A stretch of DNA of 64,000 nt from Lachnospiraceae bacterium (GTDB lineage Bacteria > Bacillota > Clostridia > Lachnospirales > Lachnospiraceae): the NCBI GenBank assembly GCA_017482205.1, contig JAFUNK010000018.1:44304-108303 (forward strand), read 5' to 3'. The translations under genes were made by a program, and so were the position numbers. How positions within the stretch are numbered: position 1 is the stretch's first letter; every line of letters starts with the position of its first letter. The notes under the pieces were generated by a model. That model made no database searches, was not told the origin of the DNA, and saw only the letters and a list, made by a program, of their open reading frames with translations. Positions 1-64,000 of the stretch are shown here, piece by piece.

Positions 1-614
1 GTGGTCTGGTTATTTCGCAGAGTCCGGCCGGCGGACAAAATGCTTCTATAGAGTCAGAAGTGATTTTAGAGGTTAGTCTTGGACCGGAAGAGGATAAAGT
101 ACGTGTACCCAATCTGATTGGTATACCGGAAGATGAGGCAATAGCCAAAATTATAGAAGCGGGACTGCAGGTGGGTCTGGTAGGTGAGATGAATTCCGAA
201 GAATATGAGGAAGGCGTAGTATGCTACCAGAGTTATACAGAGGGCTCTTTTGTAGCACAGAACACGGAGGTGGACTTTAAGGTAAGTCTGGGTTCTGAAA
301 CGGCAACCTACAAATATAATGCAAGTATTGAAGGCCCTACCATTGAAGAAGCCCCTGATTATGTGGCAGGTACATCCGTCAGTGTAACGGTTGTGGCAGA
401 TAACGGTAAGATTTTGATGGATACCACCACTACCACATTCCCTTTGGCAGGTAATTTTTACGGAATTGCTTCACCCAGAGGTACGATTACCTTTACCTAT
501 ACGGTAACAACAGAGAGTACGACTACCACCAATGAAGCGGGAGAAGTGATTACCATTCCGGGTGGTACGGAGACAAAGTCCTTTATTCGTACAGTTGAGT
601 TTGTAGAGGAATAG
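1..614 (+). CDS. prkC: PASTA-domain Ser/Thr protein kinase, C-terminal end (5' truncated by window)
   Basis: This is the C-terminal part of a bacterial eukaryote-like Ser/Thr kinase of the PrkC/StkP type, a membrane kinase that senses peptidoglycan fragments through extracellular PASTA repeats. The frame is open from base 3, and the first visible residues (GLVISQSPAGG) are the typical end of one PASTA repeat. A complete repeat follows, starting at VRVPNLIG and ending near base 300. About 100 Thr/Val-rich residues after it resemble no domain I know. The kinase and membrane segments lie upstream of the window. The following gene is rsgA, and a prkC-rsgA order is common in Firmicutes. The GTG at base 60 is inside the protein and is not a start. 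Confidence 0.85.
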   Translation, partial: GLVISQSPAGGQNASIESEVILEVSLGPEEDKVRVPNLIGIPEDEAIAKIIEAGLQVGLVGEMNSEEYEEGVVCYQSYTEGSFVAQNTEVDFKVSLGSETATYKYNASIEGPTIEEAPDYVAGTSVSVTVVADNGKILMDTTTTTFPLAGNFYGIASPRGTITFTYTVTTESTTTTNEAGEVITIPGGTETKSFIRTVEFVEE

Positions 615-672
615 GCGCAGAGTGTGCAGATGATGATTTTGCATATAAGTAACAGATGTTGGAAGGATAAAT

Positions 673-1551
673 ATGCAGGGAAAGATAGTAAAAGGCATAG
701 CAGGATTTTATTATGTGCATATAGAAAACGCCGGCATTTATGAGTGTAAGGCCAGAGGCGTATTCCGAAAAGACAATCGCAAACCGTTGGTGGGCGATGA
801 TGTAGAGATGGAAGTTCTGGAGGAAACGGAAAAGAAAGGCAATATTACAGAACTGCTTACAAGAAAAAGCGAATTGATACGTCCGGCAGTAGCCAATGTA
901 GATCAGGCACTGATTATTTTCTCCATTACCAAGCCGGCACCCAGTTTAAATTTACTGGACCGTTTTCTGGTAATGATGCAACGTCAGGAACTTCCCTGTG
1001 TGGTCTGCTTTAACAAGCAGGATATTGCTACCGAAGAAGAAAAGGCAGAACTGAGGGATACTTATGAAAAGTGCGGCTGCAAAGTATTGTTTGTAAGTGC
1101 ACGTAGAAAAGAGGGGCTGGAGGATTTATGGGAAGTGTTGCACGGAAAGACCACTACCGTAGCCGGACCAAGCGGCGTGGGTAAATCTTCCCTCATAAAT
1201 GAATTGCAGGGCGGTACTGTGATGGAAACAGGCAGTATCAGCGAAAAGATAGAGCGTGGTAAACATACCACCAGACATTCCGAACTTCTCTTTTTGGGAG
1301 AGGGTACGTATATTATGGATACCCCCGGGTTCAGCTCCCTGTCTTTATTTGACATGGAAAAAGAAGACCTTTCGGAGTGTTATCCTGAATTTGCAGAATA
1401 TATTGATAATTGCCGTTTCAGAGGTTGTGCCCACATCAGCGAACCGGTATGCGGCGTAAAACAGGCTTTGGAAGCCGGCAAAATCAGTAAAATAAGATAT
1501 GAAAACTATACGCTTTTGTATGAAGAGTTAAAGAGTAAAAAGAAGTGGTAA
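673..1551 (+). CDS. rsgA: Ribosome small subunit-dependent GTPase A
   Basis: RsgA (YloQ) is a circularly permuted GTPase that checks late maturation of the 30S ribosomal subunit. The permuted motif order is visible: G4 NKQD at residues 114-117, a G5-like VSAR near 141, then the P-loop GPSGVGKSS at 165-173 and G3 DTPG at 216-219. An N-terminal OB-fold spans about residues 1-65. The C-terminal zinc site has Cys247, Cys252, His254 and Cys260. The length of 292 aa is normal. An AGGA-type ribosome site stands about 6 bases before the ATG. It lies 58 bp after the PASTA kinase gene and is probably co-transcribed with it. Confidence 0.95.
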   Translation: MQGKIVKGIAGFYYVHIENAGIYECKARGVFRKDNRKPLVGDDVEMEVLEETEKKGNITELLTRKSELIRPAVANVDQALIIFSITKPAPSLNLLDRFLVMMQRQELPCVVCFNKQDIATEEEKAELRDTYEKCGCKVLFVSARRKEGLEDLWEVLHGKTTTVAGPSGVGKSSLINELQGGTVMETGSISEKIERGKHTTRHSELLFLGEGTYIMDTPGFSSLSLFDMEKEDLSECYPEFAEYIDNCRFRGCAHISEPVCGVKQALEAGKISKIRYENYTLLYEELKSKKKW

Positions 1552-1567
1552 AGGAGATATACATACT

Positions 1568-2665
1568 ATGAAATTAGGAATCGTGGGATTACCCAACGTA
1601 GGAAAAAGTACATTGTTCAATTCACTGACAAAGGCAGGAGCGGAATCTGCAAACTATCCGTTCTGTACCATTGACCCCAATGTGGGTATTGTGGCAGTGC
1701 CGGATGAGAGATTAAAGCTTTTGGGAGATATGTATCACTCAAAAAAAGTGACTCCCGCAGTGATTGAATTCGTAGATATCGCAGGTCTGGTAAAGGGTGC
1801 TTCCAAGGGTGAAGGATTGGGAAACCAGTTCTTAAGCAATATCCGTGAAGTAGATGCCATTGTACACGTAGTACGTTGCTTTGAAGACCCTAATGTTGTA
1901 CATGTAGACGGTAGTGTAAATCCTTTGCGTGACATTGAAACTATTAATTTAGAATTGATTTTTTCTGATTTGGAAATTTTGGAAAGAAGACTTTCCAAAG
2001 TGGCAAAGGCTGCCAGAATGGACAAGACCCTTGCAAAAGAATTGGATTTATTAGAGCGTATCAAAGCACACTTAGAGGCAGGCAAGATGGCTAAGAGCCT
2101 AGAAGTGGATGATGAGGACGAAATCGAACTGTTCAAGTCCTACAACCTTTTGACCTACAAGCCGGTTATCTACGCTGCAAACGTGGCAGAAGACGATTTG
2201 GCTAATGATGGTGCGGACAATGCAGGTGTAGCCACTGTCAGAGAATTTGCAAAAGGTGAAGGTAGTGAAGTATTTGTTATTTGTGCCCAGATTGAGCAGG
2301 AAATTGCAGAACTGGAAGATGATGAAAAAGCAATGTTCTTGGAAGACTTGGGGATTTCCGAATCCGGTCTGGAAAAACTGATTAAAGCAAGCTATCAGCT
2401 TCTTGGGCTTATGAGTTATCTGACTGCAGGGGAAGATGAAACCAGAGCATGGACCATCAAGATTGGAACAAAAGCACCTCAGGCGGCAGGAAAGATTCAC
2501 TCTGATTTTGAGAGAGGCTTTATCAAAGCAGAAGTTGTCAACTACAAAGACCTGTTGGAAAACGGCTCCCTTGCGGCTGCCAGAGAAAAAGGTCTGGTAG
2601 GCATGGAAGGCAAGGACTATGTAGTCAAAGACGGCGACGTTATTTTATTCCGCTTTAACGTTTAG
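1568..2665 (+). CDS. ychF: Redox-regulated ATPase/GTPase YchF
   Basis: YchF (OLA1 family) is an Obg-class P-loop NTPase that binds ribosomes and prefers ATP. Visible marks are the P-loop GLPNVGKST at residues 7-15, the G3 motif DIAGLVKGA near 70, a central helical/coiled segment (about 125-200), and a C-terminal TGS domain (about 280-363) that ends in the family's usual DGDVILFRFNV. The length of 365 aa matches the family. A strong AAAGGAGAT ribosome site precedes the ATG, which is 16 bp after rsgA, so the two genes probably share a transcript. Confidence 0.95.
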   Translation: MKLGIVGLPNVGKSTLFNSLTKAGAESANYPFCTIDPNVGIVAVPDERLKLLGDMYHSKKVTPAVIEFVDIAGLVKGASKGEGLGNQFLSNIREVDAIVHVVRCFEDPNVVHVDGSVNPLRDIETINLELIFSDLEILERRLSKVAKAARMDKTLAKELDLLERIKAHLEAGKMAKSLEVDDEDEIELFKSYNLLTYKPVIYAANVAEDDLANDGADNAGVATVREFAKGEGSEVFVICAQIEQEIAELEDDEKAMFLEDLGISESGLEKLIKASYQLLGLMSYLTAGEDETRAWTIKIGTKAPQAAGKIHSDFERGFIKAEVVNYKDLLENGSLAAAREKGLVGMEGKDYVVKDGDVILFRFNV

Positions 2666-2748
2666 ATAATGTAATGGAAAGATGCATATTGTGAAAGAAA
2701 CAATAAAGCAGTTGAAAAATATGATGAAAAAAGAAGGACGGATTACTT

Positions 2749-4386
2749 ATGGATGAAACAAAAAAGAAAGCTTCACTCCTGCTGTGGATAGGACTTGGAA
2801 TTGGAGCGGTAATTTTTGTGGCAGTTATTGTGCTGGTATTTATGCTGGTTGGTAGCAAGGAGGAAACTGCGCAGGGAAATATAGCAGACGGAGAGGATTC
2901 AGTATCAGGCAGACTGGCAGAGATTGCAGATATGGATTATGAAGATGCCAAGTGGTATGTGGGCAATAGTGACGAGGAATTTTTAGAACTGATAATGCCG
3001 GAAACTACATTGAATGCACAGGAGTTATATGACAGTATAACTTATATACCGGAAATGTTCTACGGAAGATATGTGCTGGAGTACGAAGAGGAAAATCTGG
3101 ATGCATACAGACAGGAAATGGATTATTGGGGAGAAGCAAATTTTGGATTGAAAGGATATAATGCAGAGTTTTCTTACACCAAAATTCCTTATGCAATATA
3201 TGCAGGACCTGCCAATATGTATTGGCAGGCAACCGGTTTCTGGTCGATGCAAAACAGAATGACTTTGTATGTGCAGAGTGAAGAGGGAAATCTTAAGTAT
3301 GTAGAAGGTGTTTACTCTGTATCGGGTAATACGCTTTCTTTCCGTCCTTTTGTAAATTACAGATATGAAAATGGCGGATATACATATGATGGTCTTATGG
3401 ATACCACTATTGACTATGAATTTTCTTTTAACGGACCTTATATGACGCTTTCCCTTGACGGAAAGAGTGTAACACTGTGTTCTCAAAATATGACAGAAGA
3501 CTATGAATACTGTAGTTTTGAAACATATTGTGCAACCGGAACCGAAATGCTGGATGGCATTGAGTATATCAATGTTTATCAGAACGACGGCTATGAGAGA
3601 TTTATGGTGCAGTTAGAGGGCGAAAGTAATGTTTATTATGCTACGGGCGTTTTTGGAGAAGACGGTTTGTTTACGTTCTCATGGACTGACAAAGAAGGAA
3701 ACGTGCATGCATATCAGTATCTGTATTTCAGTTGTGATAAAGACGGTATTATTCTGACAGATGGTGAAAATACGTATCTTTATACTGAAGACTGGTTTGT
3801 AAGGCAAAGCGGACGTTTTGGCAGTAATATCAGTGAAGAAGATGCCGGTAAGGTGGAAACCATGACTGATGAGGAAGTTAAAGAAATAGCAGAAAAACGT
3901 CAGGATTTATTAACAGAACTTACAGAAGCTTTTGCACAGGCAGGGATTGCTGTAGAGGTCGATGCAGAAACCGGCGAAATGGTGTTAGATTCAGCAATTT
4001 TGTTTGGCTTTGATGAAGCAGCATTGTCAGAAGAAGGTGATGAACTGCTGAAACAGTTCTGGGAAATCTTTGTTACTATCGTTTGTGATGAAAAATATGA
4101 TAACTTTATTTCTCAGATAGCAATAGAAGGTTATACGGACAGTCAGGGAACTTATGCGTACAATCTGGAGCTTTCACAGGCCAGAGCACAGTCTGTAATG
4201 GATAGGTGTGCAGAAATGCTGAATGATGGTACAGGCGGCGAAAAAGGAAGTCAGTTGCAAAATATAATGATAGCATCCGGTCATTCCTTTGAAGCTCTTA
4301 TTTATGATGAAGAAGGAAATGAAGACGCAGAAGCATCTAGACGAGTAGTATTTAAATTCATGGTGAATATTGATTACGCAGAATAA
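2749..4386 (+). CDS. Membrane-anchored protein with C-terminal OmpA/MotB-like domain
   Basis: The 545-aa protein begins with a short Lys-rich cytoplasmic stretch and one membrane segment (about residues 12-34), followed by a Tyr-, Asp- and Glu-rich extracellular region of about 360 residues that I do not recognise. The last 120 residues carry an OmpA-like fold: LFGFDEAALSEEGDELLKQF, then IEGYTDSQGTYAYNLELSQA with the following Arg, where the Asp and Arg are the usual peptidoglycan-contact residues. It probably ties the membrane to the cell wall. Such domains are typical of outer membranes, so its presence in a monoderm is notable. It has its own terminator and is followed by the dcw promoter. 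Confidence 0.75.
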   Translation: MDETKKKASLLLWIGLGIGAVIFVAVIVLVFMLVGSKEETAQGNIADGEDSVSGRLAEIADMDYEDAKWYVGNSDEEFLELIMPETTLNAQELYDSITYIPEMFYGRYVLEYEEENLDAYRQEMDYWGEANFGLKGYNAEFSYTKIPYAIYAGPANMYWQATGFWSMQNRMTLYVQSEEGNLKYVEGVYSVSGNTLSFRPFVNYRYENGGYTYDGLMDTTIDYEFSFNGPYMTLSLDGKSVTLCSQNMTEDYEYCSFETYCATGTEMLDGIEYINVYQNDGYERFMVQLEGESNVYYATGVFGEDGLFTFSWTDKEGNVHAYQYLYFSCDKDGIILTDGENTYLYTEDWFVRQSGRFGSNISEEDAGKVETMTDEEVKEIAEKRQDLLTELTEAFAQAGIAVEVDAETGEMVLDSAILFGFDEAALSEEGDELLKQFWEIFVTIVCDEKYDNFISQIAIEGYTDSQGTYAYNLELSQARAQSVMDRCAEMLNDGTGGEKGSQLQNIMIASGHSFEALIYDEEGNEDAEASRRVVFKFMVNIDYAE

Positions 4387-4436
4387 TTATAAAAATAGTC
4401 AAAGGATGTTTGTGAGAAATCCATATAATGTGGCTT

Positions 4437-4473
4437 AAAAAAAGCCGGTACAACATATTGTACCGGCTTTTTT
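4437..4473 (+). terminator. Rho-independent terminator after the OmpA-domain gene
   Basis: A 13-bp perfect stem (4441-4453 with 4458-4470) has a CATA loop and runs into a T tract, with an A run on the other side. It could stop transcription in either direction and separates the upstream genes from the dcw operon. Confidence 0.9.
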
Positions 4474-4517
4474 GGTGTGCAAAATTTCTTAAGAAATATT
4501 AAAGTTTTTTATTGATT

Positions 4518-4548
4518 TTGCTTGCTAAATGGGCTATTTTATTATAAA
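4518..4548 (+). promoter_or_regulatory. Candidate promoter of the mraZ (dcw) operon
   Basis: A TATAAA -10 element (4543-4548) follows a weak TTGCTT -35 element (4518-4523) at a 19-bp spacing. The -10 call is reasonable and the -35 call is uncertain. The predicted start site lies just before the MraZ repeat array, so bound MraZ would block early elongation. Confidence 0.4.
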
Positions 4549-4556
4549 ATCATAGT

Positions 4557-4596
4557 AAAAGTGGTGAAAAGTGGTGCTAAGTGGCACAAAGTGGTA
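4557..4596 (+). promoter_or_regulatory. MraZ operator: four AAGTGG-type direct repeats at 10-bp period
   Basis: GTGG cores start at 4561, 4571, 4581 and 4591, exactly one helical turn apart, each preceded by AA. MraZ proteins are known to bind short direct repeats in front of their own gene (AAAGTG-type in mollicutes, TGGG-type in E. coli) with about 10-bp phasing. A further TTTTCGTGG and an inverted CCACTTT follow at 4617-4635. Confidence 0.8.
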
Positions 4597-4655
4597 GATT
4601 TTTGAGAAGAAAACACTTTTCGTGGCAGACCACTTTCGAAGGCGGTGATTGATTT

Positions 4656-5090
4656 ATGTTCATGGGTGAATACAATCATACGATAGACGCAAAAAGCAGG
4701 TTGATTATTCCTTCAAAGTTTCGCGAGATTCTGGGAGATGAATTCGTAGTTACAAAAGGATTGGATGGCTGCTTATTTGTATTTGATAACACCGAATGGA
4801 CCGCTTTTGAAGAAAAGTTAAAACAATTACCTTCTTTGACAAATCCCAATGTTCGTAAATTTATCCGTTTTTTCATGGCAGGTGCTTCCACTGTGGAAGT
4901 GGACAAGCAGGGACGAATTTTAATTCCTGCCAGCTTAAAAGACCATGCGGCATTGGAAAAAGATGTAGTACTTATCGGTGTAGGAAGCCGAATGGAAATC
5001 TGGAGTAAAGAAAGATACGAAGGAACCGTTACTTACGACGATATGGAAGAAATTGCAATGCATATGTCCGAATTGGGACTGGGTATTTAA
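4656..5090 (+). CDS. mraZ: Division/cell wall cluster transcriptional repressor MraZ
   Basis: MraZ is an AbrB-fold DNA-binding protein that forms a ring and represses the dcw operon by binding phased repeats in its own leader. The 144-aa protein has two swapped-hairpin SpoVT/AbrB repeats, about residues 5-47 (MGEYNHTIDAKSRLIIPSKF) and 76-119 (VEVDKQGRILIPASLKDHA). The start at 4656 has a GGCGGTG site upstream; an in-frame ATG two codons later is an alternative. It is the first gene of the cluster, 16 bp before rsmH. The four-repeat array just upstream supports autoregulation. Confidence 0.95.
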   Translation: MFMGEYNHTIDAKSRLIIPSKFREILGDEFVVTKGLDGCLFVFDNTEWTAFEEKLKQLPSLTNPNVRKFIRFFMAGASTVEVDKQGRILIPASLKDHAALEKDVVLIGVGSRMEIWSKERYEGTVTYDDMEEIAMHMSELGLGI

Positions 5091-5105
5091 TGGAGTGTAA
5101 ACAAA

Positions 5106-6038
5106 ATGTCATTCAATCATTATTCGGTACTCCTTGAGGAGACCATTGAAAATCTGAATATCAGACCGGATGGCATCTATGTGGACGGTACATTAGGCGG
5201 TGGCGGACATGCATTAGAGGTTGTAAAGAAACTTGCCGATAAAGGCAGGTTTTATGGCATCGACCAGGATGATGCAGCGATTTCAGCGGCAGGTGAGAGA
5301 CTTGCAGCCTATCAGGACAAAATTACTCTTATCCGCAGCAATTATTGCCATATGCAGGCAGTGCTTAAAGAACGTAGCGTAGAAAAGGTAGACGGTATTG
5401 TTTTAGATTTGGGCGTATCTTCTTATCAGTTAGACACAGAAGAAAGAGGTTTTTCTTATCGTTTTGACACAGAACTGGACATGCGTATGGACAGAAGACA
5501 GAGCCTGACTGCAAAAGATATTGTAAACGGATATGCAGAAATGGAACTGTTTCGGATTATCAGAGATTACGGCGAAGACCAGTTTGCAAAGAATATAGCC
5601 AAGCATATTGTAAAGGCAAGAGAAGAAAAAGCAATAGAAACCACAGGGGAGTTGAATGAAATCATAAAGGCGGCTATTCCCGCAAAAATGAGACAGAACG
5701 GACACCCTTCCAAAAAGACCTTTCAGGCAATCAGAATTGAATGCAACAGAGAACTGGAAGTGCTTAGGGATTCATTAGATACCATGATGGAGATGTTAAA
5801 TCCGGGTGGACGGCTTTGTATCATTACCTTTCATTCATTAGAAGACAGAATAGTAAAATCCGCATTTAAAAAGCAGGAAAATCCCTGTACATGTCCACCG
5901 GAGTTTCCGGTATGTGTATGCGGCAAGCAACCGTTAGGAAAAGTAATCACCAAAAAGCCGATATTGCCTTCGGCGGAAGAACTGGAAGAAAACAGTCGTT
6001 CCAAAAGTGCAAAATTAAGGGTATTTGAAAAGAAATGA
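5106..6038 (+). CDS. rsmH: 16S rRNA (cytosine-1402-N4)-methyltransferase
   Basis: RsmH (MraW) uses S-adenosylmethionine to methylate N4 of C1402 in the 16S rRNA decoding centre. Features seen are the SAM-binding loop [14 protein letters not shown] (about residues 27-40), the conserved [12 protein letters not shown] (about 99-110), the [12 protein letters not shown] segment, and the catalytic-region motif ITFHSLEDR near 240. A Cys-rich loop ([14 protein letters not shown]) is common in clostridial members. The length of 310 aa is normal. It lies between mraZ and ftsL, as in most Firmicutes. Confidence 0.96.
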
Positions 6039-6048
6039 GGAAGTTATT

Positions 6049-6504
6049 ATGGCAGTTCAGGGAAGAAGAACATCATACTATATAGAGGGCAACACAGCAA
6101 GGAAGCTGGACGTAAGACGTGCCATCGAAGAGCAGCCTAAGAAAAAGTTAAGCAACGAAACCAGAAAGAACAGAGATAAGGCATATCACATGAATTTGGG
6201 ATATGTAGTATTTTTAATGGCGGCATTACTGGTTGCAGGATATGTATTAATTGGTTATATTCAAATGCAGGCAGATATTACGACGCAGATGAAAGAAATT
6301 GCAAAATTGGAGAGTCAGTTGTATAATTTAGAATTGGCAAATGATGAAGAACTGACCCGCATCAATAGTAGCATCGATTTAGAAGAGATTAAGAGAATTG
6401 CAATCGGTGAGCTGGGAATGGTATATGCAACTGAAGGACAGATTGTGCATTATACCAATGAGGGAAGTGATTACGTCAGACAGTTGTGTGATATTCCCGA
6501 ATAA
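6049..6504 (+). CDS. ftsL: Cell division protein FtsL-like
   Basis: This is a small bitopic protein of the divisome that works with DivIB/FtsQ and DivIC/FtsB to activate the FtsW-FtsI synthase. From the ATG at 6049 it has about 151 residues: a basic cytoplasmic tail, one membrane helix (about residues 48-69), and an extracellular coiled coil (QMKEIAKLESQLYNLELAND). I chose 6049 over the upstream ATG at 6025 because a GAGGAAG ribosome site sits at the right distance and the alternative starts inside rsmH. FtsL proteins diverge fast, so the name rests on topology and position. Confidence 0.85.
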   Translation: MAVQGRRTSYYIEGNTARKLDVRRAIEEQPKKKLSNETRKNRDKAYHMNLGYVVFLMAALLVAGYVLIGYIQMQADITTQMKEIAKLESQLYNLELANDEELTRINSSIDLEEIKRIAIGELGMVYATEGQIVHYTNEGSDYVRQLCDIPE

Positions 6505-6519
6505 GGAAAGGTGTTAAGG

Positions 6520-8691
6520 ATGCAAAACAATAAAAAACGTCCGGCAGAGGATACAAAAGGCCAGAAAACGGCAAAAAAGTTTACCATATTCATGCAGAAG
6601 AAATTACTGGTACTTTTTGGCTTGGTTTTGCTGGCTTTTGTCGGGTTAAGCGTCAGGTTAATGTGGATAAACAATGAAAAGGGAGAAAAATACAGTAAAC
6701 AGGTACTGGAACAACAGGCATATGACAGTATTACGCTTCCCTTCCGCAGAGGGGATATTGTGGACTGTAACGGCACCAGTCTGGCAGTCAGTGAAAAGGT
6801 TTACAATCTGGTAATTGATTCTTATCAGATATTGGATAAGGAAAGTTATTTGGAGCCCACATTACAGGCCCTGGGAGATTGTTTCCCGCAGTTGGATATG
6901 GCAGCAATCAGAGAATATATTACCACACATCCCGAGAGCCGGTACTATGTACCGTTAAAAAAGCTTACCTATGCGGAAATTAGTGCTTTCGTGGAAAGAC
7001 AGAACGATACCGGTGAGGATGAAAACGGAGAATTAAAGCCGGGCAATTATATCAAAGGTATCTGGTTTGAAGAAGAGTATAGGAGAACTTATCCAAATGG
7101 CAGTCTGGCCTGTGATGTTATCGGTTTTACAACCTCTGACGGTATGGGCATGTACGGATTGGAAGAGTATTATGATGATATTTTAAGAGGGACTACCGGC
7201 AGGGAGTTTGGTTATCTGAATGATGATTCCAATCTGGAACGTACCACAAAGCCGGCTGTAGACGGATATACACTGGTAAGTACATTAGATGTAAATATTC
7301 AGAGTATTGTAGAAAGATACATAAAAGAATTCAGTGATGAATATGCGAATAACTATACGGAAGGACCGGCAGCCAATAATGTAGGTTGTATCATTATGGA
7401 AGTGGATACCGGCAATATTCTGGCTATGGCAAGCTATCCCGTATATGATTTGAATTCTCCTTATGATTTAAGTGCGTATTATACAGAAGAAGAAATAGCG
7501 GCAATGAAGGAAAATGACACCTATTATTCTACATTGAATGAATTGTGGCGTAATTTCTGCATTTCCGATACTTATGAGCCCGGCTCTACCTTTAAGCCCT
7601 TTACTGTGGCAATGGGACTGGAAACCGGCGTTTTAACCGGTAATGAGACCTATGAGTGTGACGGCGGATTGGTAGTGGTTGAAGGAGAAAGCCCCATTCG
7701 ATGCCACAACCGCTGGGGTGATGGTACGGTTTCTGTGAAACATGCCATTGCAAGTTCCTGTAATGTGGCATTGATGAAGATGTCTTTTGCTATCGGTACA
7801 GATACCTTTTTAGAATATCAGAAGAATTTTAACTTTGGTTTAAAGACCAATATTGATTTGGCAGGTGAGTCCAGAACGGCAGAATTGGTACATAATGCGG
7901 ATACCATGCGCAGAGTGGAATTGGCAACAGGTTCTTTCGGACAGGGCTTTAATGTCAGCATGATTCAGATGATTACCGGTTATTCTGCGTTGATTAATGG
8001 TGGCTATTATTATGAGCCCCATATGGTACAGCAGATTCAGACCACCAACGGTGCAGTGGTGGAAAATATTGAACCCCGTGTGTTGAAGCAGGTTATTTCG
8101 GAATCTACTTCCGCACAAATCAGGGAGTATTGTATTGCAGTGTGTGACCCCAATTACACAGGAAACACCGGTAAGACGGCAAGACCGGCAGGTTATATGA
8201 TTGGCGGTAAGACCGGTACGGCACAGACCCTTCCCAGAGGAAACGGGGAGTATGTGGTGTCCTTTATCGGTTTTGCACCGGCAGATGATCCGCAGATTGC
8301 GATTTATGTAGTAATAGACCGTCCTAACATGGAAGACCAGACAAGTGGAACTAGATGTGCTACAGGCATTGCAAGGAATGTATTGACGGAAGTGCTTCCC
8401 TATATGGGCATTTATATGACCGAAGAACTTTCAGAAGCGGAAAGGGAAGAACTGGAAGCAAAGAAGTTGGAAGAAACCATAAAATATGCACCCACCGTAA
8501 GCGGAGGGGATGCAGGAGGAGAGGATACCCCGTCGGATAATGGAAACGGTACTAATGGTAACCGGCCTGTATGGATGGATTTTGAAAAAGATCCGGTGAC
8601 TGGATATTTGATTGACCCTGAAACAGGAGCCTTTTTAGACCCTGAGACCGGGGATGCCATAGAAGGGGATTATCCTGCTATTATCGAATAG
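6520..8691 (+). CDS. ftsI: Class B penicillin-binding protein (FtsI/PBP2-type transpeptidase)
   Basis: This is a membrane-anchored peptidoglycan transpeptidase for septal wall synthesis. The start at 6520 has AGGAAAGG 8 bases upstream; the in-frame GTG at 6511 lies on that site and was not used. A membrane helix spans about residues 25-46, followed by a PBP dimer domain and a transpeptidase domain. The catalytic triad is complete: Ser356 in STFK, SCN at 413-415 and KTG from Lys564. No PASTA domain is present. The C-terminus carries an SGGDAGG linker and repeated DPxTG-type blocks (DPVTG, DPETG, DPETG). By synteny with B. subtilis it is the PbpB/FtsI equivalent. It is 15 bp after ftsL. Confidence 0.93.
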   Translation: MQNNKKRPAEDTKGQKTAKKFTIFMQKKLLVLFGLVLLAFVGLSVRLMWINNEKGEKYSKQVLEQQAYDSITLPFRRGDIVDCNGTSLAVSEKVYNLVIDSYQILDKESYLEPTLQALGDCFPQLDMAAIREYITTHPESRYYVPLKKLTYAEISAFVERQNDTGEDENGELKPGNYIKGIWFEEEYRRTYPNGSLACDVIGFTTSDGMGMYGLEEYYDDILRGTTGREFGYLNDDSNLERTTKPAVDGYTLVSTLDVNIQSIVERYIKEFSDEYANNYTEGPAANNVGCIIMEVDTGNILAMASYPVYDLNSPYDLSAYYTEEEIAAMKENDTYYSTLNELWRNFCISDTYEPGSTFKPFTVAMGLETGVLTGNETYECDGGLVVVEGESPIRCHNRWGDGTVSVKHAIASSCNVALMKMSFAIGTDTFLEYQKNFNFGLKTNIDLAGESRTAELVHNADTMRRVELATGSFGQGFNVSMIQMITGYSALINGGYYYEPHMVQQIQTTNGAVVENIEPRVLKQVISESTSAQIREYCIAVCDPNYTGNTGKTARPAGYMIGGKTGTAQTLPRGNGEYVVSFIGFAPADDPQIAIYVVIDRPNMEDQTSGTRCATGIARNVLTEVLPYMGIYMTEELSEAEREELEAKKLEETIKYAPTVSGGDAGGEDTPSDNGNGTNGNRPVWMDFEKDPVTGYLIDPETGAFLDPETGDAIEGDYPAIIE

Positions 8692-8710
8692 ATACCACAG
8701 ATAAAATCAT

Positions 8711-8760
8711 AACCTCATAAAAAAGGGAATAGAGTATATCAACACCTTTTTTATGAGGTT
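8711..8760 (+). promoter_or_regulatory. 16-bp hairpin that covers the ribosome site of the second PBP gene
   Basis: A perfect 16-bp inverted repeat (8711-8726 with 8745-8760) with an 18-base loop ends 3 bases before the ATG at 8764. The right arm contains the only Shine-Dalgarno-like sequence of the next gene (GAGGTT, 8755-8760). In RNA the stem would hide that site. The T run is inside the stem rather than after it, so this looks less like a terminator than a translational lock, although some attenuation is possible. Confidence 0.7.
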
Positions 8761-8763
8761 ATC

Positions 8764-10578
8764 ATGTTAGAAAGAGGAAACAGAACTTTTCATAGAAAGA
8801 AGATAACCATCAGTTTCTTTTTGTGCACATTAGTGCTGGTGCTTTTGTTCTTCAGGCTGGTTTATCTGATGGTGGCAAAAGCAGATTACTATGCAGCAAA
8901 GGCAATAGAACTTCACGAAAGAGAGAGAAGCATCAAGGCAGCCAGAGGACGGATATTGGATTGTAACGGAACCGTTATTGCAGATAATAAGACAGTTTGT
9001 ACGATTTCCGTGATATATAACCAGATTGAGGATAAAGAAGCTGTTATTGATATGCTTTGTCGGGAATTGGGGCTTTCAGAGGAATATGTGCGGGCAAGAG
9101 TGGAGAAGTATTCCGCCATAGAGCGCATTAAAAGTAATGTGGATAAAGAAACCGGAGACCGTATCAGGGAGTACGATATGGCAGGGGTCAAGGTAGATGA
9201 GGACTATAAAAGGTATTACCCCTACGGCAGCCTTGCCTCCAAGGTACTCGGATTTACCGGTAGCGACAATCAGGGTATTATAGGATTGGAAGTTATTTAT
9301 GATGAGTATCTGGAGGGAGAAGCCGGTACGATACTGACGGTCACGGATGCAAGAGGTATTGAAGTGGAGGCGGCAGGTGAGAGCAGAATTGAGCCCATAA
9401 ATGGCAATGACCTACATATCAGTATCGATATGAATATCCAGAGTTATGCCACACAGCTTGCTAATCAGGCCATGGAAACCAAACAGGCGGACAGTGTATC
9501 CATTATTGTGATGGACCCTAACGACGGAGAACTCCTGGCCATGGTAAATGTGCCGGAATTTGACTTGAATAATCCCTATGAAATTTCCGAAGAAATGCTT
9601 TTGGCGGCGGATATTTCCGGTGGGGACGCTGAAAATTTGAGTACGGAGCAGACGCAGAATTTATTAAATGCCATGTGGAGAAACGGCTGTATCAATGATA
9701 CCTATGAGCCGGGGTCCACTTTCAAGATTATTACGGCAGCTGCAGGACTGGAATCCGGTGTGGTTACACCTCAGTCACAGTTTTCCTGTCCCGGTTATAT
9801 AGTGGTGGAGGATAGAAAAATACGTTGCCACAAGGTTGGCGGACATGGTGCAGAGGATTTTGTGCATGCCACCATGAACTCCTGTAACCCGGTATTTATC
9901 AGTGTGGGACTGCGTATGGGAGCAGAGACCTTTTATAATTACTTTGAGCAGTTTGGGCTTTTGCAAAAAACCGGTGTAGATTTACCGGGGGAAGCCGGAA
10001 CCATTATGCACAAGGTAGAAAACATGGGAGAAGTGGAGCTGGCAACGGTTTCCTTCGGACAGTCTTTTCAGATTACACCCATACAGCTTTTAACCACGGC
10101 AGCGTCTATAGTCAATGGCGGAAACCGTGTGACACCGCATTTTGGTGTGGAAATCACCGATTCCGACGGTAATGTGGTGGAAACACTGGAGTATCCCATT
10201 GAAGAAGGCATTGTATCCAAAGAAACCTCTGAGACCATGAGAGAAATGCTGGAAATGGTAGTATCAGAAGGCGGCGGAAAAAATGCATACATTGAAGGGG
10301 TCAGAATTGGCGGTAAAACAGCTACCAGCCAGACTCTTCCCAGAGGCAGCGGACGTTACATTGCATCATTTGTAGGCTTTGCACCGGCAGATGACCCGCA
10401 GGTAATTGCCATAGCCATCATCAATAATCCCCAGGGACAGTATTACGGAGGTATGATAGCAGCGCCTGTTGTCAGACAGCTTTTTGAAAATATTCTTCCT
10501 TATTTGGGAATTATGGATTATAATGAAGAAGATATTGCAGGAATATCCCTTTCAGGAGAGACCGGCAATGAAGAATGA
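8764..10578 (+). CDS. Second class B penicillin-binding protein, SpoVD position, with KTA in place of KTG
   Basis: This 604-aa membrane-anchored transpeptidase is a paralogue of the preceding gene. A membrane helix lies at about residues 18-39, then a dimerisation domain and a transpeptidase domain. Active-site motifs are Ser318 in STFK, SCN at 373-375 and KTA at 518-520, where nearly all members have KTG. The same segment of the neighbour reads GGKTGTAQTLPRG and here it reads GGKTATSQTLPRG. An ISGGDAE insert is present. In B. subtilis this slot holds spoVD, a spore-cortex transpeptidase, so a sporulation role is possible, but no PASTA domain is seen. Its ribosome site is buried in a hairpin. 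Confidence 0.9.
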   Translation: MLERGNRTFHRKKITISFFLCTLVLVLLFFRLVYLMVAKADYYAAKAIELHERERSIKAARGRILDCNGTVIADNKTVCTISVIYNQIEDKEAVIDMLCRELGLSEEYVRARVEKYSAIERIKSNVDKETGDRIREYDMAGVKVDEDYKRYYPYGSLASKVLGFTGSDNQGIIGLEVIYDEYLEGEAGTILTVTDARGIEVEAAGESRIEPINGNDLHISIDMNIQSYATQLANQAMETKQADSVSIIVMDPNDGELLAMVNVPEFDLNNPYEISEEMLLAADISGGDAENLSTEQTQNLLNAMWRNGCINDTYEPGSTFKIITAAAGLESGVVTPQSQFSCPGYIVVEDRKIRCHKVGGHGAEDFVHATMNSCNPVFISVGLRMGAETFYNYFEQFGLLQKTGVDLPGEAGTIMHKVENMGEVELATVSFGQSFQITPIQLLTTAASIVNGGNRVTPHFGVEITDSDGNVVETLEYPIEEGIVSKETSETMREMLEMVVSEGGGKNAYIEGVRIGGKTATSQTLPRGSGRYIASFVGFAPADDPQVIAIAIINNPQGQYYGGMIAAPVVRQLFENILPYLGIMDYNEEDIAGISLSGETGNEE

Positions 10579-10638
10579 GACAGTGTGAAAGAGGCCGGTT
10601 TAATGCCGGATTTGAATTAGAAAACGAGGGTGAAAGAT

Positions 10639-12000
10639 ATGGAATTACAAAACAAAAAGGTTTTGATAGTAGGTTCCGGGAAAAGCGGTATAGCAGCGGC
10701 AGGCTTGTTGGTAAAAGCCGGTGCATTGCCGGTATTGTTTGACAGTAATGAAAAGCTGACTATAAAAGAAATGGAAGAAAAATTGGGAAACATTCAAATT
10801 CCCTGTTATGCAGGAGACTTGCCTGAAGACATAAAAAAGGAAACAGAGGTTTTGGTGTTAAGTCCCGGTGTGCCTGTGGATTTGCCCTTTGTAGAAGCGT
10901 TTAAGGCATTGGGTGTGCCTGTTATCGGAGAAATCGAACTGGCATACCTTTTGGAAAAAGGGCGTGTGATTGCCATTACAGGTACAAACGGTAAGACTAC
11001 CACCACCACCTTGGTGGGAGATATTATGAAAGCCCACTTTGCAGATGTATTCGTGGTAGGCAATATTGGAAATCCCTATACCCTTGAGGTAACAAAAACA
11101 GATGAAAATTCCGTGACGGTAGCAGAAATCAGTAGTTTCCAGTTAGAAACAACGGATACCTTTCATCCGGTAGTTTCTGCAATTTTAAATATTACGCCGG
11201 ATCATTTAAACCGTCATCATACCATGGAAAATTATGTGGCAGCCAAAGAAGCGGTAGCTGTTAAACAGACAGGAGATGAGGTCTGTGTGTTAAATTATGA
11301 GGACGCTTACCTTCTTGATTTTGCAAAACGTTGTCCTGCAAGGGTTATATTCTTCTCTTCCAAGCACAAACTGGAGGACGGTTACTTCTATAAAGAGGGA
11401 TACATTTACAGAGCCCAAGGCGGCAGTAGTGAACAGATTTTAAATGTTCATACGGATATGAATCTGGTAGGTATCTGTAATGTGGAAAATGTTATGGCGG
11501 CACTTGCCATCGCAGAAAGCATGAATGTACCCAAAGAAACGGTTCTGCGGGTAATTAAAGAGTTTAAGGCAGTAGAACACCGTATTGAATATGTGGCAGA
11601 AAAAGGCGGTGTTTTGTATTACAATGATTCTAAGGGAACTAATCCTGATGCAGCCATTCAAGGAATTCGTGCCATGGATAGACCCACCGTACTCATTGGC
11701 GGCGGATATGACAAGGGCAGTACCTATGATGAGTGGATAGAGGCCTTTGATGGTAAAGTAAAGTGTCTGGTGTTGTTGGGACAGACGAAAGAGAAGATTG
11801 CAGAATGTGCAAGGGCACATGGATTTTCAGATATTAAAATGGCAGAAACTTTTAAAGAAGCTTTTGATATCTGTGTGGAGGCTGCAGAGAGCGGAGATGC
11901 GGTATTGCTTTCCCCTGCCTGTGCAAGCTGGGGAATGTTTCCCAATTATGAAGAACGGGGCAGAATATTCAAGGAATATGTAAATGCCTTAAAGGAGTAG
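10639..12000 (+). CDS. murD: UDP-N-acetylmuramoyl-L-alanine--D-glutamate ligase
   Basis: MurD adds D-glutamate to UDP-MurNAc-L-Ala in the cytoplasm. From the ATG at 10639, which has GAGGGTGA upstream, it has 453 residues. The N-terminal Rossmann-like domain begins VLIVGSGKSGIAAA, the central ATP-binding loop is ITGTNGKTTTTTLVGD near residue 112, and the NDSKGTNPDA motif near 330 marks the C-terminal Mur ligase domain. The GTG at 10630 is inside the ribosome site and was rejected. mraY and murE, which usually precede murD, are missing from this position. Confidence 0.96.
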   Translation: MELQNKKVLIVGSGKSGIAAAGLLVKAGALPVLFDSNEKLTIKEMEEKLGNIQIPCYAGDLPEDIKKETEVLVLSPGVPVDLPFVEAFKALGVPVIGEIELAYLLEKGRVIAITGTNGKTTTTTLVGDIMKAHFADVFVVGNIGNPYTLEVTKTDENSVTVAEISSFQLETTDTFHPVVSAILNITPDHLNRHHTMENYVAAKEAVAVKQTGDEVCVLNYEDAYLLDFAKRCPARVIFFSSKHKLEDGYFYKEGYIYRAQGGSSEQILNVHTDMNLVGICNVENVMAALAIAESMNVPKETVLRVIKEFKAVEHRIEYVAEKGGVLYYNDSKGTNPDAAIQGIRAMDRPTVLIGGGYDKGSTYDEWIEAFDGKVKCLVLLGQTKEKIAECARAHGFSDIKMAETFKEAFDICVEAAESGDAVLLSPACASWGMFPNYEERGRIFKEYVNALKE

Positions 12001-12007
12001 TGACAAG

Positions 12008-13159
12008 GTGACGAGAAAAAAGAAAAAGCAAGGACAATCCGAATATTTCTTTGATTACAGCCTGTTGTTTATTGTGTTATTTTTACTGGGCTTTGGTCTG
12101 GTAATGCTGTATTCTACCAGTTCTTATGAAGCGGCACAGAAGTACGGCAGTTCCACCTATTATCTGGAAAAACAGATAAAGGCAACTATTTTGGGACTGA
12201 TTGGTATGATTGCAATTGCCAATATTCCCTATCATTTCTGGGAAAAGTTTTATGCACTGGGGTATGCAGTGTCAGCACTTTTGCTTTTGCTGATTATTCC
12301 CTTCGGGCATGAGTCCGGTGGTGCAAAGAGATGGTTCCGTATCGGCGGTTTGTCCATACAGCCTTCGGAAATAGCCAAAATCTGTATGATTTTGTTTTTG
12401 GCGGTGATGATTTGCAAAATGGGTAAGAGCATACGAACGTGGAAGGGATTTATTGCACTGGTATTGATGCCCGTACCTATTGTGCTTATGGTATGGAAGA
12501 TTACCTCAAACTTAAGTACGGCGATTATTATTATGGGTATTGCGGTACTTATGGTATTTGTAGCCAGCCCTGACTACAAGAAATTTATTGTGATGGGACT
12601 TGGCGGTGTGGCGGCTGTGGCGTTAGTGGTCTTTTACATAGTAAATGCTGCAAGTGCAGACAGTCTGGACTATCGTGGTAACCGTGTACTTGCATGGTTA
12701 AATCCCGAAGCCTATGTCAGTGATACCGGATATCAGACCTTACAGGCGTTGTATGCCATTGGTTCCGGCGGTGTCTGGGGAAAAGGTCTGGGGCAGAGTA
12801 TGCAGAAGCTGGGCTTTATTCCCGAAGCACAGAACGATATGATTTTTTCCATTATTTGTGAAGAGTTGGGCTTGTTTGGTGCGATTGCCATTATTCTGAT
12901 GTTTATTATGTTAATATGGAGACTGATGGTAATTGCCAATAATGCACCGGATTTGTTTGGTGCACTGTTGGTAGTGGGCGTTATGGGACATATGGCCATT
13001 CAGGTTATTTTAAATATTGCCGTTGTAACAAACACCATTCCCAACACTGGTATTTCCCTGCCGTTTATCAGCTACGGTGGTACGGCGGTATTGTTCCAGC
13101 TTGCTGAAATCGGGCTGGTATTAAACGTAGCAAAACGGATTCAGTTAAAAGAAGGATAA
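12008..13159 (+). CDS. ftsW: FtsW/SpoVE-type lipid II polymerase (SEDS family)
   Basis: SEDS proteins are polytopic membrane glycosyltransferases that polymerise lipid II together with a class B PBP. The 383-aa protein has about ten membrane helices. SEDS signatures include GLVMLYSTSSYEAA near the start, GGAKRWFRIGGLSIQPSE at about 104-121 and NTIPNTGISLPFISYGGTA near the end. The start codon is GTG with AAGGAG about 10 bases upstream. It may be the FtsW or the SpoVE paralogue; sequence alone does not decide this. It sits 7 bp after murD and near two class B PBPs that are its likely partners. Confidence 0.94.
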   Translation: MTRKKKKQGQSEYFFDYSLLFIVLFLLGFGLVMLYSTSSYEAAQKYGSSTYYLEKQIKATILGLIGMIAIANIPYHFWEKFYALGYAVSALLLLLIIPFGHESGGAKRWFRIGGLSIQPSEIAKICMILFLAVMICKMGKSIRTWKGFIALVLMPVPIVLMVWKITSNLSTAIIIMGIAVLMVFVASPDYKKFIVMGLGGVAAVALVVFYIVNAASADSLDYRGNRVLAWLNPEAYVSDTGYQTLQALYAIGSGGVWGKGLGQSMQKLGFIPEAQNDMIFSIICEELGLFGAIAIILMFIMLIWRLMVIANNAPDLFGALLVVGVMGHMAIQVILNIAVVTNTIPNTGISLPFISYGGTAVLFQLAEIGLVLNVAKRIQLKEG

Positions 13160-13230
13160 TCAGCCCGTGAACCCTTTTCGGGGCATATGAATATGATAAC
13201 ATATATCGGTCTTATCAGTGGAGGAGCAGA

Positions 13231-14496
13231 GTGGAGTCTATTTATATCCATGGCGGAGTTGCACTGCAGGGACAGGTCAGAATACAGGGCTCCAAGAACG
13301 CAGTGTTACCGGTTCTGGCAGCAACTGTACTGATAGAAGGGACCAGTATTATTGAAAATTGTCCCAGACTTCTGGATGTGTATCATATGCAGGCTTTGTT
13401 AAAAAGTCTGGGGTGTGTATGCCTTTGGGACGGTGAAAAACTAAAGGTTAATGCGGCGGGCGTGGATCTTGTGCATGCATTGGGCGGTATGCCGCAGGAT
13501 GCTGCGAAAGGGATGCGGTCCTCCATTATTTTGTTAGGAGCATTGCTTGGCAGAACGGGAGAAGTGAGGATAGAGTACCCCGGCGGGTGCGTGATTGGGG
13601 AACGCCCTGTGGATATACACATAGAGGCTTTGAAAAAGCTGAATGTACAATTTGAAGAAACAATACAGGGGTTGTATGCCTATACGGATAGACTTAGAGG
13701 GGCAGAGATTGACCTGCCGGTTCCCAGTGTGGGAGCCACGGAAAACAGTATTCTGGCGGCGGTACTGGCAGAAGGAATCACGATAATCAGAGGGGCAGCC
13801 AGAGAGCCGGAGGTGGTAACGCTTTGCGAGTTCCTTTCTGCCTGCGGAGCAGATATTACAGGCGGTGGCAGCTCTACGATTATTATCAAAGGGGTAGAGA
13901 AACTGAGTGGTGCACAGTTTAGGATACCCGGTGACCGAATTGTGGCAGGAACCTATTTGTGTGCCTGTATGGCGGCAGGTGGGGAAGTTCTTTTAAAAGA
14001 AGCACCGGTAGAACAAATGCAGGCTGTATTGCATGTGGCAGAACAGATGGGAGCATGCTGCCAGCAGGCAAAGGAAGGGCTTTATGTGCAGATGCACGAA
14101 AGACCATTGACATTAGAAAAGCTGGTTACACAACCCTATCCGGGATTTCCCACGGATATGCAGTCACCATTTTTATCGGTACTGACGTTGGCAAAGGGAA
14201 CCTGTATCATTGAAGAAAATATATTTGAAAACAGATTTCATACCGTGCCTTATTTACAGGCTATGGGGGCAGCGGTTCAACAGACAGATGCCCATCATGT
14301 TAAGGTAAGCGGTGTAGAGGAACTGCATGGATTTACGGTATCCGCAAAGGAACTTAGAGGCGGAGCTGCACTGGTAATAGCAGGAACGGCGGCGAAAGGA
14401 GAAACCGTAGTGGACGGCTGCAGATTTATAGAGCGCGGCTATGAGAATATATGCAGGGATTTAAGAGAGTTAGGAGTGCGTATTTACGGTGTATAA
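13231..14496 (+). CDS. murA: UDP-N-acetylglucosamine 1-carboxyvinyltransferase
   Basis: MurA transfers enolpyruvate from PEP to UDP-GlcNAc, the first committed step of peptidoglycan synthesis. The 421-aa protein has the inside-out alpha/beta barrel pattern. Lys22 of GSKNAVLP and the catalytic Cys120 in GGCVIGERPVDIH, the fosfomycin target, are both present. A GTG start follows GGAGGAG by 4 bases. The gene lies where murG stands in many dcw clusters, and it overlaps the start of divIB by 8 bp. Low-GC Gram-positives often have two murA copies, so another may exist elsewhere. Confidence 0.95.
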   Translation: MESIYIHGGVALQGQVRIQGSKNAVLPVLAATVLIEGTSIIENCPRLLDVYHMQALLKSLGCVCLWDGEKLKVNAAGVDLVHALGGMPQDAAKGMRSSIILLGALLGRTGEVRIEYPGGCVIGERPVDIHIEALKKLNVQFEETIQGLYAYTDRLRGAEIDLPVPSVGATENSILAAVLAEGITIIRGAAREPEVVTLCEFLSACGADITGGGSSTIIIKGVEKLSGAQFRIPGDRIVAGTYLCACMAAGGEVLLKEAPVEQMQAVLHVAEQMGACCQQAKEGLYVQMHERPLTLEKLVTQPYPGFPTDMQSPFLSVLTLAKGTCIIEENIFENRFHTVPYLQAMGAAVQQTDAHHVKVSGVEELHGFTVSAKELRGGAALVIAGTAAKGETVVDGCRFIERGYENICRDLRELGVRIYGV

Positions 14497-15235
14497 AAGC
14501 AGAAAAACCAAAAGGAGAAAAAGAACAGGTATCAAAATACTGGTAATGCTGGCAGTAGTGGCATTGCTTCTGGGTGGTCTTTATTATTTTCTGCTGACGC
14601 GGACTGTAAAAACCGTCTATGTAGAGGGCAATGTCCACTACACTAAAGAAGAAATAGAGGCAATGGTAATGAAAGGACCGCTGGGAAACAATTCCCTGTA
14701 TCTCTCGTTGGAATATGCCAATAAAGAGATAACGGATATCCCGTTCATTGCGTCCCTCAAAGTAGAAGTATTGGCACCGGATACCATAAGAATTAAAGTA
14801 CTTGAAAAAACACTGGCAGGCTATGTCTGTTATTTGGACAGGTATCTGTACTTTGATAATGACGGCATCGTGGTAGAAATATCCAAGGTTAAAACAGAAG
14901 GTGTTCCGGAGATAACCGGTCTGGATTTTGAATTTGCGGTGTTGGGAGAACCCTTACCTGTGGCGGACAAAGATATTTTCTACAAAATATTATCCATGAC
15001 AAAGACCTTAACAAAATATGAGTTGTCATCCGACAGGATTTATTTTGGTTCATTAGATAACATGGTATTGTATTTCGGTGATATCAAGGTAGAATTCGGC
15101 GCAGAAGATTTATTGGATGAAAAAATCATGGTACTGCAAAGTCTGCTTCCCCAATTAGCCGGAAAGAAAGGTACGCTGAACTTGCAGAATTATGATGAAA
15201 ATACCCAGTCAATCCCCTTTATGCCGGAGGAATAA
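14489..15235 (+). CDS. divIB: Cell division protein DivIB/FtsQ
   Basis: DivIB/FtsQ is a bitopic divisome protein that acts with FtsL and DivIC. The 248-aa sequence has a very basic tail (RKTKRRKRTG), one membrane helix (about residues 15-35), and a POTRA domain that starts TVKTVYVEGNVHYTKEEIEA. A beta domain follows to the C-terminus. The start is GTG, overlapping murA, with an AGGAG at a longer than usual distance (14 bases), so translational coupling is likely. The last codons and the stop codon lie in a 22-bp tandem duplication. Confidence 0.88.
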   Translation: MYKSRKTKRRKRTGIKILVMLAVVALLLGGLYYFLLTRTVKTVYVEGNVHYTKEEIEAMVMKGPLGNNSLYLSLEYANKEITDIPFIASLKVEVLAPDTIRIKVLEKTLAGYVCYLDRYLYFDNDGIVVEISKVKTEGVPEITGLDFEFAVLGEPLPVADKDIFYKILSMTKTLTKYELSSDRIYFGSLDNMVLYFGDIKVEFGAEDLLDEKIMVLQSLLPQLAGKKGTLNLQNYDENTQSIPFMPEE

Positions 15236-15264
15236 AGATTTTATGCCGGAGGAATAAAGATTTT
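15221..15264 (+). repeat. 22-bp tandem duplication covering the divIB stop codon
   Basis: Two perfect 22-bp copies (15221-15242 and 15243-15264) each encode MPEE followed by TAA, and a degraded third copy follows to about 15287. Only the first copy is translated. It looks like a slippage duplication at the gene end. Confidence 0.85.
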
Positions 15265-15364
15265 ATGCCAAAGGAATGGAAGACTTTATGTTAGTGGATG
15301 AAAGTTTCACTTGTCTGAAAAAAGTGAAAAAGTGAAAAAACCTTTGAATTATTAAAAAAAGATG

Positions 15365-15393
15365 TTGCTAATTTGTAAAAATAATTATATGAT
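15365..15393 (+). promoter_or_regulatory. Promoter of ftsZ
   Basis: TTGCTA (15365-15370) and TATGAT (15388-15393) are separated by 17 bp in an AT-rich stretch. The start codon is about 42 bp downstream of the -10. Three AAGTG-type or inverted TTTCACTT elements (15305-15337) lie just upstream. Confidence 0.7.
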
Positions 15394-15434
15394 AAAATAT
15401 ATGGACTTTATTAGGGAATAAGGAGGATGCACCC

Positions 15435-16622
15435 TTGTTAGAGATTAAGACGAATGACGCTGAATCTGCTGCAAAAATCATCGTAGTCGGTGTAGGTGGA
15501 GCAGGTAACAACGCTGTAAATAGAATGGTTGATGAAAATATTGACGGAGTGGAATTTATCGGTGTCAATACCGATAAGCAGGCTTTACAGCTCTGTAAAG
15601 CGCCCAAACTGTTGCAGATTGGTGAGAAACTTACCAAAGGACTGGGTGCAGGTGCAAAGCCTGAAATCGGTGAAAAAGCAGCAGAAGAAAGCACTGAAGA
15701 AATCGAAGCAGCATTAAAAGGTGCGGATATGGTATTTGTTACCTGTGGTATGGGTGGCGGTACCGGTACAGGTGCGGCACCGGTAGTTGCAAAGATTGCA
15801 AAAGATATGGGTATTCTGACCGTAGGTGTTGTCACAAAGCCTTTCCGCTTTGAAGCAAAGGCACGTATGACCAATGCACTTATGGGTATTGAAAATATTA
15901 AGGGTAATGTAGATACTTTGATTGTCATTCCCAATGACAAACTGCTTGAAATTGTGGACAAGCGTACTACTATGCCTGAAGCACTTAAGAAAGCTGACGA
16001 AGTATTACAGCAGGCAGTACAGGGTATCACTGACCTGATTAATGTACCTGCAGTTATCAACTTAGACTTTGCGGATGTACAGACTGTTATGAAGGACAAG
16101 GGTGTGGCACATATCGGTATCGGTGTGGGCAAGGGTGACGACAAGGCACTTGACGCAGTTAAGATGGCAGTAGAAAGCCCTCTGTTAGAGACCACCATTA
16201 CAGGTGCAAGCCATGTTATTATTAACGTATCCGGTGACATTACTTTAAATGATGCTTCCGAAGCATCCGATTATGTAAGAGAACTGACCGGAGATGATGT
16301 AAATGTTATCTTTGGTGCGATGTATGATGCATCCCAGCCTGATATCTGTACCATTACAGTTATTGCAACAGGATTGGAAGCACCTGCAGCAAAGGGTGTA
16401 AAGCCCGGTGCATTTGGTACATATCCCGGTGCAAACAGATTTATCCAGCCTACTTCTTACCAGAGTACGATGACGGAAAGTCCCTTAAAGCGCAATCCGG
16501 AAGATGTACAGAAGCCTTTTGTAAAACCTGTGTTAAACGGTATCAGCAAGCCGGCTGATCTTCGTTCTTCCGTAGAAGAGAAATCCTTAAAAATTCCTGA
16601 TTTCTTACAACGCAACAAATAA
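15435..16622 (+). CDS. ftsZ: Cell division GTPase FtsZ
   Basis: FtsZ is the tubulin-like GTPase that forms the division ring. The 395-aa protein has the N-terminal [13 protein letters not shown] loop, the tubulin signature GGGTGTG at 107-113, the T7-region [11 protein letters not shown], a variable linker, and a C-terminal peptide [10 protein letters not shown] for FtsA/SepF-type partners. The start must be TTG: AGGAGG lies 8 bases upstream, and the only nearby ATG (15427) runs into a stop after four codons. It has its own promoter and terminator. No ftsA precedes it, so another membrane tether such as SepF is expected elsewhere. Confidence 0.97.
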
Positions 16623-16643
16623 GCATATACTATATAAATGCAC

Positions 16644-16680
16644 AAAAAAAGAAACCGATACATTCGGTTTCTTTTTTTGT
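16644..16680 (+). terminator. Rho-independent terminator after ftsZ
   Basis: A 15-bp perfect stem (16644-16658 with 16664-16678) with a TACAT loop has A and T runs at its outer ends, so it could act in both directions. Confidence 0.9.
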
Positions 16681-16743
16681 GGTGCGGAATGTACCGTGGC
16701 ACATTCTTTTTACTGTATAGGAAAGTTCTCCTGTATTTTTTTG

Positions 16744-16821
16744 CCTGTCGAAATCCGTAGGAAAAAACAGACAGTCCATAGAAGAAATGCGACAAATTCT
16801 TTAAGGAAGTCCTTTTATAAT
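16744..16821 (+). promoter_or_regulatory. Spo0A-type promoter region of spoIIGA-sigE
   Basis: TATAAT (16816-16821) is preceded at 21 bp by GCGACA (16789-16794), which is part of TGCGACAAA, an 8/9 match to the inverted Spo0A box. A second box-like CCTGTCGAA lies at 16744-16752. The B. subtilis spoIIG promoter is known for an over-long spacer with Spo0A boxes near the -35, and this layout resembles it. Confidence 0.55.
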
Positions 16822-16869
16822 GATTATCAGGTGTTACATAATCCCTGCAAGCGGGAAGGAGAGGAGGAT

Positions 16870-17676
16870 ATGTATTATGAAATTTATGCAGACAGCCTGT
16901 TTTTGCTTAATTTCACATTGAATCTCTATCTGTTGTTGCTGGTGAACAAGAGTCTGCACCGCACTGCCACGCGGTTTAGGCTTTTCTTGGGAGCAGTATG
17001 GGGGGGAGCCGGATATTGTCTGGTGTTTTTTCTGCCCATGCCAATGCTTGTAAAGATTATATTTGCAGCCATATGTGTAAACGTCGGGAGTCTTGTGTTT
17101 GTGTTTCGACCGCCCTCTCTTAAAGGGGTTATGAAGCTGGCGGAAAGTATGTTTTTATATGCATTTCTGTTGGGCGGTGCGTTTCTGATGTTGATGAATC
17201 ATGTGAAGGTGTTCAGAAACAATATGATGTCCTTCATAACGGTTATTGCCTGCGGAGGTATTTTTGTACTTATATTTTACGGCAGAATAGGAAAAGCCGA
17301 AGAGCAGAAACTGAAGCCCTGTATGGTGGAATTGTGTAAAGGGGAGGAAAAAATACAGATACATGGTCTGATTGATACCGGAAATTCCCTAATAGAGCCT
17401 ATTAGCGGCAAACCGGTATCAGTGGTAGACAAAGAAATTTTTGAAAAACTCGTGAAAGAGCAGGAAAAGGTGGATTTGGGGTTCAGAGTGATACCATATC
17501 GCAGTGTAGGCTGTGAGAGGGGAATTATGAAAGGCTATGAAATACCTGAGATTATAATTGAACAGGATGGCATGAAAAAAACGTGTTACAACATTTATGT
17601 TGGAGTCAGTGAGGGAAAGGTTTCTTCCAAAGGAAGCTACCAGATATTAGTACATCCCAAACTGTTACAGGGATAG
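16870..17676 (+). CDS. spoIIGA: Sporulation sigma-E factor-processing peptidase SpoIIGA
   Basis: SpoIIGA is a membrane aspartic protease in the mother cell that removes the pro-peptide of sigma-E after a signal from the forespore. From the ATG at 16870, preceded by a strong GAGGAGG, it has 268 residues. The N-terminal half has about five membrane helices. The C-terminal half has the catalytic motif GLIDTGN with Asp169, followed by the [11 protein letters not shown] flap region. Upstream in-frame starts from 16696 lie in the promoter zone and were rejected. The gene directly precedes its substrate gene sigE, the usual arrangement. Confidence 0.94.
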
Positions 17677-17716
17677 ACATGATAAAAGAAGAAATACGAA
17701 AACGGAGGGATATATT

Positions 17717-18493
17717 ATGATAGTAAAGGTCGCATTGCCGGGAAACACATTTCCCAAAAGAATACAATTTAAAGTATTAAAAAAAGAAAATGCATGGGTT
17801 CGGATTTGTCAGAGTATTACCAACAGACAGGAGAGTGGTGATATTCATTACATAGGCGGCGCAGAAGTGCTGCCACCGCCATTAGAGGCTGAAAAAGAAA
17901 GTGAAATTATAAATGATTTGGGAACGGAATATGAGGAGGAAGCAAAATCCATTCTGATAGAGCATAATTTGCGTTTGGTAGTATACATTGCCAAGAAATT
18001 TGACAATACGGGGGTTGGTGTGGAGGATTTGATTTCTATTGGTACTATTGGTCTGATAAAATCCATCAATACCTTTAACCCACAAAAAAATATAAAACTG
18101 GCAACTTACGCATCCAGATGTATAGAAAACGAAATTTTGATGTATTTAAGAAGAAATAACAAGACCCGTTTAGAGGTGTCCATAGATGAACCTTTAAATG
18201 TGGATTGGGACGGCAATGAACTGCTTTTGTCGGATATTCTGGGAACGGATGAAGACATCATTTATCGTGATATAGAGTCGGAAGTAGAAAAGAAACTGCT
18301 TATGAAAGCAATCGGTAAGCTGTCGGAACGTGAGAGGACAATTATCAATCTGCGTTTCGGGCTGAATACACCGGATGGAGAAGAAATGACCCAGAAGGAG
18401 GTTGCCTCCCTGTTAGGTATATCCCAGTCCTATATTTCCAGACTGGAAAAAAAGATTATGAAACAGTTAAAAAAGGAAATTGAAAGGCAGTAG
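17717..18493 (+). CDS. sigE: RNA polymerase sporulation sigma-E factor (pro-sigma-E)
   Basis: Sigma-E directs early mother-cell transcription during sporulation. The 258-aa protein is made with a pro-sequence. The conserved processing region reads [14 protein letters not shown] (about residues 37-50), matching the Bacillus YYIGGSEALPPPL, and cleavage is expected near this Tyr/Ile. Region 2 ([31 protein letters not shown]) and region 4.2 ([20 protein letters not shown]) are intact. The GGAGGG site and ATG lie 40 bp after spoIIGA. The pro-sequence has little amphipathic character at its very start ([12 protein letters not shown]), so its N-terminus is diverged. Confidence 0.95.
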
Positions 18494-18546
18494 GCGGTGT
18501 GCTATACTTTTCTTGAAATATAGTGAGATACAGGCAGGTAGGACAT

Positions 18547-18810
18547 ATGATAAAGCGAGATGATGTTTTATATCTGGAATATTTAAAAAAGTCTGAATAT
18601 ACAGGCAGTCATCAAGGCATGCGTTATCGGCTGGAGGGCGTGATGGTCGGAGAAGAAAAGAAGCTCAGGGCGATTGTATGGCCGGAGCCTCTTAATTTCT
18701 TTAAGACCAAAGAAGAACTGAAACAAAGTGAGGACTTTTCTTTTTCGGAAGACGGCATCACCGATGCAGTCGCATGGATGAATGACAGGTTATTCGATAT
18801 GCGGAAATAG
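18547..18810 (+). CDS. Small conserved protein between sigE and sigG (unknown function)
   Basis: This 87-residue soluble protein has no motif I recognise. It is rich in charged residues, has one Trp-Pro-Glu-Pro turn (IVWPEPLNFF), and ends in a predicted helix (DAVAWMNDRLFDMRK). The start at 18547 (MIKRDDVLYL) has AGGTAGG upstream; the GTG at 18523 has no good site. Its place directly after sigE, 53 bp away, suggests co-transcription with the spoIIGA-sigE operon and a sporulation-time role, but that is inference from position only. Confidence 0.65.
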   Translation: MIKRDDVLYLEYLKKSEYTGSHQGMRYRLEGVMVGEEKKLRAIVWPEPLNFFKTKEELKQSEDFSFSEDGITDAVAWMNDRLFDMRK

Positions 18811-18824
18811 CCGTGCCGGAGGTT

Positions 18825-18858
18825 ACCGCCTCAGGTCATAGCGATGAGGTCAGGCGGT
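18825..18858. terminator. Hairpin between convergent genes (weak terminator candidate)
   Basis: ACCGCCT (18825-18831) pairs with AGGCGGT (18852-18858), with a second inner TCAT/ATGA pairing. There is no clear T tract. It overlaps the last codons of sigG, which ends at 18850 on the other strand. Confidence 0.35.
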
Positions 18859-19629
18859 CAGGTAGCTGCGCATACACTTCAAGGCATTTTTTTCCAACCG
18901 GGAAACCTGTGCCTGGGAAATACCAATCATATCGGCAACCTCCATTTGGGTTTTGCCGCAAAAGAAGCGGAGAGAGATGATTTCATGCTCACGCTCGTTT
19001 AAATGCTTCATGGCTTCGCTAAGGGAGAGATGTTCCACCCACGTCTCTTCCTTATTTTTTTTGTCACTAATCTGATCCATGACATAAAGTGTATCTCCAC
19101 CGTCCGTAAAAATTGGTTCATAGAGACTCATGGGATTCTGGATAGCATCCAATGCGTAGGTGATATCCTCTGCGGAAATACCGATTTCTGTTGCAATTTC
19201 TTCTAAAGAAGGTTCCTTTAAGTTCTTTCTGGTAAGGTTTTCCTTGGCATAAATTGCTTTATAAGCAGTGTCCTTTAGGGAACGGGATACACGAATGGAA
19301 TTGTTGTCCCTAAGGAAACGGCGGATTTCTCCGATAATCATGGGAACCGCATAGGTGGAAAATTTCACGTTTAAAGAAGTATCGAAATTATCAATGGCTT
19401 TAATCAGCCCGATACAGCCGATTTGAAAAAGGTCGTCCACATTTTCATTGCTGGAAGAAAAACGTTTGATAACGCTTAAAACCAGACGTAGATTTCCTTC
19501 AATATATTTTTCACGTGCTTCCATGTCACCCTCGGCGATTTTTGAGAAAAGTGCTTCCTTTTCAGCCTGTTTTAACAGCGGGAGTCTGGATGTATTGACG
19601 CCGCAGATTTCTACCTTACCTTGTGCCAT
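18850..19629 (-). CDS. sigG: RNA polymerase sporulation sigma-G factor
   Basis: Sigma-G drives late forespore genes. From the ATG whose first base is 19629, the 259-aa protein begins MAQGKVEICGVNTSRLPLL, matching the Bacillus N-terminus (NKVEICGVDTSKLPVL), and has GGAGG 10 bases upstream, so the longer frame starting at 19674 is not used. Region 2 (DLFQIGCIGLIKAIDNFD, FSTYAVPMIIGEIRRFLRD) and region 4 (TQMEVADMIGISQAQVSRLE) are intact. It lies on the opposite strand to sigE and converges on it, whereas in Bacillus and many clostridia sigG follows sigE on the same strand. A forespore-type promoter lies upstream. Confidence 0.95.
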   Translation of the reverse strand: MAQGKVEICGVNTSRLPLLKQAEKEALFSKIAEGDMEAREKYIEGNLRLVLSVIKRFSSSNENVDDLFQIGCIGLIKAIDNFDTSLNVKFSTYAVPMIIGEIRRFLRDNNSIRVSRSLKDTAYKAIYAKENLTRKNLKEPSLEEIATEIGISAEDITYALDAIQNPMSLYEPIFTDGGDTLYVMDQISDKKNKEETWVEHLSLSEAMKHLNEREHEIISLRFFCGKTQMEVADMIGISQAQVSRLEKNALKCMRSYLTA

Positions 19630-19710
19630 AAATAAGATGCCTCCGTTTACTAAGATTGTTCTGCGTTTAGCCACGGAAAAGTAAATCCGTTTTCTCTTTT
19701 GCGTCTGTGT

Positions 19711-19741
19711 TAGTATGCACGCCGGAAATTTGTTTTATGCA
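19711..19741 (-). promoter_or_regulatory. Sigma-F/sigma-G-type promoter of sigG
   Basis: On the minus strand TGCATA (19741-19736) and CATACTA (19717-19711) are separated by 18 bp. This is one mismatch from the sigma-G consensus TGAATA-N17/18-CATACTA and also fits sigma-F. It implies forespore transcription with positive feedback and a leader of about 75 bases. Confidence 0.65.
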
Positions 19742-19805
19742 AAGGCAGAGGGACATTTTTGTAAAAGTAGCATATATTGTAAAAAAGCATATGTGAGGAC
19801 GGTAC

Positions 19806-20042
19806 ATGCTTTTTTCAGAATTAAAATGTAAGGAAGTTATCAACATAAAAGATTGCAGGTCACTTGGGAAAGTGTGTGACATGGAATTTGACGAAAGAAC
19901 CGGATGTATACACAAAATCATAGTTCCCCGCGGCAACAAATGGGAAAACTTCTTCAAATGCAGAGAAGATATTGTTATTTGCTTTCGCGACATCAAACAG
20001 ATAGGACCGGATATTATCTTGGTAGATATCTGCGTAGATTAA
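19806..20042 (+). CDS. YlmC/YmxH family PRC-barrel sporulation protein
   Basis: This 78-aa protein matches the YlmC/YmxH family, small PRC-barrel proteins found in spore formers. Seen in the sequence are MLFSELKCKEVINIKDCRSL, the GKVCDMEFDERTG turn and a basic middle (KIIVPRGNKWENFF). The precise function of the family is not established; members are linked to sporulation mostly by phyletic pattern. It diverges from sigG across a short region holding the sigG promoter. A palindromic element directly follows. Confidence 0.8.
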   Translation: MLFSELKCKEVINIKDCRSLGKVCDMEFDERTGCIHKIIVPRGNKWENFFKCREDIVICFRDIKQIGPDIILVDICVD

Positions 20043-20162
20043 AGGGCTTTTCGGAACTAAGAGGCACTATTATTATCCATCGGGAACTCGCGTTCCCTTA
20101 GAGCGAAAGCGAGTTCCCGATGGATAATAATAGTGCCGATACTTCCTGCAAATCCCTTTAAA
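20039..20162. repeat. Long intergenic palindrome with a 29-bp perfect stem
   Basis: Bases 20063-20091 and 20109-20137 are perfect inverted copies of 29 bp, with a 17-base loop at 20092-20108. Outer arms TTAAAGGG (20039-20046) and CCCTTTAA (20155-20162) extend it imperfectly to 124 bp. There is no T tract after the stem, and the left arm overlaps the end of the YlmC/YmxH gene. The arms are more GC-rich at the loop end and read like a self-folding mobile repeat rather than a simple terminator. Confidence 0.8.
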
Positions 20163-20267
20163 CACTGGATTTCTAAAGGGAAAAAGTTGACATAATTCCG
20201 CATATGCCTTATAATAAAAATAATAAAATCCGGTGGCATGTCCACCATTACCACAGGGGGTAATAAT

Positions 20268-20723
20268 ATGAAATGTCCTTTTTGCGGCCATGAAAATACC
20301 AGAGTAATTGATTCCAGACCGGCGGAAGATAACAATTCCATCCGTAGAAGACGTGTCTGCGATGAATGTGACAAGCGATTTACCACATATGAGAAGATTG
20401 AAACCATTCCTTTGATTATCATTAAAAAGGACAACAACAGGGAGACCTATGACCGTGCTAAGATTGAAGCAGGTGTATTACGTGCATGTCACAAGCGTCC
20501 GGTCAGTGCCAGCCAGATTACCCAGCTTGTGGATGAAGTGGAAACCGAAGTTTTCAATATGGAGGAAAAAGAAATCCCCAGTGAAACCATCGGCGAACTG
20601 GTAATGAATAAATTAAAGGATTTGGATGCGGTTGCTTATGTACGTTTTGCGTCCGTATACAGAGAATTTAAGGATATCAATACCTTTATGGACGAATTAA
20701 AGAGTGTCTTAAAAGAAAAATAA
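20268..20723 (+). CDS. nrdR: Transcriptional regulator NrdR
   Basis: NrdR represses ribonucleotide reductase genes by sensing ATP/dATP. From the ATG at 20268, after AGGGGG, it has 151 residues: an N-terminal zinc ribbon (CPFC at 3-6, CDEC near 31-34) with the typical RVIDSRPAEDNNSIRRRR, and an ATP-cone domain starting PLIIIKKDNNRETYDRAKI. The length is standard. No nrd gene lies in the window, so its targets are elsewhere. The upstream in-frame ATG at 20238 adds ten non-conserved residues and was rejected. Confidence 0.96.
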   Translation: MKCPFCGHENTRVIDSRPAEDNNSIRRRRVCDECDKRFTTYEKIETIPLIIIKKDNNRETYDRAKIEAGVLRACHKRPVSASQITQLVDEVETEVFNMEEKEIPSETIGELVMNKLKDLDAVAYVRFASVYREFKDINTFMDELKSVLKEK

Positions 20724-20849
20724 AAAGAGACTAAGGATTTTTGCGTGTATTGACGATATACGTATTGCAAGAGATAAAAATTGTAGCTTAAGTACACAAA
20801 TAAGATATAAAGATAAAATCAACAGATAAAATACAAAGGAGGTGATGTC

Positions 20850-21320
20850 ATGAGAATCGGCAGCATATCAGATTACAGCAGTATGTTCAGTAATTACAAA
20901 GTTCCGCAAATTCCTTCCGTAGATATAGAGCAGCTTACACGTGCGGAGGAGTTGGCAAACAGTCAGGTTTCAAAAGCACAGGAAGCAGCCGGACAGGTAA
21001 ACGGCATACAGAGTAACCGGATATCACAAGCAGACGCACAGACCAAGCCTGTAAATGACATCGACCTTTCCATTGAAGAAAATATACCGGTCAGAAAACC
21101 CAATGCAGATGTGAGGGAAATTTCCCTTACTTTCAATGCAAAAGAGGATTTTGGATACATAGGGCAGGACAGTGATATTGAAAATCTGGATATGCAGAAA
21201 GCAATTTCGGATATGAAAAAAGACGGAATATTGCGGCAGTATCAGTATTTTGTAGGAAGTGCAGAAAATCTTCTGCCCAAGAATATTACCGAAGACGGTG
21301 CCGTATTTTTAAAATTTTAG
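20850..21320 (+). CDS. Conserved hypothetical protein
   Basis: This 156-aa soluble protein has an AAGGAGGTGATG ribosome site. The first half is Gln/Ser/Ala-rich and probably disordered (AEELANSQVSKAQEAAGQ); the second half looks structured (ADVREISLTFNAKEDFGYIG, ISDMKKDGILRQYQYFVG). I do not recognise a domain. The design, a flexible N-terminus with a short compact C-terminus, recalls small proteins encoded beside flagellar or export genes in clostridia, but no such genes are near. It stands alone with its own terminator. Confidence 0.65.
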   Translation: MRIGSISDYSSMFSNYKVPQIPSVDIEQLTRAEELANSQVSKAQEAAGQVNGIQSNRISQADAQTKPVNDIDLSIEENIPVRKPNADVREISLTFNAKEDFGYIGQDSDIENLDMQKAISDMKKDGILRQYQYFVGSAENLLPKNITEDGAVFLKF

Positions 21321-21327
21321 ATTTTTG

Positions 21328-21360
21328 ACAGCATGTGTTTGTTTACACATGCTGTTTTTT
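21328..21360 (+). terminator. Rho-independent terminator
   Basis: An 11-bp perfect stem (21328-21338 with 21345-21355) with a 6-base loop is followed by a T run, just after the hypothetical gene that ends at 21320. Confidence 0.92.
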
Positions 21361-21445
21361 GCGTTAAAATAGGAAAGGATAAAATGATATAGGAAAAAGA
21401 TATGATATGGGAAAATGATAATAGGGATAATAGGATGGAAGAAAT

Positions 21446-21943
21446 ATGTTAGAAAGATTTTACCCACACCATGAGGTGGATTCTTCTTATGAAATTGATT
21501 ATGAGGGCTTGTATGAAGCGGGATACAGAGGCGTTGTTTTTGATGTGGACAATACGCTGGTGCCCCACGGTGCCCCGGCTGACGAAAGAGCCGTAGCCTT
21601 GTTTGAACGCTTAAGAAACATAGGGTTTCAGAGTATGCTGTTATCCAATAATAAAGAGCCGCGTGTAAAGATGTTTAATGATGCAGTAAAATCTGCTTAT
21701 ATATATAAGGCGGGAAAACCTAAAGTAGCAGGATATCAAAAGGCAATGGAGCGGATGCATACCACACCGGAAACCACGCTTTTTGTAGGGGACCAGTTGT
21801 TTACTGATATCTGGGGAGCAAAAAAAGCCGGTATGGAAACCTATCTGGTAAAACCCATACATCCAAAAGAAGAGATACAGATTGTATTAAAGCGGTATCT
21901 GGAGAAAATTGTATTGCATTTTTATCATAAAAGAAAAGCATAA
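21446..21943 (+). CDS. YqeG-family HAD phosphatase
   Basis: YqeG proteins are small haloacid-dehalogenase (subfamily IIIA) phosphatases; YqeG-type enzymes are linked to phosphatidylglycerolphosphate dephosphorylation in some lineages. The 165-aa protein has HAD motif I FDVDNTLVPHGAP (Asp residues near 32-34), motif II LLSNN near 66, motif III Lys (KAGKPK) near 89 and motif IV VGDQLFTDIWGA near 115. It stands just upstream of the aroE-aroK-aroQ genes with 26 bp spacing, so it is probably the first gene of that operon. The exact substrate is not visible from sequence. Confidence 0.85.
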   Translation: MLERFYPHHEVDSSYEIDYEGLYEAGYRGVVFDVDNTLVPHGAPADERAVALFERLRNIGFQSMLLSNNKEPRVKMFNDAVKSAYIYKAGKPKVAGYQKAMERMHTTPETTLFVGDQLFTDIWGAKKAGMETYLVKPIHPKEEIQIVLKRYLEKIVLHFYHKRKA

Positions 21944-21969
21944 GCGGTTTGGCAGAATGAGAGGCAATC

Positions 21970-22827
21970 ATGCAGATTAACGGACGGACAAAGACCTGTG
22001 GTCTGATAGGCAATCCGGTGGAGCATACCTTATCACCGGTAATTCACAACAATTTGGCAGAGCTGACAGGCATCAATATGGTATATGTACCTTTTAAGGT
22101 GGAAAATGAGGTGCTTTCAGAAGCAATAAAAGGAGCACAGGCATTGGAAATCGGTGGTTTGAATGTAACCGTTCCACACAAGGAACGGGTGATGCCTTAC
22201 TTAAAAGAAATAGATGCACTGGCAGGAAAAATCGGTGCAGTCAACACTTTAGTGCCCTGTGAAGGGGGATATAAGGGATACAACACAGACATGCCGGGAT
22301 TGTACCGTGCCATGTTAAGTGACGGTATCCGCGTGGACGGAGAAAATGTAATTCTCTTGGGGGCCGGCGGTGTGGCAAGAGCAGTTGCGGTGATGCTGGC
22401 AGAAAAGGTGGAAAAAATATATATATTAAACCGTACTGTAGAAAAGGCAGAAGCCATTGCTCAAGAAGTAAACGGGTATGCAGACAGGGAAGTGGCAGTA
22501 GCTATGGCCCTTTCTGAGTATGACAAGCTGCCGGCAGGAAAATATCTGGCTGTGCAGGCAACCAATATCGGTATGTATCCCAAAACGGAAGAGGCAGTTG
22601 TTGAGGATAAGGCATTTTATGAAAAAATACATACAGCGTATGATTTGATTTATAATCCGGCTGATACCAGATTTATGCAACTTGTAAAAGAAGCAGGCGG
22701 TAGTGCTTTTAACGGGCTTAAAATGCTTTTGTATCAAGGAATTATTGCTTATGAACTCTGGAATAATATCAGTATTTCAGAAGTACAGGCAGAAGAAATT
22801 TACACAAGACTAAAGGAAAAACTATGA
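21970..22827 (+). CDS. aroE: Shikimate dehydrogenase (NADP+)
   Basis: AroE reduces 3-dehydroshikimate to shikimate in the aromatic amino acid pathway. The 285-aa protein has the substrate-binding GNPVEHTLSPVIHN near residue 13, the catalytic Lys and Asp in GLNVTVPHKERVMPY and NTDMPG, and the Rossmann loop LLGAGGVARAVAV near 125 followed by NRT, typical for NADP. It overlaps aroK by 4 bp (ATGA), so the two are translationally coupled. Two further shikimate genes follow. Confidence 0.95.
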   Translation: MQINGRTKTCGLIGNPVEHTLSPVIHNNLAELTGINMVYVPFKVENEVLSEAIKGAQALEIGGLNVTVPHKERVMPYLKEIDALAGKIGAVNTLVPCEGGYKGYNTDMPGLYRAMLSDGIRVDGENVILLGAGGVARAVAVMLAEKVEKIYILNRTVEKAEAIAQEVNGYADREVAVAMALSEYDKLPAGKYLAVQATNIGMYPKTEEAVVEDKAFYEKIHTAYDLIYNPADTRFMQLVKEAGGSAFNGLKMLLYQGIIAYELWNNISISEVQAEEIYTRLKEKL

Positions 22828-23378
22828 GTAATGTTATTTTAATCGGATTTATGGGGTGTGGTAAGTCTACGGTAGGCATCCGTTTGTCCTACAAGTTAAG
22901 AAGAGTGGTAGAAGATACGGACAAGCTGATTGAAAAGAAGGCAGATGTGCTTATTAAAGAAATCTTTGCCACAAAAGGGGAATCTGCTTTCAGAGAGATG
23001 GAGACGGAGATTTTAAAGGATTTACAGTTATCCAAGGAAGAAAAAATTATCTCTACAGGTGGCGGTCTGCCTATGAGAAAAGAAAACCATACACTGTTAA
23101 AGAAATTGGGAACTGTGGTATATTTGCGTATCAGTCCCGAAAATGTATGGGAGAGACTGAAAAATGATACCACACGCCCTTTATTGCAGTGTGAAGACCC
23201 TCTTTCCAAAATTAAGGAGCTTTTGGCTATGCGGGCTCCGGTCTATGAAGAAGCCGCGGACATTATATTTGATGTAGACGGAAAAGATATGGAAGAGGTA
23301 CTTTCCGGTCTTTTAATAAAGCTGGAAGAAAGCGGATGTATAACGGGAGGAAAAGAAGATGAAAATACTGGTAATTAA
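22824..23378 (+). CDS. aroK: Shikimate kinase
   Basis: AroK phosphorylates shikimate at O3. The 184-aa protein has the Walker A loop GFMGCGKST (residues 8-16), the shikimate-binding DTDKLIEKKAD near 32, the FREMETE segment, the GGGLPMR loop near 78, and the lid Arg in DTTRPLL. It is coupled to aroE by a 4-bp overlap, and its last codons overlap the start of aroQ by 20 bp. The C-terminal tail is slightly longer than in most shikimate kinases. Confidence 0.95.
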   Translation: MSNVILIGFMGCGKSTVGIRLSYKLRRVVEDTDKLIEKKADVLIKEIFATKGESAFREMETEILKDLQLSKEEKIISTGGGLPMRKENHTLLKKLGTVVYLRISPENVWERLKNDTTRPLLQCEDPLSKIKELLAMRAPVYEEAADIIFDVDGKDMEEVLSGLLIKLEESGCITGGKEDENTGN

Positions 23379-23796
23379 CGGTCCTAATCTGAATTTTTTA
23401 GGTATCCGGGAAAAAAGTATATACGGTAATCAGGACTATGACTATCTTTTAAATATGATTGCCGAAAAAGGGGCGCAGACAGGCAGTACCATAGAGGTAT
23501 TCCAGTCCAATCACGAGGGTGCCATTATTGACAGGATTCAGGATGCGTACTTTGACGGAACGGAAGGAATTGTAATCAATCCCGGTGCGTATACCCATTA
23601 CAGTTATGCCATCCATGATGCATTAGCAAGTGTGCATATGCCAAAAATAGAAATTCATATTTCGGATATCACAAAAAGAGAAGAGTTTCGTAAGGTTTCG
23701 GTAACCAGACCTGCCTGTGACGGTCAGATTTATGGCAAGGGGCTGGAAGGGTATCTGTTAGCCATTGATGAAGTGATAAAATTGGCTTCAAAATAG
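23359..23796 (+). CDS. aroQ: Type II 3-dehydroquinate dehydratase
   Basis: AroQ removes water from 3-dehydroquinate as a dodecamer. The 145-aa protein starts with the family motif ILVINGPNLNFLGIREKSIYG, with the catalytic Tyr in the YG pair near residue 22; INPGAYTHYSYAIHDAL near 74 and EIHISDITKREEFR near 99 hold substrate-binding and catalytic residues. It starts inside the end of aroK with its own AGGAGG-like site, completing a compact aroE-aroK-aroQ run. aroA, aroB and aroC are not in the window. Confidence 0.95.
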   Translation: MKILVINGPNLNFLGIREKSIYGNQDYDYLLNMIAEKGAQTGSTIEVFQSNHEGAIIDRIQDAYFDGTEGIVINPGAYTHYSYAIHDALASVHMPKIEIHISDITKREEFRKVSVTRPACDGQIYGKGLEGYLLAIDEVIKLASK

Positions 23797-23847
23797 TGGC
23801 AATTTTACCAAAAATGGGAATACACACGAAAGATTTGAAAAAAACAG

Positions 23848-23876
23848 TTGAAAAATAGTATTTCTTAGTATACACT
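23848..23876 (+). promoter_or_regulatory. Promoter of efp
   Basis: TTGAAA (23848-23853) and TACACT (23871-23876) at 17-bp spacing lie 43 bp before the efp start. TATAAA follows immediately and is an alternative -10. Confidence 0.6.
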
Positions 23877-23918
23877 ATAAAATGAATTAAAACGTGACAA
23901 TTTTAGGAGGAATATTTT

Positions 23919-24476
23919 ATGATTTCTGCAGGTGATTTCAGAAATGGTATGACTATTGAATTAGATAGCAATATTTTCCAGATCATTGAGTTCCAGCATG
24001 TAAAGCCCGGTAAAGGTGCAGCCTTCGTTAGAACCAAACTGAAAAATATTAAGAGTGGCGGTGTGGTTGAAAAGACTTTCAGACCTACTGAAAAATGCCC
24101 TCAGGCACGTATTGACAGAAAAGATATGCAGTATTTATATTCTGACGGCGATCTGTTCAACTTCATGGATGTTGAAACCTATGAGCAGATTGCATTAAAC
24201 AGTGACGCTATCGGCGATGCACTGAAGTTCGTAAAAGAAAACGAAATGTGTAAGGTATGTTCCCACAATGGTAACGTATTTGCAGTAGAACCCCCTCTGT
24301 TCGTAGAATTAGAGATTACTGAAACCGAACCCGGCTTCAAGGGTGATACCGCTACAGGTGCTACCAAGCCTGCTACCGTAGAAACCGGTGCACTGGTATA
24401 TGTACCTCTGTTCGTAAACCAGGGAGATACTATCAAGATTGACACCAGAACCGGTGAATATCTGTCCAGAGTATAA
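23919..24476 (+). CDS. efp: Elongation factor P
   Basis: EF-P binds the ribosome between P and E sites and rescues stalling at polyproline. The 185-aa protein has the expected three beta-barrel domains: a KOW-like N-terminal domain with the tip loop [10 protein letters not shown] (Lys32 is the usual modification site), an OB domain and a second OB-like domain ending [13 protein letters not shown]. The tip has Lys rather than Arg. Codon use is biased to frequent codons, as expected of a highly expressed gene. It is monocistronic, with its own promoter and terminator. Confidence 0.97.
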
Positions 24477-24506
24477 TTTATCTTTTCTATATTGGATAAG
24501 CCATCA

Positions 24507-24535
24507 AGACAACAGATTTTTCTGTTGTCTTTTTG
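24507..24535 (+). terminator. Rho-independent terminator after efp
   Basis: A 10-bp perfect stem (24507-24516 with 24521-24530) with a TTTT loop is followed by a T run. Confidence 0.92.
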
Positions 24536-24639
24536 TGTTTATAAAAAAGATTTAGTCTGTCTAAGATAACAGGAACCCATAAGACAGAGTCCGTAAGGGA
24601 CACTTAGTTATCAAAAATATACACAAGGAAGGACAGCAT

Positions 24640-25557
24640 ATGGAATTTAAAGAATTTATAGTAAAAATTGAAAACAGTATCAAAGAATTTTACGGAGAAA
24701 ACGTAAAAGTAGAAGTAAAGAAAATTACAAAAAACAACGGTGTTATATTAAACGGAGTGGTAATTACCAAAGAGGATGAAAATATTTCACCCACCATTTA
24801 TCTGGAAGGTTTTTTCGGTGATTATCTGAAGGGAAAAGCTTTTGGCAGAATTGTGCAGGAGATTATACAGATATATGAAGAGCACAAAATAAAAGTGCCT
24901 ATCAACATGGACTTTTTTCTGGATTATCAGGCAGTCAGAGGAAGACTTTTTTTGAAGGTCATCAATTATGAAAAAAATGAAGAAAGACTTGTAGATATAC
25001 CTCACAAACGTTTTTTGGATTTGGCAGTGGTGGTGTATTATGCCTATATGAATGATTATCTGGGCAGAGGCTCTATTCAGGTAAACGTATCCCATCTGGA
25101 CAGTTGGGGAGTATCGCAGGAGGAAGTTTTTGGGGAAGCTGAAAAGAATACCAGAGAAAAGCTGGGAGTAGAAATTCTGGGAATGAAGGATATGCTTTGG
25201 GAACTGATGGGCGACAGAGAGAGCCCGGAGTTTGAACAGATAAGGGAAAATATATCTTGTATGGAAAAGGAGATAACCATGCATGTACTGACCTTGAGGG
25301 GACGTTATTATGGTGCCGCCAGTATTTGTTTTCCTGATATGTTACGGGAATTTGCTCGCAAGTGTAAACGTAATTTCTATATTTTGCCCAGTTCTATCCA
25401 TGAATTGATAGTAATTCCGGATACCGGCAGGGAAAATCCGGAAAATCTGCGGAACATGGTGCGGGAAGTAAATGATGATCATGTGGATGCAGAAGAGCAA
25501 TTATCGGATAATATCTACTACTTCAATTTAGAATCAGAAAGTGTCATTTTAATCTGA
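24640..25557 (+). CDS. DUF5688-like protein
   Basis: This 305-aa soluble protein resembles a Lachnospiraceae family I recall as DUF5688. The typical opening is seen: an EFKEFIVKIENSIKEFYG helix, then VEVKKITKNNGVILNGVVI and NISPTIYLEGFFGDY. The middle holds a conserved HKRFLDLAVVVYYAY segment. The rest is mixed alpha/beta with an SSIHELIVIPD strand-turn near the C-terminus. Function is unknown, and members often occur in many copies per genome. A short leader with a GTCC/GGAC hairpin (about 24590-24603) precedes it. Confidence 0.7.
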   Translation: MEFKEFIVKIENSIKEFYGENVKVEVKKITKNNGVILNGVVITKEDENISPTIYLEGFFGDYLKGKAFGRIVQEIIQIYEEHKIKVPINMDFFLDYQAVRGRLFLKVINYEKNEERLVDIPHKRFLDLAVVVYYAYMNDYLGRGSIQVNVSHLDSWGVSQEEVFGEAEKNTREKLGVEILGMKDMLWELMGDRESPEFEQIRENISCMEKEITMHVLTLRGRYYGAASICFPDMLREFARKCKRNFYILPSSIHELIVIPDTGRENPENLRNMVREVNDDHVDAEEQLSDNIYYFNLESESVILI

Positions 25558-25598
25558 AAATCCTTATAAAATTACCACAAAAAACCATAAATCATGGC

Positions 25599-25627
25599 TT
25601 TACATAATGTTCCTTTTATGATATTAT
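25599..25627 (+). promoter_or_regulatory. Promoter of tRNA-Arg(CCG)
   Basis: TTTACA (25599-25604) and TATTAT (25622-25627) at 17-bp spacing lie just before the 12-bp inverted repeat that flanks the tRNA gene. Confidence 0.65.
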
Positions 25628-25628
25628 A

Positions 25629-25747
25629 GTCAGAGTGATGTAACAAATTTGTAATATTTGCAGCCGTAGTCTAATGGATAGAACGGAGGCCTCCGACGCC
25701 TTTAATGCAGGTTCGATTCCTGTCGGCTGCATTTGCATCACTCTGAC
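25629..25747. repeat. 12-bp perfect inverted repeat enclosing the tRNA gene
   Basis: Bases 25629-25640 and 25736-25747 are perfect inverted copies, 19 bases before and 4 bases after the mature tRNA. In the precursor they can pair and bring leader and trailer together. Confidence 0.85.
25660..25731 (+). tRNA. tRNA-Arg (anticodon CCG)
   Basis: The cloverleaf folds fully: acceptor GCAGCCG (25660-25666) pairs with CGGCTGC (25724-25730), the anticodon stem GAGGC pairs with GCCTT around the loop CTCCGAC, and the T-arm has GCAGG-TTCGATT-CCTGT. The loop gives anticodon CCG, which reads the rare Arg codon CGG. CCA is not encoded and must be added. The T-loop has TTCGATT as expected. Confidence 0.93.
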
Positions 25748-25812
25748 AACTGGTCTGGGGCTGTGCAGGAAACAACCACAGACCATATTCATTAAAAAGG
25801 AAAGGTGACAGT

Positions 25813-27084
25813 GTGAAAGAAACAATCAAAGAAAAAGTATTGCGTGTGCGGGACTTTATACTGGCACAGGGCAAAATCGTATTCCCCATATTGTTAATAG
25901 CGGCAGTTGCTGTTACTGTAATATTTGCATTGAATGCGGGTTCGGATAAAGTGGAAACAACAGGTACTCCTGATACCGAAGTAGCAGTAGTATCAGATGG
26001 TAATGCCATAGAGGATACTGTGCTGACTGTACCCAATACTCCTTTAGTGGGACCGGACACTGTTTTGCCGGAAGAAGAAAAGAAGATATATGATGCAATG
26101 CAAAGCCTGTTGGTTACTTATTATCAGGCAGTGGCGGAGGGTGATGTAGATACTATTTCTGCCATTCAGAGTAGTATGGAGGATATGGAGCGTATCCGTA
26201 TCGTGGAACTGGGAAAATACATTGAAAGTTATCCTGTGATAGAAGTGTATTACAAGCCGGGACCGGAGACAAATTCTTATGTTGTAATTGCGTATACCCA
26301 TGCAATTATGTCATATTATCCGGAAGATTATTTTCCCGGATTTACGGGATTTTATGTGTGTAGCAGAGAGGATGGTACTCTGTATATTAATCAGGAAACT
26401 GTAGAACCTGAGATTGCTGAGTATATCCGACAGATATACCTGCAGGATGATGTAGTAGAGCTTTGTAACAAAATTGAAGTAGAATACAAAGAAATCTGTT
26501 TGAACAAACCGGAACTGTTTAACTATATTGCAGAAGTAGAACAACAGATAAAACAGGCAGTAGGTGAAATATTAGCAAGTGAAATGAATGGAGATGTCAG
26601 TGGCGGAGATGCAACTGTAAGTGGTGGTGACAGTACTGTCAGTGATGGTGACGCAACCAACGAAGAACCGGAAGTGGTTGTACCGGCAGGTCCTGTGTAT
26701 GCTACGGCTACGACTACCGTCAATGTCAGAAGTTCCGATAGTGAAGAGGCAGATAAACTTGGAAAGGTTTCCCGTGGTACGAAGGTAGAGGTACTGGAAC
26801 AGAGACCTAACGGCTGGACTAAGATTGTCTATGAAGGTGGCGAAGGTTATATTAAATCCGAGTTCTTAGAGGTTGCAGAAAGTGCAGCAGGTGTAGAAGT
26901 TATCGGTACGGTAACCACAACAGCCAATGTCAATGTACGTGCATCAGCAAGCCAGAGTTCTGATAAACTGGGTGTGGCAGTCGGTGGAAGTACCTTGGAT
27001 TTGATTGCTATTGAAGGTGACTGGTGCAAGGTTGTTTATGAAGGTCAGATTGGTTATGTAAAGGCTGAATTTGTGCAGCAGTAA
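25813..27084 (+). CDS. Membrane-anchored protein with two C-terminal SH3b domains
   Basis: The 423-aa protein starts at GTG with AAGGAAAGG upstream. It has a short basic cytoplasmic tail, one membrane helix (about residues 21-40), an extracellular alpha/beta domain of about 200 residues I do not recognise, a low-complexity linker with repeated SGGDA/SGGDS/SDGDA units (about 255-285), and two bacterial SH3 domains (about 300-355 and 362-423, both with a VNVR pattern and GY(I/V)K endings). Such domains bind cell wall glycans or peptides, so an envelope role is likely. The next gene is separated by a large palindrome. Confidence 0.8.
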   Translation: MKETIKEKVLRVRDFILAQGKIVFPILLIAAVAVTVIFALNAGSDKVETTGTPDTEVAVVSDGNAIEDTVLTVPNTPLVGPDTVLPEEEKKIYDAMQSLLVTYYQAVAEGDVDTISAIQSSMEDMERIRIVELGKYIESYPVIEVYYKPGPETNSYVVIAYTHAIMSYYPEDYFPGFTGFYVCSREDGTLYINQETVEPEIAEYIRQIYLQDDVVELCNKIEVEYKEICLNKPELFNYIAEVEQQIKQAVGEILASEMNGDVSGGDATVSGGDSTVSDGDATNEEPEVVVPAGPVYATATTTVNVRSSDSEEADKLGKVSRGTKVEVLEQRPNGWTKIVYEGGEGYIKSEFLEVAESAAGVEVIGTVTTTANVNVRASASQSSDKLGVAVGGSTLDLIAIEGDWCKVVYEGQIGYVKAEFVQQ

Positions 27085-27097
27085 ATAAAAATTATGT

Positions 27098-27301
27098 GGT
27101 CATTACAAAAAGACGGTATTTAATATCGGTTGTAAAAAGTTTCTTTACAGACACGCTCTCGCTCCATGCGAAACGTAGCGGTACTAAGCTCGAACACTTT
27201 CCTTTGGAAAGTATTCTTGCTAAGTGCCGACGCTTCGCAAGGGTCTGTGTCAGAAAGCTTTTTACAATCGATATCTTTGTATAGTGATTTTGTAACAACC
27301 T
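27098..27301. repeat. ~204-bp imperfect palindromic intergenic element
   Basis: Outer arms GGTCATTACAAAA (27098-27110) and TTTTGTAACAACC (27289-27301) pair. Within them, segments near 27123-27154 and 27247-27274 pair over about 28 bases with a few mismatches and small bulges, and an inner pair (about 27168-27190 with 27218-27239) closes on a ACTTTCC/GGAAAGT hairpin near 27196-27212. The whole element folds on itself. No protein-coding signal is convincing in it. Confidence 0.75.
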
Positions 27302-27337
27302 CAAAATTTTTGATATTAATCCGGAAGGAGAAAAGGT

Positions 27338-28321
27338 ATGGGTAAGGTGTTAAATTTAGGAATTATGGGGGCAGGCGGAATTGCCGGTACAATGGCCGGA
27401 ACTGTCAATAAAATGGAGAATGTGAAGTGTTATGCGGTGGCTTCCCGAACACAGGAAAAAGCAGATGCGTTCGGACAAAAATTTGATGTGGAAAAGTGCT
27501 ATGGCTCTTATGAGGAAATGCTGGCAGATGAAAAAGTGGATTTGGTCTATGTTGCTACGCCCCATTCAGAGCATTATGAAAATATGAAGCTGTGTATCCG
27601 TTATAAGAAGCCTATATTGTGCGAAAAAGCCTTTACAGCAAATGCAGCACAAGCCAAAGAGGTTCTTGCACTTGCAAAGGAAGCAGGTGTATTGGTGGCA
27701 GAAGCTATGTGGATTCGTTATATGCCTATGTATAAAACCATTAAAGAAGTATTGGAAAGTGGCATTATCGGAGAAGTAAAGATGGTGAACGCCAATCTGG
27801 GCTACAATATTTCCCATGTGGAAAGATTGATGAATCCGGCTTTGGCAGGTGGTGCTTTGCTTGACTTAGGTGTATACACCATTCATTTTGCCTCTATGAT
27901 TTTGGGAACTGACGTAGAGAAGATAGAATCGTCCTGTGATTTGACGGATACCGGTGTGGATAAACAGGAAAGTATTACGATTCATTATAAAAATGGTTCC
28001 ATGGCAGTGCTGAATGCGTCCATGTGTCTAATGAGTGACCGCATCGGCGGGATATTTGGTACAAAAGGCTATGCGGTAGTAGAAAATATCAATAATTTTG
28101 AAACGCTGACCGTTTATAATAACCAGTATCAAAAGGTAGCATATTATGAAGCTCCTAAGCAGATAAGCGGTTATGAGTATGAGGTAGAAGCCTGTGCAAA
28201 GGCGCTCGAAAAAGGATTGACCGAATGCCCTGAAATGCCCCATGCAGAAACCCTGCGTATTATGCAGATAATGGACGGTCTCAGAGAAGACTGGGGCGTA
28301 AAATATCCTTTTGAGGCATAG
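27338..28321 (+). CDS. Gfo/Idh/MocA-family NAD(P)-dependent oxidoreductase
   Basis: This 327-aa enzyme has the N-terminal Rossmann fold IMGAGGIAGTMAGTV (about residues 8-22), the conserved YVATPHSEHYENM segment, and the family's EKAFTANAAQAKEV motif, where Lys is in the EKP-type catalytic position (here EKA). The C-terminal beta-sheet domain includes GGALLDLGVYTIHFASMIL with the usual Gly-Gly-Asp-His-type active-site region. Substrates are probably a sugar, inositol or trans-dihydrodiol type compound, but this is not decidable from sequence. It appears monocistronic, with GGAGAAAAGG before the ATG. Confidence 0.88.
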   Translation: MGKVLNLGIMGAGGIAGTMAGTVNKMENVKCYAVASRTQEKADAFGQKFDVEKCYGSYEEMLADEKVDLVYVATPHSEHYENMKLCIRYKKPILCEKAFTANAAQAKEVLALAKEAGVLVAEAMWIRYMPMYKTIKEVLESGIIGEVKMVNANLGYNISHVERLMNPALAGGALLDLGVYTIHFASMILGTDVEKIESSCDLTDTGVDKQESITIHYKNGSMAVLNASMCLMSDRIGGIFGTKGYAVVENINNFETLTVYNNQYQKVAYYEAPKQISGYEYEVEACAKALEKGLTECPEMPHAETLRIMQIMDGLREDWGVKYPFEA

Positions 28322-28467
28322 AAGAAATACAAAAGCGACAGATAGCGAGCTAATTGTAAAGAAAAGTCTGTTTTTTAAATGAATAATTCAATCCGGCGGT
28401 GCCATACTGATAAGGAATCATGTACGTAAACACAATGCGTTAAGTGAGTGTACAGCACGAAGCGTCG

Positions 28468-28490
28468 TCCCATATGCAGGACATATGGGA
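28468..28490. repeat. Short inverted repeat before the helical-bundle gene
   Basis: TCCCATATG (28468-28476) and CATATGGGA (28482-28490) form a perfect 9-bp dyad with a 5-base centre, 4 bases before the AAGGAGG ribosome site. It could be an operator or a leader hairpin. Confidence 0.55.
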
Positions 28491-28508
28491 TAATAAGGAG
28501 GTATCAGT

Positions 28509-28952
28509 ATGAAGCCGGAAGAAATAAACATATACAGAGAAATTCAAAAAAATACGGAGATGGCAGTAAAGGCAATAGAAACACTGGGGGATAAAGTATA
28601 TGACGAAGAATTCGGAAGGCAGATATCCCGCCAGTCCTTAAAATACGCAGATATCCGTAATAAAGCAGTAAACAGACTTTTGGAAGCAAAGGCAGAACCG
28701 GTGCATCCCAATCATCTGTCAGATATGATGCTGAAAGGCAGTATTCATGCCAATACGCTTTTGAATACCAGTACAGGACATCTGGCAGAGTTGATGATTC
28801 AGGGCAGTAACAGAGGAATTACAGAAATGTATAAAGTCCTCAATCATAGTCCGCAGCTGCAAAAGAACGGTGGTTCCCATGCCTTGGAACTGGCAAAGGA
28901 ACTGATGGATTTTGAAGAAAAGTGTATAGGCGTATTAAAGAAATATTTGTAA
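28509..28952 (+). CDS. Predicted four-helix-bundle protein, unknown function
   Basis: The 147-aa sequence is almost all amphipathic helix (IYREIQKNTEMAVKAIETL, ISRQSLKYADIRNKAVNRLL, HALELAKELMDFEEKCIGVL) and recalls the DUF2383/ferritin-like bundles found in Firmicutes spore and stress proteins, but no di-iron ligand set is clear. There is one Cys, near the end. An AAGGAGG ribosome site sits 8 bases before the ATG. It is followed by a gap that holds the gdhA promoter. Confidence 0.6.
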   Translation: MKPEEINIYREIQKNTEMAVKAIETLGDKVYDEEFGRQISRQSLKYADIRNKAVNRLLEAKAEPVHPNHLSDMMLKGSIHANTLLNTSTGHLAELMIQGSNRGITEMYKVLNHSPQLQKNGGSHALELAKELMDFEEKCIGVLKKYL

Positions 28953-29018
28953 TTTTAAATTGTACATTTTGCACAAAAAATCAAACAAAACTTTTATGAT
29001 TTAGTGGAATAAAGTGCT

Positions 29019-29046
29019 TTGCAATTTTTTTTGGCTATTATATAAT
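29019..29046 (+). promoter_or_regulatory. Promoter of gdhA
   Basis: TTGCAA (29019-29024) and a perfect TATAAT (29041-29046) are separated by 16 bp in an AT-rich stretch, about 80 bp before the start codon. Confidence 0.75.
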
Positions 29047-29109
29047 AAATCGTGGAACAAAAATGTGCTTGAAATAGGTGCATTTCTGTTATATACAGGA
29101 CATATTTAA

Positions 29110-30474
<1,365 letters not shown>

Positions 30475-30510
30475 TACACAATATTTGTAAATTATTATTT
30501 ATAGTTATAA

Positions 30511-30545
30511 GAACCTCGGAGACGGCTGTTTCCGGGGTTTTTATA
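30511..30545 (+). terminator. Rho-independent terminator after gdhA
   Basis: An 11-bp stem (30512-30522 with 30529-30539, including two G-U pairs in RNA) with a 6-base loop is followed by a T run. Confidence 0.8.
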
Positions 30546-30719
30546 TCTTCTGCGGTGTTGTAGGTATTGCCCATTTTCAATTCACAATATAAAAAAGTCA
30601 ATTTATACAACAGACTATTGAAATGAAGTAAATTTGTCGATATATATAACAAGTATGTATAAGTAATACATAAATAAAATGAAACGGATTTCAAATATGC
30701 AATTCAAGGAGGAGCGATT

Positions 30720-31448
30720 ATGGTTACAACAAATAGTATAACATCAGCTGCTGGTTATTATGAGAATACGGTTCAGCAGAAAAAGGACGGTACGGTTAAG
30801 ACAAAAAATAATAAAATTTCTGAGCAGGCAGTAAAGTCCGGCGAGGATAAATTGTCGGGCAAGGCTAAAAGCTACTTGGATAATCTCAGAAAAACTTATG
30901 GAGACTATGATTTTATTGTTGCAGATGCCGGAGATGACAGAAGGGCATTGCTTGATAAAAGTAATAAGGAGTTTTCTGTTATATTTTCAAGTTCTGAGTT
31001 AGAGAGAATGGCTACTGACGAGAAATATGCCAGTGAAAAAATGCGTCATGTTGAAACCATAGTAGATATGTCCAATAGAATATGTGAGCAGTTTGGATAT
31101 GAAAGAACATGGGGCAAAGGTGGCGGAAATGATACAATTATAAACAAGCTGGCAGTTTCTATCAATGATGATGGCAGTATGTCAATCTTTGCTGAATTAG
31201 AAAAGATGTCTGATAAACAAAAAGATTACATAGAAAAACTTCAGGAAAAACGAGCTGAGGAGAAGAAAACAGCAGAAAAGTCAGAAGAAAAGAAAGTAAA
31301 TTCCTATAAGAAGGACGATACATCTTCTGTGAAAAAGGTGGTTGTGGAGGCTTCATCAGAGGAAGAATTGGTAGAAAAAATTAACAATGTGGATTGGAAT
31401 AAGGTATCCGGTGAAAAAGTTGGAGCCAGATTTGATTTTTCCGTATAA
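30720..31448 (+). CDS. Hypothetical protein (DUF6033-like)
   Basis: The 242-aa protein has a Ser/Thr-rich start (TTNSITSAAGYYENTV), a structured core (AKSYLDNLRKTYGDYDFIVADAG and the following FSVIFSSSELERMATDEKYA), a Lys/Glu-rich helix (QEKRAEEKKTAEKSEEKK) and a compact tail. The YLDNLRK...YDFIVAD pattern resembles proteins I recall as DUF6033 from Lachnospiraceae, which is memory rather than a search result. No signal peptide or membrane segment is seen. It is followed after 33 bp by another unknown gene, and the two probably form an operon. Both have lower-GC, less biased codons than gdhA. Confidence 0.6.
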   Translation: MVTTNSITSAAGYYENTVQQKKDGTVKTKNNKISEQAVKSGEDKLSGKAKSYLDNLRKTYGDYDFIVADAGDDRRALLDKSNKEFSVIFSSSELERMATDEKYASEKMRHVETIVDMSNRICEQFGYERTWGKGGGNDTIINKLAVSINDDGSMSIFAELEKMSDKQKDYIEKLQEKRAEEKKTAEKSEEKKVNSYKKDDTSSVKKVVVEASSEEELVEKINNVDWNKVSGEKVGARFDFSV

Positions 31449-31481
31449 AACGTTAGCTATGGAAAAATGGAGGTGTCAAAC

Positions 31482-32192
31482 ATGGCAGTTCATCTGTATG
31501 GAAATGTGAACGGTACTTATCAGAAGCCCAATATAGATTTATTTGAAATGACTGGAAAGCAGAATAATCGGCCTGTAAAATTTTGTGATACAGAAGCAGG
31601 TAAAAATGTTCCTGTTATAAAGGTTAATATTTCAGAGGAGGGCTTGCGTGCTTTACATGGTAGCAAGATAAAAGGTAGTGTGGATATACAAAAGCAAACG
31701 GAAGAGCTGCAGTATATCTCAGAACATCAGCCTGTGGAGAGTTTTACAAACAGATTATCAAGGGTAATGAAAAATAGTTATGTACAGCTCTCTGAAAGTA
31801 ATTCAGATGAAAAGCTGACAATACAGAAAAAGGCAGATATATTGTTAGATGAGTTTAGAGAAATCTGTGATGAAATTACTTCCGGATATGAGGAAGGTAA
31901 CAGAGTAAGATTTATAGAAGACTCTACAACAGAAGATGGATATAGAAAGCTGTCTAAAGAGGATGAGTTGTCTATTCTGTTAAGCGAATTTGGTGATTTT
32001 GTTGAAGGCCGTTTTGGAAAAGAACATCAAGAACAAAGTATAAAAGTTGCAAAGGCTGTTAACGACATTCAGAAGGTAAAGCAGGAATTAGGATATGGAG
32101 ACATACAGTATTATGAACCGGAGTATATACCGGACAATTTTGTAGAAGATTTGCTAAAAGTAGCCAATCAGTATGCTAACCAGAAATTATAG
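31482..32192 (+). CDS. Hypothetical protein, partner of the preceding gene
   Basis: From the ATG at 31482, with GGAGGT 8 bases upstream, the protein has 236 residues (an in-frame ATG five codons earlier overlaps the ribosome site). The N-terminal 60 residues look extended (MAVHLYGNVNGTYQKPNIDL) and the rest is largely helical and acidic. No Cys cluster, membrane segment or known motif is visible. Position, spacing and similar codon use link it to the gene before it. The next gene is a chemoreceptor, but nothing shows a functional link. Confidence 0.55.
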   Translation: MAVHLYGNVNGTYQKPNIDLFEMTGKQNNRPVKFCDTEAGKNVPVIKVNISEEGLRALHGSKIKGSVDIQKQTEELQYISEHQPVESFTNRLSRVMKNSYVQLSESNSDEKLTIQKKADILLDEFREICDEITSGYEEGNRVRFIEDSTTEDGYRKLSKEDELSILLSEFGDFVEGRFGKEHQEQSIKVAKAVNDIQKVKQELGYGDIQYYEPEYIPDNFVEDLLKVANQYANQKL

Positions 32193-32281
32193 TATAATAC
32201 ACGCAAACATTAAAATCAGCAGTTATAGTAGCAAGTTCCATAACTAAAAAATGATGAAAAATGACGAAAGAGAGAGACTGT

Positions 32282-33763
32282 ATGAAGAGACAAGTGCTTA
32301 CACAACAACAGTATAAACGTGCAAACAGGGTTATGTTTTTTATTTTGGCAATATGCTATGTGTTTTTTACAGGGATTGAAATCAGCAATGTGATAAAACA
32401 CGGACAAAGCACTATGGCATATGTCAGATGTGGTCTGTATGTAGCGGCGATTTTGCTGACTGGTGTTATAGTAAAATCTTTAGGTGAGAAAAAAGCCGGT
32501 ACGATGGCGATGGCAGTTCTTTATATAGTTGTCTATGCAGTGCTTGTTTTTGGTAACGGAGCAGGAACTCTTGTGATGGCATTCCCTGCGATTATAGGTT
32601 TTATGATATTTTTGAATGAACCGCTGATTGTGATAGGCAGTGTTGTAACCTTTTTGATTTCGATAGTAAAATGTTTATTATTAAATAAAGCCGGGGATTC
32701 CCAAGCACTTGGTTTTGCCAGCGTTGTAATACTGGGAAGTTTTGTTACCATTTGGTGTTCCAGGATGGCAGTCAGACTGTTGATTGATTTCAGCCAGGAG
32801 AATCAGGCCGAGATACAGAAAGCGGCTGAACACAGAGAAGAGGTTGCAAAGACAGTAGCCGGCATTGTGGAAAAATTGGATGAAGATTTTAATGAAGTGC
32901 TTACTGAATTAAATACAATCAAGGGAGCTATGAATACTGCACAAGATTCTATGGATGAAATTGCAAAAAATTCCGAGAATACAGCAGAAGCCATTAACAA
33001 TCAGGCAGATATGACCGGACAGATTCAGGACAGACTGGAGAGCACAAATGCAACGGCTTCCGATGCAAAAGATATTACGGATAAGTTAAAGAGTGTTATT
33101 TTAGACGGTAAAAAGCAGGCGGATGAACTAAAAGAGAAATCCGTATTAGTTGACCGGAATACGGTAAGGATTTCTGAAACAGTGGATTTACTGGTTGAGA
33201 ATGTGGAGAAGGTATCCGGTATCGTAGCCTCTATTTTAAAGATTTCCTCCCAAACCAATTTACTGGCATTAAATGCAAGTATTGAGGCAGCAAGAGCCGG
33301 TGAGGCCGGGAAGGGATTTGCGGTTGTAGCAGACCAGATTCGTAATCTTGCAGAAGAGACTAAAGTCTCTACAGAGCAGATTACAGCGATTATTGATGAG
33401 TTGAATGCTGTTACCGGTGAAACACAGGAGGCTTTACAGAAATCAGTAGAAAGTATTGATATTCAGCGTCAGAAAGTGGAAGAAGTAAATGCAAGCTTTA
33501 CAGAAGTGGAAACCGGTATGTTAGAATTGGAATCCGGAGTGGAAAGTATGAGTGCCGAACTGGAAAATGTTATGGTAGCAAATAAAGGAATTGTGGCAAG
33601 TATTTCCACGTTGTCGGCAGCCTCCGAAGAAGTACTGGCAGGTACACAATTAAGCAAAGAAACCATTGACAGCACCTTTGACAGTATGAAAGTATTCTCA
33701 GACACGGTTGACGGAACTTTTGAGCAGTTGCAGATTTTAAAAGAAACAGCAGTAGTAGAATAG
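32282..33763 (+). CDS. Methyl-accepting chemotaxis protein without a periplasmic sensor domain
   Basis: From the ATG at 32282 this is a 493-aa chemoreceptor. The first 165 residues form about six tightly packed membrane helices with very short loops, so there is no extracellular ligand domain. No HAMP domain is evident. A long cytoplasmic coiled coil follows, with the signature hairpin [20 protein letters not shown] continuing [20 protein letters not shown] (about residues 325-365) that binds CheW and CheA. It may sense a membrane-borne or intracellular signal. No other chemotaxis or flagellar gene is in the window. The in-frame ATG at 32261 is an alternative start with a weaker site. Confidence 0.9.
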
Positions 33764-33814
33764 TATTAGTTCAAATATCGGAAGTTTGTTCATATAAAAA
33801 TCATTGAAACAGTA

Positions 33815-33853
33815 ACACCGCAGGCAGTGAAGTATTGTCTGCGGTGTATTTTT
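33815..33853 (+). terminator. Rho-independent terminator after the chemoreceptor gene
   Basis: A 12-bp stem (33815-33826 with 33836-33847, one G-U pair) has a 9-base loop and a following T-rich tail. Confidence 0.82.
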
Positions 33854-33987
33854 TATCTTCAATATCCATACTTTTCAAATTTTTGCATAATCCCCACTAA
33901 GATGAAGAAACTATAAAAAAGAAAATTTAAATTCATATGATACAAAAGTCTGCTATAAGCATGTAGCAAAGTAAGGAGGAGAGACTA

Positions 33988-35139
33988 ATTACCGGTGATA
34001 TAAAATATATTGGTGTAAATGACCATGAAATTGATTTATTTGAAGGAATGTATAGGGTGCCCAATGGTATGTCTTACAATTCGTATGTGATTGTGGACGA
34101 AAAGATTGCGGTAATGGACACCGTAGAAGTTGATTTTGCAAGACAATGGTTTCAGAATTTGCAGAATGTGTTGGGAAATCGAAAGCCCGATTATTTGATT
34201 GTGCAGCACATGGAGCCGGATCATTCGGCGAATATATCCAATTTTATGAAAAAATATCCGCAGGCAATGATTGTAGCATCAGCAAAAGCCTTTGAGATGA
34301 TAAAGAATTTTTTCGGAACAGAGTTTGTTAAAAATCGGATTGTGGTGTCTGATGGGGATATGCTTTCGTTGGGAAAGCATAAACTATTATTTGTGACGGC
34401 ACCCATGGTACACTGGCCGGAGGTGATTTTCACCTATGACAGCACAGAGAAAACTTTGTTTTCGGCAGATGCATTTGGTAAGTTTGGTGCATTGGATATA
34501 CAAGAGGAATGGGTAGGAGAGGCAAGGCGGTATTACTTCGGGATTGTGGGCAAATATGGCCTCTGGGTACAAAAAGTCTTTAAGAAGCTGGAAAATTGGA
34601 ACATTCAGAGAATCTGTCCTCTGCACGGTCCAATTCTGTCCAAAAATATCAAATACTATATGGATTTATACAACACATGGTCATGTTATCAGCCCGAAGA
34701 AGACGGAGTTTTGATTGCCTATACCTCTATTTACGGAAATACAAAACAGGCGGTTATGCTGCTTGAAAAAAAGCTAAAGGAAAAGGGCTGTCCCGGTGTT
34801 TGTATAAAAGACCTTGCAAGGTGCGATATGACAGAAGCGGTGGCAGAAGCCTTTCGATACAGCAAACTGGTATTGGCGACCACCACCTATAATGCAGAAC
34901 TTTTTCCGGCGATGCGGGAATTTATTACATGGTTGACGGAACGCAATTTCTGCAACAGAATAGTGGGATTTATCGGAAATGGAAGCTGGGGACCGATAGC
35001 AGCCATGTTGATGAAAGAGAAATTGGAAAAAAGTAAGGTAAAATTTACAGAGGCAGATGTAAAAATAATATCTGCATTAAACGAAGAAAGTATTGCACAA
35101 TTGGAAATGCTGGCAGAGGAATTGTGCAGTAGTAGTTAA
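33988..35139 (+). CDS. Flavodiiron protein (FprA-type O2/NO reductase), apparent ATT start codon
   Basis: Flavodiiron proteins reduce O2 or NO in anaerobes, taking electrons from rubredoxin. The first in-frame ATG (34048) would remove conserved N-terminal residues. The frame is open upstream, and codons from 33988 read (I)TGDIKYIGVNDHEIDLFEG, the family's first strands. No ATG, GTG or TTG occurs between the stop at 33964 and 34048, but ATT at 33988 stands 8 bases after a perfect AAGGAGG. With that start the protein has 383 aa. Di-iron ligands HxExDH (74-79), His in PMVHWPE, Asp in FSADAFG and His in CPLHGP are present, and the flavodoxin domain (YTSIYGNTKQAV) follows. Rubredoxin is next. Confidence 0.92.
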   Translation: MTGDIKYIGVNDHEIDLFEGMYRVPNGMSYNSYVIVDEKIAVMDTVEVDFARQWFQNLQNVLGNRKPDYLIVQHMEPDHSANISNFMKKYPQAMIVASAKAFEMIKNFFGTEFVKNRIVVSDGDMLSLGKHKLLFVTAPMVHWPEVIFTYDSTEKTLFSADAFGKFGALDIQEEWVGEARRYYFGIVGKYGLWVQKVFKKLENWNIQRICPLHGPILSKNIKYYMDLYNTWSCYQPEEDGVLIAYTSIYGNTKQAVMLLEKKLKEKGCPGVCIKDLARCDMTEAVAEAFRYSKLVLATTTYNAELFPAMREFITWLTERNFCNRIVGFIGNGSWGPIAAMLMKEKLEKSKVKFTEADVKIISALNEESIAQLEMLAEELCSSS

Positions 35140-35183
35140 TTTGGAATTGCCGGTTGAGGAATTGTGCAGTAGTTAATTTAGAA
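35116..35183 (+). repeat. Imperfect direct repeat at the end of the flavodiiron gene
   Basis: The segment around GAGGAATTGTGCAGTAGT and the following TTAATTT occurs twice (about 35116-35146 and 35157-35183), the second copy lacking 3 bases. The first copy includes the stop codon. It looks like a local duplication. Confidence 0.7.
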
Positions 35184-35227
35184 ATGGATATTCGATGACA
35201 AAAAGGTAATAACAAGGAGGAATGGCA

Positions 35228-35389
35228 ATGAAATATGTATGTGATGTGTGTGGATGGATTTATGACGAGGAAGCAGGAGCACCGGATATGGGGATTGCAC
35301 CGGGAACAAAGTTTGAAGACCTGCCGGAAGACTTTTTATGTCCTTTATGCTCTGTGGGAAAAGAATTTTTCAGCGAAGTGGCAGAGTAG
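35228..35389 (+). CDS. Rubredoxin
   Basis: This 53-aa protein is a one-iron electron carrier. The two iron-binding knuckles are seen: [13 protein letters not shown] at residues 5-17 and [11 protein letters not shown] from residue 38. The typical middle, [19 protein letters not shown], links them. AAGGAGG lies 8 bases before the ATG. The gene follows the flavodiiron protein gene directly, so rubredoxin is the likely electron donor to that enzyme. Length is standard for the family. Confidence 0.96.
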
Positions 35390-35462
35390 AAGCAGAAAAG
35401 TTTTGGTAAAGGTTAATGTCTGATATTCTTGTAACCAGTATATAAAGAAGGGAGGAAAAATA

Positions 35463-36620
35463 GTGCAAGTGAAAGATAACAAAGAAGCTGCAGTTAAGGC
35501 AGAAACAGAAGGGTTAAGGCAAAAACTGGAATCAGGAAAAGAATATTATGAAATCCGTCTGGAAAGCATCGGAGGACTGGGAGCCAACCTGTGCGGCAAA
35601 ATGTTGGGGGAACTGGGCTTAAAGTATCTGGATGTAAACAGTAGCAGTTTTTCCAGCTACGGTTCTGAAAAAACAGGTACACCGGTAAAAGGCTTTATCA
35701 GATATTGTAAAAAAGAAAAAGAAATCCGCGTACATTCGCCCGTAGTGGAGCCGGATTTGTTAGTGATATTTCATCAGGCACTTTTAAAGGATAAAACAGT
35801 TTTAAAGGGGTGTGGCAAAGATACGGCGGTGATTATTGCTTTGGAGCCGGGACAGGAATGGCCGGACAATTATCCGTTTGATAACTGTTATGGACTGGAG
35901 GCCCAGAGGATTGCCATGGAAACCCATTCCAGAATTAACGTAGTTATGTTGGGGGCTGCTTTAAAAGTTATGGGTATAGAAAATCTGAAAGCAGGCGAGC
36001 AAATCTGCAAAGACACCCTTGGAAAAAAATATCCGGATGCCCTGAAAAACAATCTGGAAGGCATGCGAAGAGGGTATGAGGAAGTCAAAAGAATTAAGCA
36101 GGCAGTAGGAGAGGCAAGAACACAGTCATCAGAATCGGCGGTACACGCAAAGTGTATGAAGCACAGCAATGAAAAGAAACAGGAATGGGGCTATGAAACA
36201 GCACCCATTGGCGGCATTAATCCCCGTGCAGGCAGTTCGGTAGTGGCAGATTTATCTCCCTCCAGACAGGGATATATTCCTCTTTTTATCAAGGAAAGGT
36301 GTATTAATTGCGGTTTGTGTCACTCTACCTGCCCCGATATGGTATTTCAGTTTGCAAAGGGCGAGTACAAAGGCAGGGAAATGATGGTCAATCAGGGGTT
36401 GGACTATTATCATTGCAAAGGCTGTCTTCGCTGTGTGGATGTCTGTCCGGTGAATGCACTGGTAAGAGGTGTGGAAGCAGAACATGCTGATAAAGAGTAC
36501 TTTTTGCCAAATCAGGAGCTTTTACGGATGCCTGCATATTACGAAGAAGCGGGACCTGACGGTTATATCACATCGGAGTCTTATTTGACAGAAAAGAGAA
36601 TGGAAGGAGGAGAAGTATAA
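35463..36620 (+). CDS. 2-oxoacid:ferredoxin oxidoreductase, fused gamma and ferredoxin (delta) subunits
   Basis: This 385-aa protein combines two subunits of the pyruvate/2-ketoacid:ferredoxin oxidoreductase superfamily. Residues about 25-200 are the gamma domain (EIRLESIGGLGANLCGKMLG at the start). Residues about 275-345 hold two 4Fe-4S motifs, CINCGLCHSTCPD and CKGCLRCVDVCPV. The middle linker (about 215-265) is polar. The GTG start follows AGGGAGG. The stop codon overlaps the ATG of the alpha-beta gene by one base, so the two are translationally coupled and form one complex. The substrate could be pyruvate, a branched 2-oxoacid or another oxoacid. Confidence 0.88.
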   Translation: MQVKDNKEAAVKAETEGLRQKLESGKEYYEIRLESIGGLGANLCGKMLGELGLKYLDVNSSSFSSYGSEKTGTPVKGFIRYCKKEKEIRVHSPVVEPDLLVIFHQALLKDKTVLKGCGKDTAVIIALEPGQEWPDNYPFDNCYGLEAQRIAMETHSRINVVMLGAALKVMGIENLKAGEQICKDTLGKKYPDALKNNLEGMRRGYEEVKRIKQAVGEARTQSSESAVHAKCMKHSNEKKQEWGYETAPIGGINPRAGSSVVADLSPSRQGYIPLFIKERCINCGLCHSTCPDMVFQFAKGEYKGREMMVNQGLDYYHCKGCLRCVDVCPVNALVRGVEAEHADKEYFLPNQELLRMPAYYEEAGPDGYITSESYLTEKRMEGGEV

Positions 36621-38929
36621 TGAAAAAGCAGGTCATGGAATATGCATCAGGAAATGAAATGGCGGCTATTGCCATCAAGCAGATTGGATATGATTTGATG
36701 GGCTATTATCCCATTACTCCTTCTACCCAGATTGCAGAAAATCTGGATATTATGCGTGCAAACGGCGAAACAGATTTAGTCATGGTAGCGGCAGAAGGGG
36801 AGCATAGTGCGGCAGGTATCTGTTATGGTGCGTCGGTAGCCGGTGGGCGTGTTATCAATGCCACCAGTGCCAACGGACTTTTGTATGCTATTGAACAGTT
36901 TCCGGTGCAGTCCGGTACGAGGTATCCTATGGTTATGAATGTGGTGTGCAGAACGGTTTCAGGACCGTTATCTATTAAAGGCGACCACAGTGATATTATG
37001 TATATTTTAAATGCAGGCTGGCCGATTTTGTTTGCAAGTACGGTACAGCAGGTATACGATTTTAACATTATTGCATTAAAACTGGCAGAAGCAGTGCGAC
37101 TTCCGGTGGTGGTGGCATATGACGGATTTTTTACCAGTCATCAAAAAAGCCGATGCAATAGATTTGAAGAAGATGAGACGGTAAAAGAATTTATAGGTGA
37201 AAAACAGGAAAAATATCCCTTTCTGGATTTAGAGCATCCCATAACGGTTGGTTCGTATATGAATGAGCCGGATATTATTAACAACAGATACCAGTTGCAC
37301 TTAGCAATGGAAGAGGCCAGCCGTCTGTTGCCTCAGTTGTTTGCTGCCTACAAGGAGATTTCGGGAAGAGAATATGGTAAAGTAGAAGGAATCCATTGTA
37401 AAGATGCCAAAAATCTGTTGGTTCTGTTAGGTTCTTCCTATGATACTGCTATGGAAGCGGTAGAAGAAATGCGGCAGCAGGGAGAAAAGGTAGGAGCGGC
37501 TACTTTGCACGTACTGCGTCCGTTTCCGGCAAAAGAACTGGCAGAGTTAATCGGTAATGCTACAAATATTCTGGTGGCTGACCGCCAGGACAGCTATGGG
37601 GCAGGCGGCGGTAATTTGTCCTTGGAAGTACGTGCCGCCATGCAGAAAAACGCAAGTCGGGTAAAAATAAAAAGTCTTGTCTATGGGCTTGGCGGTAAGG
37701 ATTTCTTTAAAGAAGATGCCAAAGCAATGCTTGCATGGGCAGAAGATGATTCTAAGCCGGATTTTGCCTATTATGGAGTGACACCGGGAGAAACTGCGGG
37801 GGCAGAGGAACAGCCACTGTTTGCGCCTGTCACGGGCGAGATGACCCGTATAGGGGCAACGAAGGTAGAGTGCGCAGAAGTAACACAGGGCACAAGCGGA
37901 GAGCATCAAAGCGGGCAGGCAGTAGCACAAGATGCGGCAGAGCAGGGAATGGCACAGGAAGCAAGCACGCAGGTGAGCCCACTCAAGGTCACCGGTGGCA
38001 CTCTGAATGCAGTTACAGCCATGCCGGGACGTATTGCACCCGGACACGGAGCATGCCCCGGCTGCGGCATACCGGTCAACTTAAATCTGCTTCTTAGAGG
38101 AATCGAAGACCCGGTGGTGTTTTTATTCCAGACCGGTTGTGGCATGATTGTAACAACAGCTTATCCCAGAACAAGTTTTAAAGTGCCGTACCTTCACAAT
38201 CTGTTTCAGAACGGAGCAGCAACCTTAAGCGGTGTGGCTGAAATCTGTTACCGCAAGCAGCAAAAAGGAGAAATACCGCCGGGAGACATTATTTTTGTGA
38301 TGGTGAGCGGTGACGGCGGCATGGATATCGGAATGGGCTCTGCCATAGGCACGGCACTTCGCGGACACAGACTGCTTATTTTTGAATATGATAACGGCGG
38401 TTACATGAACACCGGTTATCAGCTCTCTTATTCCACACCGTTAGGGGCCAGGAGCTCCACTTCCCATGTAGGAAAAGCACAGTACGGCAAGACCTTTTTC
38501 CACAAGGATATGCCTAAAATCATGGCAGCCACGGGCATTCCCTATGTGGCTACCGTGGCAGAGTCCAATCCTACGGATTTTATCAAAAAAGCAGCTAAGG
38601 CAGCCTATTATGCCAAGACTACGGGAACGGCTTATGTAAAAGCCATTTCCGCCTGTCCCTTAAACTGGAACGACAAACCTGCTACAGAGCGAAGGGTAAT
38701 CGAAGCCGCCGTAAATAGTTGTTACTTCCCATTATATGAAGTGGAACAGGGCGTAACCAGACTGTCCTATGACCCGGAAAAAACAGGTAAAAAAATTCCT
38801 GTTCTTGACTGGCTCTCCATGATGGGACGAACCAAGCATTTGCAAAAGGAAGAATACCGGGATGTGGTAGAACGGATGCAGCAGGAAATAGATAATAGAT
38901 TTTATGAATTGAAAAAGAGGACAGAATAG
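36620..38929 (+). CDS. 2-oxoacid:ferredoxin oxidoreductase, fused alpha and beta (TPP) subunits
   Basis: The 769-aa protein fuses the alpha subunit (about residues 1-390; GYYPITPSTQIAENL and AEGEHSAAGICYGAS) to the thiamine-diphosphate beta subunit (about 470-769; APGHGACPGCG with iron or TPP-near Cys residues, and the TPP/Mg motif GDGGMDIGMGSAIG). The joining segment (about 395-465) is a Gln/Ala/Gly/Glu-rich linker (QSGQAVAQDAAEQGMAQEAS) that looks like a simple spacer. With the upstream gamma-delta fusion it gives a complete enzyme from two polypeptides. It oxidises a 2-oxoacid to an acyl-CoA and reduces ferredoxin. The downstream hairpin overlaps the toxin promoter. Confidence 0.9.
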   Translation: MKKQVMEYASGNEMAAIAIKQIGYDLMGYYPITPSTQIAENLDIMRANGETDLVMVAAEGEHSAAGICYGASVAGGRVINATSANGLLYAIEQFPVQSGTRYPMVMNVVCRTVSGPLSIKGDHSDIMYILNAGWPILFASTVQQVYDFNIIALKLAEAVRLPVVVAYDGFFTSHQKSRCNRFEEDETVKEFIGEKQEKYPFLDLEHPITVGSYMNEPDIINNRYQLHLAMEEASRLLPQLFAAYKEISGREYGKVEGIHCKDAKNLLVLLGSSYDTAMEAVEEMRQQGEKVGAATLHVLRPFPAKELAELIGNATNILVADRQDSYGAGGGNLSLEVRAAMQKNASRVKIKSLVYGLGGKDFFKEDAKAMLAWAEDDSKPDFAYYGVTPGETAGAEEQPLFAPVTGEMTRIGATKVECAEVTQGTSGEHQSGQAVAQDAAEQGMAQEASTQVSPLKVTGGTLNAVTAMPGRIAPGHGACPGCGIPVNLNLLLRGIEDPVVFLFQTGCGMIVTTAYPRTSFKVPYLHNLFQNGAATLSGVAEICYRKQQKGEIPPGDIIFVMVSGDGGMDIGMGSAIGTALRGHRLLIFEYDNGGYMNTGYQLSYSTPLGARSSTSHVGKAQYGKTFFHKDMPKIMAATGIPYVATVAESNPTDFIKKAAKAAYYAKTTGTAYVKAISACPLNWNDKPATERRVIEAAVNSCYFPLYEVEQGVTRLSYDPEKTGKKIPVLDWLSMMGRTKHLQKEEYRDVVERMQQEIDNRFYELKKRTE

Positions 38930-38955
38930 ATAAACACCGCAGATGTTAATATAAT
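38927..38955 (+). promoter_or_regulatory. Promoter of the type I toxin
   Basis: TATAAT (38950-38955) is preceded at 17 bp by TAGATA (38927-38932, 4/6 to consensus). The predicted start site is about 20 bases before the toxin ATG. The promoter overlaps the hairpin at the end of the oxidoreductase gene. Confidence 0.5.
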
Positions 38956-38968
38956 GCGTCTGCGGTGT
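38934..38968 (+). terminator. Hairpin after the alpha-beta oxidoreductase gene
   Basis: A 10-bp perfect stem (38934-38943 with 38959-38968) with a 15-base loop is present. The T tract after it is weak, so termination may be partial. Confidence 0.55.
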
Positions 38969-38981
38969 GTTCTTGATTTGA

Positions 38982-39071
38982 ATGTACGAAGTTTTAAGCC
39001 TGTTATTTTTAGGCGGTTCGTTTCTGATTGCACTGCTTGCCTACATAGATAGGAACAACAAGCGAAAATAA
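38982..39071 (+). CDS. Small hydrophobic toxin of a type I toxin-antitoxin system (holin-like toxin family)
   Basis: This 29-residue peptide starts MYEVLSLLFLGGSFLIALLA and ends in a basic tail DRNNKRK. The pattern YEVLSLL, one membrane helix, then charged tail matches the 'putative holin-like toxin' peptides of Firmicutes, which damage or depolarise the membrane when over-produced. There is no strong ribosome site directly upstream, which is usual for type I toxins. Two hairpins follow, and an antisense promoter faces the gene from the right. It lies between the oxidoreductase and a two-component system. Identification is from memory of the family. Confidence 0.75.
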   Translation: MYEVLSLLFLGGSFLIALLAYIDRNNKRK

Positions 39072-39162
39072 ATAAGCCCACCTTTGTACTTGGCCGGTAG
39101 AAGGTGAGCTTAAATACTTAACTTCGAGGCTAACCACTTTGTGGGCGGTTACTCTTTTTTAT
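39064..39162 (-). ncRNA. Antitoxin antisense RNA (predicted)
   Basis: From the promoter at 39169-39197 a minus-strand RNA of about 95-100 bases would run leftwards. It would be complementary to the toxin mRNA 3' region and last codons, and would stop at a hairpin (39101-39111 with 39074-39084, one G-U pair) followed on that strand by a T-rich stretch. The convergent, 3'-overlapping layout is the standard one for this toxin family. Confidence 0.6.
39131..39160 (+). terminator. Terminator of the toxin mRNA
   Basis: TAACC (39131-39135) pairs with GGTTA around a short inner stem and is followed by CTC and a T run (39153-39160). The toxin transcript would end here, overlapping the antisense RNA. 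Confidence 0.6.
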
Positions 39163-39168
39163 GTCTAC

Positions 39169-39197
39169 ACTATATCATGTATCCCAATTTTTTTCAA
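39169..39197 (-). promoter_or_regulatory. Promoter of the antitoxin RNA
   Basis: On the minus strand TTGAAA (39197-39192) and TATAGT (39174-39169) are separated by exactly 17 bp. It is stronger than the toxin promoter, as expected for an antitoxin. Confidence 0.7.
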
Positions 39198-39377
39198 CTC
39201 TATTTCTACGTTTTTATATCAATCAACATATTCTAAGATGATAAATCTCCAAAACCACCTCCCCAACCTCAACAATTCTTGAACTTTGGTTGAAACAGAA
39301 TTGAATAAGTACTGGTAAATTTTATGAAATAGGCTTATTATCAGTAGTAGGATTGTTAACGGAAGTGGAGGCAATGA

Positions 39378-40049
39378 ATGTTTAAGATTTTAATCGCCGA
39401 GGATGATAGAGAGTTAAGGCAGTTGTTTCAGCATGTACTGGGAAAGAACGGATATATGGTAAAAGGGGTGTCCGATGGTAAGGAAGCACTGGAAGCCATG
39501 GACAATGACTATTTTGACCTGATTATATCCGATATTATGATGCCAAATGTGGATGGATATGAGTTGGTACGTTCATTGAGGGATGCGGGGAATATGATAC
39601 CGGTTCTGATGATTACGGCAAGGGATGCCTTTGATGACATGCGGCTGGGCTTTTTGTCGGGAACGGATGACTTTATGGTAAAGCCTGTTAATATCAATGA
39701 GATGGTGTTGCGTGTCAGTGCCCTGTTGAGGCGGGCGCAGATGATAAATGAGCGCAGGCAGACCATAGGAAATACGGTTTTGGAGTGTGACTCCCTGACG
39801 GTGACTACTGATAAAGAGAATATGGTTTTGCCCCAGAAAGAGTTTATGCTGCTATACAAGATGGTATCTTTTCCGGGCAAGATTTTTACCAGACAGCAGT
39901 TGATGGATGATATCTGGGGATATGAGTCGGAGAGTGATACCCATACGGTGGACGTACATATCGGCAGACTGCGTGAGCGGTTCAGAGACAATGAGGACTT
40001 TAAGATTGTGACCATACGTGGGGTTGGATACAAGGTGATAAAAGCATGA
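39378..40049 (+). CDS. OmpR/PhoB-family response regulator
   Basis: The 223-aa protein has a receiver domain (residues 1-118): acidic pair EDD near 8-10, phospho-acceptor Asp in IISDIMMPNVDGYEL, conserved Thr in MITARD and Lys in MVKPVN. A winged-helix DNA-binding domain follows (about 128-222; GKIFTRQQLMDDIWGYESES, VDVHIGRLRERFRDN, TIRGVGYKVIK). It overlaps the histidine kinase gene by 4 bp. No obvious transport operon is beside it, so its targets are unknown. Confidence 0.95.
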   Translation: MFKILIAEDDRELRQLFQHVLGKNGYMVKGVSDGKEALEAMDNDYFDLIISDIMMPNVDGYELVRSLRDAGNMIPVLMITARDAFDDMRLGFLSGTDDFMVKPVNINEMVLRVSALLRRAQMINERRQTIGNTVLECDSLTVTTDKENMVLPQKEFMLLYKMVSFPGKIFTRQQLMDDIWGYESESDTHTVDVHIGRLRERFRDNEDFKIVTIRGVGYKVIKA

Positions 40050-41074
40050 AAAAAGTAAACAAGAAGTTTCTTAATCTGGGGATGACCATGAGCGTACGCT
40101 TTACGCTTTTAGTAATGGCGGAACTGGTTGTGGTCTGCCTTATTTCATGGATTTTTGCGGAGTTATTAAATTTTCAGGTGGAAATGCCGCTGGCGGTATG
40201 GCTGGTACTGTTGAGTGTTATTATAGGCGGAGCCATTAACAGCTTTTTAAGTAAAAGCTTTTTTGACCCGATTACAAGGCTGGGAGAGGCTATGCAGCAG
40301 GTGGCGGAAGGGGACTTCGATGTCAGACTGGAGTCCAAGCATGGATTAAAAGAAATCCGTGATATTTACGCCAATTTTAACTTAATGGCAAAGGAACTGG
40401 GAGCAACAGAGATTTTGCAGACTGATTTTGTGTCCAATGTATCCCATGAGTTTAAAACGCCTATCAGTGCGGTAGAGGGGTACGCTACCCTGCTCCAGGG
40501 AAGTGAGCAATTAAGTTCGGAAGAACAGGAAATTTATGTAGAGAAAATCCTGTTAAATACCAGAAGATTGTCCCATTTAGTAGGTAATATTTTACTGTTG
40601 TCCAAAATTGACAATCAGGCAATACAGAACCGACAGACCAAATTCAGACTGGATGAGCAGATTAGGCAGTCCATTGTTATATTGGAGCCGCAATGGGCAG
40701 GAAAGGATATTGAATTTGATGTAGATTTGGAAGATGTAGAATATGTAGGAGCAGAAAGTCTATTGCACCATGTATGGGACAACCTGATAGGGAACGCTGT
40801 TAAATTCAGTCCCCAGGGCGGAACTATACGCATCAGAATGGAAAAGAAAAATAAGCAGATTATTTTTTCCATAGAGGATAGCGGACCGGGTATCAGTGAA
40901 GATGCCAAGAAGCACATATTTGATAAGTTTTATCAGGAGGACAGTTCCCACAAAGAAGAGGGAAACGGACTGGGACTGGCACTGGTAAAACAGATTCTGC
41001 ATATATGCGGGGGAAGCGTTACGGCGGAAAATATTCCCGGCGGAGGCTGCAAATTCAGTGTTATTTTAAAATAG
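40046..41074 (+). CDS. Intramembrane-sensing sensor histidine kinase with HAMP domain
   Basis: The 342-aa kinase has two membrane helices (about residues 15-39 and 48-70) joined by a loop of only about eight residues, so it belongs to the group that senses within or at the membrane, often antibiotics or envelope stress. A HAMP domain (about 70-122) leads to the H-box NVSHEFKTPISAVEGYATLL, N-box HHVWDNLIGNAVKFSP, G1 DSGPGIS and G2 GNGLGLALV. It is translated with the response regulator through an ATGA overlap. Confidence 0.94.
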   Translation: MKKVNKKFLNLGMTMSVRFTLLVMAELVVVCLISWIFAELLNFQVEMPLAVWLVLLSVIIGGAINSFLSKSFFDPITRLGEAMQQVAEGDFDVRLESKHGLKEIRDIYANFNLMAKELGATEILQTDFVSNVSHEFKTPISAVEGYATLLQGSEQLSSEEQEIYVEKILLNTRRLSHLVGNILLLSKIDNQAIQNRQTKFRLDEQIRQSIVILEPQWAGKDIEFDVDLEDVEYVGAESLLHHVWDNLIGNAVKFSPQGGTIRIRMEKKNKQIIFSIEDSGPGISEDAKKHIFDKFYQEDSSHKEEGNGLGLALVKQILHICGGSVTAENIPGGGCKFSVILK

Positions 41075-41139
41075 TATAAGTATATGGCGACTGGGGATAG
41101 CGTTATTTCCGGCTATTTTACAGAGGCAGAAATAGGAAA

Positions 41140-41171
41140 GATGAGGATAGAAAATTGTCCTCATCTTTTTT
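41140..41171 (+). terminator. Terminator after the two-component operon
   Basis: GATGAGGA (41140-41147) pairs with TCCTCATC (41158-41165) and is followed by a T run. A 24-bp perfect palindrome (41166-41189) centred on CAATTG overlaps the T run and may act for the other strand or as a protein site. Confidence 0.8.
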
Positions 41172-41256
41172 CAACAATTGTTGAAAAAAAGTTGATGTTG
41201 AGTTGTGAATTTATTTATATAGTGTATTTTGGTAAGGTAAAGGAGTAAAATACATA

Positions 41257-41333
41257 ACATGTAGTTGACGACGGCTCTACATGTAGTTATAATAACTATG
41301 TGACGAAGAGCGTAAAAGTGTAGTACATATGTA
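41257..41333 (+). promoter_or_regulatory. Promoter with three ACATGTAG-type sites before the glycolipid operon
   Basis: TTGACG (41265-41270) and a perfect TATAAT (41288-41293) at 17 bp form a strong promoter. ACATGTAGTT occurs at 41257-41266 and 41279-41288, 22 bp apart, covering the -35 and the edge of the -10. A third related site, TACATATGTA, lies at 41324-41333. CTACATGTAG and TACATATGTA are dyads of the kind bound by BlaI/CopY-type or other winged-helix repressors. Confidence 0.65.
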
Positions 41334-41355
41334 GGAAAGAAAAAGTATAGTTGTT

Positions 41356-42132
41356 ATGGAAAAACAAATAATCTATTACAAAGATGAATTGAATGATGAG
41401 TTTTCCACAGCAGTGATTGAACCCAAAAGGATTGAAAGAGATTATGTGTACATACATAAGAGTCTGTGGAAGAAGTTTACACACTTTTTCTGGTACAGAA
41501 TTGTGGCAAATCCTTTGGCATATGCATACCTGAAGTTATATTTCGGACACAGGATAATTAATAAAAAGGTATTGAAAAAAGCCAAGGGAACGGGGTATTT
41601 TCAGTATGCTAACCATACCCATTTTATGGCGGATGCCCTGATACCTACCATGGTCAGTAATCCCAGAGATACTTATGTGATCGTGCATCCAAACAACGTG
41701 TCCATGCCTTATTTGGGAAGAATAACGCCAAGCCTTGGGGCATTGCCACTGCCGGATGATGCAGAAGCGGCAAAGAAGTTTGTCACTGCCATAGAAACCC
41801 GCATAGAAGAGAAGCAGGTAGTACATATTTATCCGGAAGCCCATATATGGCCTTATTACACAAAAATACGGCCTTTTAAGGATACTTCTTTCAGGTATCC
41901 CATAAAGTGTAACGTACCGGTGTTTTGTTTTACCAATACCTATCAAAAGAGGAAGTGGCGCAAGACGCCCAGGATAGTCACGTATGTGGACGGTCCTTTC
42001 TATGCGGATAAAAATTTAAAGGGAAAAGCACAGCGGGAAGATTTACGGAACCGGGTTTATGAGACCATGGTAAAGCGGGCAGAGAACAATTCCGTAGAGG
42101 TGGTAAAGTACGTGAAAGCAGGAGAAGCATAA
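41356..42132 (+). CDS. PlsC-like acyltransferase
   Basis: This 258-aa protein resembles 1-acylglycerol-3-phosphate acyltransferases. The acceptor-site block is YFQYANHTHFMADA near residue 84, where the spacing from His to Asp is one residue longer than the usual HX4D; a second block VVHIYPEAHIWPYY near 155 matches the FPEG-like motif, and NVPVFCFTNTY is the last conserved strand. No clear membrane helix is seen, so it is probably a peripheral membrane enzyme. It is the first gene after a strong promoter and is followed by two GT8 genes, one of which contains a second acyltransferase domain. Confidence 0.85.
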   Translation: MEKQIIYYKDELNDEFSTAVIEPKRIERDYVYIHKSLWKKFTHFFWYRIVANPLAYAYLKLYFGHRIINKKVLKKAKGTGYFQYANHTHFMADALIPTMVSNPRDTYVIVHPNNVSMPYLGRITPSLGALPLPDDAEAAKKFVTAIETRIEEKQVVHIYPEAHIWPYYTKIRPFKDTSFRYPIKCNVPVFCFTNTYQKRKWRKTPRIVTYVDGPFYADKNLKGKAQREDLRNRVYETMVKRAENNSVEVVKYVKAGEA

Positions 42133-42204
42133 ATTACTTTTAGATTTTGCAAATGCACAGGTTTACATCGGTAATAGTATCACTAAAGCAGATGAGGGAA
42201 AAAG

Positions 42205-43032
42205 ATGATTAACATTTTATTTTCGGGGAATGGAAAGGTATTGGACGGTGTTATTACCTGTATGCTGTCCATTTTCAAACGAAGTGAGACAAAAGAACCT
42301 TTCCGGTTTTTTATCTATACTATGGATATTACCAGAATTAAGCCGGAATATACGGCTATCAGTGAAAAAGAAGTAGCTTATCTGGAGGGGATTGCCAAAT
42401 CCTATAACAGCGAAAATCAGGTAATAAGGGTAGATGTTTCGGATATTTATGAGAAGGAATTTGCCCATTGCCCCAACGAAATGGCGTATTGTTCCCCTTA
42501 CACACTGCTCAGGTTGTTTGCAGATCTTGTACCGGATATGCCGGATAAGATATTGTATCTGGATATAGATATTTTATTTAACAGGGACATTACATTGTTG
42601 TACGATATTGATGTAGAAGGATATGAATATGCCGCGGCAAGAGACCATTACGGTAAATATTTAATTAACCCCAACTATATCAATGCAGGTGTGCTGTTAT
42701 TTAATTTAAAAGAAATGAAGCAGACAGGGCTTCTTAAAAAGGCAAGAGAGTTGATTAAGACCAAGAAGTTAATGTTTGCAGACCAGAGTGCCATTTATCG
42801 TTCCTCTACCAAAAAGAAGATGCTGCCACAGCGTTTCAACGACCAGAAGTTTTTACATAAACATACGGTAATAAGACATTTTTCAAAAAGATTGTTTTGG
42901 CTGCCCTATCCCCATACGGATAATATAAAGCAGTGGATGGTTGGCAAGGTACATAAGGTGTTTGGTTATTACGAGTTCGATGATATTTTGTTTGAATACA
43001 TATATTTGAAGAAAAAGTTTGAAAGGGGTTAG
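42205..43032 (+). CDS. GT8-family glycosyltransferase
   Basis: The 275-aa protein belongs to glycosyltransferase family 8, retaining enzymes that use UDP-sugars and Mn2+. Seen are the N-terminal NILFSGNGKVLDGVITCMLS, the metal-binding DXD in KILYLDIDILFNRDI near 115, and YINAGVLLFNLKEMK near 155. A C-terminal basic segment (HFSKRLFWLPYPH) may touch the membrane. It is shorter than the GT8 part of the next gene. Genes for an acyltransferase before it and a GT8-acyltransferase after it suggest it glycosylates a lipid. Confidence 0.87.
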   Translation: MINILFSGNGKVLDGVITCMLSIFKRSETKEPFRFFIYTMDITRIKPEYTAISEKEVAYLEGIAKSYNSENQVIRVDVSDIYEKEFAHCPNEMAYCSPYTLLRLFADLVPDMPDKILYLDIDILFNRDITLLYDIDVEGYEYAAARDHYGKYLINPNYINAGVLLFNLKEMKQTGLLKKARELIKTKKLMFADQSAIYRSSTKKKMLPQRFNDQKFLHKHTVIRHFSKRLFWLPYPHTDNIKQWMVGKVHKVFGYYEFDDILFEYIYLKKKFERG

Positions 43033-43110
43033 TGTGAAAAATAAATTTTTCACACAGAAATTTGTGCTTGTGCCCAAGTTTCCGGGGTGCGGCAAGAATG
43101 GAGAGTAATT

Positions 43111-44883
43111 ATGAATCAAAAGAAAAGTATTCCGGTATTTTTTGCATGTGACAATGCATTTGTGAAGTATACAGTGGTTTCCCTGCATTCCATTATGAGC
43201 AATGCTTCTAAAGAATACCACTACAAAATTCATATTCTGCACAATGACATTACAGAGGAATTGCAGAATAAAATCAAAACTATGGGGAATGAGAACTTTG
43301 AGATTTGTTTTGAAAATGTAATGCCTTATCTGGAGTCTGTGAATAAAAGACTGCCTATCAGGGATTATTATTCTAACACCACTTATTACAGAATGTTTAT
43401 TGCAGAAATGTTCCCGGAATATGATAAGGCAATCTATATTGATAGTGATACTATTGTGTTGGGAGATATTTCTGAACTGTATCATAAAGAATTGGGTGAT
43501 AACTATGTAGGTGCAGCCCATGAACAGGCAATGGTACAGGTAGATGCCTATGGTACATATGTAGAAAAAGTCATGGGTATTGACAGAAACAATTATTTCA
43601 ATGCAGGACTTTTACTGATAAATTGTAAGGCATTCAGGGAAAACAAGATACTGGAGAAATTTATTGCATTACTGGATGTATACAATTTTGTGGTAACACA
43701 GGACGAAGATTATTTAAATGTGTTATGCCACAATAAGGTATTATGGATAGAACAGCAGTGGAACACAGAAGTATTTGGCGAGATTGCTTATGAGGAAAGT
43801 ACCTTCAAAGTGCTGCATTATATTATGGTATCCAAGCCGTGGCACTATGAGGACTGCCGCTTTGGAGAATATTTCTGGAAATATGCAAAGGAAACTTTTG
43901 TGTATGAGGAAATTAAGCAGGTGTTAGCTGACTATACGGATGAGGAGCGGGAGAGAGACCGTATTTCCTGTGACCGTCTGATGCAGACTGCCATTTATGA
44001 AGCAAACAAGGAAGAAAACTATTTGAACATTATCACAAAGGGAACTACAAAGTCTAAAGAGAGATTGCAGATAGTGGATAAGATTGCCAAGTTTGAGAGA
44101 GAAGGCCGATTTGATGAGGATGTGGAGGAAGACCCGCCCAGCAAGGAACTGTTACCGGATAAAGTGGATTATCTGCAAAAAAAATTAAGCAGCCGCATAA
44201 AGAGTAAATTTGCCTATGCCATTGCCAGAAAATATGTATATAACCTGATGGATGAGAAGAAATTTATTATCAAGGAAATCAAGGGAATTGAGCACTATAA
44301 AAATTTAAAGTCCGGTGCCATTATCACTTGTAATCATTTTAATGCCATGGACAGCTTTGCCATGCAGCTGACATATGAAGCATCGGGGCAGAAGAAGAGA
44401 AAGTTTTACAGAGTAATCAGAGAGGGCAATTATACCAGTTTTCCGGGCTTTTACGGTATACTGATGAGAAACTGCCATACCTTCCCGTTAAGTTCCAACA
44501 AAGAGACTATGAAGAAGTTTTTAAAGTCCATGGACCAGGTGTTGCAGGAAGGTCATTTTATGCTGATTTATCCTGAGCAGAGCATGTGGTGGAATTACAG
44601 AAAGCCGAAGCCCTTAAAGAAGGGTGGATATACCTTTGCGGTAAAGAACAATGTGCCGGTTCTGCCCTGCTTTATTACCATGCAGGACAGCGATGTATTG
44701 GATGATGACGGTTTTTATGTGCAGGAGTACACGATTCATATTGCGGAACCTATCTATCCCGATAAAAATAAGAGCAGGGAAGCAAATATCCGTGATATGA
44801 TGCAGAAGAATTTTGATGTCTGGAAAGAAATTTATGAGACTACTTATCACATGCCCCTGGAGTATGGTGAAAAGATAGTGTAA
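43111..44883 (+). CDS. Fusion of GT8 glycosyltransferase and PlsC-like acyltransferase
   Basis: From the ATG at 43111, with GGAGAG upstream, this is a 590-aa two-domain enzyme. Residues 1-305 are a GT8 domain (VFFACDNAFVKYTVVSLHS, DXD in KAIYIDSDTIVLGD, YFNAGLLLINCKAF). A charged linker of about 60 residues follows. Residues about 370-590 are an acyltransferase with a standard HX4D (CNHFNAMDSFAM), a substrate block HTFPLSSNKETMKKF and FMLIYPEQSMWWNY as the third motif. One polypeptide could both glycosylate and acylate a membrane lipid. The neighbours are separate versions of the same two activities. A terminator follows. Confidence 0.9.
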   Translation: MNQKKSIPVFFACDNAFVKYTVVSLHSIMSNASKEYHYKIHILHNDITEELQNKIKTMGNENFEICFENVMPYLESVNKRLPIRDYYSNTTYYRMFIAEMFPEYDKAIYIDSDTIVLGDISELYHKELGDNYVGAAHEQAMVQVDAYGTYVEKVMGIDRNNYFNAGLLLINCKAFRENKILEKFIALLDVYNFVVTQDEDYLNVLCHNKVLWIEQQWNTEVFGEIAYEESTFKVLHYIMVSKPWHYEDCRFGEYFWKYAKETFVYEEIKQVLADYTDEERERDRISCDRLMQTAIYEANKEENYLNIITKGTTKSKERLQIVDKIAKFEREGRFDEDVEEDPPSKELLPDKVDYLQKKLSSRIKSKFAYAIARKYVYNLMDEKKFIIKEIKGIEHYKNLKSGAIITCNHFNAMDSFAMQLTYEASGQKKRKFYRVIREGNYTSFPGFYGILMRNCHTFPLSSNKETMKKFLKSMDQVLQEGHFMLIYPEQSMWWNYRKPKPLKKGGYTFAVKNNVPVLPCFITMQDSDVLDDDGFYVQEYTIHIAEPIYPDKNKSREANIRDMMQKNFDVWKEIYETTYHMPLEYGEKIV

Positions 44884-44907
44884 GGAAAAGAATAAAAAGG
44901 CTTGTGG

Positions 44908-44945
44908 AAAAACGTTTACGACTGTGTTGTAAACGTTTTTGCTTT
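44908..44945 (+). terminator. Rho-independent terminator after the fusion gene
   Basis: A 12-bp perfect stem (44908-44919 with 44929-44940) with a 9-base loop has A and T runs at the base. Confidence 0.88.
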
Positions 44946-44982
44946 TGGAGGAAAAGAGAAGCGTTTCCTTCATAAAGAGGTT

Positions 44983-45011
44983 TTGACAATTGTCACTATT
45001 TGTCGTAAAAT
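44983..45011 (+). promoter_or_regulatory. Promoter of the GT4 gene, with a palindrome over the -35
   Basis: TTGACA (44983-44988) and TAAAAT (45006-45011) are 17 bp apart. The 12-bp perfect palindrome TGACAATTGTCA (44984-44995) overlaps the -35 and could be a repressor site. Confidence 0.75.
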
Positions 45012-45072
45012 GTCAAGTTAGTGGGATATTATTGATGTGAGTATTCACATTATAACTTATGAGGGCATTAAG

Positions 45073-46230
45073 ATGAAAATTCTAATTACGACAGATTTGT
45101 TTACAACATCAACAAATGGTGTTGTGACCTCCGTGCGGAATTTGTGTGATGAGTTAAAAGCAAAAGGGCACGAAGTCCGTATTCTTACTTTGTCAGAGAC
45201 CAAAAAGAGTTACAAAGAAGATAATGTTTATTACATAAAATCAGTATCTATTGAATTTGTATACCCTGATGTGCGTATGCCATTATCTTATCGCAACGCT
45301 ATGATTAAAGAGTTAATTGACTGGAAACCGGATGTGATTCACAGTCAGTGTGAATTTTTTACTTTCCAGTATGCCAAGCGTATTGCGAAGCGGACGGGGG
45401 CACCACTGGTACATACTTATCATACCATGTATGAACAGTATGTAACCTATGTAATTCCCAGTGAGCGTATAGGCAAAAAGTTTGTAAGAAAGTTTATCCG
45501 TAGTAGGATGAAAAAGGTAAATACCATTATTGCACCTACCAGTAAGGTAGAAGGCTCCTTACAGTCTTATGGATTAAAGAACGATATTCAGATAGTACCC
45601 AGTGGTATTTCCTTAAAGCAGCACAATCATCGTTTAAACGATGAGGAACGGAAACAGAAAAGGCAGGCGTTGGGGATTCCTGATGAACACATGATTTTAT
45701 TGAATCTGGGACGGCTGGGCACAGAGAAGAATCTGGGAGAATTGCTGGATTTATATGCTGAGGCATTGAAGTACAATGATAAGCTGACATTTATGATTGT
45801 AGGTGACGGACCGGACAAGGCGCATTTGGAGAAAAAGGCGGCAGGGCTGGGCATTGGTGATAAGGTGATTTTTACCGGTATGGTAAAACCTACTCAGGTG
45901 CAGGAATATTATCAGCTGGCGGACATTTTTGTCAGTGCTTCCACCAGTGAAACACAGGGACTTACCTATATTGAAGCGGCGGCTAACGGTTTGCCTCTTC
46001 TTTGTAGAAAAGATGACTGTTTGTGTGATGTACTGAAAGAGGGTATAAACGGTTATGCATACGAGCAGGCGGAAGAGTTTCACAACAAACTCCGCATAAT
46101 TACAGGCGATACGGAGTGGCGTGTCAGTGCGGGGGAGCAGAGTAAAAAGATTGCACAAACCTTTGATAAAAGTCATTTCGGTAATACGGTGGAAAATATA
46201 TATAAAGAACTTATCATAAATAATATATAA
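45073..46230 (+). CDS. GT4-family glycosyltransferase (diacylglycerol glucosyltransferase-like)
   Basis: From the ATG at 45073, with GAGGG upstream, this is a 385-aa GT-B fold enzyme. The N-terminal ILITTDLFTTSTNGVVTSVRN and HTYHTMYEQYV segments resemble monoglucosyldiacylglycerol synthases. The donor site has PSGISLK, GRLGTEKN and the EX7E-like region STSETQGLTYIEAAANGLPL near 300. It probably adds a hexose from UDP-glucose or similar to a membrane lipid, possibly as glycolipid or lipoteichoic acid anchor. It has its own promoter after the acyltransferase-GT8 operon. Another hexosyl acceptor cannot be excluded. Confidence 0.87.
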   Translation: MKILITTDLFTTSTNGVVTSVRNLCDELKAKGHEVRILTLSETKKSYKEDNVYYIKSVSIEFVYPDVRMPLSYRNAMIKELIDWKPDVIHSQCEFFTFQYAKRIAKRTGAPLVHTYHTMYEQYVTYVIPSERIGKKFVRKFIRSRMKKVNTIIAPTSKVEGSLQSYGLKNDIQIVPSGISLKQHNHRLNDEERKQKRQALGIPDEHMILLNLGRLGTEKNLGELLDLYAEALKYNDKLTFMIVGDGPDKAHLEKKAAGLGIGDKVIFTGMVKPTQVQEYYQLADIFVSASTSETQGLTYIEAAANGLPLLCRKDDCLCDVLKEGINGYAYEQAEEFHNKLRIITGDTEWRVSAGEQSKKIAQTFDKSHFGNTVENIYKELIINNI

Positions 46231-46243
46231 TATAAAGGCATTC

Positions 46244-46276
46244 TTTACACTTTCTTAACAAGAAAAATGTTATAAT
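46244..46276 (+). promoter_or_regulatory. Pho-box-like repeats and -10 of the phosphate transporter
   Basis: TTTACA (46244-46249) and TTAACA (46255-46260) are direct repeats at an 11-bp period, the half-site and spacing known for PhoP boxes in Bacillus (TTAACA-type). A perfect TATAAT follows at 46271-46276 and no -35 stands at the normal distance, as in activator-dependent promoters. Confidence 0.55.
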
Positions 46277-46332
46277 TAAATGGTATGGGCAAATGCTTTC
46301 CGCCTGAGTAAAGATAAAAGGAATGGTATTTT

Positions 46333-47385
46333 ATGGATTCTATTTTAGATTTTTGGTATCAAATGACGGCGAACCCGCTGTTGTTTATTGCAGTAACACT
46401 AACCCTTGGCGTAATTTTGGTAAATGGCTGGACGGATGCCCCGAATGCTATTGCGACATGCGTTGTAACCAGGTGTATGCCTCCTAAAGCAGCAATACTT
46501 ATGGCAGCAGTGTTTAACTTCCTAGGCGTTTTTATAATGACGCTTATCAATGCAACGGTTGCTGAAACTATCACGAAGATGGTTGACTTTGGGGCAGACC
46601 CCGATAAGGCCATCATTGCTTTAAGTGCGGCATTGTTTGCGATTGTTCTTTGGGCAACGCTTGCATGGGTGTTTGGTATTCCCACAAGTGAAAGCCATGC
46701 ACTTATTGCAGGTCTTACAGGTAGTGCCATTGCACTTCACGGTAGCTTTGACGGTGTTAACGGTGCTGAGTGGATAAAGGTTGTTTACGGTATCGGCATT
46801 TCAGTGACTCTTGGTTTTGGTTTAGGGTGGATAGTGTGTAAACTTGTTACCAAACTTTTTTATAAAGCAAACAGACCTAAAACAGAGCCGTTTTTCAGGG
46901 GAGCACAAATTGCCGGTGCGGCATCAATGGCATTTATGCACGGAGCGCAGGACGGACAAAAATTTATGGGCGTTATACTTCTTTGCGTATATATGTCCAA
47001 AGGACAATCATTACCGTCGGATATAAGTATTCCTATATGGCTGATGGTAGTCTGCTCTGTGGTAATGGCGGCAGGAACGGCAATGGGTGGCAAAAAGATT
47101 ATTAAATCTGTTGGAATGGATATGGTAAAGCTTGAAAAATATCAGGGATTTTCAGCGGATATAGCTGCGGCGTTGTCCCTTTTATTCTGTTCGGTTTTCA
47201 GTTTGCCGGTATCAACTACGCATGCCAAGACAACATCCATTATGGGTGTGGGAGCAGTAAAGAGAGTATCTGCCATTAACTTTGGAGTAGTTAAGGAAAT
47301 GGTTCTGACTTGGGTTCTGACGTTCCCCGGGTGCGGGCTTGTAGGATTTTTAATGACCAAATTGTTTATGATGATATTTACTTGA
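46333..47385 (+). CDS. PiT-family inorganic phosphate transporter
   Basis: The 350-aa protein has about ten membrane helices and the duplicated PiT signature: GWTDAPNAIATCV near residue 33 in the first half and FMHGAQDGQKFMG near 205 in the second. FGIPTSESHALIAGL and SLPVSTTHAKTTSIMG are the paired re-entrant segments. It probably takes up metal-phosphate or phosphate with protons or Na+. It is 18 bp before a DUF47 gene, the usual partner. Codons such as GGC and CTT are somewhat more frequent than in the neighbours. Confidence 0.93.
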   Translation: MDSILDFWYQMTANPLLFIAVTLTLGVILVNGWTDAPNAIATCVVTRCMPPKAAILMAAVFNFLGVFIMTLINATVAETITKMVDFGADPDKAIIALSAALFAIVLWATLAWVFGIPTSESHALIAGLTGSAIALHGSFDGVNGAEWIKVVYGIGISVTLGFGLGWIVCKLVTKLFYKANRPKTEPFFRGAQIAGAASMAFMHGAQDGQKFMGVILLCVYMSKGQSLPSDISIPIWLMVVCSVVMAAGTAMGGKKIIKSVGMDMVKLEKYQGFSADIAAALSLLFCSVFSLPVSTTHAKTTSIMGVGAVKRVSAINFGVVKEMVLTWVLTFPGCGLVGFLMTKLFMMIFT

Positions 47386-47403
47386 TAGAAAGGAATTTAA
47401 AAA

Positions 47404-48024
47404 ATGGCTAAAGGTGACAAATTTTATTATGAAAACTTTGCAGCGAGCACTGCACTTTCCAAATCGGCAGCAACTTATCTTGTGAAATGTCTTGAAAATT
47501 ACAATCCTGATAATATTCAGCAGATGCTTGCGGAAATGCATGAAATTGAGCATAATGCGGATATAAAGAAACATGAAATGAGTGAAGCACTTGCAAAAGC
47601 CTTCGTAACACCTGTTGATCGTGAAGATTTGGATATGTTAAGTAACAATCTTGATGACGTGACGGATAAGATTGAGGAAATATTGCAGAAATTCTATATT
47701 TACAATATCCAATCAATAGATACTGCTGTTATTGAGTTTGCAAAGAAGATTGTCAGGTCCTGTGAACTTCTTTGTGAGCTTATGAATGAGTTTGAAAATT
47801 TCAAGAAATCTAAAAAAATGCATGCTCTTATTATTGAACTTAACGATGTTGAAGAGGAATGTGACAAGCTTTATCTCTTATCGATGCATGAACTTACAAA
47901 GAAATCAACCGATGTATTGGAAACCATTTCCTGGCGTGAGATATATGATTGCCTTGAAGCATGTGCTGATGCCTGTGAGCACGTAAGTGAATGCGTGGGC
48001 TCGGTTATTATGAAAAATACGTAA
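47404..48024 (+). CDS. DUF47/PhoU-like Pit accessory protein
   Basis: The 206-aa protein is all helical and matches the DUF47 family (TIGR00153-like, Pit accessory), relatives of PhoU that control a PiT transporter. Acidic ExxxD-type metal patches are visible (AEMHEIEHNADIKKHEMSEA, EDLDMLSNNLDDVTDKIEEI, NDVEEECDKL). It follows the pit gene with its own AAGGAATT site and shares its transcript and terminator. It may gate or tune the transporter. Confidence 0.92.
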   Translation: MAKGDKFYYENFAASTALSKSAATYLVKCLENYNPDNIQQMLAEMHEIEHNADIKKHEMSEALAKAFVTPVDREDLDMLSNNLDDVTDKIEEILQKFYIYNIQSIDTAVIEFAKKIVRSCELLCELMNEFENFKKSKKMHALIIELNDVEEECDKLYLLSMHELTKKSTDVLETISWREIYDCLEACADACEHVSECVGSVIMKNT

Positions 48025-48063
48025 GTTATCCGGTACATAAGGAGCAAACTAAAAAAGTCTGAT

Positions 48064-48102
48064 AAAAGGTGTTTTTGCCAAAAGCAAAAGCACCTTTTAT
48101 AT
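48064..48102 (+). terminator. Terminator of the pit operon
   Basis: A 15-bp stem (48064-48078 with 48084-48098, one G-U pair) with a 5-base loop is followed by TTATATAT rather than a pure T tract. Confidence 0.78.
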
Positions 48103-48270
48103 ATATAATAAACTCTGTATATTTCTTACAAGGCGTAAAAAAATTTCGTAAGTATCTTATCATCTGATTTTTGCAACTTATAATTCCTTTGATGCAACTT
48201 ACAAAGAACCCCATTGTGTTCCTTTTTAAATCCCCTTATACTACAAAAAAACAAAGGTGTGGAGGTAACA

Positions 48271-49182
48271 ATGGAAGAGATTATTAAAGTCAGTCATTTG
48301 AAAAAATATTTTAAGGATATAAAAGCAGTGGACGATATCAGTTTTTCAGTCAAGAAGGGAGAGTTGTTCGGCTTTTTAGGGGAAAACGGTGCAGGAAAAA
48401 CAACCACCATCAGTATGCTGTGCACCCTGCTTGCTCCCACGGAGGGAGAGGTTCTAATTGATGGGTTCAGGTTAGGAAAGGAAGACCATGAAATAAAGAG
48501 ACATATTGGTGTGGTGTATCAGGACAATTGTCTGGATGATATTCTGACGGTAAAAGAAAATCTCATGTTAAGGGGCAGTCTGTATGAAGCGGACAGGGCA
48601 ATAGTAAAAGCCAATTTGGAAAGACTCTGCGAAATCCTTGATTTGAAAGAAATCCTAAACCGCAGGTTTGGAAAGCTTTCAGGCGGGCAGAAAAGAAGAT
48701 GTGAAATTGCGAGAGCACTTATGCATACTCCTAATATTTTGTTTTTAGATGAACCCACCACAGGTTTGGACCCGGCTTCCCGAAAGGGTGTGTGGAGCAC
48801 CATACATAAGTTGCAAAAAGAGATGGGGATGACGGTGTTTTTGACAACACATTACATGGAGGAGGCAGCCAAAGCCAATCATATCGGTATTATGCAAAAG
48901 GGGCATTTGACACAGTACGGTACACCTTTTGAGCTAAAAGAAGCCTTTGCAAAGGACAAATTGATGTTGGTGCCACTGACGGAAAAAAAGGAAATGTTGA
49001 TTGCGGCATTAGAAAAGAGAGCGTTATTGTACAGGATAAAGGAAAACAGTATTCAGGTAGAAATCGGTTCCACTTTAGAGGCATTACCGGTTTTAGAAGA
49101 AGTGAAAGAATGGTTAAGCGGATTTGAAGTGGTACAGGGGACCATGGATGATGTATTTTTAAATGTAACAAAGGAGGCGTAA
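48271..49182 (+). CDS. ABC transporter ATP-binding protein
   Basis: From the ATG at 48271, after GGAGGT, this 303-aa ATPase has Walker A GENGAGKTTT near residue 38, Q-loop VYQDNCLDD, signature LSGGQKRRCEIARAL near 137, Walker B ILFLDEPTTGLDPASR and the switch His in LTTHYMEEA. The C-terminal 80 residues look like the DrrA/NatA-type regulatory extension. The next gene is its permease, 1 bp away. The cargo could be a drug, lipid or peptide. Upstream in-frame codons from 48214 lack a ribosome site. Confidence 0.93.
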   Translation: MEEIIKVSHLKKYFKDIKAVDDISFSVKKGELFGFLGENGAGKTTTISMLCTLLAPTEGEVLIDGFRLGKEDHEIKRHIGVVYQDNCLDDILTVKENLMLRGSLYEADRAIVKANLERLCEILDLKEILNRRFGKLSGGQKRRCEIARALMHTPNILFLDEPTTGLDPASRKGVWSTIHKLQKEMGMTVFLTTHYMEEAAKANHIGIMQKGHLTQYGTPFELKEAFAKDKLMLVPLTEKKEMLIAALEKRALLYRIKENSIQVEIGSTLEALPVLEEVKEWLSGFEVVQGTMDDVFLNVTKEA

Positions 49183-49183
49183 C

Positions 49184-50095
49184 ATGAGTAAACTGTTTGC
49201 AATGACAAAGCGAAATTGTCTGGTATTTTTAAAGGATACGGGAGCCGTATTTTTCTCTCTGTTGTCCATGATTATCGTATTGGTTTTAATGGGTGTATTT
49301 TTAGGGGAAATGAATGTAGAAGCAGTTGTAGATTTGTTAGGGGAGTACGGTGGAGTCAGAAACACGGCACTGGATAGAGAAAACGCAACCCATTTAGGAC
49401 AGTATTGGACACTGGCGGGGCTGGTGGTAGTTAATTCCCTGACAGTAACCATGATGGTAATCGGAACACTGGTAACGGATAAGGTAAGTGATAAATTAAA
49501 AAGCTTTCAAACGGCACCGGTCAGCAGATTTCTGGTGGCGGTATCCTACATTGTAGCAGCAGTGCTGATTGGTTTTTTCTTCTGTGTGCTGACGCTTACA
49601 GGATATATGGTCTATATATGTGCAAATGGCGGAGCAATGCTTTCAGTGGTGGCTATAATAAAGGTGTTAGGGTACACCTTGGTAGATGTGATAATATTTG
49701 CGATTATAATGTATTTGGTGGCAACATTGGTAAAAAGCAACGGCGCATGGGGTGGCATTGCCACTGTGGTGGGTACACTGGTAGGTTTTCTGGGAGCAAT
49801 TTATGTACCCGTGGGCAGTCTGGCGGAAGGGATTGTGAACGTTTTAAAATGCCTGCCCGTCTTACACGGTACGTCACTTATGCGTAAGGTAATGTGTGAA
49901 GAGATATTGGAAGAAACCTTTGCAGGGCTGCGTCCTGAAGTGTTGTCAGGGTACAGGGAAGCAATGGGCATTGATGTGTTATTGGACGGTAAGGCAGTCG
50001 GCAATGAATTTCAACTGTTTTTCTTAGGAATATGTGGTATGATAGCATTAGTGGTAATTGCCGCCATGGCAGGAAAAAAGGGGAATGGAAGATAA
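49184..50095 (+). CDS. ABC-2-type transporter permease
   Basis: The 303-aa permease has six predicted membrane helices and a large extracytoplasmic loop after the first (NVEAVVDLLGEYGGVRNTAL). It matches the ABC-2 superfamily of exporters (NatB/DrrB-like). AAAGGAGG in the end of the ATPase gene provides its ribosome site. A LytTR regulator and DUF3021 gene follow, and this four-gene set is often seen as a self-regulated exporter unit. Confidence 0.9.
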   Translation: MSKLFAMTKRNCLVFLKDTGAVFFSLLSMIIVLVLMGVFLGEMNVEAVVDLLGEYGGVRNTALDRENATHLGQYWTLAGLVVVNSLTVTMMVIGTLVTDKVSDKLKSFQTAPVSRFLVAVSYIVAAVLIGFFFCVLTLTGYMVYICANGGAMLSVVAIIKVLGYTLVDVIIFAIIMYLVATLVKSNGAWGGIATVVGTLVGFLGAIYVPVGSLAEGIVNVLKCLPVLHGTSLMRKVMCEEILEETFAGLRPEVLSGYREAMGIDVLLDGKAVGNEFQLFFLGICGMIALVVIAAMAGKKGNGR

Positions 50096-50164
50096 GGTTG
50101 TATTTCATAAGACCCCGATAAAAGAATGAAAGAGTATACTGCTTGATATAGAATTGGAGGATAT

Positions 50165-50626
50165 ATGAAAATTACGATAATGGACCCGATTCCCGGCGAG
50201 GAAGAGGAAATCATCATCAAATGCAAAGATTTAAGTCCGAAAATCGCAGAACTGATAGCGGAACTGAAACGTAGCGAAGAAGCAGAAAAGGTAAAATATG
50301 TACATAAACTACATGTATATCTGGATGGAGAAATACACCTGATTGAGCCTATGGAAGTTTTCTACTTTGAGTATGTGGATACAAAGGTGTTTGTGTATTG
50401 TCGGTCACAGGTATATGAAATCAAAAAGAAACTGTATGAACTGGAAGAAATGTTACCTGCACAGGATTTTATCCGCATAAATAAAGCGACGATTTTGAAC
50501 TTAAACAAAATAAGCAGTTTGTCGCCAACCTTGGGCGGACGATTTGAAGCCAGCTTAAAGAACGGTGAAAAAATCATTATTTCCAGACAGTATGTAAATG
50601 CATTGAAAGAAGCATTGGGATTGTAG
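50165..50626 (+). CDS. LytTR-domain transcriptional regulator
   Basis: The 153-aa protein has an unassigned N-terminal half (MKITIMDPIPGEEEEIIIKC) and a C-terminal LytTR DNA-binding domain (about residues 55-150; MEVFYFEYVDTKVFVYCRSQ, FIRINKATILNLNKISSLSP, RQYVNALKEAL). It lacks a receiver domain. Such LytTR genes are typically paired with a DUF3021 membrane protein that inhibits them, and control the adjacent ABC exporter and themselves. The DUF3021 gene follows after 11 bp. Confidence 0.92.
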   Translation: MKITIMDPIPGEEEEIIIKCKDLSPKIAELIAELKRSEEAEKVKYVHKLHVYLDGEIHLIEPMEVFYFEYVDTKVFVYCRSQVYEIKKKLYELEEMLPAQDFIRINKATILNLNKISSLSPTLGGRFEASLKNGEKIIISRQYVNALKEALGL

Positions 50627-50637
50627 AGGTACAGAGT

Positions 50638-51084
50638 ATGAAAAAGATTTTGGAATGTTTAAAATTGATACTACATTATTTTCCGGTTATTACAGTGGTT
50701 GTCATGATAGTCAGTGCGGGTTATGTGACGTTTTTCTGGGGGGCAGATGAAAATGTGAGTATTGCACTGTTATGGCAGATTTTACTGGTTTCCCTGATAT
50801 GTTCGGGCAGTCCGCTGTTTTTTTGTCAGAGAAAGCCTAAAGAGATGGGAAAAGGAGAGTTCTGGCTCAGATGGGTATTTTGCTATGTATATGTAAATGT
50901 AGTAGTATTGGGCTTTGGCACAGGCTTTAAATGGTTTGAACCCTCTAAACTGCCGATGGTAATCGGTATGCTGTTGGCAATTGCCATTGCATTTATTATA
51001 ATAGCCGGATTTGTATTTCTGGTGGATATGAAAACCGCAGATGCCATGAACCAAAAGCTGAAAGAGAGAAATAAAGAATCATAA
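50638..51084 (+). CDS. DUF3021 family membrane protein
   Basis: The 148-aa protein has four membrane helices (about residues 12-34, 45-64, 77-96 and 105-130) and a polar C-terminus. It fits the DUF3021 family, which acts as a membrane inhibitor of its LytTR partner (LytTR regulatory systems). It directly follows the LytTR gene. The FWGADENVSIALLWQILLVS loop region fits the family pattern. No terminator is evident before the next promoter. Confidence 0.85.
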   Translation: MKKILECLKLILHYFPVITVVVMIVSAGYVTFFWGADENVSIALLWQILLVSLICSGSPLFFCQRKPKEMGKGEFWLRWVFCYVYVNVVVLGFGTGFKWFEPSKLPMVIGMLLAIAIAFIIIAGFVFLVDMKTADAMNQKLKERNKES

Positions 51085-51088
51085 AATA

Positions 51089-51116
51089 TTGACAGAAAAT
51101 AAAAGAGTGCTATAAT
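51089..51116 (+). promoter_or_regulatory. Promoter of the TetR gene
   Basis: A consensus TTGACA (51089-51094) and TATAAT (51111-51116) are separated by 16 bp, making a strong sigma-A-type promoter 102 bp before the start codon. Confidence 0.85.
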
Positions 51117-51119
51117 AAA

Positions 51120-51154
51120 ACAAATGTTATATAACGTCGTTTTGTAACATTGGT
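51120..51154. promoter_or_regulatory. Candidate TetR operator
   Basis: ACAAATGTTA (51120-51129) and TAACATTGGT (51145-51154) are inverted with 9 of 10 bases matching, across a 15-base centre, just downstream of the -10. Binding here would block transcription of the TetR gene. Confidence 0.55.
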
Positions 51155-51218
51155 TTTATTATTATGATTCCATGATGAGGAGTGTTCTGAACCTATATAA
51201 AGGAAAGGTGGGTAAGAT

Positions 51219-51824
51219 ATGCCGCCAAAATCAAAGTATACAAGAGATGAAATACTGGCTGTTGCTTATCAGATGACAAAAGAGCAGGGGCTGGAAAGTG
51301 TTGTGGCAAGAGAACTGGGTAGACGGCTTGGTACATCCTCTTCACCGATTTTTACAGCATTTAAAAACATGGAAGAATTGCAGGGTGAAATCTGCAAAAT
51401 GGCAATGAAAGAATTTGAAAGCTATGTGCACGATGCGGTAAATTATAAACCGCCTTTTAAATGGGTCGGTACAAAAATGATTGAGTTTGCCATGAACGAG
51501 CCGAAACTGTTTCGTGTTTTGTATATGAGAGAGCATGGGGACAGGCAGACATACAAAGATTTGATAGGCGAGTTGGGGGAAACGGTAGAGGTATGTCTTG
51601 CATTTATAGAAAAGGACTATGGATTAAACCGTGCGGAAGCAGAACTGTTGTTTAAACAGGTATGGCTTCATACTTTCGGTATATGTGTGCTGGAAGCTGG
51701 AAAGGTTTGTCACTTCTCCGCGGAGGAGATATCAGAAATGCTAAGCGTTGAATTTCAAGGAACGCTTGCACTCATTAAATCAGGACGGATTCCGATAGTA
51801 CCCATCGAACATAAGAATAACTAA
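51219..51824 (+). CDS. TetR/AcrR-family transcriptional regulator
   Basis: The 201-aa protein begins with a TetR-type helix-turn-helix (about residues 8-52; RDEILAVAYQMTKEQGLESV, ARELGRRLGTSSSPIFTAFK). The C-terminal ligand domain is all helical and has a clostridial type pattern (WLHTFGICVLEAGKVCHFS). The start has GGAAAGGTGGG upstream. A strong promoter with a dyad over the start region suggests self-repression. It may also control the divergent or downstream amidohydrolase and creatininase-family genes. Confidence 0.93.
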   Translation: MPPKSKYTRDEILAVAYQMTKEQGLESVVARELGRRLGTSSSPIFTAFKNMEELQGEICKMAMKEFESYVHDAVNYKPPFKWVGTKMIEFAMNEPKLFRVLYMREHGDRQTYKDLIGELGETVEVCLAFIEKDYGLNRAEAELLFKQVWLHTFGICVLEAGKVCHFSAEEISEMLSVEFQGTLALIKSGRIPIVPIEHKNN

Positions 51825-51845
51825 GAGCCGGACGCTTAGACGCAG

Positions 51846-51885
51846 AGCCAGAGAACCTATTTACAATAGTTCTTTGGCTTTTTTT
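51846..51885 (+). terminator. Rho-independent terminator after the TetR gene
   Basis: An 11-bp stem (51846-51856 with 51869-51879, one G-U pair) with a 12-base loop is followed by a run of T. Confidence 0.85.
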
Positions 51886-51955
51886 GATTTATGTGTAAGG
51901 GTCTGTCGCAGGGGGAGGCCTGTAAGAGGGAGCTTTGCTGGCAGGAGGAAATGAC

Positions 51956-53002
51956 ATGAAGCGTATATTGATAGTTTGTGGAAAAGTGATATTGGTAATT
52001 AGTTTGGTTTACATACTGATGGTAATGGTTATATACAGGGATTTATTAAGTACCGTTTTAAGTACTATACAAATTAGTGAAGCACCTGCGTACAGGGCTG
52101 TTATATACGGTGATTTTGGACTGGAAGAATATTATAAAACAGGCTCTGCAAGCTATGAGGAACTACAGGATTATTGTTTTGAGGCATTGGGGCTGGCTTT
52201 TTTTAATCAAAATCAGGCGGATAATTTTGAACATGGCTGCTCCGGCTTTTTTGCCAGAACGCCGGAAGGGGATTATATACTGTGCCAAAACTATGATACT
52301 TATCCTGACCAACAGTTACCGGTGGTAATAGAGACACATGCTCCAAGCAGTGATAAAAAGGTACTGGGGCTGGCAAACTGCGGATATTTTGTAAGAGAAA
52401 AGGGTTTTCATAGTCTGGTAGACAGAATATCCGTAGCTGCTTCACCATATCTGTGTATGGACGGAATGAATGAGCACGGATTGGCAATTATGATAGCAAC
52501 GGCATCGGGAAGCAGCGGCTATAAAGAGCAGGATAACAGGGTGGTAATGGTGGACCAGACCATTCCAACAGCATTGCTAAATAAAGCGGAAAATGTAGAA
52601 GAGGCAATTGCATGGTTATCCGGCATTACAATCAATGAATCTTCACATCCCAGTCATTTCCTGTTGGGAGACGCCTACGGTAACAGTGTAGTGGTGGAGT
52701 GGATTGATGGAGAAATGCAGGTTATCCGAACCGATAAAGACTATCAGATATTCAGTAATTTTGTCCTATATGATAATGAGGAACTTATCGGTAACGGGTC
52801 TAACCGATACAGGGAATATGAAAAGGTACTGGAGGAAAACGGTGGTGTGATTACGGAAGAAGAGGCTTTGGAGCTGTTAAAAGACAATACATTGGGTAAT
52901 CATGCCTGCTTTAGCGTGGTATATAATCTGACAGATAAAACCATGAAAGTAACCTTTCATAACGATTATGAAAACGTATATGAGTTTGCCATCATAAAAT
53001 AG
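51956..53002 (+). CDS. Membrane-anchored Ntn-type linear amide C-N hydrolase
   Basis: From the ATG at 51956, with AGGAGG upstream, the 348-aa protein has an N-terminal membrane helix or uncleaved signal (about residues 6-28), followed by a choloylglycine hydrolase/acyltransferase-type Ntn domain. The probable nucleophile is the Cys in HGCSGFFARTPEGDYILCQNYD-like sequence (given here in parts: HGCSGFFARTPEG then LCQNYD). The DGMNEHGLAIMIATA motif near 165 and NES motif later are typical. It hydrolyses amide bonds of small acylated compounds such as bile salts, penicillins or acyl-amino acids. Extracellular placement is expected. Confidence 0.8.
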   Translation: MKRILIVCGKVILVISLVYILMVMVIYRDLLSTVLSTIQISEAPAYRAVIYGDFGLEEYYKTGSASYEELQDYCFEALGLAFFNQNQADNFEHGCSGFFARTPEGDYILCQNYDTYPDQQLPVVIETHAPSSDKKVLGLANCGYFVREKGFHSLVDRISVAASPYLCMDGMNEHGLAIMIATASGSSGYKEQDNRVVMVDQTIPTALLNKAENVEEAIAWLSGITINESSHPSHFLLGDAYGNSVVVEWIDGEMQVIRTDKDYQIFSNFVLYDNEELIGNGSNRYREYEKVLEENGGVITEEEALELLKDNTLGNHACFSVVYNLTDKTMKVTFHNDYENVYEFAIIK

Positions 53003-53042
53003 GGTTATTAGCAAAATATTTAAAAGAAGAGAGGATAAAAAT

Positions 53043-53876
53043 ATGTGTACATCTATATTTAGAGATACAATGGTTACGGATAATTGGAAAGATGTAGAGG
53101 CAGCAGGAAAGAAAAAAATGCCTGTACTTTTCCCGTTGGGCGTAATAGAAGAACATGGACCGCATCTGCCGCTTGGCTCGGATATTTATTGGAGTATAAG
53201 CATGTGCAGAATGGTAAAGGAAAAATTACATCGTGACGGTAAGGAATGTGTCATTGCACCCCCTTATTACTGGGGAGTTAACCATTGTACGGGAGGATTT
53301 CCGGGAAGCTTTTCGTTAAGACCGGATACCATGCAGCAGGTACTGTTTGAAATTTTTGAAAATTTGAAAGCATTCGGGTTTGAGGAAGTTTATTGCTTCA
53401 GCTACCACGGAGATGCCAGCCATGTAAAAACCATTGCCGAAGCTGTAAAAAAAGCAAATGCAGAACTGGGTATGCAGATTAAACTGGTACTGGAGTCCAT
53501 GGATTTACAGCTTTATGATTGGGAGGGAAATGAAAACTTTTTACTGGTTTCTGCACCGGATTATCCCATGGAATGGTTTGAGGAACAGGAGCCGTCTGAA
53601 AAAGGAAAGTTTGATATTCATGCAGGAGCCTTTGAAACAGCAGTAATGCATTATTTTTATCCGCAATTGACAGATGTGGAAAAAGCAAAGACATTAAAAT
53701 CTACATCCTTGGATTATGACGGCTTGAAAAAGTGGATGCAGGGCGGCGAAAGCACCAAAGAAGTAGTGCCGTTAGGATATGCGGGCAACCCGGCAGGATA
53801 TGAAACGGTAAGCAGACATGTAGAAGAAATGATAGATTTGCAGGTAACAGATATTGTAAGGAGAATTATTTTATGA
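53043..53876 (+). CDS. Creatininase-family amidohydrolase
   Basis: The 277-aa protein has the metal-site block LGVIEEHGPHLPLGSD near residue 35 (Glu, His and Asp ligands), WGVNHCTGGFPGSFSLRPDT near 77, SYHGDASHV near 118 and HAGAFETAVM near 195, all typical of the creatininase/creatinine amidohydrolase superfamily. That family also includes enzymes acting on cyclic imides and coenzyme precursors, so the substrate is open. It follows the Ntn hydrolase gene after 40 bp, and the two amide-cleaving enzymes may serve one catabolic pathway. Confidence 0.9.
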   Translation: MCTSIFRDTMVTDNWKDVEAAGKKKMPVLFPLGVIEEHGPHLPLGSDIYWSISMCRMVKEKLHRDGKECVIAPPYYWGVNHCTGGFPGSFSLRPDTMQQVLFEIFENLKAFGFEEVYCFSYHGDASHVKTIAEAVKKANAELGMQIKLVLESMDLQLYDWEGNENFLLVSAPDYPMEWFEEQEPSEKGKFDIHAGAFETAVMHYFYPQLTDVEKAKTLKSTSLDYDGLKKWMQGGESTKEVVPLGYAGNPAGYETVSRHVEEMIDLQVTDIVRRIIL

Positions 53877-53935
53877 TTGAAGAAGGAATCCAAACAGTTG
53901 ACAAGATATTGGGCAGAACCGAATTGGAGAGATAA
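53873..53935 (+). CDS. Possible 20-residue translationally coupled peptide
   Basis: An ORF MIEEGIQTVDKILGRTELER begins with an ATGA overlap on the stop codon of the creatininase-family gene, with AAGGAG 8 bases before its ATG, and stops 2 bases before the ATG of the next gene. It could be a coupling leader for the downstream kinase gene or the remnant of a lost gene. No homology is claimed. Confidence 0.3.
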   Translation: MIEEGIQTVDKILGRTELER

Positions 53936-53937
53936 GT

Positions 53938-54897
53938 ATGCAGAATATATGGGAGAAAATCAGTAATCAATTATATAAAAGCTATGGATTGCATGCTGAC
54001 GAAATAATACGAATGACCACAGGTGTGGGCGGAGACACCTTTTTGGTACAGGCAAGTGAAGGGAAATATATTTACAAAATTGCAGACGTAAATACGATGA
54101 ATCACCCTGAGACAGAGCCGGAAATCTGTGATTTTCTTAGAAAGCAGGACGTACCGGTATCCATATTTATAAAGAACAAAGAAGACAAATGGGTAACGGA
54201 CTGTGAGGATAACAGAGTCAGCCATGTACAGGAATTTGTGGAGGGAAAAACCTTTGCCATGAATATGGCTCCGGAATGGTTTATGAAGGAAGCACCTGTC
54301 CTACTGGGAAAAGTACATAATAAATTGCAGGAGTATAAAGAATTGCCCGCCGGAATAGGAGAAGGCTTCTTTATGTATATGACACCAGAGAATGCAAAAG
54401 TCTCTTATCAGCGTTCTTATGAAAACGCAAAGCAGGTTGGCGAGGAAGATATTCTTTCTGAATTGGAATACAGATTGAAGGTTGTCTCAAAATTTGCAGG
54501 GAAAAAGTTTGATTTGGATAAACTGACCTTTCGCAATACCCATGGAGATTATACGGTTAATCAGATTATTTGCGGGGAGGATAAAATTCATGCAGTTATT
54601 GACTGGACATGTGCCTGCAAACACCCGGTTATCTGGGAAATTACCCGTTCTTTCTTTTTAGCGTCCCCTGCATGTGCAAATGGTTTTTCAGAAGAAAAAT
54701 TTAGGGATTATGTGGAAGGATATTTAAGTGTTGCTCCGCTGACCCGGTATGATAAAGACAATCTTTTGCAATTGTATCTGTATCAATTGGCAGTGTGTGA
54801 CTATTATGCCCAGTATTTAGAGGCGGAAGAATACAAAAAAGAAGAGTATTTGTCACAGGCAAGATTTGCTACAAATGTATTGCGGACAATGCTCTAA
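53938..54897 (+). CDS. APH-family phosphotransferase (aminoglycoside/choline kinase-like)
   Basis: The 319-aa protein has the APH/kinase-like fold: a nucleotide-binding N-lobe (TGVGGDTFLVQASEGKYIYK), the catalytic loop THGDYTVNQIIC (Asp and Asn) near residue 201, and the metal-binding VIDWTCACKHPVIWEI near 220. The family includes aminoglycoside, choline, homoserine and thiamine kinases, so the name does not imply resistance. GAGAGA precedes the ATG. It follows the creatininase-family gene and converges on the AraC gene with only 2 bp between them. Confidence 0.85.
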   Translation: MQNIWEKISNQLYKSYGLHADEIIRMTTGVGGDTFLVQASEGKYIYKIADVNTMNHPETEPEICDFLRKQDVPVSIFIKNKEDKWVTDCEDNRVSHVQEFVEGKTFAMNMAPEWFMKEAPVLLGKVHNKLQEYKELPAGIGEGFFMYMTPENAKVSYQRSYENAKQVGEEDILSELEYRLKVVSKFAGKKFDLDKLTFRNTHGDYTVNQIICGEDKIHAVIDWTCACKHPVIWEITRSFFLASPACANGFSEEKFRDYVEGYLSVAPLTRYDKDNLLQLYLYQLAVCDYYAQYLEAEEYKKEEYLSQARFATNVLRTML

Positions 54898-54899
54898 AA

Positions 54900-55769
54900 T
54901 CAGGCATCGGGAATAAACACGGTATCCTTTTTAGTAATACAGTGTTTTCGGTATTGGCTGGGAGTCATACCTGTTTTTTTCTTAAATTGTGCAGATAAGT
55001 ATTCACCATGACAATAGCCTGTTTCGTGGGCAATATCCATTATAGACATATCGGTGGTGGATAACAGAATCTGTACATGACGAATTTGGATATTGTTCAT
55101 ATACGTGTTGAAAGGCATACCCAATTGAGCATGAAATATGCGTGAAAAATATCCGGTTGAAAATCCGGCATACTGTGCAACTTCTTCCAAAGAAGGCTGT
55201 TCTTTGTAGTGATTTTCCATGTAAACGATAGCATTGATAATCTGTTCTGAAAGGGGCATGGGGTTCACGATGGGAGATACCGGAATATGTTCTTCCAAAA
55301 CAGTCATAAAAAGGCGGAACAACATACCTTGGAGGATAAACTCCTTGTAAGTAGTATCTTTTTCATATTCGCCAAGAATATCAAAGAACATGCCTTTGAG
55401 CTTTTCCTGCGAGGCTTTGGAAAAATGATAAACAAAGGTATCGTAGAGACTGTCAAATACAGGCTGTCCCATTTGTTTGATAAAAGGTTCCACAAATTCT
55501 TTGGAAAACTTAATCATAATACGCTCATAGGGCTCATCGTATTCTGCAAGGGTACGGTGAAATACAAAAGGGGGCATCAGGGCAACGTCACCTGCCTGAT
55601 AGGAGTAAGAACAGGTGGGAGTAATGGTTCTGCGGCGCCCCTGTAAAGTAATGCCGATATTGTAGTGGTCGGTAGCCATCTGCATGGAATCCATATGGTA
55701 ACGGCCTTTAAAATGAATGTGAGTAACAACAATCTGTTGTCCCTGTGGTAATGGTGTAGGCATAAGCAA
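54900..55769 (-). CDS. AraC-family transcriptional regulator
   Basis: The 289-aa protein has an N-terminal cupin-type sensor domain (about residues 10-150; THIHFKGRYHMDSMQMATDH, AGDVALMPPFVFHRTLAEYD) and a C-terminal double helix-turn-helix (about 190-285; LEEVAQYAGFSTGYFSRIFH, MDIAHETGYCHGEYLSAQFK, GMTPSQYRKH). The ligand is often a sugar or small carbon source in this architecture. It reads opposite to all neighbours; its start faces a short AT-rich gap before the KTR gene. AAGGAGAT precedes the ATG on its strand. Confidence 0.93.
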   Translation of the reverse strand: MLMPTPLPQGQQIVVTHIHFKGRYHMDSMQMATDHYNIGITLQGRRRTITPTCSYSYQAGDVALMPPFVFHRTLAEYDEPYERIMIKFSKEFVEPFIKQMGQPVFDSLYDTFVYHFSKASQEKLKGMFFDILGEYEKDTTYKEFILQGMLFRLFMTVLEEHIPVSPIVNPMPLSEQIINAIVYMENHYKEQPSLEEVAQYAGFSTGYFSRIFHAQLGMPFNTYMNNIQIRHVQILLSTTDMSIMDIAHETGYCHGEYLSAQFKKKTGMTPSQYRKHCITKKDTVFIPDA

Positions 55770-55968
55770 TCTCCTTATAATATATCAGTATGTCATAAAA
55801 TCTCAAAAACAACAAGGGATATATGATAAAAGCAAATGAAAAACTACGTTTTTATTACTATAATAAAATAGACAGAGTGTACCGGTGCGAAATGTAAAAT
55901 CGCAGGGACATTATATGCAAAGAATGTCACATGGAAATATTTTCGTATCAAAAGAAGAGGGTAAAAAG

Positions 55969-56133
55969 ATGATAAATACAGAGTGGGTAATATGTCCCAT
56001 ATGCAAAAATAAAACAAGAAACAAGATAAGACAAGACACCATATTGAAAAATTATCCCCTTTTTTGTCCCAAATGTAAAAATGAAACATTGATAGACATA
56101 GAGGACATGAAGGTAAATATTGTAAAAGAGTAA
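55969..56133 (+). CDS. Cysteine-rich KTR zinc-ribbon protein
   Basis: From the ATG at 55969, with AGAGGG upstream, the 54-aa protein MINTEWVICPICKNKTRNKI has two Cys pairs (CPICKN and CPKCKN) and the KTR signature that names this small family. Members are frequent on conjugative elements and in accessory regions of clostridia; function is unknown, probably a zinc-binding nucleic acid or protein adaptor. Longer frames from 55885 lack a ribosome site and family similarity. Confidence 0.85.
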   Translation: MINTEWVICPICKNKTRNKIRQDTILKNYPLFCPKCKNETLIDIEDMKVNIVKE

Positions 56134-56141
56134 AAGGTATT

Positions 56142-56240
56142 GTGTGGAGAAGCTTGTTTAGTCGGGTTAGAAAGCAGAGAATCCCCGGTTGTCTGACGGC
56201 AGAAGAATTAGAGGCAATCAGGTGTAACGGTTTGCGATGA
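56142..56240 (+). other. Short ORF or gene remnant before a GNAT gene
   Basis: A 32-codon frame from a GTG (start MWRSLFSRVR, end LTAEELEAIRCNGLR) fills the gap between the KTR gene and the acetyltransferase gene. It has no clear ribosome site. The LTAEELEAIR run looks like a real protein tail, so it may be a fragment of a lost gene. Confidence 0.25.
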
Positions 56241-56255
56241 AAGAGGAGATTACAT

Positions 56256-56699
56256 ATGAGAAAAAACAAATATACAATACGTGAAGAAAGAATAACAGCC
56301 AAGGAATATATAAATTTTTTGAAAAATACTGATTTAGGTTCGCAATACCCAAAAGAAAGGTTTGAAGAAAGAATAAATACCTTGGTAAACAAAGTTTCCA
56401 TTAGTTTGGTTGCAAGGAATGAATGTAACGAAATCATTGGAGTGTGCTTTGGTATAACAGATTTTGCATACTGGCTTTTTATAACAGATTTAGGAGTTGT
56501 TCGTGAATATACAGGACAGGGAATAGGAAAAGCATTGGTAACCAGGTTACATGAACTGGCAGGAGGAACAGAAAATATAATCATGTATACCTGCGTTAAT
56601 GAAAATGCTGTGCCTTTTTATGAAAAAATCGGAATGAAAAAGCCTGATGATGTCATGGTGTACAATCATATTGAATGGACCGACTTTGTAGTAGAGTAA
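56256..56699 (+). CDS. GNAT-family N-acetyltransferase
   Basis: The 147-aa protein has the GNAT fold: an N-terminal helix region, beta strand FITDLGVVREYTGQGIGKAL with the acetyl-CoA pyrophosphate loop Q/RxxGxG (TGQGIGKAL near residue 88), and the NENAVPFYEKIGMKK motif near 111. An AGGAGA site precedes the ATG. The substrate is unknown. This is one of several short GNAT genes in the last 8 kb of the window. Confidence 0.9.
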   Translation: MRKNKYTIREERITAKEYINFLKNTDLGSQYPKERFEERINTLVNKVSISLVARNECNEIIGVCFGITDFAYWLFITDLGVVREYTGQGIGKALVTRLHELAGGTENIIMYTCVNENAVPFYEKIGMKKPDDVMVYNHIEWTDFVVE

Positions 56700-56757
56700 T
56701 ATAAAACTTACTTTAGAGATACAAGAAGTATTATGGAGAAAATAAGGAGAAAAAAGC

Positions 56758-58071
56758 ATGCTGGAATATTGTAAACTGCAGATAGGCTGTATACTTGTTA
56801 TTTTATATACGGTATTTATCTATTATAAAGAGTTAAGGCGCTTCAGACAAAAGCATAAGCCGTCCTTGTTTGACGGATTGTTAATGCTGGGCCTGGTATG
56901 TGTTTTGTTTGACGGATTGACTGCATATACCGTAAACCATCTGGATGTAGTGGATAAACTGGTGAATCAGGTATTGCACCTGTTCTTTTTGGTAAGCCTG
57001 GACTCTTTTATTTTTTTACTGTTTTTGTATATGCTGTCTATTACGGCGGGATTTCCAAAGAAGCAGGGAATAACATTTCTTTTGAATCTGCCGTTTATTG
57101 TTAATATTATCATAGTGGTGGTAAATATACCTAACCTGCAATATCATGAGGGAGAAATCAGCAATTATTCCATGGGAATGTCAGCATATACCTGTTTTGC
57201 CATGGCTGCCATATATATTGTCTTCAGCATGGTGATATTTTTAAAGCGGTGGCGGTATACAGAAAAGCATAAGAGAGTCAGTGTTTTTACATATTTGTTG
57301 ATATTGGCATGTGTTACAGGATATCAGATGTTTCATCCCCAGGCACTTTTAAGCAGCATTTGCGTAACGGTTATTGTGCTTGGCGTATATATGAATCAGG
57401 AAAATCCCGCAGTAAATGAATTGTCTATATATCATCATGAAATGATAATGGGTTTTGCGACACTTGTGGAAAACAAGGACGGCAGCACCGGCGGGCATGT
57501 AAGAAGAACTACATTGTATGTAAAATTGCTGGCAGAAGAATTGCGTGAGAGAGGTTACTATAAAGATGTGCTCACCAAGGATTATATGAAAAATCTTTTA
57601 AGGGCAGCTCCTATGCATGACGTGGGTAAGATAGCAATACCGGATGCTATTTTACAAAAGCCGGGCAGACTGACTTCGGAAGAGTTTGAAATTATGAAAC
57701 AACATACAACAAGCGGAGCTAAAATCATCAGGGAAACTTTTGGGCATCTGGAACGCAAAGAATATACGGAAATGGCGTATCAGGTTGCATTCTGCCACCA
57801 TGAAAAATGGAACGGAAAAGGATATCCGCAGGGGCTTAAACGCAAAGAAATTCCTTTGTGTGCAAGAATTATGGCAATTGCGGATGTGTTTGATGCAGTG
57901 TCCGAAAAAAGATGTTACAGGGATGCAATGCCTTTGGAACAATGTTTTGAAATTATTCAGGAAGGCAGTGGGCAGGATTTTGACCCGTTGCTTGTAGAAA
58001 TTTTTATGGATATCAGGGATAAAGTCGAAGACATACATCACAGAATGAATGATAATGTGCAAGATGCTTAA
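56758..58071 (+). CDS. Membrane-bound HD-GYP domain phosphodiesterase
   Basis: The 437-aa protein has seven or so membrane helices in residues 5-215 and a cytoplasmic HD-GYP domain (about 225-430). The HD motif is APMHDVGKIAIPD near 280 and the GYP motif is CHHEKWNGKGYP near 343, followed by RIMAIADVFDAVSEKRCYR. HD-GYP enzymes degrade cyclic di-GMP to GMP. The multi-helix part may sense a membrane signal. AAGGAG precedes the ATG. No diguanylate cyclase is present in the window. Confidence 0.93.
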   Translation: MLEYCKLQIGCILVILYTVFIYYKELRRFRQKHKPSLFDGLLMLGLVCVLFDGLTAYTVNHLDVVDKLVNQVLHLFFLVSLDSFIFLLFLYMLSITAGFPKKQGITFLLNLPFIVNIIIVVVNIPNLQYHEGEISNYSMGMSAYTCFAMAAIYIVFSMVIFLKRWRYTEKHKRVSVFTYLLILACVTGYQMFHPQALLSSICVTVIVLGVYMNQENPAVNELSIYHHEMIMGFATLVENKDGSTGGHVRRTTLYVKLLAEELRERGYYKDVLTKDYMKNLLRAAPMHDVGKIAIPDAILQKPGRLTSEEFEIMKQHTTSGAKIIRETFGHLERKEYTEMAYQVAFCHHEKWNGKGYPQGLKRKEIPLCARIMAIADVFDAVSEKRCYRDAMPLEQCFEIIQEGSGQDFDPLLVEIFMDIRDKVEDIHHRMNDNVQDA

Positions 58072-58109
58072 GCGGATATTCCTGATAGGAAAGATACGAG
58101 GTAAAAAAA

Positions 58110-59066
58110 GTGAATTATATATACACAACAAATGTAAAAGATAATGATACTTTACGTGCTTCATTTAATGAACTCACCCGTCAGGTGTTCGGGTTTGATT
58201 TTGTAAACTGGTACGAAACAGGACATTGGGGAAATATGTATATCCCCCATGTTCTGTTAGATGGAGACAAGGTAATTGCCAATGTGTCCGTCAATCTGAT
58301 GCAGTTTGCTATTGGAGATGTAAAGAAAAATTATATTCAGCTTGGAACCGTAATGACACATCCCGATTACCGTAATCAGGGCTTGGGCCGTGAAATTATG
58401 GAGCGTATTATGGAAGAGTATACAGGAAAAGTGGACGGCATGTACTTGTTTGGTAATGACAGTGTTTTGGAGTATTATCCTAAGTTTGGGTTTAAGCCGG
58501 CGAAAGAGTATGAGTATTATATGCCCTGTGAAAAACAGGAGGGTGTAGCAGCATATCAGCTGGAAAAGGTGGATATGAGTAACTCTGCAAACAGTGAAAA
58601 GCTGTATGATAAAATCCGGGCGTGCATGGATGACAATAAAGAGCTTACAGAAAACAGTCTGCTGCAAGATTCTGTTTCAGGAAAGGCGAATAGTGCAATC
58701 GTTAATCAAAATGACGGTCTGTATATGAACGAAAATATCGGCTTGTACCAGTTCTGGATAGCGGCTGAGTATGGAGAACAGATATATTATCTGCCCGAGA
58801 CAGGTAACTATGTGATAGCAGCAGTAGAAGAAAATACTTTGCACATTTATCAGATTTTTGGAAAACAGAAGGCAGATATGAAACGTTTGGCTAAGGCATT
58901 TGGTGAAAATGTCAAAGAGGTGGAGCTACATTATACACCGGCATGTAAAGAAGAGTATGCTGTCAGAGAACACAAAGAAGAGGACTGCACTCTGTTCATT
59001 ATGGGCGAAGATTTGGAGCGGATTGAAAAAGATATGATGATGTTTCCTGAATTATCCCATGCGTAA
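58110..59066 (+). CDS. Two-domain GNAT-family acetyltransferase
   Basis: The 318-aa protein starts at GTG with GAGGT upstream. An N-terminal GNAT domain (about residues 1-145) has the acetyl-CoA loop HPDYRNQGLGREIMERIMEE near 95 and EYYPKFGFKPAKEY near 130. The second half (about 165-318) is alpha/beta and may hold a degenerate second domain, as in two-domain GNATs. The stop codon is followed in the same frame by a further 56-codon open stretch (see 59067-59234). Confidence 0.87.
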   Translation: MNYIYTTNVKDNDTLRASFNELTRQVFGFDFVNWYETGHWGNMYIPHVLLDGDKVIANVSVNLMQFAIGDVKKNYIQLGTVMTHPDYRNQGLGREIMERIMEEYTGKVDGMYLFGNDSVLEYYPKFGFKPAKEYEYYMPCEKQEGVAAYQLEKVDMSNSANSEKLYDKIRACMDDNKELTENSLLQDSVSGKANSAIVNQNDGLYMNENIGLYQFWIAAEYGEQIYYLPETGNYVIAAVEENTLHIYQIFGKQKADMKRLAKAFGENVKEVELHYTPACKEEYAVREHKEEDCTLFIMGEDLERIEKDMMMFPELSHA

Positions 59067-59234
59067 TGGTATACAGAGTGTTTTTTGAATGATTGGTGGG
59101 GCGTGAATGGACATGGATATGTAAATACGGATTCACAATATTATAACAGGGAATTCTCAGAAGAGGATTTTGAAGCAATGCTGGATACGGGCATTTATTG
59201 GGAGAATGCATATATCGTGTTTGAACAGGAATAG
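59067..59234 (+). pseudogene. Open C-terminal fragment, probable gene remnant
   Basis: Directly after the TAA at 59064-59066, the same frame stays open for 56 codons ending FEAMLDTGIYWENAYIVFEQE-like sequence (given here in part as GIYWENAYIVFEQE) before TAG. It has no good start or ribosome site but reads like a genuine protein tail (NDWWGVNGHGYVNTDSQYY). It is either the remnant of a lost gene or a readthrough extension of the GNAT gene. Confidence 0.4.
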
Positions 59235-59288
59235 ATTTTCAAATTGTTGTGAGACGAATTGATGAATATGTATTGAAAAAGCATAAGC

Positions 59289-59612
59289 TAGCCAACTGCG
59301 GTACATATGTAAAAACAACACTTTTTTGAAATGGGCATAAATGGCTTTTTTTCTGTTCCAATGCCAAAAAAAATGGATTTTATCCTTAAAAAAAGGCTGT
59401 TTTGGGCATTACAGAGTAGATTTACCTGTCTACTGCCCACAAAATTTTCAAAATGTGGGCATGGGTTGAGCCTTTTTTGCACTCTATGCCCAAAACCACT
59501 AAAATAACCGTAAAAATCCCTTAAATTTGGGCATTACCATGAAAAAATATGCTATATATGCCCATAAATGCAGTTTGCTCTGCGTTGTAGCATTGGGAAG
59601 CTGTCTTCACAG
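59289..59612. repeat. 324-bp noncoding repeat, copy 1, with four GGGCAT/ATGCCC dyads
   Basis: This segment recurs at 62462-62786 with about 93% identity by eye. GGGCAT cores stand at 59333, 59404, 59457 and 59529, and each has an inverted partner (ATGCCA, CTGCCC, ATGCCC, ATGCCC) starting 28-29 bases later (59361, 59433, 59486, 59558). The four units are separated alternately by long and short gaps. Unit 2 also has an inner AGTAGA/TCTACT stem. Small minus-strand ORFs are present but change frame and amino acids freely between copies. Confidence 0.88.
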
Positions 59613-59638
59613 AAACGCTTGTGAAGACAAATTCCAAT
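59592..59638. repeat. Hairpin at the right end of repeat copy 1
   Basis: TGTCTTCACA (59602-59611) pairs with TGTGAAGACA (59619-59628), extended by ATTGGGAA with TTCCAAT. It begins inside repeat copy 1 and ends outside. Copy 2 has the left arm but not the right, so the right arm was gained here or lost there. Confidence 0.7.
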
Positions 59639-59744
59639 TTAGCGAACACTTGAAAAATTCAGTCTTTTGGTGAGTCTAAAAGCATCTTATGGATTTGAAT
59701 TTGACAAAGAGTTAAATTACATTTTTTGAAAGGAGGTGTTCGGC

Positions 59745-59804
59745 ATGAGAACTATGAGCCGAGATAAAAGAAAAATGATGACAGAGGTGATTATCAAATA
59801 TTAA
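59745..59804 (+). pseudogene. 19-residue orphan copy of a GNAT gene start
   Basis: The ORF MRTMSRDKRKMMTEVIIKY follows a strong AAAGGAGGTG site. Its ribosome site, start and first codons resemble those of the GNAT gene at 61509 (MKTTRRDKGKMIRIMEQID), with about 44 of 52 bases matching from 59728. It is probably the duplicated, truncated start of that gene or a leader peptide for the APH-like gene that follows. Confidence 0.55.
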
Positions 59805-59838
59805 CAGGCAGGCATGAGGTGCCTGCAGAAAGGGTACT

Positions 59839-60852
59839 ATGCTAAAATTAAAATATTTATTTGAGAATTTTGAACTGGCAAGGAAATGTATGGAGTTTTA
59901 TGAATGTGACATGGTTTCGGTGGATGAAATGTTACGGTATTTTAGAATTTCATCAAATGCCATTTATCCGTTTTGGTCGAAAACAGGCAAAAGAATCTGT
60001 TTTTTAAGATTGTCTCCGATAGAGGAAAAAGAGCTGTCAGATGTTGAAACGGAAATTTGTCTGATAGAATGGCTGATTGAAAGGGGATTTCCTGCCATGC
60101 GGCCAGTATCAATGAAAGACGGAAAACTTTTTGGTCAAATCAATACGGAGTGGGGAACTTACAATGTTTCCTGCTTTGAAAAGGTCTCCGGAAATAGTTT
60201 GGAAGACACTAAAGGAACATTTCAAATTGTCAAGGGATACGGAAAGACGTTGGGAGAATTACATGCGCTGATGAAGCAATATCCATATTCTGAAGAAAGG
60301 CGTAACCACAAAATGCTTCTATGCGAAATAGAAGAGAGAATGCAGAAATATGGTGCTTCGGAAATTGTAAGGAAAGAGTTTGCGGATGTGTGTAAGGAAT
60401 TAGAGGGTCTTCCCTTATCGCCATCTGATTATGGTGTTATCCATTATGACTTCGAACCGGATAATGTATTTTATGATGAAAAAGACGGCACTTTCAGCGT
60501 GATTGATTTTGACGATGCAATATGTTGTTGGTATGCATTGGATGTTGTTAGAGCATTAGATGCACTTGACGAGGTTATAGAAGATGTCTCTATGGAAGAA
60601 GCAATCGCGAGTTTTCTTGAAGGATACCGCAGTGCCACGTCTTTCACAGAGGAGCAACAACGGTCAATGATGTTAATGAGAAGGTTTGTACGTTTACAGG
60701 AATACACAACTCTTTTACATGTAGTAAGTGAAGATGTGGAAGATATGCCGGATTGGATGAGCAACCTAAGCCAAAAATTGAAGTGTAAGCTCAGACGACT
60801 GGAAGAATCTATGAATGCAGGAGAAAGAAATGTCAATAATCATTTTTACTAA
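59839..60852 (+). CDS. APH-family phosphotransferase (second kinase-like gene)
   Basis: The 337-aa protein has the APH fold: an N-lobe with ISSNAIYPFWSKTGKRICFL, the catalytic loop VIHYDFEPDNVFYD (residues near 200-213; Asp and Asn) and the metal site SVIDFDDAICCWYALDVVRA near 222. The wide N-terminal extension (residues 1-35) and the ELHALMKQYP helix resemble homoserine kinase II or spore-coat CotS-like proteins as much as resistance enzymes. It overlaps the next GNAT gene, suggesting coupled translation. Confidence 0.83.
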   Translation: MLKLKYLFENFELARKCMEFYECDMVSVDEMLRYFRISSNAIYPFWSKTGKRICFLRLSPIEEKELSDVETEICLIEWLIERGFPAMRPVSMKDGKLFGQINTEWGTYNVSCFEKVSGNSLEDTKGTFQIVKGYGKTLGELHALMKQYPYSEERRNHKMLLCEIEERMQKYGASEIVRKEFADVCKELEGLPLSPSDYGVIHYDFEPDNVFYDEKDGTFSVIDFDDAICCWYALDVVRALDALDEVIEDVSMEEAIASFLEGYRSATSFTEEQQRSMMLMRRFVRLQEYTTLLHVVSEDVEDMPDWMSNLSQKLKCKLRRLEESMNAGERNVNNHFY

Positions 60853-61366
60853 ATTATCAGAAGAAAACCTCCATACTGACTCATTGGATGAATTTGTACG
60901 ACATCAGGAAGTTAAGGAATGTTGGAGAAAGATTGGTAACGAATTTATATTAGTCCCGAATGAGTTTGTAGAGGATTGGGATGCGGAAAAGTGCAGAGAG
61001 ATTGCACAGATAATGGTAGATGGAATAAAAGAAAACGGGTTTGCATATGGAGCATTTTTTGAAGATAAATTAGTGGGATACATTTATGTGTCTAAAAAAT
61101 TCTTTGGAAGTGCCAATCAATATATAGAACTGCAATTGTTTCATGTATCAGAACCTTTTCGAAGAAAGGGATTGGGCAAAGAGCTTTTTAGACTTGCGTG
61201 TGGTGAGGCTAAGATGCTTGGAGCGAAAAAAATATATATTTCGGCACATTCATCAAAGGAAAGCCAAGAAGCATATCGCAGATTGGGCTGTGTTGAAGCG
61301 CAGGAGGTAAATATGGAAATTGCACAAAATGAACCATTTGATATTCAAATGGAATACCAGTTGTAA
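60830..61366 (+). CDS. GNAT-family N-acetyltransferase
   Basis: From the ATG at 60830 (AGGAGA 5 bases upstream) the protein has 178 aa; an in-frame ATG at 60815 is an alternative. The GNAT acetyl-CoA loop is RRKGLGKELFRLACGEAKML near residue 113, preceded by YIELQLFHVSEPFRRKG and followed by the AYRRLGCVEAQE strand-turn. It overlaps the end of the APH-like gene by 23 bp. The APH plus GNAT pair recalls resistance cassettes, but the substrates cannot be read from sequence. Confidence 0.88.
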   Translation: MSIIIFTKLSEENLHTDSLDEFVRHQEVKECWRKIGNEFILVPNEFVEDWDAEKCREIAQIMVDGIKENGFAYGAFFEDKLVGYIYVSKKFFGSANQYIELQLFHVSEPFRRKGLGKELFRLACGEAKMLGAKKIYISAHSSKESQEAYRRLGCVEAQEVNMEIAQNEPFDIQMEYQL

Positions 61367-61485
61367 TTAAGAGACTGCAAAAGGATATCCGGATATTTCC
61401 TTATTATGATGGAAAAGAAAATGCTTATGAGGATATAGAGGAGAGAAGACAATTAGAAGCGGCTGCGAAGAGGTTATTTGGATGA
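61366..61485 (+). pseudogene. Open fragment resembling a protein C-terminus
   Basis: A frame without a usable start encodes KRLQKDIRIFPYYDGKEN and ends EERRQLEAAAKRLFG before a stop at 61483-61485. The composition is protein-like. It is most likely the tail of a deleted gene, lying between two GNAT genes. Confidence 0.35.
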
Positions 61486-61508
61486 GTTAAAGAAAGGAGG
61501 CGGTCGGC

Positions 61509-61970
61509 ATGAAAACTACACGCCGTGATAAAGGAAAAATGATTAGAATTATGGAGCAGATTGACCTGGAAAAATGTGGTATGATTTATGCAGAAGCATT
61601 CCCGATGGAACATTGGGGAATAGACTGGACACCGGAAAATGCAACAGAATATCTTAAAGATTTTTTTGAACAGAAAAGATTTGTTGGGTATGTATATGAA
61701 GAAAATGATGAAGTGTTAGGGTGTATATTCGCACTTTGTAAGCTTTCCGGAAGCAAAGAAGAGATTTACATTAATGAGATGGCAGTACTTCCTGAACGAC
61801 AAGGTCATGGAATAGGGAAGCAACTGTTAAATGCTGTTAAAGATTACAGTAAGGATAAAGGACTTGCAGGCATTGTTCTTTATACAAGTGAGTATGCACC
61901 GGCAGCTAAGTTTTACGAAAAAAACGGATTTAAGTTATCAAAGGGAACTATATGTATGTATTGCGAATGA
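61509..61970 (+). CDS. GNAT-family N-acetyltransferase
   Basis: The 153-aa protein has the acetyl-CoA loop PERQGHGIGKQLLNAVKDYS near residue 97, the catalytic-region INEMAVLPERQ strand and the YTSEYAPAAKFYEKNGFKLS motif near 123. A strong AAAGGAGG stands 8 bases before the ATG. Its N-terminal basic leader (MKTTRRDKGKMIR) is shared with the orphan ORF at 59745. It is short for a stand-alone GNAT but complete. Confidence 0.9.
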   Translation: MKTTRRDKGKMIRIMEQIDLEKCGMIYAEAFPMEHWGIDWTPENATEYLKDFFEQKRFVGYVYEENDEVLGCIFALCKLSGSKEEIYINEMAVLPERQGHGIGKQLLNAVKDYSKDKGLAGIVLYTSEYAPAAKFYEKNGFKLSKGTICMYCE

Positions 61971-62030
61971 TTGAAAGCCGGTGAATAAATATATGTATTA
62001 TAATGCACAAATTTGGTGGAGGCAGTTTAA

Positions 62031-62360
62031 ATGAATGAGCAAGTAAAAGAGTATATAGATAAATATCCAAGCGAGATTGTTGATATGTACAATAATTTAA
62101 GACAGATGATTTTTGATAGTGCTTCATGTGAACTGGAGGAAACATTGTGGGCGAAATTACCAAGCTATTGCGTCGGTGAAACTTTCGTGAGACTTATTCC
62201 ATTCAAAGACCATATTAACATTGAGGCAAAGGCAGTAATGCAGCATAAGGAGGAGTTGGCAGGTTATAAAATTACTCCCAAGGGAATGGTCCAGATTTAT
62301 TTAAAACAGGATATACCATACGAAGTTTTGGGGCAGATATTTGCAGAAACTTTAGGGTGA
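62031..62360 (+). CDS. DUF1801/YdhG-like small protein
   Basis: The 109-aa protein resembles the YdhG/DUF1801 family, small alpha/beta proteins with a conserved core pattern (YPSEIVDMYNNLRQMIFD, LWAKLPSYCVGETFVRLIPF and the following KDHINIEA, YKITPKGMVQIYLKQDIPYE). Function is unclear; one Bacillus member was proposed to be an iron chaperone. GGTGGAGG lies before the ATG. The stop codon is followed within 8 bases by an inverted-repeat element. Confidence 0.78.
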   Translation: MNEQVKEYIDKYPSEIVDMYNNLRQMIFDSASCELEETLWAKLPSYCVGETFVRLIPFKDHINIEAKAVMQHKEELAGYKITPKGMVQIYLKQDIPYEVLGQIFAETLG

Positions 62361-62368
62361 CAAAATAA

Positions 62369-62866
62369 GAATTGAGCGAGCTCTTTTGCGAGCGATGACA
62401 ATTGAACGCAGTTCAATTGTATGGGAATATTAAATAGATTAAAATTGAGTGAGCTTGCTATTAGCCAACTGCGGTACATATGGAAAAACAGCACTTTTTT
62501 TGAAATGGGCATAAATGACTTTTTTTCTGTTCCAATGCCCAAAAAACTGGATTTTATACTTAAAAAAAGTCTGTTTTGGGCATTATAGAGTAGAGTTACC
62601 TGTCTACTGCCCACAAAATTTCCAAAATGTGGGCATGGGTTGTGCCTTTTTTGCACTCTATGCCCAAAACCACTAAAATAACCGTAAAAATCCCTTAAAT
62701 TTGGGCATTGCCATGAAAAAATATGCTATATATGCCCATAAATGCAGTTTGATCTGCGTTGTAGCATTGGGAATCTGTCTTCACAGGTTTTTCTATGAAT
62801 GGGGCATGCCATACAATTGAACTTTGTTCAATTGTCATCGTTCGCAAAAAGCTCGCTCAATTCCGG
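62369..62866. mobile_element. ~498-bp MITE-like unit bounded by ~57-bp inverted repeats
   Basis: The left arm (62369-62426) and right arm (62808-62864) are inverted copies with one indel and about three mismatches. Each arm holds an inner dyad CAATTGAAC/GTTCAATTG (62399-62419 in the left arm). Repeat copy 2 lies between them. There is no transposase gene. Copy 1 of the inner repeat lacks these arms, so the arms and the inner repeat have separate histories. Confidence 0.7.
62462..62786. repeat. 325-bp noncoding repeat, copy 2, with four GGGCAT/ATGCCC dyads
   Basis: GGGCAT cores stand at 62507, 62578, 62631 and 62703 and their inverted partners at 62535, 62607, 62660 and 62732, so the offsets are 28, 29, 29 and 29 as in copy 1. 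The unit spacings (71, 53, 72) match copy 1 (71, 53, 72). This copy keeps the full ATGCCC in unit 1. No coding gene is supported. Confidence 0.88.
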
Positions 62867-62927
62867 CTTGAAAGTCAGATGGCTTTCGGTTTATCGGATG
62901 GATTCCAATCCGTTGAGGTAATGAACT

Positions 62928-63590
62928 ATGAATAAAGAATGGGCAGAATTAAACAAAACAATGCAATTGCAGATAAAGAAAAAGGATACTTTTTCTTTAG
63001 GGATAGCTACACTTATTGAACTTCGGAAAAAACTGATGGAACAGATTATGCAGTTTAGAAATGAATTGTCGAATGATGATTTTAGTGCTATGCCGTACAT
63101 GAATGCAAAAGGATACCACAGTAAGACAATTGCTTATTCACTTTGGCATATTTTTCGTATTGAAGATATTGTTGCACATTCACTTATTGCAGATAATGAG
63201 CAGATTTTCTTTGCAGGAGACTATCAAAGACGCATAAATTCGCCAATTATAACAACTGCAAATGAACTTGTAAAAGAAGAAATCAGAGATTTTTCAAAGC
63301 AACTTTGTATTGATGAATTATACAAATACATAACTGAGGTAGATAAAGCCACAACAGAAATTTTCAAATCACTTTCATATAGTGATTTGAAAGTAAAAAT
63401 GACAGATGAAAAAAAGCAATATTTAGAAAAGCTTAATGTTGTCAGTGAAGATGAGAATGCGTATTGGCTGATTGATTATTGGTGTGGAAAGGATATAAGG
63501 GGCTTGATACAGATGCCGTTTTCAAGACATTGGATTATGCACATTGAGGCTTGTCTGAGAATAGAAGGTAAAAATAGTTTTAAAGTTTGA
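62928..63590 (+). CDS. DinB/YfiT-like four-helix protein
   Basis: The 220-aa protein looks like a DinB-superfamily metal-binding bundle. Helices include LIELRKKLMEQIMQFRNELS and a conserved His in HSKTIAYSLWHIFRIEDIVA near residue 67; a later FSRHWIMHIEACLRI near 200 gives two more His residues, for a three-His site as in the family. Function could be a small-thiol-dependent transferase, as known for some relatives. GAGGT precedes the ATG, which follows the inverted-repeat element. A hairpin terminator is downstream. Confidence 0.75.
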   Translation: MNKEWAELNKTMQLQIKKKDTFSLGIATLIELRKKLMEQIMQFRNELSNDDFSAMPYMNAKGYHSKTIAYSLWHIFRIEDIVAHSLIADNEQIFFAGDYQRRINSPIITTANELVKEEIRDFSKQLCIDELYKYITEVDKATTEIFKSLSYSDLKVKMTDEKKQYLEKLNVVSEDENAYWLIDYWCGKDIRGLIQMPFSRHWIMHIEACLRIEGKNSFKV

Positions 63591-63621
63591 TGATGATAAT
63601 AGTATGTAACACGAAACAATG

Positions 63622-63679
63622 AGTGCATATTAAAAGTGTAAAATGACAATTTACATTTTTTAGAAAATATGCACTTTTT
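63622..63679 (+). terminator. Nested hairpin terminator after the DinB-like gene
   Basis: AGTGCATATT (63622-63631) pairs with AATATGCACT (63666-63675), with an inner GTGTAAA/TTTACAT-type stem, and a T run follows. A role as operator of the next gene is also possible. Confidence 0.65.
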
Positions 63680-63774
63680 GTATGGTGGTATGGGGGTTCT
63701 TTAAATGCTAGAATCTTATCGTATAAAGAAAATCCATGGATGCGTTGTATACAGATAGGGAGAATAGTAGAAAA

Positions 63775-63891
63775 ATGAGTTTGGGAAAAAATATACAATT
63801 TTTAAGAAAACAACAAAAGGTTACACAGGAAAGACTGGCAGAGAGAATGGCAGTATCCCGACATGGACCTGTTATAATAGGACTAAATTAA
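63775..63891 (+). pseudogene. XRE-family helix-turn-helix gene, truncated by an inserted element
   Basis: The frame encodes MSLGKNIQFLRKQQKVTQER and LAERMAVSR, the first half of a typical XRE DNA-binding domain. After CGACA near 63862 it departs from the family (expected Arg-Gln, seen Arg-His-Gly-Pro) and stops after 38 residues. The sequence that follows contains a strong hairpin and looks like the end of an element. Confidence 0.7.
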
Positions 63892-64000
63892 GAGAAACCC
63901 AACAAAATCAAGGGTTTGCACTGATTTAGTCCTATTTTTTTATGCCATTAGGTTAAGGTTAGGACAGCGCTGTTTACAATCAAAGACCTACATTTCAAAA
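63863..64000. mobile_element. Edge of an inserted element (continues beyond the window)
   Basis: From about 63863 the sequence no longer fits the XRE gene. A 13-bp perfect inverted repeat (63876-63888 with 63924-63936), with an inner AAACCC/GGGTTT stem, is followed by a run of T. Such subterminal hairpins protect insertion sequences from outside transcription. No transposase is visible in the remaining bases, so the family is not identified. Confidence 0.45.

What the first reader, a model, noticed from the sequence alone, without database searches (positions are those of the whole stretch)
38927..39197. Compact type I toxin-antitoxin locus with 29-residue membrane toxin
A tiny hydrophobic peptide with a basic tail, two terminators and a convergent consensus promoter with exact 17-bp spacing on the other strand form a complete type I layout. 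The predicted antisense RNA overlaps the mRNA 3' end and last codons. The toxin promoter lies inside the terminator region of the 2-oxoacid oxidoreductase gene, so read-through from that operon could change toxin dosage. Gene callers normally miss peptides of this size.
Basis: partly seen in the sequence, partly recalled or inferred. Interest (0 to 1): 0.75.

Follow-up and report, generated by a model that had tools for sequence, protein, structure and literature searches.

The report
Truncated toxin gene with intact antisense
This small stretch is a relative of a known bacterial toxin gene with its antisense RNA; it appears to have lost the toxin's own start signals while keeping the antisense half, so it is probably a broken or silenced copy rather than a complete toxin-antitoxin pair.

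Summary
The 29-codon ORF (38982-39071, +) is real and belongs to Pfam PF16935, Hol_Tox. The minus-strand promoter (TTGAAA-17-TATAGT, 39197-39169) and the two hairpins of the antisense RNA recur in same-genus relatives. So the peptide and antisense half of the reading hold. The toxin half does not. In complete relatives the ORF follows a conserved leader with a very strong Shine-Dalgarno and a start codon two codons further upstream; the window's homology begins at about their third codon. Upstream lies the terminator-like hairpin of the 2-oxoacid oxidoreductase gene, an in-frame TGA and no Shine-Dalgarno (-5.6 versus -15.8 to -21.5 kcal/mol). Best reading: a 5'-truncated type I toxin-antitoxin copy, toxin silent or nearly so, antisense unit intact. 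Fifteen copies in this genus, the window included, lack the toxin's start signals but keep antisense-region sequence; one read copy shows the reverse. Antisense-only type I loci are in print for E. coli orz (PMC11264685). A degenerate new member of a known kind; modest interest. No RNA data.

The parts
38934..38968 (+).
   Evidence: Fold; gene by Pfam POR_N/PFOR_II/TPP_enzyme_C
38927..38955 (+).
   Evidence: 8 sites found, 4.8 +/- 2.0 expected; no counterpart seen in the relatives
38979..38981 (+). In-frame TGA directly before the ATG: no start further upstream is possible in this frame; marks the truncation point
   Evidence: Sequence; homology of relatives begins at about codon 3 of their ORF, which is this ATG
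38982..39071 (+). 29-codon Hol_Tox ORF, two codons shorter at its 5' end than relatives, no Shine-Dalgarno
   Evidence: Pfam PF16935 E 1.6e-9; anti-SD duplex -5.6 kcal/mol; residues 2-29 identical to L039, 28 of 28, with 5 synonymous differences
39126..39160 (+). Hairpin plus T run: terminator of the (ancestral) toxin mRNA; the same stretch forms the 5' hairpin of the antisense RNA
   Evidence: Conserved in relatives; helix 1, 86% of cells paired
39065..39162 (-). Predicted antisense RNA (antitoxin), about 95 nt
   Evidence: Folding z -4.4; covariation; start inferred from the -10 box
39074..39111 (-). Antisense terminator hairpin; one pair is C-G here where most relatives have U-A, and one G-U on the antisense strand is a C-A mismatch on the sense strand
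39169..39197 (-). Antisense promoter TTGAAA-17-TATAGT, TG before the -10
   Evidence: pattern kept in 37 of 44 places against 7.3 by chance

Best explanation
A 5'-truncated copy of a Hol_Tox-type (TxpA/RatA-like in layout) type I toxin-antitoxin locus in a Lachnospiraceae genome. Shown from sequence: the ORF and everything downstream to the antisense promoter is homologous to complete loci; what complete loci carry upstream of codon 3 (promoter, leader, Shine-Dalgarno, start codon) is missing, and the end and terminator-like hairpin of an oxidoreductase gene stand there instead. Inferred: the antisense RNA is still made and ends near the stop codon; the toxin is not made, or only at a trace, by read-through of the oxidoreductase hairpin or from a cryptic promoter with SD-less initiation; any such mRNA would still meet the overlapping antisense RNA. 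In intact relatives the mechanism would be antisense pairing over the mRNA 3' end, plus a leader that hides its own Shine-Dalgarno and is complementary to the 3' UTR. Toxin-dead, antitoxin-kept is the expected safe order of decay.
For: Pfam hit. DNA homology to 30 of 100 other same-genus genomes starts no earlier than query position 53, the ATG being 56. Conserved leader of relatives absent here. anti-SD -5.6 against -15.8 to -20.9 in 21 relatives and -16.8, -16.8, -21.5 in three other loci of this genome. In-frame TGA at 38979. Antisense promoter kept above chance, antisense fold and covariation. 14 other copies in the genus have likewise lost SD and start but keep antisense-region sequence.
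Against: The ORF is open over 29 codons and residues 2-29 are identical to those of L039 with only synonymous differences, so the peptide was under selection until recently, and may still be. The codon-3 position is Met in relatives L038 and L042 too, so an ATG is available. No RNA data. The junction at 38981/38982 rests on one MAG-like contig; no second genome with it was found (in which only two candidates per genome were scored), so a chimeric assembly is not excluded.
Confidence: 0.78

Rival explanations
1. A complete, working compact type I locus, with the toxin expressed from TAGATA-17-TATAAT inside the neighbour's terminator and translated without a Shine-Dalgarno.
For: Intact ORF with conserved peptide; perfect -10 hexamer; intact antisense unit.
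Against: No counterpart of this promoter seen in relatives; the 21 relatives scored and three other loci of this genome carry a strong Shine-Dalgarno; promoter matches are near the chance number.
Confidence: 0.1
2. A solitary type I antitoxin kept by selection: the antisense RNA acts in trans as an anti-addiction RNA against incoming Hol_Tox elements or on other mRNAs, and the ORF is a passenger.
For: Recurrent loss of toxin start signals with the antisense region kept; a pair of the window's terminator hairpin is changed on both sides relative to most relatives; orz-only loci with an expressed antitoxin are in print in E. coli (PMC11264685, passages seen).
Against: The same pattern is expected from neutral decay under the constraint that the toxin must die first. 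Pairing with the three other toxin mRNAs of this genome is z -0.4, 0.0 and -2.3, 25 shuffles each. The left-half query found nothing in this genome and the right-half query only the window copy; the assembly is 74% complete.
Confidence: 0.15
3. Assembly chimera: the contig joins an oxidoreductase end to a broken piece of a normal toxin-antitoxin locus.
For: MAG-like assembly of 28 contigs; junction seen in no other genome; several copies in relatives lie at contig ends.
Against: The contig is 108 kb long and continues on both sides; similar truncations occur well inside contigs of other genomes (e.g. G056:C30, G084:C16).
Confidence: 0.08

Closest known systems
Hol_Tox (Pfam PF16935) peptides
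   Same: Profile match over residues 2-29 to profile positions 4-34 of 34; hydrophobic stretch with basic tail
   Different: First two codons, start codon and translation signals of the relatives are missing
txpA/RatA, bsrG/SR4 type I systems of Bacillus subtilis (PMC6562991, passages seen)
   Same: [quoted passage not shown] in complete relatives a strong, self-sequestered ribosome-binding site as described for txpA
   Different: Window copy has no ribosome-binding site or leader; antisense-mRNA pairing here not tested by experiment
Fst/par(pAD1) (PMC7472228, passages seen)
   Same: Convergent promoters, terminator overlap, leader hairpin over the Shine-Dalgarno in complete relatives
   Different: Fst RNAs are transcribed across DNA direct repeats (complementary RNAs); here the leader and the antisense 5' end are inverted repeats (same sequence in both RNAs), and the window lacks the leader copy
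orz-only (orphan antitoxin) loci of E. coli (PMC11264685, passages seen)
   Same: Type I antitoxin RNA gene kept where the toxin gene is lost
   Different: Unrelated family (recalled); in the window most of the toxin ORF is still present

Membership tests
Hol_Tox (PF16935) | Peptide matches the profile above the gathering score | tested here: met
   37.9 bits against 23.3
Type I toxin-antitoxin locus | Antisense RNA gene with its own promoter opposite the toxin mRNA | tested here: met
   Promoter and fold conserved; by sequence only
Type I toxin-antitoxin locus | Toxin mRNA with its own promoter and ribosome-binding site | tested here: not met
   Leader and SD absent; residual promoter match near chance level
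Type I toxin-antitoxin locus | Peptide is toxic and antisense RNA neutralises it | not testable with these tools
   Needs expression assays
txpA/RatA-like | Antisense RNA overlaps the mRNA 3' end over about 100 nt | tested here: met
   39065-39162 against stop codon, 3' UTR and terminator, predicted ends
Fst/par | Direct repeats in leader and antisense region | tested here: not met
   Complete relatives carry inverted repeats; the window has no leader copy (z -0.2)
Orphan type I antitoxin | Antisense RNA transcribed without an expressed toxin | not testable with these tools
   Needs RNA data

The most novel reading that the evidence does not exclude
Hol_Tox loci of this Lachnospiraceae genus repeatedly turn into solitary antisense-RNA genes, and the window copy is such a kept, active type I antitoxin that shields the cell against incoming complete copies.
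Probability: 0.12. Interest if true: 0.55.

Novelty: new member of a known kind. Interest (0 to 1): 0.3.

Why it matters
It corrects a 'complete toxin-antitoxin' reading to a truncated copy, and shows a pattern (toxin start signals lost, antisense side kept) that makes the order of decay of type I systems directly countable in one genus. The inverted-repeat leader/antisense design of the complete relatives is a testable regulatory scheme that differs from the direct repeats of Fst.

Tried and rejected
Rfam scan of the window at gathering scores: one tRNA only, no antitoxin RNA family. NCBIfam: only a weak ComI match, below its cut-off. Empty-site search: 20 oxidoreductase orthologues in Lachnospiraceae MAGs (a 21st locus, gammaproteobacterial, 25% identity, was dropped) show no match to the toxin-antitoxin stretch (repeated with the window as positive control, which was found) and no orthologue of the response regulator (one 25% match in L083). 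The DNA held downstream of their stop codons is 189 to 2999 bases, L066 having only 189. In one search, 14 oxidoreductase and 5 response-regulator loci of the genus, printed over 220-330 bases, show no shared junction; so no clean empty site could be shown. Trans pairing of the window antisense RNA with this genome's three other toxin mRNAs: z -0.4, 0.0, -2.3 with 25 mononucleotide shuffles each; not convincing. The inverted-repeat test on long flanks was diluted: L046, L055 and L104 near chance, and in L058 a direct match scored above the inverted one (65 against 38; it has a second copy of the leader sequence beside it); the narrow test was used as well. ORF-level selection: only 28 codons and no outgroup for the truncation event, so no test on the window's own branch. 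In one search the loose Shine-Dalgarno pattern (two substitutions) also matched the window, but at 38859-38869 inside the oxidoreductase gene, over 100 nt before the ATG; I take it as chance. No structure prediction was run for so short a peptide. Paper searches were seen as listings; (Lachnospiraceae with holin-like or type I toxin terms) listed two papers, neither of them titled on such loci. PMC10903887 and PMC7699646 (passages) added nothing decisive.

Full report
Observation. The ORF 38982-39071 (+) encodes a 29-residue hydrophobic peptide with a basic tail. It matches Pfam Hol_Tox, PF16935, at E 1.6e-9 and 37.9 bits, cut-off 23.3; NCBIfam gives only a weak ComI match, 19.9 bits against 55.

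Relatives. A DNA search with 38927-39200 matched 31 of 101 genomes of the same genus, the window's own included, often several copies per genome; at most 7 candidates per genome were scored, so the counts are lower bounds. Every alignment other than the self-match starts at query position 53 or later (ATG = 56), and many run to 252-271, into or past the antisense promoter. Complete relatives carry upstream of the ORF a conserved leader of the type GGAGCAACCGTGTTACAAGGTGGTAGCCTCCC...AAGAAGGGAGGTGGTG..ATG and, by eye, a promoter before it. Their start codon lies two codons before the window's ATG, so the window's ATG corresponds to their codon 3. In the window the triplets before the ATG are ATT and TGA.

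Translation and transcription signals. The 22 nt before the start pair with the 16S tail at -5.6 kcal/mol in the window. In 21 of the 22 relatives given to the call the value is -15.8 to -20.9 (one gave no start by my rule; in L045 and L049 the rule picked an ATG a few bases upstream of the likely start). In three other loci of the same genome it is -16.8, -16.8 and -21.5 (loci read). Two of those three (C18, C19) pass the Hol_Tox cut-off; the third (C16) was found only as a weak peptide match, E 0.043, and is Hol_Tox-like by layout.

Antisense unit. The minus strand 39060-39163 folds at -31.9 kcal/mol, z -4.4, 0 of 200 shuffles as good; the plus strand 38960-39165 is unremarkable, z -0.9, 37 of 200 as good. 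Of 49 places (window included; one, L006, repeats L042), 44 hold the terminator motif, and 37 of these 44 hold the promoter pattern within 75 nt, spacing 17 in 35, 16 and 18 in one each; 100 rounds of shuffled stretches give 7.3 of 44 on average and 12 at most. In one search, 34 distinct sequences had terminator and promoter; 32 (L104 and L063 dropped as odd) were aligned. With a structure based on the window's fold, 87.6% of cells pair, and 9 of 21 pairs change on both sides (7 of 11 in the terminator hairpin, 2 of 10 in the 5' hairpin), 0 of 500 shuffles reaching that. Slid versions give 1 to 5 such pairs and 16.5 to 49.8% paired. Against this: the number of further pair types does not stand out (198 of 500 shuffles as high), the version slid by +1 comes close in covariation score (0.100 against 0.109) and in pair types (17 against 19), and four pairs are unpaired in many rows (columns 18-49: 14, 20-47: 11, 21-44: 14, 79-99: 23). 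Rows are related, so these numbers are not probabilities.

What complete relatives do. Leader and antisense 5' end are near copies of each other (inverted repeat on DNA). In 31 complete copies (21 first-round, 3 own-genome, 7 later; L104 dropped for lack of the 3' motif) the leader:3'UTR duplex has z <= -3.3 in 28 and is weaker in L046 (-2.2), own_C18 (-2.3) and own_C19 (-1.3). The repeat score is reached by at most 7 of 300 shuffles in 27, and by 13 to 27 of 300 in L046, L041, L039 and L085. The leader hairpin pairs 5 or 6 of 6 Shine-Dalgarno bases in all 31; no shuffle control was run for that. The window shows no such repeat (z -0.2).

Decay pattern. Two halves of one complete relative (L048), 121 bases each, were searched in 138 genus genomes, at most 6 candidates scored per genome: left half 42 places in 29 genomes, right half 74 places in 42 genomes. 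Of the 74, the 56 with at least 50 bits were taken and 18 weaker ones dropped (two of the dropped were read: L133 truncated, L137 complete). Of the 56, 34 have a left-half match within 700 nt on the same strand and 22 do not. Of the 22, I judge 8 to lie too near a contig end to tell and 14 not. I read 12 of these 14 (the two in G111 were not read). Eleven, the window included, lack the Shine-Dalgarno and start. One (G129:C116) is a locus split by two insertion sequences. Four of the 34 paired copies (L088, L087, L054, L095) also lack Shine-Dalgarno and start. That makes 15 copies in 11 genomes, not all independent (L087 and L088 gave the same antisense sequence; L047 and L089 share a deletion). 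Of these 15, one search tested 12, and 10 of the 12 keep the antisense promoter pattern (not L059, L062). Of the 42 left-half places, 8 lacked a right half: 3 at contig ends, 2 with a right half found by the window query, 1 the split locus, 1 weak and unread (G106), and 1 true case (L131), in which the ORF itself is cut in its tail. Left-half matches are fewer and shorter, so part of the asymmetry is search sensitivity.

Peptide. Residues 2-29 are identical to those of L039, 28 of 28, with 5 synonymous differences. Of 14 relatives compared L039 is the only identical one; L035 differs by one residue, the others by more, and in four (L040, L042, L049, L050) an insertion inflates the count. So selection on the peptide was recent or is continuing; this is the main point against a dead toxin.

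Setting. The neighbours are a 2-oxoacid:ferredoxin oxidoreductase with alpha- and beta-like parts in one ORF and a response regulator followed by a histidine-kinase-like ORF (the kinase by reading only). Orthologues of the oxidoreductase in 20 Lachnospiraceae MAGs show no such locus in the downstream DNA held, 189 to 2999 bases. The junctions were seen in no other genome (138 genomes, two candidates scored in each).

Literature. Antisense pairing at the toxin mRNA 3' end and self-sequestered or near-perfect ribosome-binding sites are described for txpA/RatA and relatives (PMC6562991, passages). Fst uses direct repeats (PMC7472228, passages). Three C. difficile type I pairs are described as overlapping and convergent (PMC6563280, passages). 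Orphan type I antitoxins are described in E. coli (PMC11264685, passages). A holtox (PF16935) gene of streptococcal prophages is described without known function (PMC11357604, passages).

Verdict. Real family, real antisense half, toxin half truncated. Most likely a silenced copy; solitary-antitoxin function is possible and untested.

Noticed in passing
G000:C18:70556-70639, G000:C19:64432-64521, G000:C16:10164-10241 (L100, L101, L002): The same genome holds three other Hol_Tox or Hol_Tox-like loci of other subfamilies with leader, Shine-Dalgarno and a leader/antisense inverted repeat; the C16 one is only a weak peptide match.
   Followed up: partly
L126 (G129:C116:31500-35717); L104 (G052:C29); L127 (G129:C119): Toxin-antitoxin copies interrupted by insertion sequences (transposase-like ORFs read in L126; family names recalled: IS110-like between leader and ORF, IS3-like in the antisense terminator loop); what looks like the same element end sits at the same site in all three.
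   Followed up: partly
window 39270-39296: A box CAACAATTCTTGAACTTTGGTTGAA before the response-regulator gene is conserved before its orthologues in L113 and L115, not in L116, L117 or L124; possible operator.
   Followed up: no
G056:C30:54804-54917 (L130): An antisense unit without toxin lies directly upstream of, and on the same strand as, what looks like the start of another gene, so its terminator could act as a leader element there.
   Followed up: no
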